A DNA stretch of 64,000 bases from Pomacea canaliculata (lineage: Eukaryota; Mollusca; Gastropoda; Architaenioglossa; Ampullariidae): positions 14,296,252-14,360,251 of the forward strand of contig NC_037595.1 in assembly GCF_003073045.1 (NCBI RefSeq), read 5' to 3'. Under the pieces are notes generated by a model. The model did not search any database, was not told where the DNA came from, and saw nothing but the letters and a program-made list of their open reading frames with translations. Both the position numbers and the translations under genes were made by a program. Below are positions 1-64,000 of the stretch, one piece after another (position 1 is the stretch's first letter; each line of letters starts with the position of its first letter).

Positions 1-481
1 TGTAAGACTTTGTAGGTCTCGGTTACTACACATTTATCAGTCAACTAATGGTTGTTTGAATGCTGGCGTGGGAGGGATTAAATGCATCCCCATTTTTATC
101 TAATACTAGAACATAGTTTTGTTGTGAGGGAAACTGTATGTAGAGTAATGTCTAACCATGCGAATGAACTAGAGCTGAAATTCTCATCGAACCTGTAAAC
201 TACTTACAGACTACAGACGGATCACTTCTGTCCCACGGGCGTCCACCATGAACTTCACCTGCTCCACGAGACTGAATTATTATCCGGCCATGACAGATGT
301 TTGTTTATGTGATGCTCCATGACAACCAGAAACATTAATATTATCCCCTCGTTTGGTTCTCAATGTTGTGGTTTCTGTCAGTTGGGCCAAGAGGAGTGTT
401 GAAGCAATCTGTCAAGACGAAACCTGTTTTCACTCATTTTCCGAAAAATTAACCTTAGGGTTTTTTAAATTTTATTTTCAG
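1..481. other. Intron upstream of the RERG-like terminal exon
   Basis: No coding segment, repeat or RNA gene is visible here. The stretch ends in a T-rich tract and an AG at 480-481 that acts as the acceptor of the next exon, so it is most likely the last intron of the small GTPase gene. Earlier exons lie outside the window. Confidence 0.6.
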
Positions 482-1053
482 GAGAATGAGCGATGTGTCG
501 AGGAGAATATCCGTTGGGCTGATGCCTACATCTTCTCTACTCCGTCACAGACCGCTGCAGCCTCAATGAGTGTCTCCGCCTCAAGTTCCTCATCAACTCC
601 TACGGGAAGCGCAACCGCAAGCTGAGTGTGGCGCTGCCGGAGACGGCGCTGTCCAGCAACCCGGTGGCGCTGGTGGGCAACCAGAACGACCGCAGCCTCG
701 ACCGCATGATCCCCATGACCGAGGGGTGGCGTGCTGGGGCGCAGCTGGGCTGTGTGGCCTTCTACGAGATCTCCGTGCGCGAGTGCTGCGACTCGGTGCA
801 CACCATCTTCGAGGACCTGTACACGTGCTACAAGCGACCCAAGAAGTTTCGCGCCGTCTACCCGCGCCGCGCCGTCAGCGTCTGCAGCTTCGACACCATC
901 AACAGCAGCGACAACGGAGGTGCCAGCGGCACGAACGACGACAGCGAGGCGGCGGCGGAGGACGACGGCGAGAGGATCAAGGTGGGCGAAGCGGTGACCT
1001 CGGTGAACCCTGACACCCGGTGCCAAGAGGAGGGGAGCGTTACAGTCCATTAG
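482..1053 (+). CDS. RERG/RASL-like small GTPase, 3' terminal exon (one frame break)
   Basis: This is the C-terminal half of a Ras-superfamily GTPase of the RERG/RASL group. The exon opens after the acceptor at 480-481 with ENERCVEENIRWADAYIF, then YSVTDRCSLNECLRLKFL, which is the region after switch II. The guanine-specificity motif G4 is VALVGNQND (an NQND variant of NKxD) and the G5 region is FYEISVRE. A basic, Ser/Asp-rich tail ends in VTVH at the TAG (1051-1053). There is no CaaX box, as in RERG, so prenylation is not expected. The two halves lie in different frames: the switch falls at about 534-540, between the codons for IF and YSV, and a single missing base explains it. Both sides are well conserved, so a base-call error is as likely as a real lesion. 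The P-loop and switch I exons are outside the window. The family is secure; the exact subfamily is an inference. Confidence 0.85.
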
Positions 1054-2570
1054 CTAGCTCTTGCCCCCCCTACCTTCCCAGGTGACACAAGGAGATGTAA
1101 GAAGGTTGGATGACAGCTGAGAGGCACGTGATGTATCACGTGTCTGTATATCAATATGGCATTATGGAATTACAAAATATTGGACTTCAGACTTTGTGTC
1201 TGCAGCAGGGGTACACAATACCCGGCGGTCCAAGATGCCTCGCCCTGGCGCCTACATACAAACCCCCTGGTGCAGACGGTTGTGGTGGATCCCTCCGATC
1301 AGTATCTGAACTATTTGTGGACAGAAGAGCTTCACGAACAAATGTAAAATCTTATAAAGATACATTCTGCCGAGTGTTTGTGTCTTCTCTGTGCTATGTG
1401 CAGTTTCAATGGCTTCATTCTTGGCAGGAAGACAGACAAAAAAAAAATTAAAAGGCGACGAAGCTTCTGCATTGTAACTGAACTCGCAAAAACTCATGAA
1501 CACTTGATGCAAAGGAAATATATAAAATATATAAATTCGTGCAAAACTCCGGAGTTTGTGGTCTCTCCATCCTCAACCCCACCCACAGCTCCCAAGCAAA
1601 CAAAAGTAAAGAAAGGATGGGGATGGAGCAATGTGAGGCTGGGAAGATTTTATTATTTTTTGTCGTTGCAGTGTAGAAGAAGCTCTCAAAAAAATGGCTT
1701 CTGGCTGAAATGGTGCTTGATGTGCATTCAGACGACTGCGTGGCCCTCGGATAACATTATCTCTTGGCAAGCGATCTCCGAGCTCGGGGTCTGGCTTATC
1801 CGCAGGATGCCGCAAATTTCATTAATTCTCGCAGGAGCTCGGGATCCTGTCCATGATGTGTGTGTGAAGCACAAGTGGGTGTTTGATTCGCTAAACACAA
1901 TCAAACATTTGCACCCTGGCCAAACTGTGTTTGGTGTATGACAAAGGGAGAGAGAGACCACCTTTAGTGCCGACGCCTTCCTTGTGATGTTTGTTGTGCT
2001 GGACATGGTGGTCATGGCGCGCTTCCTCTCCTAGTGATGACAAGATAAGTGTAGAACTATCTTTAGAAAACTCATGTTAAACATACACATCAACTCACAT
2101 TCTTCTTAAATATTATTTCCAAACATCCCTCTCCTTTTCTGTCTTTCTCTCTTTTATCAGTTGTATGTTGATGACAGGTTCTTATCTTTAACCTGTCACT
2201 GTCCCTCCTTCCTCCACATCTTCATGCTTTTGTTATTGTAACGGGCGTGTGCCTGCTTGCCTGCGTGTGTGTGTGTGTGTGCGTGCAGACGTGTGTGGTT
2301 CTAGTGTTTTCATAGGTCACAGTAACCAGCAGTCACGTGTGTGTGGAACAGACAACTAACAAACTTTTATCTCAAAGACGAGAACCAACAGTCTCTTGTG
2401 ACACTGTGATGACATGTCCTGTACATAAAGCTTACTGGCAATCATTGCTTGTTGTCAATGACTGTCGTACTGGTCCGCCCAACTCACTGCATGCCAGCTC
2501 TTGGCTATCAAACTGGCTGTTACAGACATTGTAAATAAGAAATAATAAAGTCAAATAAACAAGAAAACAG
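1054..2570 (+). other. Probable 3' UTR of the small GTPase gene
   Basis: No other coding signal is visible between the stop codon and a cluster of poly(A) signals, the clearest being AATAAA at 2544-2549. A short TG microsatellite lies at about 2262-2285. A 1.5 kb 3' UTR is plausible, but the end is inferred only from the signal. Confidence 0.4.
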
Positions 2571-2839
2571 AAGATAGTGAGTTGATCCCCGCTGCATGCA
2601 GACTGTCACGCCTGGAGATTACCCTCGCTATCAGGAGGCTAAAAATAGTGTTTTGGCGGGTGGTTTACAAGGTAAGAAATGACTTCAATGCCTTCAGAAC
2701 CTACAAACACCAGTAAATGTTTCCCCCTGGAGCAAAGTGCGCGGGTGCTGTCAGAAAGATACAGGGGTAGGTAACGGGTATGCACGCTCTTTGTGCACTC
2801 GACTGAGCTCAGAGATTCATTCACACGGTGTCATTCACG

Positions 2840-3115
2840 AATGCGTGAGCACGCACACAAATTATATATATACATATATACACGGACACACATATATACA
2901 GATCACCCACATACATACATGCAAGCACACGAACACATAGATTCACCCTTCCTATATATTTTATACACTGACGCACGCGCGCGCACACATAGACACATAC
3001 ACACACACTCAAACGCATACACACGCACACACACCCACACAAACACATATACACAGTGACATACACGCACACACACACACACAGACACAGACAAACACAC
3101 ACACAGGTAGAGAAG
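2840..3115. repeat. CA-rich low-complexity tract
   Basis: Imperfect CA/TA/CACG dinucleotide and tetranucleotide runs extend for about 275 bases. Open frames across the tract are artefacts of the repeat. Confidence 0.9.
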
Positions 3116-4069
3116 CAGGTGGATGCCGAGTCCACGAGGCTGTGATTGATGTGTCTGTGCAGCCAACAGACGGCGCTCCTCCAGAGAGCTTTATACAACT
3201 TTTGCTGCACTTCACAAGCCAGGAGGAGTTCTGAAAACACTAAAGCAGTGGCTGCCTTTTCTGGCTTTTTAACTCCAAGAAAAATATCCGAGTGCCTTGA
3301 GTTTAGCAGTCTGACAACTCCTGTTTCTTTCTGTATTCCTCCAACTGTCTAGAGGGAACGATGGGCTAGTGGTTCAGAGACTTGACTCACCTTCTGTCCA
3401 AGGCAGTAACATCACAAACTAACAGCTGAAACATACAAACGAACTGTTTGACACTAGAATGAATGATAAACGAATGATATGAATAGTAATAAAATGATAA
3501 CCTGATTTTGGTGATTTTTCTTGTTCAACTATTTTTCTCATCAGAAAGCAGGAAATGTCCCTGACTATCTGTCTGTCCTCAACTTGAAGTACACTTAGAA
3601 TTATCTGTAACATTGTGCTTCAGCATTTCTCACTACAGTCTATATTTTATTTCCATGTGAAGCACATTTAGAATTATTTACAATGCCCAGCACATAAATA
3701 AAAAAGCTGAGAGGTATTTAAGTTTCTCAACCAGTCACAGACTTTAAAAATCTTAATTCAAACAGCTCCATAAAATGTTATTGTCGGTAATTGTGTTGTT
3801 GACTAGGTCTGTGGATGACTATCTCATGGTTCAAGAGTTATTTCAGCAGTCGACCTGTCTACACCAATGACCAACCTTAAGTGTTCATCTATAAATTATG
3901 ATCTTTTCCCGAAATCTCTCACTTGAAAAATACATCTTGACAGCCACAAAAAAATTCTCCAATATCAATTCTAATATCTATATTGTGATAGGCTTACTGA
4001 GTAGGCTGTACTCTCGCAGTAAAAGTCTCTCTCACACACACACAGCCTCTTCATTTAGAATTTACAGCT
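3116..4069. other. Intergenic, no feature seen
   Basis: AT-rich sequence with no recognisable gene or mobile element. Confidence 0.5.
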
Positions 4070-4105
4070 GTTTTCAAGAAACACCTGAGGTTTGAGGTAT
4101 AAATA
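4070..4105 (+). promoter_or_regulatory. Core promoter of H-type lectin 1: TTCnnGAA element plus TATA box
   Basis: GTTTTCAAGAAAC at 4070-4082 is followed 15 bases later by TATAAATA at 4098-4105, about 115 bases before the start codon. The same pair precedes the second lectin (7909-7947) with nearly the same spacing. TTC-NN-GAA is the tail-to-tail form of a heat-shock element; that reading is an inference. Confidence 0.65.
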
Positions 4106-4219
4106 CCTGTCCCTTCCTGTCACCTGGCCACGGGAGCAGCAAAGCATCATCAGCATCATCACGTGTCATCGCAGGACAAGGTGTCATCATCAGTGGACCT
4201 CCAAGACATCGGGAACAAG

Positions 4220-5722
4220 ATGAATACTGTTCTTGCTTGTCTTTTGGTTTTCTGCTGTTTCCTGTTTGTCCTGCAGACTCAAGCAGCAGAGTGTGAGTAT
4301 AACAACTGAGTATAACAACTGAGTATAACAACACAACCCATCATCAGTCAGAATAGTAACAAGGCTACCAAGCTTTTTGCCAATTCTTGTGACAAATTGT
4401 GCTTGAAAAGTTTTTAAAACTAGAATAAGCATATCTTTATGGTGAAAAATAAACAACACGTAAACAAAATGTGAAACACGACTTCTATCAGTAATTTTTG
4501 CCAGGACTTCTTTGTTTACTGATTTTTTCTTTTGTTCTTCTCAATATTTTGTTTGCTCTTCATTATAAGGCTTTCGACTTTTGACCCTGTTTATATTTAC
4601 AGCTTTGCCGGATCCTCAGCCAGCAGATGTTGCTCCCAGATGTAAGTTTATTTCATATATCTGTCAGTTGTAGCCATTGCTTTTGCTCCGTAATTGTTTT
4701 CAAAACAAAGTTGTAATTCCTTCAACCATGGCTGTCTCTGATTGTTGTAGAAACAGAAATGTGAAACTCGCGTTCTTTGTAAATTTTCCTCAGAAGTAAT
4801 CCACAATATTAGTGTCCATTTTTCAAACCCAGCTTGGTTTTTAGTCTTGCTCTGATGGATAAAGCAGAGATAACATTTTGTATTGTTTCCAGTCGCCACA
4901 AGACTCTACCTCTCTTTCGTTTGCTTCCTTCTCCATTATTTTTCCATTCTTCTCTCTCATTCTCTCACTGGCTTCCCTCATACGCTTAACGATGTTGTCC
5001 TCGTGTACTTTGTTTAATAGAGATTTTCTCTTTTTATGTTTGGTGCTACCAGCAGCATCTTATATCAAGCTAAATAACAATTGTAATAAACATGATATGG
5101 AGAAAACTACACTAACTAAACATTGCCTGCAACCTTCTCGTTGACAAAAATGAAGAATTTCTGCAAAATCTGGTCATAGTCCAGCAAATGTGGAGGGTAG
5201 CTATCTACCAATACCCCGCATTGCTTTATAGGTAAAATACTACCTTGATGTTTCACATATATGCCTTTGAATGTATTCATGTATTTGTACTCATGTATAA
5301 CTATTATCTGATTTTTGTGCAGCCTTCTGTTCGTCGGTGAACGCACAGTATACAAGAAAGTACATTTTATTAATTAACTAGATAACCATTTTAGGTTTAC
5401 AAGTTCTCATTCATTATTTTTCTTACTGTTCACAGGCGAAACAGGAGAATTCTTTGCTTATCCAAACACCAAAGGTGCGATCTACAACCCCGAGTATCAG
5501 GAGAGACGAGAATACTTCACCATCACATTCAAGGAGTCTTTCTCTTCCATACCCTGGGTGTCAGTCAGCTTTTCCAAGCTGGATATAGACCGGTCTGAAA
5601 ATGTCCGCACCAACATTGTCACCACCAATGTCTACCAGGCTGGCTTCAGGGTCTACGTCAACCAGTGGTCCGGCGCCATCGTCCACGAGGCTAAGGTGTC
5701 GTGGATCGCCTGCAACATCTGA
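4220..5722 (+). CDS. Secreted H-type lectin 1 (three exons)
   Basis: This is a small secreted agglutinin of the H-type lectin family (Helix pomatia agglutinin fold), which typically binds GalNAc/galactose glycans in snail mucus, eggs or haemolymph. Exons are 4220-4292, 4603-4641 and 5436-5722, all joined in phase 1 at GT-AG sites (GTGAGT and GTAAGT donors). They give 132 residues. The signal peptide MNTVLACLLVFCCFLFVL is followed by a short Pro/Asp linker encoded by the 39-base exon 2. The lectin domain fills exon 3: IPWVSVSFSKLDIDRSENVR, then TTNVYQAGFRVYVNQWSGA, ending KVSWIACNI. WVSVSF, LDIDR, GF and VSWIA are family hallmarks, and Cys residues bracket the domain. The frame is intact. A poly(A) signal follows at 5831-5836. 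The tandem paralogue is at 8025-9065. The exact sugar specificity cannot be read from the sequence. Confidence 0.93.
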
Positions 5723-5830
5723 GTGCACCCGGGGTGGCTGGATCCTCCTCACCTGCTGGACTGACCACAAGCCATAGAGAACCAAATGCCTTGTCCTAAA
5801 AGGAGAAATTAATAATTCTTTTGCTTTTTG

Positions 5831-5836
5831 AATAAA
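5831..5836 (+). other. Poly(A) signal of lectin 1
   Basis: AATAAA lies 109 bases after the stop codon of lectin 1, with no competing signal nearer. Confidence 0.7.
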
Positions 5837-7908
5837 AAACACTTTCGATATTAAACATGACAAAGGAACTTTGTGCGTTTAGAAATGTAGCCACGGTATG
5901 GTATGTAACTCAAACTTGATAAAACTTATTTAGTGTGATTTAGCAGACATTTGTTTCTTATTCAATCACAAAACAACTGAAAGTGCAGTATTGGCGAATA
6001 TCTGGGGCCTGAGCTAGGTCGTGATTTGTGTGATTTCTGTTTACTTTGTGAGATGGCGAACCTTGCGGTGCAGTCTGTGGTTCACTCACACCCCGGACCT
6101 GGCCTCGGTGCACAAAAGGCAAAGGTGACAAGAAGAGGAACAGTAGCAAGAAGCCTCTCACTTCCGATGATTGATTTTTATTTCTAGATGATTTCTTTGG
6201 TTAGACTAAGTATACAAGGCGCCATTATTCAGAGACTCTCAATAACACTCAAATAAAGAAGATTGCAAAATCATGTATAATTTCAGAGTTTACTATGAGG
6301 TTGTGTGTGTGTGTGCAGCGTGTGCGTGTGCGTTTGTGCCTTCATCATCATCATCATCGTCATCATCATCTTTCTCTTCACCCTGGTTCTGTATGTTTTG
6401 TTTTTATTTTATGTTTATGATGTCAAAACTTTCTGTTTCTAAAATAAAAATCCAGTTTAATATTACTTCTTTGTAACATACCCGTAATACCTGCGTGCAA
6501 ACCTACATTTAAAATATCATAGAAGGTGCATATAACCTGTACATACATTACCACAGACAGCTGAAAAATATCACAGAATTGTAAACACGCTGTACAGACA
6601 TTTCCTCACTTAGCAGAAAGAAAACCACACGACTGTGACTTCGCTGTAGGACAAATTTAAAAGCAGATGATAATACATACACTGGTCTCAATATTATTGT
6701 TACTGAAAAAAAACAACATCCAAGACACACAACAGCTGTTTCTCTCTTTAATGACTAGCAAACTTCAATAGCTTGTGTTTTAACTGGTTGCCAAGGACCC
6801 CAACTGGAAACATAACCATATAATCGTAAATATTTTAAGGGTATAGTCTATAGTGACATATTTGTTTCTCTTGCTTACCCAGGCACCAAACATTTAATAA
6901 GAAACTAATTAAAGCATTAAGATTACCTTCAAGAAGGTCAAGGCTTATTTGTTTGTTGAGTGACAGATTTATGGTACGACCATAACATATAACATATCAC
7001 AACTGTTTTTAGAGAATTGGGCGGGGTACTCATGTGAGTTTTTTTTTTTTACTTTATAACAAAAGTTCCGTGCAATGCAATCATGCTGAAATTACTCCTT
7101 GTCATGTTTTTGATTAATTACCTCCCTTCTGAAAAACACAAGTGGAGTTTATTTTATGACAATTGGGGTGGGAGCGGGTGCACAGAAGGGTAAATGACAT
7201 TTTATGAGTTCGCTTACGAGAGTCCACCCTGTTCAAGGAGAAAACAGTAAAATGTAAAGAGTTATTTGAGTAAGTTTTGTGTGTGTGTGTGTGTGAGTAT
7301 TGGTTAGGAATGATCCTCAGCAGGCAACACTAACCCTAAACACCTCTAAGTGCCAGTTGTTGCCATGGCACTGTGTTGCTGTTGTTCTGTGGCTGCAACT
7401 ATTTTCTGCAGAGCAGAGATTTCTGAGAAAGGTTGTGATTGACACTTGAAGTTACTTGTGTATGTAGTTAATGTCGACAACCCCACCCAGCACTCAAGCA
7501 AGAGGTAGGTACACTCAAACATATTATTTACTTGTGGTAATATTTTATTGGATTTTATTGAGAAGATGGAGAACTTCACCTCGTCTGTCAGGATTTTATT
7601 TCCTCGTTTGGACCTGACGGGAAAGTCGAGGTGCAGCATTGTAGACACCTCAAGTGTAACATTGTAATAAGTCCAGTGTACTTAGCAATGAACTATAGAC
7701 AGGGATGACAAGTTTATAGCAGAAGTTTATAGTCTATAAATAGAAGTGTGACATTATAGATTAGTCGGGACAATCGAGAACAGGCGACACTAACAGAATT
7801 TCCCACTCTCTCTCTCACACACACTTACGCACACACACAGCACATTTAAATCCACTCCTTCACTTACAATTTACAACACACGGGCAATCACTCTCCTGAA
7901 CCTCCACA
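5837..7908. other. Intergenic spacer between the two lectin genes
   Basis: No gene is seen. There is a TCA microsatellite at about 6341-6371 and a short GT run near 7279-7296. The last 100 or so bases carry CA runs that resemble the flank of lectin 1, so the duplicated segment probably begins here. Confidence 0.5.
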
Positions 7909-7947
7909 GTTTTCGAGAAACGAGCTCTCATGAGAGTTGTATAAATA
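7909..7947 (+). promoter_or_regulatory. Core promoter of H-type lectin 2: TTCnnGAA element plus TATA box
   Basis: GTTTTCGAGAAAC at 7909-7921 and TATAAATA at 7940-7947 match the lectin 1 promoter, with 18 instead of 15 bases between the two elements. The sequence between them differs, so the two elements look selectively kept or recently copied. Confidence 0.65.
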
Positions 7948-8024
7948 GCGCTCAGTCCGTCCCCGGTCACAGAGACACCAACTGTCATCACCAGCTGACC
8001 TTCCACACATCAACAAGAATCAAG

Positions 8025-9065
8025 ATGAAAGCTGTTCTTGCCTGTCTCTTAGTCTGCTGCTGTAGCCTGCCTCTCCGCCACGCGACTAATGTGACAGCGA
8101 GTATGTATCCACAGTCAGATCACATATCATTCACCTACAGTGTCGTTACAAAAGTAAAGTAGGCGTGGCTAGCTTTACAAACTGTACCCGGAGGGACTTT
8201 AATAATTGGAAAAATAGTGTTCACGACAAAATATATATATAATGCTTGTGAGTAATTAAAAACCATAAAATCTGACATTATTGATTGATTGCCTTTTTTG
8301 AGATTGCAGTTGCAATCAGAGTTGTTTATTTGATATTCAAAAGGTGAATAAGTCTGGAGTTTCCTAGTTGAGGTTTTCATGTTCCAGCCTTGCCGCACAG
8401 CAGCCAGCCAGCCTTTCGCCAAGATGTAAGAATATTTCTTTTCATTGGAATAATTTCTAACTACACAACGATCTTATTAATCTCATCGCTTTCCATATTT
8501 ATGACCGCTGGTCTTTATATGGTTGTCATCATAGCCAGTGGTAATCTGTAAATGATGTGCTGTCATCATACTCATCTGTGAATCAGCTACATAACTAAGT
8601 GCTCTCTTCATTCAAATGCAAGTGAGATTTACCCATGTGATCAAGGAGAATATTAGTTATAGTATTGTTTCACGACAGGTAACATGTCTTTAAAAACCAA
8701 TAAAGCAAGCTAGAGACCTGTGCGTTAAAGCAAACCAAAATCATGCTCTGACATGTTTGTTATCTTCTCTTCAAAAGGCGAGACAGGAGAATTTTCTGCC
8801 TCTCCAAACACAAACGGCGCGATGTACAACCCCGAGTACCAGGAGAAGCGAGACTACGTGTCCATACTGTTCAAACAATCATTCTACTCCCTACCCTGGG
8901 TGTCAGTCAGCTTCTCGTCACTCGATGTTGACCGCTCGGAGAACATGCGCGTGCACGTGATCACCACCAACGTCGGGCTGCACGGCTTCACGGCCTTACG
9001 TCAACCAGTGGTCCGGCGCCGTCGTGCACCTGGCCAAGGTGTCGTGGATCGCCTGCGACCTCTGA
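8025..9065 (+). CDS. Secreted H-type lectin 2, paralogue of lectin 1 (frame-disrupted)
   Basis: This is the tandem duplicate of the lectin at 4220-5722 with the same three-exon layout: 8025-8100, 8388-8425 and 8778-9065. Exon 1 encodes the signal peptide MKAVLACLLVCCCSLPL. Exon 3 encodes LPWVSVSFSSLDVDRSENMR and ends VSWIACDL. Two one-base faults break the frame. Exon 2 is 38 bases, while the paralogue has 39, so it leaves the phase needed by exon 3. An extra T at 8996/8997 falls after GFTA, where the paralogue has VYVNQWSG; beyond it YVNQWSGAVVHLAKVSWIAC resumes in another frame. The rest of the domain is well conserved, and poly(A) signal AATAAA is at 9258-9263. Either this copy is a young pseudogene or the consensus has errors, as in other genes here. 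The family assignment is secure; functionality is not. Confidence 0.85.
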
Positions 9066-9263
9066 GTGTCGCAAGGCCCGTGTATAGAGCACGGTAACTC
9101 TCGACAGTTTCAACGATCTCGACCCTCGTCAATCACCATTGACATTCTAATAATTGTCTCACTAATTGTATTACATACAAAAGACACTAATTATAAATCA
9201 TCAAGAGCTCGAGGGGGAAGAAATGAAAAACAAAAATTAACCATGATGAGTTATGTAAATAAA

Positions 9264-9821
9264 ACAACAATAATGCTATTGAATGTTTGTGTACTAACAC
9301 ATTTACTTATTTGTATCTGCTTTTTCGTAAGACAAGTGCAAGCGCAGTGTTCAGTTTTATTTAATTTTTCAAGAAATCGGGGATGATTAACATTTCAAAA
9401 GATAATCTCCTCTCCAGATAATCCAGCCTCCATAGTCTTAATGAGTTTGAGACTTGAAGAGATTACTTTTCTGTGATCAGATAGAAATGATCTGTCTCCG
9501 TGTCTGTCTACAAGAATGATGCCGCCGCACAGATTCCTGGGAGGTAACTGTCTAAATCCCTTCGCCGAACTGTCGTTAACTCCCTTTACAAAATAATAAA
9601 TTGGAAGTGCTATATGGCGAATCCAGTCTTTCATGCCAAAGAAATGGGCAGTTGTTGGTTGTTTTTTTTTCTTCCTACTGTCCTCCGTGTAAGCAAAGGG
9701 TTTCTTCTTCTAGTGTAATATCGTGTAATGCCGGAGGCTGATTTCTGTCACCAAATAATTTTCTGGTTTCTGGGTCTGTTTGCGTGTTCAAAAGCCTGCA
9801 GCCCTCAGATGGATCTCTCAA
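9264..9821. other. Intergenic, no feature seen
   Basis: This is 3' flank of the lectin 2 gene. No coding, RNA or mobile-element signal was recognised. Confidence 0.5.
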
Positions 9822-9911
9822 AAAGACAATCTTACAAATAAAGACAATCTCACAAATAAAGACAATCTTACAAAAAAAGACAATCTCACAAATAAAGACA
9901 ACCTCACAAAC
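9822..9911. repeat. 18-bp minisatellite, five copies
   Basis: Five consecutive 18-base units of the form AAAGACAATCTCACAAAT (C/T variation in the middle and small changes in the last units) begin at 9822, 9840, 9858, 9876 and 9894. Confidence 0.95.
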
Positions 9912-10322
9912 ACACGGTCTCTCTTACACTGTGTGTGGTGTGTATGCAAGCGCGCGTGCGTGTGAGTGACTGAATGGAAACAAAAAGTTAAACGAATTTC
10001 AAGAAACAAGTTGTTTAATTGCCTAGCAAGCACCCACATGTTAAAATTAGCATGAAACAAACAATAACAACCATGGAAGACAATCAAATATAACGGCCGC
10101 ATACTTATGTATCGTGATTGTATCGTGTCAGTATCGATATTCTGTATCAATACTTCTTAGTGTCACAATCAAAAGGTCTTGAAGCTTCTTTTTATTCCGA
10201 ATTCGCAGATTTATGTGCTGACGATATTTTTTCTTAAAAAGTTTTTTTTTTTAATGAAAAAAAAACAGATTGTAAAAGTCCTGCGGCCTGTTTTATCCCT
10301 TCCTTAAACTCACTAAGTGTGA
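9912..10322. other. Intergenic, no feature seen
   Basis: AT-rich sequence with short homopolymer runs. Nothing recognisable. Confidence 0.5.
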
Positions 10323-10818
10323 TCACCAGCCAGCATCGTATTCAACATCGATAATGTCGCCAGTGACGACTAATCCTTTCCCATCAATGATGATTTTATC
10401 TACAGCTGCCTGATGAAGAGAAGAACAAATTTCGGGCACTGGGTGACAAACAGATGAGAGGAGGAGTGACAGGTGAGGCATAAACAGAGGAGAAAATCGG
10501 AACAACAGGTGTGACAGGTGACACAGCATCTCACCTCGTGACAAGTCAGAAGCAGTAAGAGTTTACCTCGCCTAGGAAGAAGCACACTAAGAAGCGGAGG
10601 ACATCTTTGGGGACTATGTCTCTAGGTCTCATGTAGACAATCACACGGTTGCTTACACTCAGGGTAGTCCCGGCGGCGTGCTCTCTAGATACCACGGAGG
10701 TCGCGGTGGCACCGCTGCTCTCTTGGAAACCAGACATCACCATGGTGATATTACATGTAACACGTTTACCGAGTGGAGGCTGGCAGTTTGCAACGTCTGC
10801 GGTGTTCAGCTCATGAAC
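10323..10818 (-). CDS. Unrecognised protein, two 3' exons
   Basis: I do not recognise the family. Exon 10567-10818 (252 bases, phase 0 to 0) starts after an AG acceptor and ends at a GTAAAC donor. It encodes VHELNTADVANCQPPLGKRV, a TCNIT sequon, and a hydrophobic stretch DVLRFLVCFFLGE at its end. The final exon 10323-10409 follows a CAG acceptor in the same phase and encodes AAVDKIIIDGKGLVVTGDII, then DVEYDAGW and a TGA. The alternating hydrophobic pattern suggests a beta-rich, possibly secreted domain. Upstream exons are uncertain. IEAALKEASTGAVVTN at about 10845-10895 reads well but its donor is in the wrong phase; a short candidate with SDLAIRYVQQ before a GTAAGC donor at 11079 fits phase 0. 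The intron phasing supports a real gene; function is unknown. Confidence 0.45.
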
Positions 10819-11521
10819 CTAATGAAAACAAACCACCTACCTATTTGTGACGACCGCCCCTGTACTAGCTTCTTTGAGAGCAGCTTCAATTTTCCCAGGT
10901 GAGTATTTAGAATTTAGTGACCAGCAGCCACGTGCTTTCAGTTACCTGCCCGCTTTGGTCATGTGACCAGCAGAACGCCCCACAAAACATCTTTGATGAT
11001 GGCAGGCAGAGAAATAATAAGATGACGGCGGAGCAAAGGTCACTGTAGAAACTCTGTCAGCAGCTGCTTACCTGCTGTACATAACGGATTGCTAGGTCCG
11101 AAACTAAGCTAAGACCACGTCTCCATGTAGATATGTCAGTGTGTTTTATATATATATACCTTGCTATTTATAAACTTTGCACCTTTGTGTGTAAAAAAAT
11201 AAAGCTTCATAAGACAGATTTGTTTTGTAAACAACAAATTCAAGTTCTCCTGTTCATGCTGATACTCAATGACTCATCGCATGTGATGCAGCTGCAGGCT
11301 TTCTCTTCGTCCGCGTTTTGTGATGACTGCAGCTCCTCCAGCTGTTCACAAGACTTCTGACTGAACATTGTCTACAATAAAACATTATCAAGCTGTCAGC
11401 AGCACACGCAACTGTAGACTCGTTCAGCACTCGTGAACCGCCTCCAGAAAGACACAGCTGCACACAGCTGCACCCAGTTACAGCCCAGCGCTACAGTTCA
11501 TACAGTGTTACAGCCCACACG
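10819..11521. other. Possible 5' exons of the unrecognised minus-strand gene
   Basis: Only weak exon candidates are present: a minus-strand segment at about 10845-10895, and one ending at a GTAAGC donor at 11079. Neither is secure. No mobile element is recognised. Confidence 0.25.
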
Positions 11522-14500
11522 TTACAAGACACACGACAGCTGCCCCCAGGCCAGGTAGTCTCTCTCGTGTCCCACGCTCCACTTCCACAGGCGCACGTTT
11601 CGTCTCAAAAGTTCTGCGTACGAGAAGTCTCCTCCACAGAGCTCGGCGTGTGTGAAGGCCAAAGATGTGATGGAGGTCGGAGACCCGGCAGCCATTTTGT
11701 TGGCATCTGGTGACGCGCAGGGCGATGTTACCTTCAGATCCAAGTCCGTGGCAGACCCGTACTGACTGTCAACTTCCTCTTCGTTAGAAATGTCATCTGC
11801 ACCAACAGGGGAGACCATCTTTACTATTACTATAAGAGTTGAGAGAGAGAGATGAACTACATATTAACAGTGAAGCATGAAGTAGATACTAATTAATATA
11901 ATTAATACTGGAACATTGCGCGGAGACTAAAGTAGTAAACAATGTTCAGAAAAATATTTATTATATTGCATTAGTAAGAGAAAATGGAGACTTGCCGATA
12001 CTTGATGTGGAGGTGACCTGAGGCGAACGAAGGACCGTTACGCATTCGTTCAGATGCTGCTGCTGACACGGTAGCTTCCACTGACCTCCTACTTCCGCTT
12101 CTCGCAAAAACATCGGTCTGCGCATGCGCTGGGAACTGACCCGCTCGCGCTGCACGCGACGAGTCTCCGAGGCCTGACTTGCTGCAGCGCACGTGCTTCA
12201 GGCGGCGAATGTTCTGGCTGATGTGGAGGAGCTGCTTCAGAAGCTGGACATCTTGCTGCCGCATAGCCACCTACACACACACACACAAACAAACAAACAC
12301 ACACACAAACAAACACACACACACACACGTACGCACATTCAGACAGTCAACATGAATATCAAAAATCTGGGATTGCTCTTGTCCTGGGTAGTTATTAATT
12401 AATTTACACGTTCATCTGTAGTCTACTTGATGCATACACAAGACTATTGTCTCCACCTAACATTTTCTCGTCTGTCGTGCAACGAACTCCTTATCTGACG
12501 TCATACACTAACTACCGTTACTGACAAACTTGTCTGACCATGGATTGTGTGGTCATCACCCTCACCCTACACACGGAGCCAGCGTGCTCCCCCTACACAC
12601 GTGACACTAGTATACAAACATCGCCTTACTGAAAATAGAGAGAAATATTTCAGGTTAATATAGTTCTTCTACCCAGTGACCTATGACCCCTCTCACACAC
12701 ACACACACGCTACCTGTCCTAGTCTCCATCACTATCTGTAGACGGCGCTGTCTACGCCAGGCTATCTCTATCTCAGATAGACTACTCAGAGATTATTCCC
12801 ACTCAGCTGTTTAACTGTCGAGGGTCTCAACTCAGTTTTCACCGAGCAAAGTTCGCAAGGAGCGAAAGACAACTTTGTGCAACCTTCGCGCGGCATCCCA
12901 AGGGCTCAAACATTTGAGCAGATGACTGAGCACACATAACTGACACAAGCATCAGCTCCCATCCAGCGATTCCCGGTCCTTCCTATGCTTTGGCTATTCT
13001 CGTAGGATTCCCTGTTATTCGGTTTTCCCCACACACAGGGTAAACAGGAACAGTCACGAGCGTCACGCACTCAGGCGCCAGCGCGAGAAGGAAGTTCTCA
13101 CGAGGCTTGACAAACAAACAATAAGCTTTTTGGTCTGGCAGTAAGTAGGTCAAATGCCATCGTTGACTTTGTGGATTAAACATTCCACTGTCTCTCAGGA
13201 TCATAACAGAGAGAGAGAGACAGAGAGATTCTAATCAACACCTCACTCATTGCCATAGAAGGTACATTGCTCAATGTCATAGAAGTACCTCCCGCTACTA
13301 GACAGGTGAGTTTAATTCCCCGAGCATTCCCCGAGTATTCCCTTCTTGTTTACTATGTTTGTCTATCTGTGCATGCCTGAGTTTGAGAACGTAAGTGGAT
13401 AGGGGTGTGTGTATGGGAATATGTGTGTGGGGTATAACGATATTTGAGTGTCTGTTGGTGGGTGTGTGTAAGGATGGAGGAGAAGCTTATGTGTATGTGT
13501 ATGTGTGTATGTGTATGTTTATGGATGTGTGTCTGGGGGAGGTGTATGTGAGTATTTACGTATGTGGGTATGATGAGGGAGAGGGTGTGAAAGACTGATA
13601 CTAGCTATTTCTCTCATCATCAGCTTGTCTGGAGCGCGAGGTGCGCACGCGCAGACTTCTCACCCCCTCCCCAAGGAATAAAATCACGTGACCGTCAGTC
13701 GCGCTATTTTTGTCTCTGACCGACAAACGTTTTTATGTTGATTTTGTATGCAGTCAACTCACCCACCACAATTTTTTTAAACATACATAAATGTACAAAA
13801 AATCTTGACAAATGAGGGGCGGGAATATTTCCTCGCCGGTGCACGCTCTCTTTTACTTTCAGCCATCCCATAATTTGTTACAGGAACAGCAATGCCGTGA
13901 CAGACGACAACTGAAATAAAATGCGCCGTGGTCAGCTGAATCCTCGTCTCCGAGCCTCGCTTCTATCCTATTCTGTTGCTGAATAAGACAGACAGATGAT
14001 TTGCATGTAGGTAACTTCACCTGTCGTTGCTTTCGTCACATGCTATGCGTTAAAACTCTGTCAAGGTCCGAGTCATTTAAATAATTTCTCTTGTATGTAA
14101 GTTGGTTGATGTAGCGGTCTGCATGGACGACAACTAGTGTTGGGCAAAAGAAAAAAAAAAAAAAATTTGCTGGTGGAGGAACAAAGAGTTGCGTGTTTTA
14201 ACGACAATAAACATGGAGTGGGAACTGATGGCTCGTGCACTGCCCGACACAGCCACGGGCACGATGACGACTACAACAACGCCCGTCTGTTGTCGTGTCC
14301 ACATTCTAGGATACAGTCGAGACCTCGACCATCCACGTCTGTCTGGAAACTTTGTGACAAGGGCATGGAGGAGATGCATTTAGTTTACTTTCACTGATAA
14401 ATGTATCAAGTCTTGCCACTTCATTTCTGGCTTGTATATTTTTGGTGAAAAAAAAAAAAATTTGCTCAGACACATTTTTGTCCCATCATGCATTTTTAAT

Positions 14501-16943
14501 TTTGAAGCCAAATTTATAAACCGTTGCTATGAGGACGAGAACAAAAACCGAAGCGTGGACATGGTATGAGAGAGTCGGCAGAGAAAATGTGTTATACTTA
14601 TATACAAACATGAAATGCTAACACAAAGACATGCCATACTACAATCAGAATAATAAAATATTTATTTACAGAGCATCTTACACCACCATCAAGGATGGTT
14701 ACATGAAGTCGCACGAGCACACACTGGTTAGTAGACAGAAAATGAGTCTCACAAATTCATTCATCGTCATTCACATCATAACTACTCTCTCTGTCTCTCT
14801 CTCTCACACACACACATCACTATGTTGAAGTAACCAAAACTTATATTTGACGCCCAGGTAGAGAACGAATAGACATTTGCTGCAGAAATATGGGGTCTGA
14901 AAGAAGACCAAAGAAAACTTCCCCCAGAATATTTCGAACAAGATGACTAGAAGGATAGATATCCCTTCCATATAACAATAGGTATAAAATGCATCAAATG
15001 CTGGTTGAAATCAGTTAAATTATCTGGGAACAGACTAAACAGACAGGCATACAAGATGTCCCGTGGACATAGTGAGAACGGCCAACACAACTGGATGTCT
15101 AATGAAACATTTGGAATTGTATGGCTACACCAGAGAACAGAGGACCAACAACCATATTTTTAGCAGAATTCAAGGACCGGCTTATATCATGTTTTTTTTT
15201 TTTAACGACATTCACTCTTAGAAAACGGTAGCAACTATTCCTGGTTCCAGCATTTAAAATGTATTTGAACCCGAAAAGTACCTTGGAACTGTCACCAATA
15301 GATGGCAGAGGACAGCAGGAGCTATTGAGACTGATAGAGTGAGTGGACAGCAACCAGAAAGATGGTTTGCAAGTAATGACCAATACGAGACCTGCCCATC
15401 ATGTAAAAGTGATCAAGAAGACAAATATCACTTTCTATTTAAATGCCCAGTACCTGCAGATGTCATCTCATTTTTATCTCTCACCTGATGCCACCTTAGT
15501 TAATATCTTGTCTGGCAAAGGTGACAGCGATATTCAGCTAGCAGAATTTATAAGCAAAAGCCATTGAAAATTAGAAAAACAATAAGCAGATTACTTGTTT
15601 ACACAAATAAAGTCACTGTGGGATTTCTGTTGGAGTGTATGGAGCAGCTGTTTATTTGTGTTTTCACGGCTAAAGCGTTCGTGGGACTGATGTTCCCGTC
15701 GGGGTCTGGACTGTTTGGCATTTCTCTGTTTTCACGATTGAAGTGTGTGGGGTGTGTGCGTGCATTTTATGCATTCAAGACTGAAAGTGTTTGAGCGGTG
15801 TGAAAACGGTGTATGGGATTTTGTCTTTTACATCTGCTGTGAGTGTGAAGTGTGTGATTTATGTGTTTTACGACTGAGATGTGTAGACTGTGTGTACTTT
15901 ATGTGTTTTATATGCGTGCTCGTACTCTGTGTGTGTGTGTGAGAGAGAGAGAAACAAAGTGAGATTTATATTCTTCACTATTTAAGTGTGTGGACTTATT
16001 CCAGGTAGGAGTGTTAGCGGGCGTCCATTCACCCTAGTGTGTGGACTGTGTGTGGACTGTGTGTGGACTGTGTGTGGACTGTGTGTGGACTGTGTGTGGA
16101 CTTCACATGCCACCGCACATTACAGTTTACAGCATTTTCCACTGTCCAGCTCAACAAGACCTGCACTTGTTGTGCCCTTCATCGGGTGAAGAGGTAAACT
16201 ATCATCACCTAATTTTTTTTTAGGTCAATGGGGATGGAGGTGACCAGTTTTTGCGAGGTCGGTTCCTCTCTCTCTCGCTGCTTTTTATTTCTCCAACTCT
16301 TTATGAAGTCAGGTGCCCATTCCCGACAATACATCCGTATAATCAGGAGACACGCTGAAAACTCATCAATAACTTGGTATTTAGGATACACCACATCACA
16401 CGTACAAACACATGGACCTGTAGGAGTCCATCATGGAAGTAAACACGAGAACCTGGCATCTAGCACTCGGCGCACAACTCATACAGACACTGGAACTGAA
16501 GGACGCCCTATGCACGAAAACACGATAATGAACACAACTTTATAACCTACACGTGGGCCAGACAGTTTACAGACTTACTTTAGGTGGCATGACAACCTGT
16601 TAGTTGACTGAAAGCCGAGTAATTAAACAGCATTAATTAATTAAGCAATCTGAACTCTGAATGACTGAACAGTGAGCTTCATGTATTTGCAATGTGTTTT
16701 CCGAGTTCACCAGCAGCCCTGTGCTTGTAGCCAAACAAGATGACAATTCAAATGAAGTCCTCATCTATTAGTTAAAACTGAAGTGGGATTCTCACTTACC
16801 AGTTCTGCTTTCAGAGTTTCGAGGGCTTTATCAATTCTTTCCGAGGCTGTCTCTTCGGAGCAAAGATCATCTCTGCTTCCCCCGGTGGTGGTGGTGGCAT
16901 CTCTCGGGGGATGTGTCCATGTTGTGTCCTCTGGCTGGTCCAT
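11522..16943 (-). CDS. FAM167: FAM167-family coiled-coil protein (three exons)
   Basis: Exons on the minus strand are 16943-16800 (start ATG, GTAAGTG donor), 12270-12018 and 11829-11522 (TAA stop). They give about 234 residues, close to vertebrate FAM167A (about 214). The family hallmark spans the first intron: RIDKALETLKAEL in exon 1 joins VAMRQQDVQLLKQLLHISQN then IRRLKHVRC in exon 2. From memory this aligns with the FAM167A segment [20 protein letters not shown] and the following QLARQLMRLRGDINKLK. The N-terminus (MDQPEDTTWTHPPRD) and the Ser/Ala-rich middle are probably disordered. FAM167A has been reported to bind and activate Src-family kinases; extending that to this protein is an inference. 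The exon 2 donor (TCAG|GTCACC) is weak, and exon 3 was chosen because its phase fits, so the C-terminal third is less certain. The first intron is 4.5 kb and contains a LINE fragment. Confidence 0.78.
12271..14859. other. FAM167 intron 1, proximal part
   Basis: Intronic sequence with CA runs at about 12272-12330 next to the acceptor and GA/GT simple repeats near 13208-13230 and 13395-13560. One CRE octamer TGACGTCA is at 12496-12503. No gene is seen. Confidence 0.6.
14860..15570 (+). mobile_element. Decayed non-LTR retrotransposon (LINE), 3' end fragment
   Basis: Broken frames match the region between reverse transcriptase and the C-terminus of a molluscan endonuclease/RT LINE. Visible pieces are LSGNRLNRQAYKMS, then NWMSNETFGIVWLHQ, and a zinc-knuckle-like end reading ETCPSCKSDQEDKYHFLFKC P. 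The last residues LAEFISKSH precede a stop at 15565-15567. A frame change separates the knuckle from the last 60 residues, and several stops lie upstream, so the copy is dead and 5'-truncated. It sits in sense opposite to the FAM167 gene whose intron holds it. The clade (RTE-like, L2-like or other) cannot be fixed without the RT domain. Confidence 0.7.
16037..16102. repeat. 11-bp minisatellite, six copies
   Basis: Six near-perfect units of GTGTGTGGACT in tandem, within the first intron of the FAM167 gene. Confidence 0.95.
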
Positions 16944-18400
16944 CACCACTGGTCACAGGGTACTGGTGGGGATAGAAGATAGGTATGTTGCTGTCGTCAC
17001 TGCTGTGGACAGACTATGAGAGTGTCACTGTCTAGCAACAGCAGAATGATTGTGGACGGACGTGTCCGGACAGTTGTTGTCGGTGCTGCTGTCGGTAGAT
17101 GCTGCTGTCACCGCTGCAGTGAGCAGACAGAGTGTTTCCCTGTCGTCTGCTTCCCTTAATGTATTCACACGCGGAAATCCACGCCAGCCACAGGTCGCCC
17201 TCCGGACTGGCCGCTGACCACTGACGTCACAGCTCGCTCCCTACCTGCGCAACACGCCGAGACTTGTGACGAGGTCCCAGCTCGCCAGGTGGATTATAAA
17301 CACCCTGCCTGGCGACCCTCAACCGCCGCTGGTTTGATTTCCTGGCTGGTCGCACGAGCACTAGTTGACACTAGGAGAGGGAGAGGGGCGAGGAGGGAGA
17401 GGGTTAAAGGATCGCCTCGCCAAAAGTCATCAAATTTTTTTTTCCATTGCCCACGTATTGTTTACGTCAAAATGTCAACATGTCCCGGCGCCACTGCTTC
17501 ACAGGAAGCGCTCTCTTCTGTCGGAAACAATGCGAAGAGAAAAAAGCACGCATGCACGCGCACGAAAAGCGACACAAAAGCGGCGCGGCGGCTGTCAATC
17601 CGTCTGGAGACCACACCGTCTTCACTGGTCCACAAACTCGGCCATGTCGCCAACACTTGCTGCATTATTCAAAACTGCCTCCCAGGATGACGAGAGCGGA
17701 GTGGAGAAGAACAAGGTGAGGAGGTGAGGGACGACAAGACTTGCTGGTGAGGCAGCAGCGCAGTCCTGCATGTCCCAGTGGCCACCGCGCGGCGACGCAG
17801 ACCGTCGGTCTTGTTTCGCTTTCCGCTTACCGCGTGCCGCGCGCCGACGACTTTCGCTTTCCGCGTTTCGTTTACGCAGCTGCCGATCCAGTGGATGACG
17901 AGAGCAGCTGGTCGAACGATTTGCTCATCTGATCGCCAGATGGCGGCGATCCAAACGCCGGGGTGCGAGAAGAGAATGGTGATGGTGCGAGGGGAGGAGA
18001 GATGAGGGGGACGGGTATGTGGGTTGAAGACGAGAAAAAAAAAGAGCTAAACAAATAAAATTTGGCTCTTAAAAGTCTTTTTGTTTATTCCTTGCTGATT
18101 ACGAAATAACCGTCGTCAGGGTACTCACCACTAGACTGTACAAGTCTACAAACAACCAGAGCAGGCCAAGAGAATGTATGTCGACGAAGAACAACATTGC
18201 AAAAGTCTTAAAAGGGAGACAACTTTTATTACAGCTGCCCTAACAATTAAAGATTAAGGCGCAGTCTCTCATCACCACCAAGAGCGATGACTGAGGACGG
18301 GATATCGTTAATGATAACACGCGGACCCGATTAAAAATCTGAATCAGCAGCAATAGCAGGGGGCGATAAGTCTGGGAGAGAGGAACACGTCGCAATGAGG
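16944..18400. other. GC/CpG-richer 5' flank of the FAM167 gene
   Basis: From about 17160 to 18000 the sequence is clearly richer in G+C and CpG than its neighbours and lies directly upstream of the FAM167 start. A palindromic CRE is at 17222-17229. Open frames here have no family signature and I do not call them. The stretch probably holds the promoter and 5' UTR. Confidence 0.45.
17222..17229. promoter_or_regulatory. CRE palindrome upstream of FAM167
   Basis: TGACGTCA, the full CREB/ATF site, about 280 bases upstream of the FAM167 start codon in the CpG-rich flank. Confidence 0.45.
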
Positions 18401-21400
18401 TGCAGCGCCCTCTGTGTTTTATCAGCCAGACTAAGGTGGGTCGTCAGATAGCAGACATCGCTAATCCTCCTCAAGAACCGTGGACGTGCGGGTAGGCCGG
18501 GTGCCTAACTACGGGCACACGGTGACAAGGGTGGCCGCGGGAGGTTGGCCTGACAGCGGGTGCAGAGGGCGACCGGGTACTTCCCACAAGAAGGGGGATC
18601 AGTGTTATCTCAAGCTGTGTCACAACTGTTTGAGAAATCCCCCGCAGACTCGGTTCGCGTCTGTTTTGATGAAAATGCACTCAGACGCACTTGGGTGTAT
18701 AGACAGGACATTAGGGGCTTGAGACAGGTTGCATTTGTATCCTTGGGGTGCACACAGGGGCATGACGGATATAAAGCGCGATATATCTACATCGTTGGAG
18801 GCAACACGTCCATGTCCTCAACCTTTGCTCTGGTCTTGATACCAACACCTGTCCGTGATGACCTTTGTCTCCGACATGATGTGAAAATACATCCGCGCTG
18901 ACCACAGCTTTGGCGCGTGGCATGTAGACAAACATCAACATCAACATCAACATCAACAGCTGTGGTGTGTAGTTTTCGATGAGAAAAGGACCTCCTGGAC
19001 TTAGGTACCAGCCATTAGTAGCCTGCATCAGGCAGTATCAGGCAGGACATCTAGTCCGAGACTAGACTACAAATACTGTGTCACTGGGACAAAGCCGCAA
19101 GAAACAGGAGTTTTCACAGGTGAAGTACGAATATAGGAAAGTTTTCACTGGTAAAGTATGAATATAGGAACACTCCCTCAACCCCTTGATCCCGCAGTGT
19201 TCTGTTAGTAACATGGCCCCTCTTTCATGCATTAAACCCAAGGCATAATTTGAAAGCAACTTTGAAACAATATTTGATATTTAAAGCGTGGAGTGACCCC
19301 ACACAATCCTACATACTACACGGTTCTACACCACACAGATACCTCACACAATCCTACATACTACACCACACAGATACCTCACACAATCACACACATACAC
19401 GACAACACCGACACTTTACAGATCGTTGTGGGTGTTGGTGGTCAAAGGATGGACGTGTGTAGATGGACTGCTGTCTGTCTGCCAAGACCAACGCTTAGCC
19501 TCTTGTGAAGTGATCCGCTGCTAGTCTCGGCGAGCCTAAACAAAGAATGTGACTAAACCGGAAGCTTTCTCGTCTAATGCCTCGTTTTAGCAGTTAACGG
19601 TAGAAAATCGTCTGCCAGCAGTCCAGTAATACAAGTTCGTGGTCAAAGTGTATTCACTTCAGCGTCCATTGTTTGCCTGACAGTCGGTAAGCTGTAGTCT
19701 AACTCTAGTTTCAAAAACACGGCCGTTTCGTGCAGGAAATGGAGTTTTACAGTCAGCCGGCGCCTGCACAGCACCCCCTGGTGACCAAGTGAAGATTTTG
19801 TCCATTTTCGTGTTTCGAGCTCTTTTTGAAATATTAAAGGCACCTGTCGAAAATTATGTGCTCTTCTAATTTTGTAAAAGAGACATTGACAGAGATGTTG
19901 AAGTGCTACTGGGATACGCCCGGAAGTCGCGTTTTCCCGGCGAATGTTTCAAACTGCAATGGTCTGGGACCTTCAGTATACTGAATACAACATACTTCAT
20001 AACGCATACTATATGTTTCATACAAACATTGCATACTGCGTACAGCAGACTGGAGCATCTTCTGTTCCTCGAGCGCCAGGTGTGAGCGCGCACCTGAGCT
20101 CCGCCTGTCACCACGTGCGATATATGCGTTGACTCCCATCTACGTGTTTGTGCGACATCGGGAAGATGTTTGTTTGTTCGTCTCACACTACGAGCTCGAG
20201 TCCTGGAACTTTCAACATACTGGCGTTAGGTGACCCGTGACCCGGATGTACTCTAGTGGTCGAGTCTGAAAGTCTTTTGTGTCTTAAAACCTACACAAAC
20301 CTCCACTCCGCCCAGGCGACCTCCCCCTCTCCCTCAGACCATAGAATACATGTATATGCGTTGATTGTTCGTCCGAGTGTCTGTGAGAAGTCGCGAAGAT
20401 TCTGCATTGCCCCCGCGTGAATTACCTCCATTACCCATGGACTGGCGTCTGGGGTAGTCTTGTGTGACGTCATACGATGAAGGTCCACATCCGCCAATAA
20501 CTGAAAGCTCCAACGACTTCAAACTTGAAAGTGAATATTGGTACAGCAGTGACCACACTATTTGAAACTTTCCTCAGACTGATCTAACATTGACAGTAAG
20601 TTTTTCTGAGGACAATATCGACATGAGTGACGAGCAGGTGACGTTTGCTACTTTGCATGTTTGAGTGAAACGCTGAACCCTCGCGTAAACAATCTTTTTT
20701 TTTACATGGTGCTCAACTGTGATTATCACGATGATGTATGTGGCCAATTTGGTCGTCAAAGCCATGACAGTTTCATTTAGCTCGGTGTCGAATGGCAACA
20801 TCCAATCAGCATTGAGCAGTTCTCTCAGTGCCGTGCGCAAACCGGAAAAGGGGGTCGAGCGTATTTGCGTGACTCAGTTGATGGCATTGTTTCCCTGTCA
20901 GCCTCCACATGCCACACAATTTCAGCTTCATTGACACGGATAAAGAGCTGGTCGTAAGAACTGTAATAAAAGCATAATTTCTTATTTTTATTTATTTACT
21001 ATTATTATTAAATTTCTATTTTTGATGGTTTGGTGATCCCATTTAAAGGCAGTAGGCAAAACATTTCACTACATACTTTTTTAAATCTCTGCAATGGTTC
21101 GTTCTTGTATATTATTATATATTGCATAGCTTTGTGAGTATTTATTAACGTATATCTTGGAACAGTGCTAATTTTCACACCTAAAAGCTCTTTCCAACGA
21201 CTGTCCGATCAACCATTCCTGCAACTCGCTTCTTTTACTCTACTTTTCTTGAAGCCTGGCAAATAGGTTCGAGCTTACACTGTAAGCAGTTGTTTATCTC
21301 ATCGCGGTAAACCTTGTATTCTTTCCCTTTCACACCCACGATGCAATATTAGGATCTCGGTGATTGAAAAGGAGTCATTTATCTATAAACCTGATACGAA

Positions 21401-22914
21401 ATGTCGACCGCTGACCGTTTAGTCTGGCGTTAGCACGAAGTTCTTTCTTCGTATCGCTTGTATTCACAACTGTCGTCTTTCGACTCTTTAGATATTTATT
21501 ATCGGGAAAGCCGATCACACTCATTTTTTTCCTGCCTTAAAAATTAACAAAAAAAAAAACTTACCGCAGAGACAGTTTCTATGATAAGAGGGCAATCACA
21601 GTCATCGCTTCCACTCATTTCCTTATGTTCGTGTGTCTCGGTAAAGGCAGCTGAGTGGCGAACCCTGACCCCTACTTCCGTTTTAGCCACCGACGAGTGT
21701 GTACTGGATAATTGACGAAAAGGACTGACTTACTGAGCCCTCGTTTGGCGTGTTGAATCCAAACTGATGTCTGAAGAGGAGATAATTGTACACGGTAGAC
21801 CAGTATGTACTCGGGATGTAAAAGAAATGCGGCCTTATGTTCCTCAAGGGAGCAACAAGGAACAAACTATTCTAATGTAAAAACAAACCTGTATACTGTT
21901 CATCGTATATCCACCTCTAAATCGAAAAAAGTATGCTAATATACAAAGCTTTTCTAACTTCCAGTCATTTTTAAGAAATATATATATATAAATAGAAATA
22001 TGTGTGACCTACAAAACTTGTCTTACTATATTTCAGTCATTTTGAAAATTAATGCATAAATAATATGAGTTTTGTCTTTACCTCCTTCGCCTGGTCTCTG
22101 AGAGAGCATTTCACGACTATTCAATGCTATTTTAGACAATAAGGAGGTGTCATGTGTTATTATGCAAGATATGTGTTTTTATTTTTGGTTACTTGCATAT
22201 TGTTGTATGTGCGCGCGAGTGTGTGCTGTCATGCTCGCTGCGTGTATGTGAGAGTGAGAGAGAGAGTGAGAGAAATGGGGGAGGGAAAGAAAATATACAT
22301 CGGCAGGTGGACAGGTGGACAGCTCACGTGTGTTATTTCTCTCTACAAAAGCATTTTGGCGAGCAGCTGCCCAGCTCAAGTATTTCGAAGGTGGCCGTGT
22401 CGCCCACAAAGTCGACCTTCCCTTTCTTGTCCTGCCGGCGGGTACGTGCTAGTCAGCCCCAGCCCTCCTCTGGCACACCCTCCACCTCGGGCCTCCCTCT
22501 TTCTAAATATGACTGTCGCATCGAAAATATTGACTGTGCTTTTGCAGCAGCCCCATCCAGAAACATGCCAGCACATTCAAGGTCGCGCCCAGGATGCGAA
22601 GGGCCGACAACTCGTCCGCTGCGGACTTTGCGCCTAAGCGCAGAGTTCTTTCCCTTGGCGCTCGCTGCGTGTTTTCTCCGCGAAACGCTGGTGGCTTGGC
22701 TGGAAGTCAAATGTGGTCAGCAAACTCTCCTTGACCGCGACATTGGGTTCGTAAAACAAATACCGGCAGGTGGCCAAGGAACTTTTTAGGTCTGCTGGCG
22801 AAGGTATTTTTGTCACAGGAAGACACAGCCAGTGAAGGAAATGTTTCGCCGCTTTCCTCGTCGTTAGGAACAACTGCACTCCGCCAAGGAACACACCTTC
22901 TCAAGGCTTGTGCT
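18401..22914. other. Intergenic, no gene supported
   Basis: Contains an AACATC hexamer run at about 18930-18957, a two-copy 35-bp repeat near 19095-19168, and a CRE at 20465-20472. The stretch 22370-22900 has long overlapping open frames on both strands and higher GC, but no recognisable domain. Confidence 0.5.
19290..19400. repeat. Short tandem duplication (ACACAATCCTACATACTACA type)
   Basis: Phrases of the form CACACAATCCTACATACTAC and CCACACAGATACCTCACACA alternate two to three times with small spacing changes. Open frames over the region follow the repeat. Confidence 0.8.
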
Positions 22915-23570
22915 CTCACTCTCCCCCCGACCAGGTGTCCTAGTGGCTGCTTTTGCATGGTTCATACCAACAGGCGTTCACTGCACCAACGGCAGAGCCG
23001 AAGATGAAGCCCTGATCTGTGCAGTGAACAGTGTCAGCAGCACGTGCAGACTCACAAGTGGTGTTGGTAACAGATGTCCTGTCTGTTCTACAAGCCGCTC
23101 ACAATAACCAGCTACCTAAACTGACAGGATCACTGAGAAATACCAATACAGTACTTCAGTGGATACCCTCACACTGTGGTATTGACTGACAGAATGGTAA
23201 AATTAGGAGCTAAAATCAGGCAGGACGAAAACAAAGTCAGACTAGGCAGAGATAAAGACCATCATCAAGTCTTTGCACAGACCACCCAAGCCACTAGACA
23301 GATACCAGGACAGGGCACGACAGACTAAAGCACCACCTTTACCGCAAGCTCCATCTGGTGGCATTCCCAATGTCCTCCTGTGGAGACGCGGAACAGCCCA
23401 CAGAACAATTCCTACAGGAATGTAGGCTCCTCCAGAAACCGAGGGCGGAGGTCTGGTTGTCACCGATGTCCCTCGGTACCGAGCTCTACGGATCTATGGA
23501 TGCTTTGCAGATGACTACGGTTTTATCTCGAAAGCTGGTCACACTTGGGTGTGACAATAAAAGCCAAACA
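22915..23570 (+). mobile_element. Decayed non-LTR retrotransposon (LINE), RNase H domain and 3' end
   Basis: Three frames give consecutive pieces of a LINE RNase H region: RAEDEALICAVNSVSSTCRL, then QWIPSHCGID at 23157-23186 (the RNase H SHxGIxGNE motif, interrupted right after), then KLGAKIRQDENKV. The typical C-terminus CGDAEQPTEQFLQECRLL is followed by DALQMTTV. Several stops and frame changes show it is dead and 5'-truncated. It is a different family from the fragment at 14860-15570, which lacks RNase H. Confidence 0.78.
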
Positions 23571-24945
23571 AAAACTCCCCCTGCATCTTTCCTTCTTTGC
23601 AAACCCCGCTCTCTCTCTCTCTCCATCTGTGTGTGTGTTTATAAATGAGACTGATTACTGGTGGGCAGTGTTCTTGCGCCTCTTGTTACAAGAGAATAAC
23701 TTTCACATTGCTTGCTGTGCGGGAGAAGGTATCTGTACCGCTGTAGACCTACAGCGATCTTGGTCAGGGACAGATAACTCCTTATAACACATTCTATTAT
23801 GTGGGCCACCAACAACGAAATGTGGGCGCGAAATGACAAAATGTGCTACAGTATCTGCATTGTCCGTACAAACAATATTTTCTCCATAAAGAGAAATAAT
23901 TGAGATTTCTCATACAAAAATACCAATATAATATAGATAGTATCATACATATTTTAGACTTGGTTGAATGTTACCAGAAGATTTCATTTTTGACCATTGG
24001 GATATATTTATATACTTCTGACAATATTCTATGCCATTTCCGCCCAAGCTTCCTCTTGGCAATAAGAAGTTGTGACACGCCATCCTATTCTCTGTCTGTC
24101 TCTCTCAGATTGTTCGAAGGTTTATCTTAACCTAGGGTAAATTCTTATTGCAACTCTGGTTCTGCTCATACTTGGTTTTAGTTCTACTTCACTGCTCTTT
24201 CACTAGCTCCATGTTCGAAGTTTCACGCTTCGTTTTCACGACCAAAATTTTCACTTAATTTTATCAAAGGTGAATTAAAACTTTCTTGTGGGAAACAAGA
24301 AAAAAAAACGAGTTGATGCTTGTTTTGCCTATGACAAGGAAAGAAGCTGACTCATTTCTACAGGGACACAATTTTCTTCTAAAGTAGCCGACACCTCTTT
24401 ACCAGTATTTATCATCGTTACTACCAACGTGGCAGTCGCCTTCAGCACGGACGTGCATCATAAAACTGCGCGCTTCACCCGACTAGCGGCTCCTCCACGA
24501 CTGCTTCTTCAAGCGACGTAACTCTTGTAGACAACGTCTTGTGTATTATTAATAGGTTGCGTCCCCTGAACGATCAAGAACAGCGATCATTATAATATCA
24601 TTATAATGGAAGTTACTCTTTGCTGAGAACTTTTGGCTTAACATTTTGTAAGTCTGTAAAATTCACGTGTGTCAAATTAATATACGCATATTAATATTAA
24701 TATGCTTAGAATATGCATACAGTACATATAGAATATAACGTGTCCTAACATTACAGTTCATATACACCACTACTCTAAACTGTTAACTACAGTATTATTA
24801 CAGTTTACATTAAGTTTAGCGAGTGACACTTAACAGACAAGAGGAGATCTGAAGCTGAAAAAATAAAAAAATGACTGACAATAACAATAATAATAGAAAC
24901 TGTAACACACACACACACACAAATCTTAGCTACGTACGGGAAAAG
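23571..24945. other. Intergenic, no feature seen
   Basis: AT-rich sequence with a short CA run at about 24904-24921. No coding or RNA signal. Confidence 0.5.
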
Positions 24946-25127
24946 GGGGGGGATTGTGTTTTACGCCGTGTCAGCAGCTAAGGCTATATTACGGCAAGCA
25001 GCCAGCCCTGTAAACAGATGTCACGTGCAGAGAAAGATCAGCGTGCCCGAGACGAGAAATGAACTCAGGGCAGCCAACCTTCACTGTATTGGTGACAGGC
25101 GCTAACCGTTGCGCCACCGGACCGCTC
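24946..25127 (-). mobile_element. tRNA-derived SINE with target-site duplication
   Basis: Read on the minus strand, the element starts with a tRNA-like head. Box A is GGTGGCGCAACGGTTAGCG (25101-25120) and box B is GAGTTCATTTCTC (25054-25066). A body follows and the 3' part reads GTAATATAGCCTTAGCTGCT then GACACGGCGTAAAACACA, a tail style I associate with molluscan SINEs. It is flanked by a near-perfect direct repeat CTACGTACGG(G)AAAAG at 24930-24945 and 25128-25142, as expected of target-primed insertion. The short, nearly intact target duplication suggests a moderately young copy. Confidence 0.88.
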
Positions 25128-28100
25128 TACGTACGGAAAAGAGCTGACCCCCGACATTCATTACTGTACCGTGGACAAGGCGAACCACTCAACATTCACT
25201 GCACTCACAGCCATTAGATGATAACACTCTTTACTTTCTGGGGTTTTTTTTTTCCTCATTACTATGCCTAGTTTGTATGTGTTGTAAAAATTACAAGTGA
25301 TAATACTGTAATGCGGGCCGATAACCTAAGTAGTAATTTGTTATTCACACTCTCTAGCTCTTAATTTGTTGTTGAACTATGTAGTATATATTATAGTACC
25401 CATATAGAGGTACCTAACAGACAACAATACACCATATTATCGTACGATCTGTATATTACACATGTTGCAGTTTAGCTTTATGTACTGTTTTAGAAATGTG
25501 CAGCCATTGTGATGTCATCCTCCCTCCTGTTAGGGTCTAAACAATGAAATAGTCTTGTCTTGTTTTGTGATTACCTTCATTATCTATACTTTAATCATGG
25601 GGACAATGTTTTCTTCCTTTCAACTTTCCTTCTAACTTAAGAGCGTACTTAATGAGATCAACCTGACTCCTGTCTGCTGATGGGTGAAGTTCTTTTTTGT
25701 TTCAATTTTGTAGTGAGAAGTGCTCAAAGTGTAAAGGTTTTTGTCAGGGACAGCATGGACTTGACACGACTTGTCAAATGACATATTATTTACGTGTTTA
25801 TTTAACTAATAATTATAATGTTCTTTCCTCGACATACCTGATAGCCGGCCGACTTTCATTATTTCCTGAGTGGGAAGTTAACATTAATTTTATTCCACAT
25901 CGCTTTATCTCCAGCGCCGGGCATTGCAACAAGAACGAAGTACTCAACAAATGGGTTTGTTTTTTTTTTTAGTGAAGGGAAATTCCATGTTTTTTTATTT
26001 TTATTTATTTATTCTTGCAGGGTTTTCCGCTTAAGGAATAGACTGCTAAATGTGAAATATAGCTAAATCGTGAGAGGAAGCGGAAGAAAGGAAGAAGATA
26101 AATACGCACGCGCACATTTCCTCTCTTAGACACAACCACACACTCATACACACACACATACACTTTCGTTTTCTCTATCACACTCACTTACAGAGAGAGA
26201 GGTTGGACTAAATTGTGAACAAAAGTAAAGAAAAAGACAGTAACAAATAAAATTATAAAGAGTGACATGACGACATACAAAGCTCTTCTTGTTCTGCGTA
26301 CACGTACCTGCACACAAACTGACAGAAGAAATTAAAATGACGGACGATGTTGTGGTCGGTAAACAACAAACCACTTCCTAGGTGCACGACCGCATTAGAC
26401 TACTGCGCTTAAATCAAATGCAGGAAAGAAAAACTTCTGCAGTTAAAAAAAACATTCCAGTGTTCAGCGATCAGACTCTCCCATCCTCTGTCGTGCAGCT
26501 CCTCCTGATGGACCCCTTGAAAGGGAGACCATCGATCATGACGTGGACAGTAATTACCGCCCTTGATCAGGGTAAGGGGAGAGGGCGAGTGACGCGTGCA
26601 GCTTGGGCATGCTCTCTTCTCACCTTGACCTCACGCCCTCTCTGGCGCTGGCTGGGAGGCTGTCTGGCTGGCTGGGAGGCTGATGGCCTTCAGACTGAAG
26701 GTTAGCTTCGTGTCCAAGTGTCAGCGTGCGTCCGGTAAGAAGGACAGCAAATGTCTACATGTTGTTACATAGACTGGTTTGCTGCTGGAGTGACTGTGTG
26801 CTGGTTATACAGGACTGGTTCTCCTGGCAACTCATGGTGAACTAGCTACCAGACCAGTATTCGGCGTGAAAGCAGATATAATGCTATTAAACTCAAAATA
26901 ATATTCTCCAAAAATTTAAAATAAGTGTTTTATGAATGTACGTAGATATACTTACGTTGTCTAATTATCATTAACGTACGTAGATATACTCACGTTGTCA
27001 AAACTTCAGCCAATGGGAGAGCTAGAATATATATATACTGTATATCAATTAAAGTGTCAGCTGGAATCCTATTTCTCAATCACGTGTCCTCGTGAACATC
27101 CGTGACGTCAACCGATGTTTGTAGATGTACAGCTGTAGTACGAACAAGAATGGTTGCAGAATTTTATCTTGATGTCTCTGCCCTGTCGTTTGAAAAATAA
27201 TGAAGGTATAGTACACAGTCAATAATTAACTAGTTGCCGGTCCATGCCACCATGCCATTTTACAACCATACCACTAAGCTGATAAGTAAGTAAGGAAGCA
27301 AGTAAGCACTTGGGCATGCGTTCGTTTCTTCTTTTGTCATATTTTTTTTCTTGTGGCGAATGGAGGGTTGATGCTTGTAAATGTTTTCTCTCTGTTGTAA
27401 AAAAAAAAAAAAAAAAAAAAAAAACAATGGCTGGTTTTTTTCGTAATGCAATAATACAGTATCACTTCTTTTCTCTGCGATAAGTTGTCAGGTTCTTATG
27501 ATACTAGGTCGCTTTATTGTCAGTTCGTACAGTTTAAAAAAATAGCCTTCGCTTTCACACCCAGTGTTGTGCGCAAAAATAATTCGTTCATTCCCAGCGC
27601 TAACAAGAAGAGAATAGTAATAATAATCATCATCATCATACGTCTTCCTTTTCTACATGCCCCGACAGCTCAGTGGATAGATGAACTGTGTCAGGAAGAT
27701 GATTAGCAGACAGCAGACACTAGATTAATGAGTGACATATAGACAGAGGCACCGAGGGATTAAAAAAAAAAAACAAATGAGTAGATACTCACCCACGCCT
27801 GTGCACCAGAAAGTCTGTGCATCTGCACCAGACGATTGATGAGTTTGCAGGCTGACACCACGTGATGGATGTCGGCCAGTCAGGAAAGGGATTATGACGT
27901 CACTAAGCTCACACCGAGAGCACCCGGGAACGAGAGAAACTAATAAAAAAGGTATAAAACTAGCAGAAATGACAAATGTACATGAAAGTGTTGACCCGAC
28001 TATTCCGTTTGAAATTCCCAAACTCTCTCGCGCGCGCATGTACACACACATATGAAGAGAGAAAGAAAACATAGAGGGCACTTGCACACGTGCAGAGAGA

Positions 28101-31100
28101 GAAAGAGAATGTGGGAAGAAAAAAGTTAAGTCAAGAGAGCAAAGCAAGTTCATCTAGTGCGATGCAATTAGAAACAGCTTGTCAAAAATAAAACTAATGT
28201 TCTCATCATTTGATTTACTTTACATAATCTTATTCTGCACGTGTGGATTATACGGCGACAAAATATATTTTCCCCACACACAATCTTCGTCCATTGGAAT
28301 AAAATGGACAAGGACACCACAAGAAAGACACAAAGACACAAACATCGTCAGCAACATTTTAAATGCAGGTGCAGATCATCATGGCCACAATCATTTGTTC
28401 CACTAAAGCTGCGAAGAAAGACTAAACAGCATAAAAAATTGAAAGGGGGCAAAGTTCAAGTTATGAATCAAGCCCGTGTGGCCTACAGGTGAGAAACCTT
28501 ACCTTCCCCGGGTTTGTATTAAGCTTGGGTTAGGGTTATGGTGTGGGCTAGGTCTGTGCTTAGCGTTGTGTTCACAGAAAAATTGTATTTGTATTTTAAA
28601 GTCAACACACTTACTAAGCCTTGTTTACTTGCTCGTTGGCTAATGATGTAATACATGATGTAATGATGTAATACATTATCGTGCTTTGATTAGCTCAAGC
28701 TTTGCTGTGAGACAAATAATTTCGCCTTCATTTGCGGTCGGGAAACACATTGTTCTGACTGTCTGATTGGCTGATGCCTTCTGACGGCATTGAAGGTTGG
28801 AAAATAATTCCGCCCGCGAGATCGCTGTCACGTGACTTCATGACGTCACACAGCGCCTGCAACTAGGAGTATATTCACGTCAAACGGTTGGTCATAAATA
28901 TTGTGACACCGAGCTACATTCACTCACTTTCTGAGCTTGTGAAAGCTCTGTGACATGGGGTTAGCTGACATGACTTGTACCGGGTATTATATTTTTAATC
29001 ATCAGTCATATTGTTTTATCTTCAGTCCAGCGCGGCATTAGCTGCATGTCACAACTCTAAACATTATTGTGTTCTTTTTATTGTGGGGAAACATACTTCA
29101 CAAGAGAGAAGTGGGGGAGGGGGTGAACTTGTGAAACAGTGTGAGTCAGCGACAAAAAGAAAGATGAGAGAGAGAGGACAGGTGTGTCAGTGAGACTGTG
29201 AGTGAAAATGCGAGAGCGGGAACCTTACCATCTCCCTCCCATGCGAAGACACATTTTGGTCTTTCCCCAACTAAAAGGTGTCAAGGTAAATAACAGGAAA
29301 CTGTCATGCGTGGCTGACTCCGTCCGTTACCTGTAGTTTCTTGATCCTGTTCCTCGGGTATCCACAGTTCCTACAGCATCACTCTCTCTATATATATATA
29401 TGTAAACTTTACCAGAAGCCAGTAATCCAGCGGTCGACTGTTACGATCGTTGTCGATATTGTCATTGTTTATCCTGTGGACTCTTACCTTTAAAGAACAT
29501 TTCACGAACTCTGTAGTAGAGGATTCATACGCAGGTAAAACTTTCTGTTTCCTCCCCTCAAAACACAAGTTGTTACTGTCTCATTACCTCCTCATACAAG
29601 AAAAAGCTAATTATATATATATCTTGAAATTGATTTTATAATTGGGACTAGGGATCATATCAGAAAGTAATCGCATGATTTAATGATTTTATTATAAAGA
29701 ATGGTCTGTATAATTGTGACTACACCAATGGGAGAGTGTGTTTACGCACATCACAGCAGGTGCGCTCTGCGATACTCGTCTGCTCACCTGTACAATACCT
29801 TGTCATCGTTCGTCATCGCTCGACGAGCGACATCAGATGATCTCCGAAGAAGCCTCATATCAAACGTCTCCCCACATGCCAACGACATTTAACGGTTTTT
29901 CGGAGACATTTATGAGATAGGTGCACGGATAGTCACTTGTTAGAGTTTGAAGTTCCTCGTTTTCTGAATCTTACTTAGATACCTATAGATACTTAGAAGT
30001 TTGGAATCATGAAAGCAAGGACTCGAACTGATAGCCACGTTTTGCTATGTAGCAGAAAAAAATGAAACAAAAATTATTATAGACGTGTAAGATTTTAGAA
30101 TACTAGATAGAGAGATGGACAGAGAGATGTAAACACGGCAAAGTTTTGTTTTCTTTCCTTGCCTACGCGACAGGCAAGAAATTATTTTCTGTCTCCAGTG
30201 TTGACACGAAAACAATACCACAGCACGTGCTGAGAGCTCTGACTGTCGTAACCTCGTTTAAAATAAAAAATCTTCATAAATTTAAAAGCTAGTGAGGTGT
30301 CAGCCGACAAAGTGACAGAGATGTGCATGTTGTTCTCGGTGGCTTGTCGACTGAAAGCTGTTTGTCGGTTTGCTTTTCAGCTCCAGGAACTGCACGACAT
30401 TGATAATGAAGTGTCCTGGGTAACGAATTTTCAGTACAACAATTTTTTGTTAAGTCCTGGCAGGTCCCCAAGAGCTTAGAGGGACAACTTGCCTCCTGGC
30501 CAATGAACAGCACATCAGTTTGTCTCCTGGCCAGACTCTGCTCAGAAACATGATCCAAATCGACTCTGGACATTGAATTTTATGTACCTATTTTCTGTCA
30601 AGTCAGCCCTGGACTGTATGAGAAGCCTGCCTGTGGTTCTCCTCGCTTGTCTCGTCGCTGATAATCGACAGCTCGTCACCGAGTTGTTTATCTCCATGAC
30701 GGCGATGACGAAGCGCACCTGACGCAGGTGCAGTTCACAAGATGTAGGCAGTTGCTCTTCCTGTCACTTCCTACCTTTGTCCTGCAATCATCTTTCTCGC
30801 CCCCGTTGCTGCTGGACCTGTGAACTGTTTGTCACGCTCTGCTGACAGCCAAAACATAAACACTCTCAGCTTCACATCAACCGCGCAAACACCCGTTACC
30901 TTCGCAACCGGATGTCAAAGGACTCAACCCCTGACCCCATGACTTCGCGCGCAGTATCCGCCTGACGACACCTGTCTCGTCGAATTCAAGCATTGCGGTT
31001 TGTTGTCGCTGTTGAACCCTATTTATTTATAAATTCGGCAATAAACACTCGACAAATAGCCGGTGTGCACCAAAATAAACTGAGTTACCTTTTTTTTCTT

Positions 31101-34008
31101 CTTCTTTTTTCTTTTCTTGTTTTACTGTTGGCAGCGCGGGGCGCTTTTATATTTCCGTCAAGTCAGTGGGTCATGAGCTTTTGGTGCATCAAACGAGCGT
31201 ACACCTGCTTCCAACCCTGGAGGTTTAACCTTTGAGAAGAAGGCTTATGGGAAAGGACAACTCTTTGTAGATAACATCTTGAACACCAGCTCTTCACGTG
31301 GACTGAACCAGAAAGAAAGCCTCAGCATCGAGCGACATTGAGAGACTATGATGTTTGCTCGGCCTCCAAGTGAAAATAATTCCAACAGAAGTACAATCGA
31401 ACCTCGCCATTCGAATGTACTTCATTTTGCAAAATAGTTTGAGTAGCGAGAGTCCGACTATCAATGACAACTAATTATTGTGATGGGAATAGTTCATATC
31501 TTCTACTACATTAGTATAATATAAAATGAACTTTTGCTTTATAATTAATCGCTGGAGGTGCGTTCTAAATTCTGTGAAACCATTTTTGGTAGCTGTTGCC
31601 AAAGGATGGAGAGCAAGCTTGCCTCTCTCTCACTTCACCAAACGTTCAGTCGGCCTTCAAATTATTTTTGTCCAGTCCACGACTGCATCAATTTCCGCAC
31701 TCTGTCTTTTTCATCTATTCTCGGCTTGTTCTCTACCCTCATCCATTATCGGCCACCGGAGGCGTGACTTGTACACTTCACTCGACACGGTCATGCTCCA
31801 GCCGCACAGGTGAAAGGTACTGGCAGAGGGATGTCTACCTGTGTACCTTTGCCACGTGTTCAGAAAAAACTAACACCTGGAGCAAGGACACGCTCAGTGA
31901 ACAGACTGCGACAGAGTTGCCAAGTACTAACAACTCACAACACTTTTCGACCAGAAGAAATGTTGCAATATTTTAAATATATTACCAAGGTGAGCCATAG
32001 AACTACATCCATCACCTGTTCAGAGAGATCTTCTTGGTCGTGATGCTGCTCATTATAAGTTCTCATTATTATTATCATCTCCACAAATTGTTTATTATTA
32101 TTGAGGACACAAACAGATGGACAGACATCTTGATGTGTTCTAAGTTTAGAACAATGAGCTCCCTCTTTGTTTGTAATCTTTCAAACCTGCCTCCAGTGTT
32201 TCGTGGGAGAGCTAGCAGGTGTGGTGAGATGCCCGCCCATACGTCAGCCCGTACAACATCCACCACCGACCATCATTTGCATCGCTGTCAAGCCCTTGCT
32301 GGCTGTGGCTGCCATACAGTCCACTCCCTTGACAGCAGACACTATTTTACCCTCTTCGGAGTCATCAGGTGTGAATGGGTAGAAGAAGTAGTTCTGAGGA
32401 CACCGTCTGTCTTATTGCGTCTCCGCCGTTTGGGAGGAAAGTAGCCGCTGACTGAAAGGAGACTTACTGTGGAGACTAATGTGGAAACATGTGGAAACTG
32501 AAGTGGGGATGTGTGGAGACATGTTCTTGAGACTTCTGTAAGGAGGATTTCGTGAGTTTTGTTTCGTTCAGGCTGATGGTATAACGGGAGTATGTTAGAC
32601 ACGGGCAGCTCACTAAACACCTTTGTCCGTGGTTAAGAGGAGCTAACTCTTGAAATATCATTAAGTAAGATTTCGTATTGCTGTGAAATGTTGCAAGATA
32701 TGAAAGCTTCTGTGTTTCTTTACTAATTGTACAATGTACAGCTCACTTTTACTAATTACTTCCCGACTTATTTATCGATGGACTTGAGAGCGGACGCAGT
32801 GTGGGAATTGTTTGAAATGACCATGAACTCTTTGACTGGCGATGCAAAGGTGATTTCTACAGGACAGACGAGTACGAGATCTTTACTCGTACAGGGCAGA
32901 CATGGCTGAGTGAGCAGATAGTCACTTGTTAGTCTGATGTCTTTGCCAGCCTCGAGAGAAACCTGTCGGGAGCTTGTCGGATGAGAAGCCGGATGTTCTG
33001 GGATTGTCTTCTCCCAACCCGTTAATGACGTTTGAGGACTTTCACTTTCCATATCTCCTTTCTTGATTAAAAAAAAAAAATAGCCATCAAGCTATATCAC
33101 AGAGTAGAACTAAATTTATTTTGGACTGTCGCATTTAGTTCCACCGAGAATGCATAAACAGAGACTTTCTTTTTTTTTTTTTTTTTCTCGCCACTCTCAC
33201 TCCTTCCCTTGCTGTGAGCGCGGTCAAAGTCCAACATTCTCCGTACTCGTAGTTTTCCAGAAAGCCGACGAAAGACCGATCCTGTGTTGACTGGACGGAC
33301 GTCCCGCAAAGGGCGGACGTCACTCCCCACGTGACCAGGGCCGTTGGTACAAGACTGATGAGCAAATGGCGTCTACCTGTGCGCGATGCCCTCGGCGGAA
33401 CGATGGAGCTGTGCTGTGCTGTGCTGGTGATGCTGCAAGTGCTGTGCGGCCCCTGCTGTCAGTCACATCACCTGTAGGATCGTCAGCAGATGACAGACAC
33501 AGGCACAGCATCTACCGACACCTGATGTCATTAGAGACAGTGGACAATACGCGACACCCCGTGTCTGGAGTAAAACCGGTGAACCTTCCACGATCTTTTG
33601 CCCTCTGACTACAGTGAATAAATCTGGAGACTTAGACAAGCAAAGAGTTACTGACTGTTTATAAATCCAAATAAAACGCACTGCCATGTGTCACGCGCCG
33701 GTGGAGCACAGCAAGGTCACTAGACAAAGAGAATCGAGCACAGGTTGGCTCTGCCAGTCTGACAGTCTTTTTCCTTTTTCTTTCCGATAATGTAAAACAG
33801 TATATAAAATATATCCAAAGAACAAGCAGGATAGCATGCATGCTTAGAACGATCTATAAAACAGAAGTCTGGTGGCTAGCTCACCTTGAACACATCAAAG
33901 CCTCATTGGCCATGCTTTTGGGGTTTTTAATTACATATACATCTGTCACACCTATCTCCTAGAAATCTGACGGTCAGCGTGTTGTGTAGTCGATCTTATT
34001 ATTATTGT
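25128..34008. other. Intergenic, no gene supported
   Basis: Nine kilobases without a supportable gene or RNA. Minor items are a 24-bp direct repeat GTACGTAGATATACTTACGT... at 26938-26961 and 26976-26999, a run of about 22 A at 27402-27423, and CRE octamers at 27103-27110, 27895-27902 and 28841-28848. Box A-like TCAGTGGATAG at about 27670 has no box B partner. Confidence 0.5.
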
Positions 34009-34031
34009 GGTGCTGGTGGTGGTGGTGGTGG

Positions 34032-34066
<35 letters not shown>

Positions 34067-34068
34067 CC
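34009..34068. repeat. GTG/ATG trinucleotide microsatellite
   Basis: A run of GGT units passes into a run of GAT units, about 60 bases in all. Confidence 0.95.
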
Positions 34069-36374
34069 AGCGGTGGAGGTAATACTCGTACAGCCCTAAT
34101 AGTAACAGCACTAGCAACAGATGCAGAACGGTAAACAGTTATAAATAGCAACAGATGTATAAATAGCAACAGATGTAGAGCGGTCAGCAAACCGTATCTA
34201 TAAACAGAACAGCTGTAAACGATCTTCACGCTTGGCTTCACTGAGCAGACTGCACAGTTGAGGATAGAGGACGACATCAGTTCCTGTCTGTGACTTCCAG
34301 CTTTGTCTCACTACTTACTGAGCAGGAGATGCTGTGTACATAAATGGATCACGGCGCCATAGCCATTCATTTTCTGTCAGCGAGGGCTTTACTGAGTCGC
34401 CTCCATCTCCAGGCTGCTGACAACGGAGTAAAATTGAGGGCCCTGATCATGTGTCGTGTCATTAGTGTGCCATGTATTGTGTTACAGAACAGAGGTTAAC
34501 GGTCTTAACAGCTGAAATTTTAAAGCATCATCCCACATGTCGGCGAGTATGTTATAGACACAGTTAAACATGAGACTTACAGACAGACAGACACACACAC
34601 ACATACAGACAGACACACAGACAGACATACAAGCAGATAGACACACAGGCAGACAAACAGACCTCATATATTAGCGAATATCGTTTGCTGGAATTACTGT
34701 GAACTGGATTAGTATATAAAGCTTTGTCCTGATCGTGTTAACTATAAAGTCAATATAAAGTCAATATAAAGTCAATATATTTCAATTGTTGACAACCCCA
34801 TTCTAAACATTTTATTTACGACAACGTAGTTGCGTTCCTCGCTCCAAGCCGCTGATCCCCGAGGGTCTGGAGGTAAGTCCGTAATACCAGCCATTCACAA
34901 CGGAAAGCTCCGACAGCGGGACGCGTTCACACAGCTGCAGACGATCATCTGATCGTCAACGACGACTCGGGGTTGGGGAGGGACACGTGCAGAAGCACGC
35001 GCTTAAACACACTTTCAGTCAACGTGCAAACACATGCACTATCCCTCCTCCTTGATGCATATTTCAGTGTTTGTTTTTCGAGAATATGATGTGGACGACG
35101 GTTCACAAGGTAACTGCTGTGAACGAGTGCTGGCGAGGAGAAAGTGCCAACTGCGTCATTGCACGTTAATGACGGGGTAACGTGAGCACCCGTCAGCCAC
35201 GTGTCCTAATGACGGGCACATACCTGGGAGCGCATCAGGCGTGTAACGGTAACCGGACAGAACTGGACTAACTCTACCCGGAGACGATGGGCGGGTGGTC
35301 TGACTGCCATTCTTGCCTCACATCTCATTCCTTGAGACTCGTCTTCAGCTTCCTCTCGCTCGTCCTTTATGGGATAGAATCGTTCTTGCCACACCTGGAG
35401 CTAGCCCTCCCTTTCTTTCAGGTGAGCAAGTGTAGCATTGTGCTTGTTATTAAGCATGGAAACGGGCGAGAACCGTTCTCTTTTGACAACGACAGGAACG
35501 GGACTGTCTGGCAAAACTTCTCTCGTTTTATGTCTTCATGTCCACAGGTCGCTCCTAATATGGCGGTTAGTCTTATATTCAGAGCATCTGCTGACTCTAA
35601 CATTGCTTTTTAATAGTTTTAATTCATTGTTCAATTTGCACTGCAGGCCGTAAAGTATAATTATTGGAAGGATTTGTCAAAAGTACCCGACAGAGACATA
35701 CAGTTGCTGTTTCTGCTTCTTGCTATCATCAGAAGTTCTTTCTGTGATCTTGCTGTTGAGAGGAGAGTGGAGTTAATGAACTGTCCAGTTCTCGGTGTGA
35801 AAGGTTCTTGTCCTCCCTCAGTGCCCCCAGTGTAATCCTTGCTGAAAGCTTGTGAGTCTTGTCCTTGCTCCAAGCTTGAGAATTCCAAAGTGTCTAGTTC
35901 AGTACATGGTCACATAAGGCTTGGGGTAGATACATGGTGTACAGAAGGCTTTGAACCAAATGCATGATGTACTAAGGGGGTAGTTTACATGGTGTATTTA
36001 ACTGTTTGTGTTGTACACGAGGTGTACTGAGGGTCTGTGATGTTGGTAAAGACGAGGTATGTCTGAAGGACATGCCGAGTATTTTCTGCGGTTCTTTCGT
36101 GCCGGACAGAGCGGTGAGCTGTGATAGGGATGAATACAGAACAGCGTTCAGGATCGAAAAAGAAGTCGCTAATGAGAGCAAAGTACTGGCGATGTACCCG
36201 GGCACTCGGGGCCATGTCAACATCATAATATTCACGCGCATCTCAGGTTAACATGGCGGTCATCTGGGGCCGGAGTCATGAAGCGAGGCAACGGAACGGA
36301 AGTCCTGTGACGTCAGTGGAAATGAGTGCAAATACACTTTTGGCGGACGCTGAAGCAGCGTCTGCTAACGGCAG
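34069..36374. other. Intergenic, no gene supported
   Basis: No domain or clear exon chain is seen. A CAGA/CACA run lies at about 34572-34655 and a CRE at 36308-36315. The open frames at 35287-35613 and 36006-36251 lack family signatures and have frames of similar length on the other strand. Confidence 0.45.
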
Positions 36375-36584
36375 TTGGTTGGTTGGGTGGGTGGATGGGT
36401 GGTTCTACCTTGAGGTGATTTTGCACTATGGGGGAAAGGAAGGAGGGAGGAAACTGGAGTACCTGGGGAAAAAACCCGATGTCCAGCCGTGTCACATATA
36501 AAGATATATCCCGAGATGAGATCTGAACCTCTCACCGCAGTTGTGACATGCGAGTGGTATAACCTCTACACTACCGGGCGCCCC
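36375..36584 (-). mobile_element. tRNA-derived SINE (second family)
   Basis: On the minus strand the head reads GGGGCGCCCGGTAGTGTAGA, with a box A like TAGTGTAGAGGTTA (about 36560-36573) and box B GGTTCAGATCTC (about 36518-36529), at the usual spacing. The central part carries the motif CCCCAGGTACTCCAGTTTCC (about 36449-36468), and the 3' end runs into a CCACC/CCAACC simple repeat. The phrase GGAAACTGGAGTACC on the plus strand resembles a sequence conserved in SINEs of several animals; naming that domain would need a database. I could not find a clear target-site duplication, so the ends are approximate. Confidence 0.75.
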
Positions 36585-39012
36585 TTCAGTCAACCGTACT
36601 TTGTCCTCTGACCTTTGTGCCCCGGATTGCAGTGTCGGCTAGCCATGGGTGCCAAAGCAGTTTCCGACCGGTGACGAGGGACCTGGTGCACAGTACAAAC
36701 AAGTAGCGTTTTAGCTGGTTGCTAGGCGTCAGCCATCAAGTTAGCAGCTTGCCATGCACCGTGGCCCTGGCGTCTAACAAGTCACGTGACTCAGGCCCTG
36801 CCCTCAAGAGCCTGCAGGTCGCACGCGCTGCACGATGAAAGCAGCAACTGCAGCTTGTCGTCCTTGTGTTGTGTATGAGACGACTAGTGTTCACGCTGAC
36901 CCAGTCATTACAAGGGGCAGGCTCGGCTGTATTATTGTCACTCGCAAAATTGTGCAATTATATTGTTTTATACAATTTTTTTAACTTAATATGATATATG
37001 GATAAAATTTTAAAAAGCAAGATTTAAACGTTCAAAAATAAGCCCCCTAACGGCTGAATTAGTTCTCACTCTTACTTTACTAGCTTTACTTCAGGGAAAA
37101 AACACAGTTGCCGGTTTGAAAACATCAACTCGCACAGCATGCAATCAAAAATAACTGTCCTCTCATTCTAGCAGCCTAGTGTTGCTTGGTCTGGAGGAGA
37201 GAGGTTCCTGACAGGTTCCACACTAGAGTGACTAGAGTGGACCCCTGGCCTGAGTCACGTGTACAAGCACGTGCTTGTCATTTGATGTGAATAATTCAGC
37301 TCGCGATACACACACTGGTATCAAGTTGATACACATCTCTCCTTGGCGATAATCGTTTGAGTCACCTCATCTGCACTCGGTTGATCTTAGTCTCCAGCAT
37401 TGCACGCCTATCTCTATTGTTTACAGTTTTATTTACGTGTTTATGTTTACTCCTTGCACCTTTATTTTTCCGATGCAGTCCAAAGACCGTAGAATGTGTG
37501 TAAAGTGACAGAAAGAAACTGGTTATGTGGTTAAAAAATGTGTTTCTACTATTTACAGTCATTCTCTCTGAAGCTTCAAGCTTCAAGCTCTGACTCAAGC
37601 TTAGCTACCTTGTGTCTCAAGCATTTCAAGTCAACAAAAGTCTTGACTAGACACTGCAGTACCTACATTGCAGGTGAACAGAAAAACACATGTCTACAGG
37701 TAACCGAGTTACACGAAGATTCATTGAGAGCCGCTTAGTGTGGATTGAGAGGATTAGAGTTCGGTAAAAGCTTGTCGCAAAGGTGAGCGACACGCCTCCA
37801 GTCACATAAAAGATTAAAAGGATTAGAGGAGAAGCCGCCCGTGCTATAAATAGCCGCAAACTGAGATGCATTTCAGTCACGTGATGAGAAGCGCTGTAGA
37901 ACAAAGCCTGTTTAATGAGACGTTACAAAGTGACGTAACGTGATCGTTGTAGAACACGAAGAGGAAGATGGAGGGGGACTTCCAGGACAAAAAGTTTATG
38001 ATAAGCAACTCTGGGACCTGTGGTCTTGTCCTGCAGGAACGCCATGTTGGCTTCTGTGGGACCTTTGCTCTCAGAAATGATGGCTTGGCTTCATCATAAC
38101 ATTGTTTCCAGGGAAAATTATTTCTAAATAAAATTTTGTCAGTTAATCTACAAAGTTTCCAGTATTGAGGTTTCTAGCATGCTATTCATCTGACAGTGCA
38201 GTTGTTGACCAGGTGGGCACATGCGCACTGAAGGGGTTAATGATGTGAGCTAAGAGGAGGATGACAAACTGCATGTGCGCAGGCTGATGACATGGAGGGA
38301 GGGGAGGGAGGAAGCGTGCTCACATCCCCAAACAGCTTGTTTATTGGAGGATTAAGGACAAACAACCACCGCTTATAGCATCATGCCGCTAGGAGGCGAC
38401 AGTACGTTGAATATTCATTGACGCCTGTTGCTCCCTGCCTTCCTCCCCAGACACCTCAGGTGTTTTGTTTCATTCATCATTTTGTCTTCGCCCGTCACGG
38501 TGTGAAAGGTACCTGCGATTTTTGCTCGGAAATAGGACATTTCTGTACATCTCTCCCAGGTAGGTGATGATAAATAAAAACTACTTTGATAAGTCTCGGA
38601 TATGAGATGAGCGAGGTACGTCGGCGAATATCTTAAGCGTGCACACAGGTGTGTATGTGTGTGTGGACGTTTGTCTTCAATGTATGTATGTAAAAAACGT
38701 GTTTATACATTCACAGAATGTATAGTAGGGTATATCTGTAGATTCTTGCGTATGTGTGCGCACTCGTGCATGCAGAAAATCCATGCAAAAAAAAATTATC
38801 TAGTGTTATTTACTATTTTACGAAGTGAGTGGATAAACGTTGTCTGTCACCCTTCAGTCACTGATCACAGATTGTCATCTCTAGTCATCCGTGAAACGTA
38901 ACATTGTCTGTAAAACAAAAAAAACTCAGCGGTGCATAAAGCATCTCCGACAATTCTTTCATTTTGACGGTTATACTTTAAACAACGAGGTTTTACCGGT
39001 GATTCAGTATTG
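36585..39012. other. Intergenic, no feature seen
   Basis: No supportable gene or mobile element. A few CACGTG E-boxes and one near-CRE (GTGACGTAAC at about 37931) are scattered through it. Confidence 0.45.
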
Positions 39013-39092
39013 TGACGTCACAGCACGCCCACACGACACTGAAGACCAACATTCCGCCGGGTGACGTCACAAGACGGATACCAGTGACGTCA
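39013..39092. promoter_or_regulatory. Cluster of three palindromic CREs
   Basis: TGACGTCA occurs at 39013-39020, 39062-39069 and 39085-39092, three full sites in 80 bases, about 1.5 kb upstream of the receptor gene at 40539. CREB/ATF/CREM factors bind this octamer in animals. That it acts on the receptor gene is an inference. Confidence 0.5.
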
Positions 39093-40538
39093 TAGTAAGG
39101 GACTCCTAGATTAACCGAAACATGTTTTTATATCCCCCATGTTGTTTACAACACTCAGTGTCACACTGTGCCTCGTCCAAAGAATTATCTTTTCTTGAAA
39201 TTTAGCTTCAGCTGCATCTCACTGGTCTGTGACGTCTCTGAGATTTTTTTTTTTTTGAAACACACTATTCCAAGTGATGGTCTCAATACATGACAAAAAT
39301 AATCTTGACCTTTGCTCTGTTCTGCTCATTTTTTGCTATCTAGGGTATGGTTAATGGGGTGGGTCCGCTGTCTTCCATGAATATGTTGTTTCTTGCCACC
39401 TGAGAGGCTGCTGCAGCTTTATTCACAAAACATGGTCACGTGGGAGGGGATGAGATGGGATGAGAGTACAATGAGGAGACGATTACCATGGTGACCATGG
39501 TGCTGAACGTTGAACACATAACCCTAAAGTAAAACAACAAATGTCGGCAAAACTTCATTGATGGTATTTTACCGCTCCAAGTCATGTTTAGTTCCGATGC
39601 AATTAGGTTAAGAATTTCTCGGCCATACATTTCCCTAAATTATTCAGCTCTTCTTTATTCTTGGACCGTTCATCACGACTGTAATTGACACCCGCTCGCA
39701 CCGTTGTCAGGAGGTGGGCGCTGCTTGTTATTTATTTGTTTTCCACAACCTGTCTCCTCCATTTTTCTAGCAAGCATACCTTCGCGACCTGGTATGAGTA
39801 AGAAGTCCTCGTTACTCTGAGCTGTATTCTATTTGCGATACAAAATATTTGACCAGAAAATGTTGCTCTGTGTGTGGCCAACCACCGCAACCTTGTAAGG
39901 ACATGACCATCCATACTCTGCCAACGAATAGATCAGGGAAATAAGAGGAGAAGAGATGGAGAGAATGGTAGAAATATGCCGGCCCCACACATTTCAAGTT
40001 GTAGTTCGGAACCCACCTCAGTTCAGAGGTCACGTCGGTGTCACGTGTCTGCGGATGTCTTTACGTGACATCAGGATGAAGAGCAGGAGCGGGGTGGAGG
40101 AGTCGGTAAACAAGTTTTGCTGTACGTCACCTGCAAGGCAGCTTATTCCTCCTCTTCTTCTCCTTCATCGTCACTTAGGCGTACAAACTTTGACCCTACT
40201 CGGGTCTTATGATGAGCGAACTTAAAAATGATCTTCAGTTTGCTGACACATTTAAGGGGAGAACATCGGTGTTTACGAGGAAACTTAAATCCACCAAGTA
40301 CAAAATTTCTGGATTATCTTTAAACCCAGTAAATACTGACGGACTTACCAGCACGACCCCGATTTGTCGCATTTATGCCGGGCGTGTTTTATTTTCTGTC
40401 AAACTATAATTAGAACAACCCCAATGTATGTGTGTGTGATTTGAGTGAGTGTTTGAGTCTGTGACTCACTCCCCTAACCACTTCCTGTCGGTTTATCTTT
40501 CTATCCGTTCTCTCCATGTTCCAGACACTGAAGCAAAG
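39093..40538. other. 5' flank of the orphan receptor gene
   Basis: No coding signal. An acceptor-like TCCATGTTCCAG ends at about 40522, just before the start codon, which suggests an upstream 5' UTR exon somewhere here. Confidence 0.4.
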
Positions 40539-41668
40539 ATGACGGTTCCCAAGATCAAGGACTTCGTTGACAGCAACGCCAAAGAGTTTCTTTCTGTGTT
40601 TGAAGTCATGGCTCACTTCTCGGACGTGTCGGAAGGCGTTCTGGACGTCGGATCCAGCAGCAACGACACCATCAACAGCACGACCACGCCTTTGATGACG
40701 ACGCTAGCGACGAACCCCGCCTGTCGCAAAAATGAAGCTTTTATGCAGGCTCTACCCTGGGTGCGCATCACCTTCGGGGTGCTGATGGTGCTGGAGAACA
40801 CGCTCAGCCTGTGGGCGTTGTGGCACGTGCGACGTCTGCAGCGAGCCTTGCAGCGCTTCATGAGCTCCTTGTCGGTCGGGGAACTGCTGACCGGAATCTG
40901 GTGTTGCTATGGTTATGGCGCTGAGGTCATCACGGGGTCAGCGGAAGTGACATTCGAATGCCGCATGCGCTTCATCGGGATGACGTATTTGAACTTTGCC
41001 TCCATCCTCTCCATCGCCGCCATGTGCCTGGACCGAGCTCTGGCCTTGCAGTGTCCCCTCCGCTACGTGGAGCTGGTCACGCCACCCCGGGTGCGCCTGG
41101 TGCTTGCGGTGGTGTGGCTGCTGCCGCTGGCAGTGGTGCTGGCCGCGTATGTGGACGTGGAGGGTTCCTCCCTGGACTGCGACTTCGTGCACATCGCATC
41201 TCCCCGCACCTACGTGGTGCTGACGGTTGTTGCGCTTCTTCTTCATCGCTGTCATCATCTCCTCGCAGCTCTTCCTCTTCCGCGCGGCGCACTGCCACAT
41301 CACCAAGATCTTCCCCACGCTCATCAACTCGCACGTGTCCACTCGCTACTTGCGCATGAACGTGCGCGCGGCGGTGACGACAGCGGTAGTGGTCATCCCC
41401 TTCTTGCTGCTGTACTCGCCCGTGGTGGGGGTGCAGGCGTCTGGCCGCCATCCCCGGCGATGAGGAGTGCATGAGTCAGGTGCTGGCCGCCACCTGGCTC
41501 TTCGCCTCCGCCCACGGCCTCTTCACACCTGTCATCTTCTGCTGGCGCTTCAAAGAGATCCGCGCCAACCTTCTCCGCCTCTTCTGCCGCTGCCGGCAGC
41601 CGGGACCGGAAGTCAACATCTACAACGTGCGCTCGAGCGTGTCGGCAGCGACTGGGAACCTGCTGTAG
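40539..41668 (+). CDS. Orphan class A-like GPCR 1 (single coding exon, two frame breaks)
   Basis: This is a rhodopsin-like seven-transmembrane receptor with no assignable ligand. The start ATG at 40539 begins MTVPKIKDFVDSNAK; the N-terminus has sequons NDT and NST. Segments in order: TM1 VRITFGVLMVLENTLSLWAL, TM2 SSLSVGELLTGIWCCYGYG, TM3 starting at the Cys of FECRMRF and ending LDRALALQCPLRY (a DRA form of DRY), TM4 LVLAVVWLLPLAVVLAAYV, ECL2 Cys in SLDCDF, TM5 RFFFIAVIISSQLFLF, TM6 VTTAVVVIPFLLLYSPVVG, TM7 WLFASAHGLFTPVIF in place of NPxxY. Two frame switches interrupt it: an extra T at 41227/41228 before RFFFIAV, and an extra base within 41426-41441 (G run or the following T) between TM6 and the AAIPGDEECM loop. 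All TMs remain well conserved across the breaks, which favours base-call error. The stop is TAG at 41666-41668. Confidence 0.88.
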
Positions 41669-41860
41669 GCATGCGCACAGCTTAGTTTCCGCTGACCTCT
41701 CTGTTGAACGGGAGGTACAGACGTAAGATAAGAACATTACGAAAGAAACTTTGTTCAGACATTTTCTTACCTTCTAGAGACTCGTTAGACACGAGACGGT
41801 TAGTAGGAGCGAGACAGATGCAGTAAGTGTAAAACAACTGCCGTCCTGGCGTCAGACAAT

Positions 41861-41958
41861 GATCCTTTCAGATGTAAACAATGATCCTTTAAGATGTAAA
41901 CAATGATCCTTTCAGATGTAAACAGTGAGATTTTCAGGTGTAAACAGTGAGATTTGTG
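41861..41958. repeat. 22-bp minisatellite, about 4.5 copies
   Basis: Units of GATCCTTTCAGATGTAAACA plus two bases start at 41861, 41883, 41905 and 41927, with a partial last copy. It lies about 190 bases after the receptor stop codon. Confidence 0.93.
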
Positions 41959-43447
41959 TAACTTCTCGTAGCCAGGCACATCCCGGCGCCCGCGGACCAA
42001 GACAATGGCCTGGTCAGTGAGAAAGACAGCTTGAAGAGGTCTGTGAAATACAGATGAAAGAAGCATCATAAGATAATGATACAGATGAAACATCATCTCC
42101 GTAATACAGACTCACCCTTCATCGCAGCAAATGTGTCACAAAACTAATGACTGGGGTGGAGAGAGACTACAAGTATTTATTGATAGAAGATCTCGATGAA
42201 GCTGACAGAAAATGTGAGAAGGTGTGACAGACTGTGTGCTACACACTGTAAACTAACAGAAAACCGTTTACAACAGAATATTATATTACACATCAGCTTT
42301 TACTGTCGTAAACTGTGTATGTCTGGACATGTGACTGTACCTACTGTGTATAAATTAACTGATAGAATATCACCAACGGCAAGTCCTTAGGTAACTCAGA
42401 AAATACGTGTTAATTGTAGTGTAAATCCACTGAGCAAGGCATCGCTACCTGTCTTTCTGATCTACCCTGCAAGAGCACCTGTCCACCCGGATGTTTTTCA
42501 TTTTTTTTTTTCTTTGACGAAATGTCATTGTCGTTGTCGTCGTCTGTTTTACTTTTTGTATTCGCTTTAGGAATTTTTTGGAACTGTATATTTTATATGT
42601 ATCTGTTCCCCCTTCTTCCTTCTGTGCACTGAGTTTTGCTCAGCACACACTTGATGTTGCTGTCTGTCACACATCCTAACGGTGAAGCAGACGGGTGCTT
42701 GTCTCCCTTTAGGTTACAAATGGACGCTCATCATTTCAGAGAATCTTTGATGTTGAGGTTTCTAGAAAACTTCTCGACAACCACATTTATTTTATTTCAA
42801 TGTTTTTGTATTCGTTTTTTTTTTTATCCTTCTGAGATAACCGTGATGTGGTTTATTATTGCTTTATTCCTTTTTAATATTGTGAAGCAATCCTTTTGGT
42901 TGTCGTTACCAGCTGTCTATCAAACCCTGATAGACAGACAGTTGTGTCTAATCTACTAAATCATGTTCCTCACTGCCATCAACGAGAACCTGGGAAGTGA
43001 GCACGTGTTGTGTTTGTGGATTGTCTGAACTTGTGATATTAGTAACGAACGTTTTGTGATATCAGAGTTATCTGCCTTTTTGAAAATTGTGGATTACTTC
43101 CCCTTGTGATGCTTGTTGACAGTGTGTTTTCCTAGACAGCATGGCTTCACGATACATTCATGTTGTAGCTGGCTAAGCAAGGATATATGTCTCAGCATGC
43201 ATATCTGTCATAAAATAACATAATTGTTCTTTCAGGTCACACTAGCCTGGACAGACACGACCTGTACTGTCACATAGTTAATGACCCCTGACCCTTGCAC
43301 TCCCACGTTACATAGTACACTTCCATGTTACAGACACACACTTTACCTGGGTAACGCCGACTGAAGAGCAAGAAAGACATTTTCTCTCACTTAGCTGCAT
43401 GCTCCAGTCCACAATCATGTTCTCGCTCTGTTAATATTGTCTGATGT

Positions 43448-43448
<1 letters not shown>

Positions 43449-43496
<48 letters not shown>
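43449..43496. repeat. GTT trinucleotide microsatellite
   Basis: About 16 uninterrupted GTT units. Confidence 0.97.
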
Positions 43497-43497
<1 letters not shown>

Positions 43498-44650
43498 GTG
43501 ACTCTGGCTGTGAGTGGGGCGAGTGCTGATTGTTCTGATTAAAGATTCAGAACCTTATGATGCTTTGTTACAGTTGTTGGAGGGATGTGTATGTCGAACA
43601 AACCGTGTGGCCGTCTGATGAAGAACAATTTCAATTGTGAAATATTTCGGAAATGCGGTTAAAAGCGTCATATGATTGAGAACGCGCACACGCGCACCTG
43701 CAGGAATAACGTACGTGCAGTCTGTGCGTGTGTACCTCGTTGTTTTAATGGGAAAGCTGTTGACTTTATTGGGAGCCCCCCTAGCAATTTTTATATCTTA
43801 GATTTTTTACCATCTACTTTTAGCTCTTATTTTATCCCTTTCATTCTAATGTCTCTGATACTCTGCAGTTCGTTTGGTATTGTTTGAAGTTGATTTATAT
43901 TTTCTTCAGTTAGGTTTCCTTAATTGATACTGATGTTCTGTTTCTTCATCTTAAAAGAAGAATATGTTATAGTACCATCTCTAAACTGCTTTAGGATTTA
44001 AAAAAAAAAAAAAAATCGGTCACTAATATTAAAGAGTGTGTGTGTTCCTCCATCTCGTAACCAGCTAAGTGCTGATGAGACTGCTTAAGTTACAAACGTC
44101 TTACTTCTGCCACGATGGTTATTACACTGTTACATGTACAGCAATCATGCCATTTATTTCATATAGTCTGCCCTTTCACCTTTATAGTCATGCTGCTCCT
44201 CCTAAATAGAAATGCAGTGTGTGTTGGTTACTACGTTGGTGCCAGAGTAGATTAGTGTTGTGTAGAGTAGGTTATGATCAATATTTCGTAAATGTAATAC
44301 GTGTCATCTTCATGCAATAGCACAAAGAAGTAGTGAAACTGAAATATTTATCAAAACATAAGCAATCGCTGTCATCCATTGCGAAACCGACAGTTGAGCG
44401 CTCACGTGAAACTATTCCACTCTCTCTCTCTCTCACACACACTTACACACAAACACGATGTAACGTCACAATGACCAGTATAACTGTCGCTAAACGCCCC
44501 ATGGATGACCAGTCTTCGTGAACACATTGTAAGATGAAAAGAAACTGAGACAACAATGACTCCTCCTATTCTAGCAGTGAATCCTTTTCACTGAAGATTC
44601 AGCATTCAGATGAATACTGTATGTTGGGACCCGCAGGTGGAGGGTTGTAC

Positions 44651-45832
44651 CTATGTGTCAAAAGAAACGACTCTAGCGGATCTTTGGATGACGTCATTGT
44701 CTTCGCCAACGGTCTCCTTCTCTGCCGAATTGTCCAAGGTGGGTCTGTGTCCAGGAGCACTCAGAGAAGTTCTTGTTGCTGCTCGTGCTATGGAATTAGA
44801 CATGTAAGCGTTGGACATCCGCTTGTTGCCGGCGAGCTGAAGACTCGCCCTCAGTTTATCCCTGCGAACGGGGTCAACCACTACTTCTCGAAGCAACGTG
44901 ACTCGTCTATATCTGTCGTCCACCTCTTCATGAAACACATTGTTGAACATCATGCACTTGAAGCAGATCATGGAATAGAAGTTTTTCTGTATTTCATGGT
45001 GACGGACAAAACAGATCGGGAACAGAACGACTCCGCTTAGCGTCCAGGTAATCTCAGACGTTTCCTCAAAATGATACCAGAAGGCCGTGACATGGTTGCT
45101 CAAGATCTTGTTCATGTTAGCCATGTTCCTCGGTATTGCAAAGACCAAGAAGAAGATCGAGTATATCAGGAGGGTATAAGAGGCAGCAGAAAAATGTTTA
45201 TCTTGGAGCTCATAGTCGATGCAGTCTGGACTGACAGGACAAGACCCGCGGAAGTGACGCCACAAGCGGACGGAGCACAGAAAGATCATCATCAGGAACG
45301 CCATGCCCTGTATATACCCTCTTGCCTCTGCGGAATAGACAACGATTATCTCGCAATTGTGTCTTGCGATTTGTGTCGTGCCGAAGAAAAAGATGAGGAA
45401 GACGGTGATACCCGAAAATAGTTCATTGACTAGCGTGAGAATGAGAAAATATTTGGTGGAGACGAAGACGTACATGAAAGGGCGGCCTGGGAGCACCATC
45501 AAGATACTGCACGATAGCATCAACAGCACGTTCCACTGAGCCATGACCTTGAAGAACACTATGCTGATGACGCGGAAATGACAAAGATAGCCACTCTGTT
45601 GATGGCTGATGAGGCTGCTGAAGGCGTCATGGATGCGGAACAAACCAATCAGGATAAAGATGGCGGCGTGGAAGATGCAGATGTGGCACAAGGGCATGAC
45701 GATCTGGCTGGGCTGCCACATGGTCACCACCACGCATATGTTGAGCATCAGCTGCAAGATGCCTAGCAGCAAGTGTGTGATGTCCACCATCATGAGCTGA
45801 GCATCGGTTGGGACATAATCAGAGTTGTTCAT
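44651..45832 (-). CDS. Orphan seven-transmembrane receptor 2 (intact, 393 aa)
   Basis: This single-exon 393-residue frame starts MNNSDYVPTDAQLMMVDI and is intact. Likely TM segments by residue are TM1 16-38, TM2 43-66, TM3 84-113, TM4 122-150, TM5 172-191, TM6 216-234 and TM7 260-276, followed by a long basic, Ser/Thr-rich cytoplasmic tail of about 115 residues. Cys84 at the top of TM3 and Cys160 in the second outer loop could form the usual class A disulphide. The DRY position reads SILMVLPGRPF, TM6 has FLVFAIPRN and TM7 has LFPICFV, so the standard activation motifs are degenerate. N2 lies in a sequon (NNS). It looks like a lineage-restricted molluscan receptor; no ligand class can be inferred. 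It converges on GPCR 1 but shares no clear sequence with it. A chemosensory or peptide role is possible. Confidence 0.87.
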   Translation of the reverse strand: MNNSDYVPTDAQLMMVDITHLLLGILQLMLNICVVVTMWQPSQIVMPLCHICIFHAAIFILIGLFRIHDAFSSLISHQQSGYLCHFRVISIVFFKVMAQWNVLLMLSCSILMVLPGRPFMYVFVSTKYFLILTLVNELFSGITVFLIFFFGTTQIARHNCEIIVVYSAEARGYIQGMAFLMMIFLCSVRLWRHFRGSCPVSPDCIDYELQDKHFSAASYTLLIYSIFFLVFAIPRNMANMNKILSNHVTAFWYHFEETSEITWTLSGVVLFPICFVRHHEIQKNFYSMICFKCMMFNNVFHEEVDDRYRRVTLLREVVVDPVRRDKLRASLQLAGNKRMSNAYMSNSIARAATRTSLSAPGHRPTLDNSAEKETVGEDNDVIQRSARVVSFDT

Positions 45833-46695
45833 TGATATTGCTGCGAAGGATGTCTATCCCCCAACATATACATATATACACCAATTCGAATCGTGATGGA
45901 AGGTGTCTGATCAGATCAAGCTGAAGCACGATTTTTTTCTTTCTTATCTGGAAGTTCCACCTTCAGTTTCTTCTCTGTGACCCGGACGTTAATTACCCCG
46001 TGACGACTGATGCTGATAGAAGACCGTGATCACCGTGTGCAGCAACGAAAGCAGCCAATGGAAAGTGATGAATGCTGAGTGAGTGTCCTTATCCCAAGAT
46101 CTCTGCTGACTTGTTCTTGGGAGGGAAATATGCGACGTCACGTGTTAGGTCATGGTTCATCCCTGAAGGTGATGGATTTGGGATGGAATGGTGGGGCTGT
46201 CGGAGCTTCGCCTGCGTGCACCGTGAGCGCGTGACAAACGCTCACTTGTCTCACCTTGTCCTCCCTGCCCATCGGAGTCTGCTGACGATATTAAAATAGA
46301 AACTTAATCAAATATCATAGCAAGCAGCAGAAAAATACATATTTACATTCATAATTGTAGGAAATAGTAGACCTGTGCGCGTCAGATAATTTAGAATTAT
46401 TTAGTGACAGCCGCAGCACGGACCTGTCATGTCAGCCTGACGGGAGAGGAACTAGTTGGCAGCGTTGTCAAGGTAATTCACTAATAGTCCTGTGCAGTAT
46501 CATCTCAACAAGTACCATTACACACACACACTCTCTACATTCGTTGTTAATATTATTATTTTATACTGAGCAACTGCACTCCGCTGTCATTCTACTCTTG
46601 AAAACATTGCCAAGCTCTCACCTTGTGTTGAGGAGTTGTCTACACGAGATCATTCTTGGTGAAAACATGTCTGGCGCTCTGCCACCAGTGACAAT
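45833..46695. other. 5' flank of receptor 2
   Basis: Upstream sequence of the minus-strand receptor gene. No coding or RNA feature is seen. Confidence 0.45.
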
Positions 46696-46725
46696 TGACG
46701 TCACAGTCAGTACATACTGACGTCA
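46696..46725. promoter_or_regulatory. CRE pair upstream of receptor 2
   Basis: TGACGTCA at 46696-46703 and 46718-46725, followed by a half site GCGTCAC, about 0.9 kb upstream of the start codon of the minus-strand receptor. Confidence 0.5.
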
Positions 46726-46866
46726 TAATGTGCGTCACAAACGTGACACGTCAAAATATTACGTTTTGTTTTAATTAGCAAGTGTTATGACGAAGAAAGG
46801 TCAAAGCCATGGAGGTCGCAGGCATTGACAGGTCTGCTGCGTCTGGATTGGAGGAAAATACAGTCG

Positions 46867-46907
46867 GTTTGTTTGTTTGTTTGTTTGTTTGTTGTTTGTT
46901 TGTTTGT
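46867..46907. repeat. GTTT tetranucleotide microsatellite
   Basis: About ten GTTT units with one interruption. Confidence 0.95.
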
Positions 46908-49900
46908 ACGACTTGGATCAGGCGTAGCCTCAGAACTCTCTTGCTCTCGTGAGTGGTATTTTGTGGAACAAGAACAGTATACTTATCAAACACGAGTGTG
47001 AAAAGCCCAGGTGGAGTGTTGTGTTGTTGTCTTCCTCGAATATTTGTTTACTTGTACGCCACTCTGTTGCAATATATATATATTTAGAATCGAGAAAGCA
47101 TCTCTTGGGTAGGGAGAACACTTAGAGGAGATGAGTATTCTCTCACAGAAACACACACATACGTGGGGTCGACGATATTCCTCAAAACATCACAAGACTA
47201 CTTTTCATATAATGAATATTTATTTATATATATTATTGTAACAAGTGGTAATACAAAACATTACACATTTTAATGGAGGTAAGAATGGCAGTAAATATCG
47301 GTGATTGAGGCGGTCGTGCATAGTGTTCAGCAGAACTCACTATCCTCCGCACGTTTTGTTCAAACATTGATCACAAAATTCAATACATTTTGATTTTGCT
47401 GTTGGAATATTACATTTCCAAGAATCAGGGGAAAAAAAGTTTCTTGCGTAAACATCCTTTGCTACCCGTCGTCCTGAATCGATGCGTATAGCGTACCCTC
47501 TGTAAATACATCGCGATACGGTGTTGCTACAAGTATGATGGTTGTTTACTGTTGCTCTTACACTCGACTCCTCAACGCCCTATTTGTTGTCTGGTACCAC
47601 CAAGCTGTACTAAAACTGACTTGTCATTTTGTGATTTAACCTAAACGCTTAGAGGTATGTTTGGCTAATGCTTTTAATTTTAACCAGTCTTTTTGTTTCG
47701 AAGCGAGATACTTTCATGCAAGCCCGCCCACCCTGCTACATGCTCACACACACTACGTTACCCACTCTACCCGCCCATCTACTCATGCCCACCCACTTTA
47801 CAAACTCACCCCTTTTACATGTCCACACCGTCTACATGCCCACTCCTCTACATGCCAACCACGTCTACGTACGTATCTGTGTCTACGAATTGTGTGTGCC
47901 TATATTTATGTTACAGAGACAGTAATAGTAAGAAAGAGACGAATGCAAAGTGTAGCACATGTTACTGAAAATAACATTTCGACGTGTACCACATCCATAT
48001 TTCCACGTGACCCTTTTTCAGAACAACGGGTGCTTCACAAAAACCTGCTTTGAAGACGTTGTAACGGCGGTCAGCGTTCGTCTGAATGCAAACCAACACA
48101 CGTGTACAAGACAGACTGGTGACAAGACTTCAGACAGAAAGAATTGTGGCCTTACTCCCACCTACAGCCTGACAACTTTCACGGTGACATCTTTAATTAA
48201 AATATTCGCCATCATCTCCGCAGAATGAATTCGTCAGATGTCAGCAACGCCCCCTACATCTCCCCTCCTTGCTCACCACCAAGCAGTCTTGCTCGTACTG
48301 TATTCATATTGCATTGTCAAACAACTAAAAGCAACAGCAGCATGTCTGTGTGAACACAGACAACAATCATTGGCCGCTGAATACAAGTCCTGCACAATCC
48401 TACAAATAATGACAGCAGACACCTTGACAACGCTGCATGCTTGGTTAACAGAGACCCAGGTATTATTGTAATCAAACTGAAATAAAGTATAAGTCAAACA
48501 TTCCAAGGTAAACAAGTTCGCAAACAGTCAGAGCAAGCAAGCTTTCCTCGCCTCCACGTCAGGCTCTCGTCTGTTTGAGATTCAAGGACCGAGGCAGGTG
48601 ACTACAGGTGGCAGCTAACAGACTTCAGGTAGACATTAATATAGACTAACGGGCAAACAGATTTCAAGTAGACATACAGTAAGTTGGAATCTTTACACCA
48701 AGTGATTTGTCTGACAAAACATAGTTCCAGCTGTAAGTAGGTCATCAGTGAAAGGTCAAACGTTTATCTAATGATGCACGCGCACACACACACTCTGTCT
48801 CACACACACACACGTACGCACATTGCAAAGGCTTGCACTGTAGGGGAGATTATTTATAGGGGAGATAACTATTTTTACGAAATATTATTACAGGGAGGTT
48901 GCCATCGGTACAAGGGAGACTACCGAGCAAAAGGTCGAAAGAATGAAGGCTGTCGAGTAAGACACAGTGAGACACACACAGACAGACTGACAAACAGACA
49001 AACTGATATACGCATCAGCTTCAGAAAAAGCAAACGAGGATGGCGACCACCTGCACAGTACAGGTCATTGTACAGACCTCGACCGACAGCTTCAGAACAA
49101 GAAAGAGATATTTTTAACATTTGCAACTGTACATCAGTGACGAGATTACTTGAAACAACAAATACTATATAGAAGTCAACGTATCCCGCTCGACTGTACA
49201 GCATCAAAGAGGTTAATGACGATAATCAAAATAACACAATATCAACAATATCATTAACCTGGTAATTTAACATAGGAGTTTTCTTTTTTAAATTTCGTGA
49301 GTACAAAGAGTTGAAGTATTGGCAACAGTTTTAATCTAACTAAAAAACAAAAAAAAAACTAAAAAAACCACTTGAGAACCGATAACAGTTTGACATTTGA
49401 CAAAAGCAGTTTGTCACGAGCGGCAAGTTGACCTCTCACCTTTATACCTGCAATGTATACACTTCCGATGGTTTACAACAGAAAAGGTGATAGTCAAGCC
49501 TAGAGGTTAGACCGTTAGAGGATGTATCATTGTCCCGTTGTCTGAACGCACAGTGTGTGGGTGACAGTAGACATCACACAGAAGTGGTGAGTACAGTCTT
49601 GTCATGTCACGTGTGTCACGTGTAAAACACTGCACACTCGTCTGACAGACACACAACTGTAACTTTATAGCGTGTAATGCACAATGTAATGCAACGTCCG
49701 TTTCCAGACTCAAAGTATTCTAGAGATTTTTTTTTCTAAAGGAAAAAATTTGACTCATCAAGAACTCCATCTTAATAAACTTTTTAGCACAAGAGGCAGA
49801 GATTAACAAAGATACATCCACAACCTCGATACTCATGTCTTATCTAGTCTTATACATCTCCGCAATCATATATTTTCCAAGTCTTATATCAAATTTTCTT

Positions 49901-51955
49901 TCTTATTACCAGGACAGTACTCACACTTTCATTTCAGTTTTAGAACGGACTTTTTTTCTTAAAAGCTTTGTTTACTGTAATCTTTTATTTACTCTTTTCG
50001 CCACATTCTACTATTTAAATATTTATGGAAAAAATGTTTGTTTTTGGACTATTTGTCTTATTCGTAATCTTTTTTCGGGGAATTCTTTTGTGAAAATGTG
50101 TCAGTTCAGGGTGTTCCTGAATAACATCGCCGATACTCGAGCTGTCATCGGGTGCGAAGACAACTTAGTGAAGGAGTTAAGTACACGCCGCGGTCGACAT
50201 TCACCGACAAATGTCTGCGTGGATAAATAAAAATACTTCTGATAGCATGCATACACGCTGATGGACACGTATACATGAAAGAGATTAATATGTGGATAGT
50301 AGGGTTGATACTAAAGACTTTCCTAATACGAAACCGAAGCTTCCAAGAAAGTATCGGCCGCGTGATGTTCACATTGTTGTTCACAGTAACTGCCAGTAAC
50401 TGCCAGAACGCGTTTTGTCTGAGTTCAGGAATTCTCCAGCACCTATCAGTAAAATCGAAGATTCTTGATGATCACCAGTTAGAAAATTAGAAAATGCGAG
50501 AGATGCTTTTTCCGGACTTTCAGACCTCATAAAGAAAATGATTGACAGGACAGTGAGGGTCAGTAGTTGGGGTGGGGTCAAGGGGTCAGGGGAAGGTTGG
50601 GGAAAGTCTATGTCGGTACATAAAGAACGCTGTCCATGAACCCAAGCATTGCACATTCTTGCTTATTACCTGATCGAGTTTCAGTAATTGCTTATAACAA
50701 ATACTTGTAATTTATTGTTACATAAAATTAAGTACAATGTGAGTGCAGACTACACCACCTTCATTTGTATTTTCCAGCTCTTTCTTCCCATGCAAATAAT
50801 ACAGAATTCTACCGAGTTGTCAGTTATTTTGCAAAAAAAAAATTTGAACGCGGTTAATTAACCAAATACTTTAGCAATTAATTAACAATTAAGTACTCGA
50901 ATAACATGTTTATCTTATAACAACAACTTATAACAATATCTTACTTCTCCGTCGGCAACAGTCACAGAGCCTTTCTACATTGCAGACCAAAAAGAACATA
51001 AAAATATAAATAAAATAAAATCACAAGTTCAATCATTAATGACCCGTTTCAAAAACAGATCTCTGCCCGTGAAATTAAAAAAATTCATCTTGGTTTCATC
51101 GACGAGCCAACAAAGGAAGCTCTCATCTTCACAGAGGCTAGTCTGTTGTTGTTTCTAAGATTCCAGAGAATGTTTACATGTAAACTTGAGTGTATAATAA
51201 TAATCTTGAAATTAATACTCAGTATTTAGTCGACAACGGTAAGAATGACAGTCACATCATAGTATGAACGACAGTCTGAAATACTAAATACAACAATACT
51301 TCTAAAATTCAACAATACTTCTAAGTCAGACCCCATGGAAAGACAGCTGTAAAACTCAAAAACAGAAACAGCGCATTATTAATTAAAGATAATGTTAATC
51401 AAGACTGTACATTGTAAATTTGACTGGTGTGTACATGATTCAGAGATGAAAATTCAGCTATATGAAAAACTCTGTACAGTTCTTTTTACACTCAAGTAAT
51501 ACTGTTTATGTACATGATGTTGACAATGTAAACACTTCTCTAGCACGCAGTAGTTCGCTCCTGCTAATGAAGAAAAATTTGAGTAACGAAAAATATTGAA
51601 GATTGCCTTGAACATACATAATTACTACCAAAATGCAAACAGTTGACATCTTTGGTATAAATGTCGCCCAACACGCGGCGAGAACATATCGGGCGAATGA
51701 GCTCAGCTCAGCACCCGTGCAGCCTCCAACAGGTGTTTTGTTTGTTGTTTGTTGTTGTTGTTTCTTTCCCCGATGCCATACAAGCAGTCTGACGATTGAA
51801 GCGACATGAAGCAGGGTAGCGACCCCCAAGTAGGATGGCGAGTCAACAAGTGTGAGGACTCCAACAGTTCCAATATTCAAGCTGTCTTTAAATCTTGAGC
51901 AGGTCAGCATGGTCTGCCTGGGTTGACATGAGACAAGCTGTGATGCCCACACACC

Positions 51956-51958
<3 letters not shown>

Positions 51959-51999
<41 letters not shown>
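51959..51999. repeat. AC dinucleotide microsatellite
   Basis: About 20 uninterrupted AC units. Confidence 0.97.
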
Positions 52000-52003
<4 letters not shown>

Positions 52004-52434
52004 TGACTTGAATGTCGTGGTTCCCCCTATCAGATGTCAGCACTCACCACCATCCCACAGCAGGGCAGTCACTGTCCGGCTGTGAGGTCAGTGAGGGGAG
52101 ACACGGCGGTTACCTGGAAACACATTCTGGACAGTGATTTTTCAAAATCGTCCTTGTCCCACCCGATACCTGGCAGGTCAGGGTGCAGTGTCGCCTTGTC
52201 ACCAAATAGCACATCTTCGGACTTTAATCACCAACACAGTCGCTGTGGTCCGACCGGAGCAGTATACCTGTCTGGAGAATGGACACCAGCGGGTCTAGTC
52301 TCCCTCTTCTTTTATGGACGCGCCTGTCGACGTGGAAACATTATCTGCACAAGTGAAATATGTATGTGAGCATGCACACAAAAACATTGACAAGTGCATG
52401 TAAAAAGTACACATGTAGAATACTTTAAGTCTAG

Positions 52435-52650
52435 ATTGTGCTATCCCCATTTATTAAATTTAAAAAAGTCAAAATCCCCAAATTTTTGGTCGTTGGAGTG
52501 GGAGACAGAACTTTTCGTCAGGCCTTTTTATTACCTGCCAAACCTCTTGGGAGTCTATTCAACAACTGGAAAGGTGCGCTGCGACCTACGGGTATCGAAC
52601 TCAAGAGCGCCCGACTCCTGGCCGCCAGAGTTCTAACCACCCGGCTACCT
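52435..52650 (-). mobile_element. tRNA-derived SINE (third family)
   Basis: On the minus strand the head reads CAGGTAGCCGGGTGGTTAG, with box A at 52633-52647 and box B GAGTTCGATACC at 52591-52602. A GC-rich stem (GGTCGCAGCGCACC) follows, then a body ending in T-rich sequence. Flanking sequences TAAGTCTAG (52426-52434) and TAAGTCTCTAG (52657-52667) may be the target-site duplication with a two-base change, which would place the ends as given. The head differs from those of the other two SINEs. Confidence 0.75.
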
Positions 52651-53546
52651 GTGTTGTAAGTCTCTAGCAGACCCTTGATTAGGCTGTTAATACATCTTAG
52701 ACTGCTGTAACTGTACCTCTGTATAACATTACCTGTAAGTCGAGATTACACTGCTTGTAAGTCGATGTTAAGCTACTTTGAATCCAGATGACACTGCATG
52801 TAAGTCTACATTACAATGTAAAGTATACTGCTCTGTAACTACAGACTATACTGTCACAGCTACAAACATTTAAAAAGCTATAACTTATCACAGAGTCCCT
52901 CAAGACTCCAGGCCAGGAATGTTTCCCAGTGTTCAACTGTATCACAGCGACTGTTCACTCAGCTGCTATTCCTCTTTGAAGACTGAACAACAGCACGGAG
53001 AACTCGAGAAACCGATTTAATCAAGATACCTTGCTCTCCGTGCGAACAGTTGTTGATTTGAAGACAAGCAGAAACTTTGAAGTTGTATACGATGGTCTGA
53101 GGATTAGGGAGATAACAGGAGGGCAGCACGACACCACCTGCAACAAGGGGCGACAAGAGGAAAGGGACATAACTCCACAGCCACGTGGTCCACAGGTAAA
53201 CTACTGATGGCTGAAGCACGCCAAGAATGCCAAGATTAACCGACAGCATTGTGTTACACCTGTCGCCATTTCCACAAATGAACCCAGTGAGTTGGGTGGG
53301 GAGGACATTGTCACCGGGGGACTACAGCTTCACCCTCCCAACGGTCAGGGACCCGCTACAGTAATTAATCTGTTCTCACTCAATGCGCAGTCGCTCGTTT
53401 CACGAGGATTCTAGAATGATCTCGTTGCATAAACAGCAAAAATAACCGGGGATTAAACTACAGTTTACTTGAAACGTGGATACATTTACTTAACTCTGCA
53501 TTTTATTTTTAGCACTGGTGACACGTGTGATAGGAAGGGTGGCGTC
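52651..53546. other. Intergenic, no feature seen
   Basis: Several GTAAGTCNA-like phrases recur at 52735-52805, but there is no clear repeat array and no gene. Confidence 0.45.
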
Positions 53547-53678
53547 ATGGCGACAAAGGTGTGTCATGTGTGGTGCCTGTGTCTGGTGGTAGTGTCAGGT
53601 GTGGTGCCTGTGTGTGGTGGTAGTGTCATGTCATGTTGCTGTAAAACACAGAATGCAAACCCCTGTTCCCGTTGGAAG
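53547..53678 (+). CDS. Possible first exon of a small secreted Cys-rich peptide
   Basis: The frame MATKVCHVWCLCLVVVSGVV begins after a fair Kozak context and looks like a signal peptide. It is followed by SCCCKTQNANPCSRWK and a good donor (AAG|GTAAAT) at 53678, exactly in phase 0. A Cys-cluster after a signal peptide would fit a neuropeptide or defence-peptide precursor. Against it, a 31-bp tandem duplication (about 53560-53634), not a multiple of three, creates much of the hydrophobic part, and no second exon is evident. No family is recognised. Confidence 0.25.
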
Positions 53679-53840
53679 GTAAATGCTCATCATCTGTTAC
53701 ACCTGTCGGCCGAAGGCCAAGAAGGGACGGAACGTCAGCGCGTGGAGGTTGACGTTGTTTACAACAAACGTCAGATTAATCTGCCGTCGGAATTCTGGCC
53801 GTTACTCGCGTTACCATGCCTGCACGAGGTCTGCAGTTGA

Positions 53841-55013
53841 TAGCACACGTTGAGATGTCAAAGGTCAGCACAGAGAACAATAAAGGCCGAGAATCACAGA
53901 CATGAATTCCACTCAGTTCCCACAATGAACAAGTGGACTGGAGATGAAGATGGAGCAAGCTTCTCACGACTTTACAGTGAAAAGACAAACTAAATAAACA
54001 CACTGAACCAGCTGAGCACAAAGAGTGCTTCAGGCGATTTCTCCGCGTTCACTATGAGAACGAGGCCAAAGTACAAAGTCACTCTCGGTTTGACTATGAA
54101 CATGGAGACGACGCGAAATCTCGTGTTGACGGAGGTAAAGAAGCTAAAACTTAAGTGGAGATCGAGATCGAGGACCTTTGCCAAAAAAAAAAAAAAAACT
54201 AAGAAAATTTATTGCAAGTCTATTGTTGACTTTCAGAATTGTTTCGTGGTTACGGATGTTCAGCTGTTAAATGGTTTCCAAACCCTGACAACCTACAACA
54301 TCGCGAGAGGCTGAGTTGGTCTCGACAACCAGGAGCAGTCCAGAGACAGACATCTCCATAGTATGACCGTTTCATTGACCTTCTCTTGCTTCCCCAAACA
54401 CAATCTCGTATTCCACACTATGATCCCCAATCCTCTCTTCATCAGCTCACCATTTGATTCACACAGAGAGAAGCACTCAGTATGTAAACTCATAGTAAGC
54501 GCAGGGACAGCGGGATGGGAGAAAGCATTTGTCAACAGGATGTCTCCACCATGGATCTGTATCAGTTGTTTTTATGCTCAGAGAGAGAGGAAGGAATGGG
54601 TCAGTAGCCAAGCATGTAATATTTGTCTCACAGGTATGTGTTGTGACCGTGAAATGAGCGTTGGGCGACCCTGACCCTGCGCCCTCCGAGTGAAATGTGT
54701 ATCACGAGAGTCTGGGCGTGCCCTGTGACCTATGCCCTGTGCCCTGTGTGCAAACTGTACATCCGTGCTGCGACTGTTATTTATTGCCCGGCTGCTAACC
54801 TCCTTCCTCGGCTTTGCGAGGTAATATTTTCACACTCACATTCCACCTGTTAATGCATTCGCTGAAAGTTAGCAACACCTGTGCCAAGCTGCTGTCCTCC
54901 TGATCTTCTAAAACAAACCTGAACACAAGCGGCTCTATACCCTAGGGTCTAGCCCTATCATTAACCTGCTCTTCGTTACACCATGCGGGACTGTCGACAT
55001 GTACGTGACATTT
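53841..55013. other. Intergenic, no feature seen
   Basis: 3' flank of the large minus-strand gene. No coding or RNA signal recognised. Confidence 0.45.
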
Positions 55014-55052
55014 TATTTTATTTTTTTATTTTATTTTATTTTTTTTTTTTTT
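55014..55052 (-). other. Poly(A) signal cluster of the MARCKS-like gene
   Basis: On the minus strand an A-rich tract with several overlapping AATAAA hexamers follows the TAA stop (55075-55077) within about 60 bases. This suggests the long exon is terminal, although the stop overlaps a GTGAGT donor-like sequence. Confidence 0.5.
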
Positions 55053-55074
55053 GCCGAAGACGGCCTAAAGTCTG

Positions 55075-58000
55075 TTACTCACTGTTAGCCTCCAGACGTT
55101 CTGAAGCCTTGGTGTCGCCAAGCATGTCGGGAAGAAGACAGTACCCATGCAGCGAAACCCCATGTGGACTGGAGCTGGCGGCACTGGCGCCTTCGTCTGG
55201 CAAAGGTGAACCACTCACACCGCTGCACGTGCTGCCGACGTCACCGTTGCCTGGCAGCTCTCGCGTTTCTTCAGCCGTCCCACATGCTTGCCCACACGCC
55301 TGCCCACAGCACTCTGCCCCCGATGCCTGCCCACAGCTCTCTTGGATCGTCCCTGAGTCGTGAGCAGCATTGGTGTCCGAAGCCAGACAGGTAAGGGGCA
55401 CCAATACCGTGTCCCCGTCATCCCTGTGATAGGTAGTGTCCCCCGACTGATGACTGTAAGAAAGCGTTTGAGAGAAAGTGCAATCAGTTGTAACGGATAC
55501 ACCATCCTTCTCCGTTTCTTTCTCTCCTTTCTCTGTATCTGATGTCTGCTCCACGATGTCACGGTCCTTACACGCCCTCGCTGATTCTGTCACCTCTACA
55601 GTGACCCCGGCGATTGATGAACCTGTGACGTCATCGCTATCAGAAGCGCCATGTGACCTCCCCTTCTCGTCTGCAGCGTCATCACTGTCGGAAGAGCCAT
55701 CTGAGCTGTTCTCAACATCAACAGTCTTCTTATCCCTCAAGTGCTGAAATGATTCCACATCCTGCGCGCGCATCTTACTGCCGGTGACTTGTGCACCCGC
55801 CTCATCTGCAGGAATAACGTGAGAGTCATCTGCATCATTCCACGGGTGACTATCTGTGGGGACACAGAGCTCAGGCCCAGGGACCGCCCCTCAACGACGT
55901 ACACTTCACGATAAGTGTCTCCCCCCTCAGCAGTGTCCTCAGCACCTTCAATGAGGTCGAGGTCACCCTCTTGTCCTGAGGTTGGTCGCCACTCGCCGTC
56001 GACCTCCTGTGATGACGTCACAACCACCTGTAGGGTGGACACGAAGAGTTCCCCAGAGAGCAAGTCCCCAGCATCACTACCGACAATGTCGTCACCGTCA
56101 CTTGTAGTCGACCGCCTTCTCTCGCTTCCACTGCCAGACTTTTGCTCACCAGACCTTTCTTCATCCTCGGAGGTCGCGAGCTGCTCTAGCGGCATCGTTG
56201 GGAGGGTTTCGCGTGTCTCCTCCTGTCCATCCACAGCTTCACAAGCCGGGGACAGGGAGGCTGGATGATACTGGATGCTGGCGCCGCACGACGATCTGAT
56301 GCTGAGCGAGGAGTTGTCGCGGTTGTCTGCACTGCTGACCGGCTCGCCAGGTCGTCGGGGGCGCTGTCTTCGTGAAGGTGGGGTGGTTGCCAGGGTGTCC
56401 ACGCTGCGCGGTTTAGTCAGGTTCACGCGCTTCACCTCGGACATGCGCACTTCCCCTGTGATCCTCCTCAATATGGCCGTGCGAAGACGGGGACCTAACT
56501 CAATCTTCTTCAGAGGACTTCCGCTGGCTTCGCCAGTTTCCGGAGACCGCACAGCTTCCTTGGTGCGCGGAGAAAGCCGGATGTATGGTGTCCAGTCAGT
56601 CTCTCCCCACGAGGCGGATAGCGACTCAGAAACGTCTGACAGCGAGTCGTTAGGAATGTCCCTCACCTGATCCACCTTCGGAGTTTCTAGGGTGTCATCA
56701 TCCGGGTATGGACTTTCGGGTAGATCTGGAGGACGACCGTCGGGTTTCTCATCTTTCCGTTTGGTTTGCAGAGACTCATCCACCTTGATGACAGAACTTT
56801 CGATAGAGGAGATGATGTCATCACCATGAAAACCTAATGACACGACCTTGTCACCTTCCTGCACTGCGCTGTTTGGACCAATGACAACCTCTGTCTGTCT
56901 CGTGACCTCCCCCTGTGGTGACCCCAGCTCGGCCACAATGGCGGGCGACACGTGTACGGCCTCCAACTTCACTGTCTGTGCCACTGTCAACGGTTCCTCT
57001 ATAGGTTCTGTCGGTTCCTCCTTAAAATCAGAAGGTGGAGCGTGTGAAGACTTCACTGTCTGTGCCACAGTGAACGTTTCCTGGGCAACCTCATTGGGTT
57101 TACTGAAAATGGCGGATGATCGAAAGCGGGTGGATTCTTCTGCTGCTGTTAACGGTACAATCAGCTCATCGTCCACTTCTGTCTTTGGTTCTTCTATGAT
57201 TTTGACCGTCACCTCTATTTCTGTCAGTTTACCCTTCTCTTTAGTTTTCTTTTCTTTGGCCTCTCTTTTCTTTTCTTCTTTCAGTCTTTTCTTTTCGTCC
57301 TTAGCCGCCTTAGCTCTGGCTTTCTCTTCCTTCTTCTTCAAGGCCTTCATTTCCTTTTCTCGCGCTCTGAGTTGAGCAGGAGACAGAGGTGTAGGAGTTG
57401 TTTCAGTTGTCTCACCCACGTGCTCTTTCATTTTCTGTGGTCCGATTTCTGGATGCGAACCGTGAAGTCCAACTGTTGCCTGCGGCAGGATGTTCTCTTG
57501 GACCTCCTGCAACTCTGTTGTTTGGCCTGGGGTGTCCACCTGGACATGAAATTTCATCGGTGATACCTCTGTTCGTAGTGAAGTATCTACAAGTTCTTTC
57601 TGTGAGGTTGTTGCTGTGTGTGGTACGATGTCTGCCTCTGACTTGTGCACTTCTCTTTTTTCTTCTAGAACGTCTAACCTCTGGGGCAGGTGAGTTTTCT
57701 CTACAGTTATCACAGTCACTTGCTTCACCTTTTGTTTGGCTTCACAGGTGACATCACACAACATCGTTTTCGCTTCTTCTTGATTGGTTTCACCAGCGAC
57801 AGAGGGCAAAGAAATCTTCTGTTCTTCTTTAGTTTCCATAGCAATGTAACCAGAAGGCAAAGAAATCTGCTTTTCTTGTTTAGTTTCCATAGCAATGTAA
57901 CCAGAAGGCAAAGAAATCTGCTTTTCTTGTTTAGTTTCTGTAGTAATAGAAGGCAAGGCAACCCTCGGTCCTTCCTGCTTAGCTTCACAAGCAACCAAAG

Positions 58001-61000
58001 GCAAGGAAATTCTTTGCTCTTCTTTTTCAGTTTCTATAGCAACAAAAGGTAAGGAAATCTTCCTCTCTTCTTCTTTAGTTTCCATAGCAACAAAAGGTAA
58101 GCTCACTTTCGGTTCCTCTTGTTTATGTTCACCACCGGCAAAAGGCAACGAAATTTTCTCATCTTCTTTAGTTTCCATAGTAATAAAAGGCAAGGTAACT
58201 CTCGGTCCTTCCTGTTTGGGTTCATCAACAACGAAAGGCAACGAAATTTTCTGCTTTTCATCTTTAGTTTCCGTAGCAACCAAAGAGAATGAAATCTGCT
58301 GCTCGTCTTCTTTAGTGTCCATATCAATAAAAGGCAAAGTTATCATTGGTTCTTCTTGTCGAGGTTCACGGGCAACCGAAGGCAAGGAAATCTTCTGGTG
58401 TCCTTTTTCAGTTTCCTTAGCAACAAAAGACAAAGGAACCTTCTGCTCTTCTGCTTTAGTTTCCATAGCAATGTAACCAGAAGGCAAAGAAATCTTCTGC
58501 TTTTCACCTTTAGTATCTATTGTAATAAATGGCAAGGTAATCCTCGGTCCTTCCTGTTTGGGTTCATCAACAACCAAAGGCAAGGAAACTTTATGCTCTT
58601 CTTTTTCAGTTTCCATAGCAACAGAAGGCAAGGTAACCATCGGTTCTTCTTTCTGATGGTCATCAACGACAAAAGGCAAGGCAAATGTTTCTCTAGTTTC
58701 GACAGCGATGAAAGGTAAGGTACCCATTGCTCCCGCTTTTTCAATTTCACCGGTGATAGAAGGCAAGGCAGCCTCTAGTTCCTCCACTTTAGTTTCACCG
58801 GCGATAAAAGGCAAAGTAAATGTCGGCCCTTGTTGCTTCTTACTTTCACCAGAGACCAAAAGAAAATCTGTATTCTGGTCTTTTTTCGTGTCGATGGAGA
58901 CTAAAGGCAAGGTTATTATCTCCGAGTCTTGTTTAACTTCGTCAGCGATGAAAGGCAAGAACATGTTCTGCTCTTCTTTAGTTTCATCTGCGATGAAATG
59001 CGCTGTTATCTGCTGCTCTTCTTCTTTACTCTGGGCAGCGATAAAAGGCAGTGTCACCTGTTCTTTAATTTCGCCGGCGATGAAATGCGAGGAGATCTGC
59101 TCGTCTTTCATTTTGCCAGCTTTAGCTTCACCAGTGATGACAGGTAAGGTAACATTCTCCGGCACTTGCTGGGTGTCACTGTAAGACCAGGTGAGCTGTT
59201 CCTCGTCTTGTTTAGTTTCTACGCACCACGGAGAGGTGATAAACCCTCCTCTCTCTTGCCAGTCCTCGCCGTTTTCGTCTGTTTCGAAACCAACGACGAC
59301 TTTCTCAATGTCTTCGTGATGCGATTTCCAGACACTGGCCTGCAAGCTTTGTTCATTGCCGTCCTTCGTGATTTATTTCTTTCATAGGAAATCCAAGAAT
59401 TCCTTCGTACTTCAAACTCGGAGTTTTTCCCACATTCTCCTGGCTGACTTCAGTTTCTACAAGCAGTCCAGGAGCCGCAAGTCCCTGGCACTCAACGATC
59501 TCCACAGCACATGGCAGCTCTTGACCTCCTGATAGGTCAGCAAAGGTCTTATGTTCTTCATCTGTTGGTATCCTCACAGTCCGGACATCTGTCGGTGTTG
59601 GATGATCTCTGTCGGTGCCAGGCAGTGCTGGCGTGTCACGTGACAAGCTCGTCACAGACAGTTCTCCACCCGTGACACCCGTGGTCTCACCAGAAGCTTC
59701 TGTGTGTTGGCGGGTGTTGCTGTACTCACGGTCAGTCCACTGTCGGTGAGCTGACGGGTACTCACCACCACAACACTGTCTGACTTGCGTTTCTCGGCCT
59801 TTGCCTTCACAGTCCTTTCTTTCTTCTTTGGTGTTTTGCTCTTCTGGTGGTTGTCTTTCTTTTTCTTCACCTTGACATCCGCTTCGTGCTTACTTTTCTC
59901 CTTCTCATCTGAAAATAAGGACTTTCAAGTACAGAGGAGAGAATGTATAATAACTGCAGTATTGCTATTCTCCCTTCCTCTCCCCTCTCGCTCTTTTTCG
60001 CTTTCGCTCGCCATCACGGTCACTCATAAACATGTACACAGAGAGGAACATCTACACAGATAAACATGTACACAAAGAGGAACATCTACACAGATAAACA
60101 TGTACACAAAGAGGAACATCTACACAGATAAACATGTACACAAAGAGGAACATCTACACAGATAAACATGTACACAGAGAGGAAACGTGTCTCGTGTCCA
60201 TGTTTACACTAGGCAGTCACGTGTCAGCGCGCGCTGGTGTGACAAGCTGTGTAATCAGTCACCTGAGTGTCTGTGATGACATTGTAATCGAGAAATGCTT
60301 ACAAACCTATCAGTAGAAACCAATAAATATTTACCGTTTGAAGACAGCGAAACTGTGTCAACTGTCTGGTCATGTTCTGTTTCTTCTGTTATATCATCTA
60401 CACCTTGCTTGAAAATACCTGCAACAGGTATACAATAACATAACATATTACATACATTGTCATGGCGACACCTGTATGCTACCTGTGTAGCAGATGACAA
60501 ACAGTTAATTTGTAGACCAGTTCGGGAAAATGTCTTAATGGAGCACACATGTGAAGTAGGCAGGTGAGGCCACACAGGTAATGTCACAGAAGCTGGTGTC
60601 AAGTCTGATGCTGATGAATGCCGGAAGTTACAGCTGCGTGCAAGCAAGTGTATTTTTGTAAAAGTATTTTGTCTTCTTCCTAACATTTTATGAATTGAAA
60701 TTACTTTCTGATGGTGTAAATGTTTCGATGTTTTACTGCAAACACCTGTCTACCTGTCAAATGTACATCGTGTACCCACCATGAGAACGTCGGGTTTTGA
60801 TGGTTCCATCCTCCTCGTCGCTGTCTGGTGCGCGGAGTGCTGGCGGGCATGAAATGGGCCGCACGCCGTTCGCTTCTTTGTTCAACTTCCGGCGGCGCTT
60901 GCCTGAGGCGTTCTTCTTCAGGCTGAAGCCGAAACGCTTTTTCTTTTCTTTCTTTTTATCTGGAAATATTTGATATATTTTGGGATATTATTTATTGTTT

Positions 61001-61710
61001 AAAAAAAATCATCATACTTCTGCGCTTGCAAAGGTGTAAATAAAATATGTAGTGCACGCAGAACGTGTGTGTTCTTGTAACATGGTCATGCTTATGTCCT
61101 GTTTGTACAGCAGGACCACTCACGTGCTCTTGTTCTCATGACATCATCACTCACACCTTGTGTTCTCGTGACCTGACCACTCACACCTCGTGACCTCAGT
61201 GACATGCCGCGCCTACCTGGTGACGAGGTGCTGCTGTCAGGTGTCGGAAGAGCAGCAGCATCTGCCCCGTTGCCTTCATCGTCTTTATGGACGGTAGCCA
61301 CCAGCTTCACAGATCCTTTGTTATCTCTTCTGATGTCGCCGTTCTCCGCATCGTACACTGGCAGCTCACTGTCCCTCTGTCCGGGAGTGTACGACCCCCT
61401 TCTGGAAACACCTACACACACAAGAACACACACACTGTAACTCTCAGAATGCTTCGTGACATGTTACAACACTACAATCAGCAGCCACCTCCAGCCATCA
61501 AACTCATGTTTTACCCAAACATCCTCATCATTGTCTAGGATGAGCGAGTGAATCGACAACGAACTGCGGCCTGAGTTGGGCGGCAACTAGTTTTTATTTC
61601 TACTTCATCCGAGAGCGACAAAACAGTTTTAAGCCACAAATATTTGTTACATTTTCTGAAACAGATTGAAACATTAAATTAGAATAAAAAATATGTTTAC
61701 CTTGACCCAT
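55075..61710 (-). CDS. Myristoylated MARCKS-like protein with a 17-aa repeat array (five exons)
   Basis: Minus-strand exons are 61710-61701, 61411-61217, 60959-60780, 60418-60335 and 59908-55075, all joined in phase 1 at GT-AG sites, about 1,770 residues. Exon 1 encodes only MGQG; splicing gives MGQGVSRR, an ideal N-myristoylation signal (G2, S6, R7). Exon 3 carries DKKKEKKKRFGFSLKKNASG, which closely resembles the MARCKS effector domain (KKKKKRFSFKKSF): a Lys block with Phe residues and a Ser, able in MARCKS to bind acidic lipid, actin and calmodulin. The last exon holds about 27 copies of a 17-residue repeat (57766-59153), a Lys/Glu-rich coil (57235-57350), a basic segment LRTAILRRITGEVRMSEVKR, and an acidic Ser-rich C-terminus. 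Three one-base frame breaks lie in the last exon: within 59700-59745, at 59371-59374 and in the C run 55887-55890. It is probably a membrane-anchored scaffold like MARCKS, Drosophila Akap200 or AKAP12; the repeat array is not known to me. Confidence 0.8.
57766..59153 (-). repeat. Coding tandem repeat, about 27 units of 51 bp (17 aa)
   Basis: The unit approximates KISLPFVAMETKEEEQ, with fixed LPF/LPS, a small hydrophobic pair, an acidic residue plus T/P-K, and a charged linker. Some units are 19 residues through an SGYIAMETK form. Two adjacent units at about 57838-57945 are almost identical at the DNA level, a sign of recent unit duplication. A higher-order alternation of ETK and EPKQEGP linkers suggests growth in blocks of two or more units. 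Confidence 0.9.
60028..60183. repeat. 34-bp minisatellite, about 4.6 copies
   Basis: Units of AAACATGTACACAAAGAGGA plus ACATCTACACAGAT start at 60028, 60062, 60096 and 60130, with a partial fifth copy. It lies inside the last intron of the MARCKS-like gene. Confidence 0.95.
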
Positions 61711-62301
61711 GGTCTTTACCCTCAATTGGTGATGAGGCTAAGTCATAAAATCTGCAACAAAAAATATGTTTGATAAATCTCAGACATTTCGCCTGTTTCT
61801 TGTGTGGGAGATCACTACCTACTACATTAACATTCGTGACTCATTTCTGTCTTCTTTCCTTTGACTATAGTTTGGGTTTGGCGCCCACAGCACAAGGTAG
61901 CTTTACTCCAAGCTCTGAAGCCAGAACACCTACCCACGAGGTAGTGGAATACCTTGTGAAACCCACTTGTGCATCCACTGTAACAAACCTTAGCTCACTG
62001 GAATACACAGGCTGACGAGAGGGGGGGACAGGGTTGGTGTACCCGGGCCCGCGGCTGTCAAGGGGGCCGGCCTTGGTCAGTGGATTTTTTTCTTCTTCTC
62101 TTCTCCTTTCTTTTTCTTTAAGAAAGGTCTAAGGACAGAACACCCAAGCATTACACATGCAGAAGTTGAGTTTGAGTGTAGATTATTGAGATTCGAATTG
62201 AACATACATTATATACTGGAAAATAATTACGATTACAAGTACAAGGGCCCGGAGAGGTCTGTCCCGTGGCCCGGGCTGGCTCTCGGCGGCCCTGGGAATA
62301 C
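61711..62301. other. 5' flank of the MARCKS-like gene
   Basis: Contains two unusual GC-rich stretches (about 62020-62075 and 62245-62300) rich in GGGCCCGG-type runs in otherwise AT-rich DNA. No gene is recognised. A 5' UTR exon of the MARCKS-like gene may lie here or further right. Confidence 0.4.
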
Positions 62302-62581
62302 ACACTGACACACTGTGACACCCATTCACTGACACATTGTGACACCCATTCACTGACACACTGTGACACCCATTGACTGACACACTGACACCCATTAACA
62401 GACACACTGTGACACCCATTGACTGACACATTGTGACACCCATTAACAGACACACCGTGACACCCATTGACTGACACACTGTGACACCCATTGACTGACA
62501 CACTGTGACACCCATTAACAGACACACTGTGACACCAATTGACTGACACATTGTGACACCCATTCACAGACACACTGTCAC
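62302..62581. repeat. 24-bp minisatellite, about 11-12 copies
   Basis: Tandem units of GACACACTGTGACACCCATT plus four variable bases (CACT, GACT or AACA). Because 24 is a multiple of three, more than one minus-strand frame stays open across the array; these are not called as genes. Confidence 0.95.
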
Positions 62582-64000
62582 CTCCTGTCACTCAGGCATG
62601 TTGCAACGATGTGAATGGAGCAATCGTCAAATATTTGGTAGAATATATTCTTAGTGGTGTTCATGGTTGTGTGCTAAGAGATGTATTGTGTCTGTAACGA
62701 GTACAATGACTACGTCATACGTTGTAATAATAGTGTTACAATGCACAGCGCATGGTGTTACTATAAGTAGTACATACTCATGACAAGAACTCTCACACGC
62801 GAATGTCTACGTTAGGTAGTCACAATAGTCACATCGACTGTCAATGAAGACATTATAACCAAATGTAGGTTACAAGCCACAACGGCCATTGTCAGTAAGA
62901 CACTCATCGAGTAGGTTATTGGGTTACGAAAGAGTCGTCAATAAAACATTCACACTTTGGCTCAGTGTAGGTTACTACCCACGAAGTAGTGTCACTAGAA
63001 CATCTATATAGATATATCATGTTACAAATGTCGACTACAACCCATCTTGTCACTACAACATCCACCATGTTTCCACCTGTAGGATGGAAGCTATGACGCG
63101 ACTCGGCACGTGTCACACTCCATCGTGTGCTTCACCTTTGTGTGATACTGTGGTGTGAACGGCAGGCAGGTAGGTATAGGCTCTCTTACCTCCGTGTCGC
63201 TGATGTCCTGGGCGCACCCCGCCACCTCATCATACCCGACCACCCGTGCGGCTCACGTACCCAAAGACATTTTCTCTACAGCCATCAGGAACAGCCGCAG
63301 GTGACGTGACACGCTGCTGTGACATCACACGACAAGGACGCGAACCTTTCTCACCGCTGGCTGCCACCCAGGGTAGTCGGCGCCTCTACTTACTGCTAAC
63401 TGCTGCCACTTTTTATTTTTTTCACTTCCCCTTGGTTGATCTCATTGCTTTCTCCAGTCATCTACTACAAGCAGCTCCTCCCTACCCCTCAAGCCACCTG
63501 CCATCTGACCCACATATCTACTACCTTCCCACACTACCACACCTACCCGCCTCCTCCTGAAAGTACGCCGGGTACTTGCCCCACATGGACTCCAAGACTT
63601 GCACTAGCAGAGTACCAGCAGCTGACACGTGTATAACACTACAAACATCTGGCAGCTCTCAAGGCAATCAAAACCTTTCTTCACTGGCCACATCCTGGCT
63701 AGAGTCTGGCTTCAGGACACAGTCAATGTTATCCACCGTTTGACCACGTGACTGTCGCAGGAGACCAATGGTTTTGAGGCAAACGTTCAGAACACTGGAA
63801 CTTGGAAAGTCCGCCCTCCCTGAATCCAGCTGTGGAAACTGTTGGAACAGATAAAGTCTTCCCAGTCATCCGCCTTTTTTTTCCGAGCACTGACTGACGC
63901 CGGTACCCGAAGCCCGTGTGTACCAGCTGACGGTGCCTCGTCCTCGGCAAACCCTTTGTTCGCTCTCACTGTGAAGTTTGAATGAGTCAGCCAAGCTTAT
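62582..64000. other. Intergenic right end, no gene supported
   Basis: No secure gene. A donor-like GAG|GTAAGAG on the minus strand at 63189/63190 follows a short open stretch, but no acceptor or family signal supports an exon. Confidence 0.4.

Follow-up and report, generated by a model that had tools for sequence, protein, structure and literature searches.

AKAP12, known also as gravin or SSeCKS, has a myristoylated start, basic regions like those of MARCKS and one very large last exon, and in these respects it is similar to the snail gene analysed here; on the other hand, we know of no counterpart in AKAP12 to the long array of 16-residue repeats that the snail gene carries. The Drosophila Akap200 gene, which has a MARCKS-like splice form, gives rise both to a PKA-binding form and to a form that lacks the PKA-binding exon 5 (PMC5785023); the RII-binding helix pattern, however, is not found in the four segments of the snail protein that were scanned for it. 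The membrane switch mechanism of MARCKS, as presented in PMC5964646, would fit the snail protein. With MARCKS and MARCKSL1 this protein shares a myristoylation signal at Gly-2 and a highly basic tract that contains phenylalanines and a serine. It differs from them in having no Pfam MARCKS match and no significant MH2, in an effector-like tract that is shorter and aligns with a nine-residue gap, and in being far longer, with a 29-unit array and a composition rich in E and K rather than in alanine. The titles and the opening lines of abstracts in the MARCKS literature on molluscs and gastropods describe no molluscan MARCKS gene, and none of the MARCKS passages of PMC8902148, PMC6224180 and PMC5097137 is on a molluscan MARCKS.

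The window analysed here, a stretch of 64,000 bases of the Pomacea canaliculata genome (positions 14296252-14360251; the genome searched comprises 440,159,624 bases in 24 contigs), contains a minus-strand gene at 61710..55075 that is well supported by splice signals, by a common phase 1 and by open exons (Table 1). The order of its motifs can be read directly from the exons, and exons 2, 3 and 4 and the last exon, which begins at 59908, are all entered in phase 1 with AG/GT signals, as expected from the original prediction that the four junctions share this phase. Between positions 64000 and 59930, 56 of the 405 combinations of acceptor, donor and frame are open (overlapping variants counted), and when these are ordered by splice and codon score, exon 3 comes first and exon 2 second. 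Exon 4, ranked 13th and with a low coding score, is weakly supported. The codon model behind these ranks was trained on 513 codons of the last exon of the same gene, and the score measures likeness to that exon.

Up to the first in-frame stop, the joined exons encode 241 residues with no second methionine, so a start upstream of them is needed. Six phase-1 start candidates with a donor score of at least 4.5 lie upstream of exon 2 within the window, and MG is obtained only from the one reading MGQ. Its coding part (ATGGGTCAAG followed by GT, 61710..61701, minus strand) is preceded by an in-frame TAG, and the start codon at 61710 stands in a favourable context, with A at -3 and G at +4. Under a splice matrix of metazoan frequencies, the donor at 61701 is 14th among 659 sites, and an acceptor-like site at 61751 is second among 757. 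This acceptor-like site suggests a 51-base start exon and a noncoding exon upstream of it. Hence, of the ten-base first exon that had been proposed to give MGQGVSRR, the ten coding bases and the joined reading stand, but the whole exon is probably 51 bases long (61751..61701) and mostly 5' UTR. A noncoding exon probably lies upstream, and it would perhaps end at the donor at 63190, which is second of 659 under the same matrix. Two tandem repeats were observed outside the coding exons: a 24-base unit in 11.5 copies (62304..62578), presumably in the first intron or the upstream region, and a nearly perfect 34-base unit in 4.7 copies (60026..60184), in the intron before the last exon.

Beyond the stop codon, AATAAA motifs occur from position 55040 down. 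Immediately past the stop, at 55010..55065, a short hairpin-like sequence GCCGTCTTCGGC leads into an A-rich tract that contains AATAAA several times, and this stretch could be a polyadenylation site or the tail of a retroelement. Elsewhere in the window, a 393-residue open frame at 44654..45832 (minus strand) resembles a seven-helix receptor, with a weak Srsx match (E 0.66), and positions 628..1050 (plus strand) may encode the C-terminal portion of a small GTPase of the Ras type (Pfam Ras, E 0.0035; its 17.4 bits do not reach the cut-off of 21.6).

Table 1. Features of the minus-strand gene, in the order of transcription; positions are those of the window
Feature	Coordinates	Strand	Description
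Possible upstream noncoding exon	63190..63320	-	Donor GAG/GTAAGA at 63190; 5' limit arbitrary
Start exon (probable extent)	61701..61751	-	About 41 bases of 5' UTR and ten coding bases, ATGGGTCAAG
Exon 2	61217..61411	-	GVSRRGSYTPGQ...STSSP; 195 bases, phase 1, rank 2/56
Exon 3	60780..60959	-	Basic/aromatic effector-like tract DKKKEKKKRFGFSLKKNASGKRRRKLNKE; 180 bases, phase 1, rank 1/56
Exon 4 (weakly supported)	60335..60418	-	Acidic, GIFKQGVDDITEETEHDQTVDTVSLSSN; 84 bases, phase 1, rank 13/56
Last exon	55075..59908	-	Three frame changes, near 59700-59740, 59360 and 55890; TAA at 55077..55075
Repeat array	57750..59159	-	29 units, modal length 16 residues; core LP[FS][IV]xxE[T]K

The N-terminus MGQGVSRR, whose start arises only after splicing, fits the myristoylation pattern of the PROSITE type, and an N-terminal myristoylation signal as in the MARCKS family is therefore predicted. 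Of the contiguous ATG contexts that the window contains, 1645 in all, 16 fit this pattern and two fit MGxxxS[KR], but the rarity of such starts overstates the evidence, because the start was chosen for its fit. The tract encoded by exon 3, DKKKEKKKRFGFSLKKNASGKRRRKLNKEANG, carries a net charge of +12, and its effector-like segment KKKEKKKRFGFSLKK is located in an exon of its own, in agreement with what had been predicted. Compared with the MARCKS effector peptide, the tract matches at KxKKKRF and at GFSxKKN, with nine residues of gap between them and a score of 45; of 2000 shuffled versions of the whole exon 3 one scores as high, and of 2000 shuffled versions of the basic tract alone 27 do. 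Two other basic tracts in the same protein score at chance against the effector (898 and 943 of 2000 shuffles). The pattern [KR]3+ aromatic-x-F-[ST]-x-[KR]2, which was written after the tract had been seen, occurs once in the 127,996 six-frame positions of the window, and the exon's own locus is its only genome match at E<=10 (two candidates scored). The MARCKS-homology tract of adducin was tried as a match and rejected (466 of 2000 shuffles reach the score).

Despite this local likeness, Pfam MARCKS (PF02063) gave no match at E<=10 to the 225-residue N-terminus or to exon 3 alone, whereas it detected both positive controls, namely 191 residues of human MARCKS (E 2.6e-69) and the effector with its flanks (46 residues, E 1.3e-21). 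The likeness to pieces of MH2 is at chance, with 895 and 1272 of 5000 shuffles reaching the score. A PF02063 search elsewhere in the genome found nothing, but 14 controls were equally silent, which makes it uninformative. The RII-binding helix pattern (consensus scanned without a positive control) has no match in four segments away from the frame breaks, of 225, 124, 1160 and 271 residues, and five segments of the gene that were compared with Pfam WSK and RII_binding, likewise without a positive control, gave no match at E<=10; PKA anchoring thus finds no support in the predicted protein. The protein may hence work like MARCKS while falling outside the family as Pfam recognizes it: a MARCKS-like membrane-switch action is plausible from its motifs, but the membership in MARCKS, Akap200 or AKAP12 that had been inferred for it is not supported by these searches, with neither the MH2 comparison nor the RII scan coming to its aid.

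It could be argued that the family signals have simply been eroded and that the snail gene is a true, divergent orthologue of MARCKS or of an anchoring protein of the AKAP12/Akap200 type. The same order of a myristoylation signal followed by a basic/aromatic tract, the matches of this tract to both ends of the MARCKS effector and the single giant last exon of AKAP12 would all agree with such an origin, as would the two forms of Drosophila Akap200, one of them without the PKA-binding exon 5 (PMC5785023). We nevertheless consider this descent improbable, in view of a Pfam model that is silent while its controls match, an MH2 likeness equalled by 895 of 5000 shuffles and the absence of an RII-helix pattern from the four segments. 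Another competing explanation treats the MG start and KKKRFGFSLKK as chance likeness in an ordinary disordered protein rich in lysine and glutamate, whose array would be a neutral spacer expanded by replication slippage. To this we concede a minor but appreciable share of the probability: 27 of 2000 tract shuffles attain the effector score, charge and hydropathy class six of the seven segments as disordered, and both the AlphaFold model and the frame +1 control described below for the array are compatible with it. What stands against a neutral spacer is the pattern of conservation within the array itself, where units that have diverged to a mean nucleotide identity of 0.62 to 0.68 have retained L (25 of 29 copies), P (24), I or V (28) and E or D (28), and where divergence is least at codon position 2.

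The array was delimited from 59159 to about 57750 with unit anchors set by eye; for the alignment, four anchors were moved by one residue and two residues (GY) were dropped where units carry them. It had been described as a 1.4 kb array of a 17-residue repeat, and such an array is indeed present over this span, but its modal unit is 16 residues: identity within the array peaks at lag 16 (0.263) and is elevated at lags 32 (0.235) and 48 (0.209), against an expected 0.076, while lag 17 gives 0.122. Units of 16 residues account for 13 of the 29, those of 17 residues for seven, those of 15 residues for four and other lengths for five. The core LP[FS][IV]xxExK is kept among the units, and its columns not already counted above hold F or S in 23 and K in 21 of the 29. 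Units, whose mean nucleotide identity depends on the lag within the range given, diverge from one another most at codon position 3 (0.435) and least at position 2 (0.279). The overall pN/pS is 0.67 (bootstrap 0.58-0.79), with 0.48 in the core columns versus 0.85 elsewhere, a contrast that is partly circular because the columns were picked for looking conserved. Read in frame +1 the array gives 0.71, and in frame +2 it gives 1.16; the closeness of the frame +1 value to that of the true frame makes pN/pS a weak argument when taken alone, and conservation of the repeat is better argued from the pattern over codon positions.

In its own genome the array region has no other significant match (five others, E 0.37 to 7.3, among 10 candidates scored), and the 616 residues that follow it have three other matches, with E from 0.05 to 1.1, over a lysine-rich part. 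No Pfam family reaches its cut-off in the protein, the best weak matches being Draxin for the N-terminus (E 1.2) and Dark_WHD for the array (E 0.016). PDB yielded one match at chance level (E 9.3), neither the exon 3 tract nor the array having any there, and in IMG/VR five stretches fit a pattern, none of them confirmed as a relative. The array is thus apparently novel with respect to its own genome, IMG/VR, Pfam and PDB. An AlphaFold model of 95 array residues, built on a shallow alignment of five rows that all come from this gene, has a mean pLDDT of 46.4 and a pTM of 0.12; as far as such an alignment allows, the array is predicted to be disordered, and a folded solenoid receives no support from these values. 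On the charge-hydropathy plot the array lies just on the ordered side of the line, and it is the six other segments that lie on the disordered side. Conservation of the core leans the interpretation towards docking, with a spacer as the alternative. Two known docking motifs were considered as array-wide functions and rejected: a PxIxIT-like calcineurin site has four matches in the array (shuffle mean 1.04, maximum 5 in 1000 shuffles) and fits only 4 of the 29 units, although a few calcineurin-type sites may be present, and the LC3-interacting core, with five matches, is likewise not array-wide.

The last exon contains three frame changes, which the original description does not mention. Its open frames are frame 1 down to 59655, frame 0 at 59889..59356, frame 1 at 59372..55740 and frame 0 at 55890..55078, and a sliding codon score broadly tracks this succession, although frame 2 outscores frame 1 in some windows near 59360. 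Beyond about 55500 the scores become ambiguous, with another frame often ahead of frame 0, which makes the C-terminal ~140 residues, encoded by the last ~400 bases, and the stop at 55077..55075 uncertain. Two pieces, 59727..59374 (118 codons, score 26.9 in frame 0) and 56149..55893 (85 codons, score 13.6 in frame 1), exceed the noncoding maximum of 11.5, obtained from 192 overlapping windows of some 86 codons each, the majority of which had also served to train the background. We conclude that both pieces code for protein and that the breaks amount to single bases, most likely residual indels or other errors of a long-read assembly. The P. canaliculata assembly of 440,071,717 bp, mostly in 14 large scaffolds, was made from PacBio reads corrected with Pilon (PMC6129957). 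In the same window, a rhodopsin-type GPCR at 40530..41665 (plus strand; 7tm_1, E 2e-12 for 40530..41237) appears by reading to change frame near 41236 and 41440, its two later pieces having no receptor match in Pfam, and these two apparent breaks also point to indel errors in the assembly.

A single intron spanning both upstream changes (59765 to about 59330) was rejected, since 59727..59374 codes in frame 0. The third change may reflect an intron, possibly an alternative one, at 56149..55806: its donor ranks fourth of 659 and its acceptor seventh of 757, its 344 bases belong to the length class that is required, and its phase 1 boundaries match the other junctions. All the same, the putative intron itself has a frame 1 score in the coding range (13.6, the noncoding maximum being 11.5), and no comparably good intron was found by hand in the splice-site list for the other two changes, which leaves this explanation for the third break tentative and on the unlikely side. 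Three places of frame change within one exon could also mean that the changes are real and the gene a young, decaying pseudogene, but codon bias is kept in most pieces of the last exon, the neighbouring GPCR apparently breaks frame twice as well, which points to the assembly, and the presumed source assembly is a long-read one polished with short reads (PMC6129957); we regard decay of the gene as highly improbable. On the preferred reading, that of assembly errors, an automatic annotation would probably split the protein at this locus, because of the frame breaks in the assembly.

Taken as functional, this molluscan gene would encode a long, mostly disordered protein at the inner face of the plasma membrane, with a switch of the MARCKS type and a multivalent arm, a reading to which we give an even chance. 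The biochemical steps that we infer for it would be as follows. The N-terminal glycine would be myristoylated and, together with the +12 tract of exon 3, would keep the protein bound to acidic lipids. The tract would be released when PKC phosphorylates the FGFSL serine or when Ca2+/calmodulin binds, as in the electrostatic switch of MARCKS. The 29-unit array would be a flexible region that offers many copies of LP[FS][IV]xxETK, most likely for multivalent docking of a partner and otherwise as a spacer. A more specific version, in which a membrane scaffold peculiar to molluscs joins a lipid/calmodulin switch of the MARCKS type to its private 29-copy, 16-residue docking motif, so that one phosphorylation would release or re-cluster many copies of the partner, seems to us rather doubtful. 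As judged from its sequence, the snail protein is plausibly a new arrangement of known parts. If the proposed reading is true, molluscs would have added a long multivalent repeat arm to the myristoyl-electrostatic switch known from vertebrate MARCKS, and this locus would provide a concrete gene for asking how such switches spread among animals.
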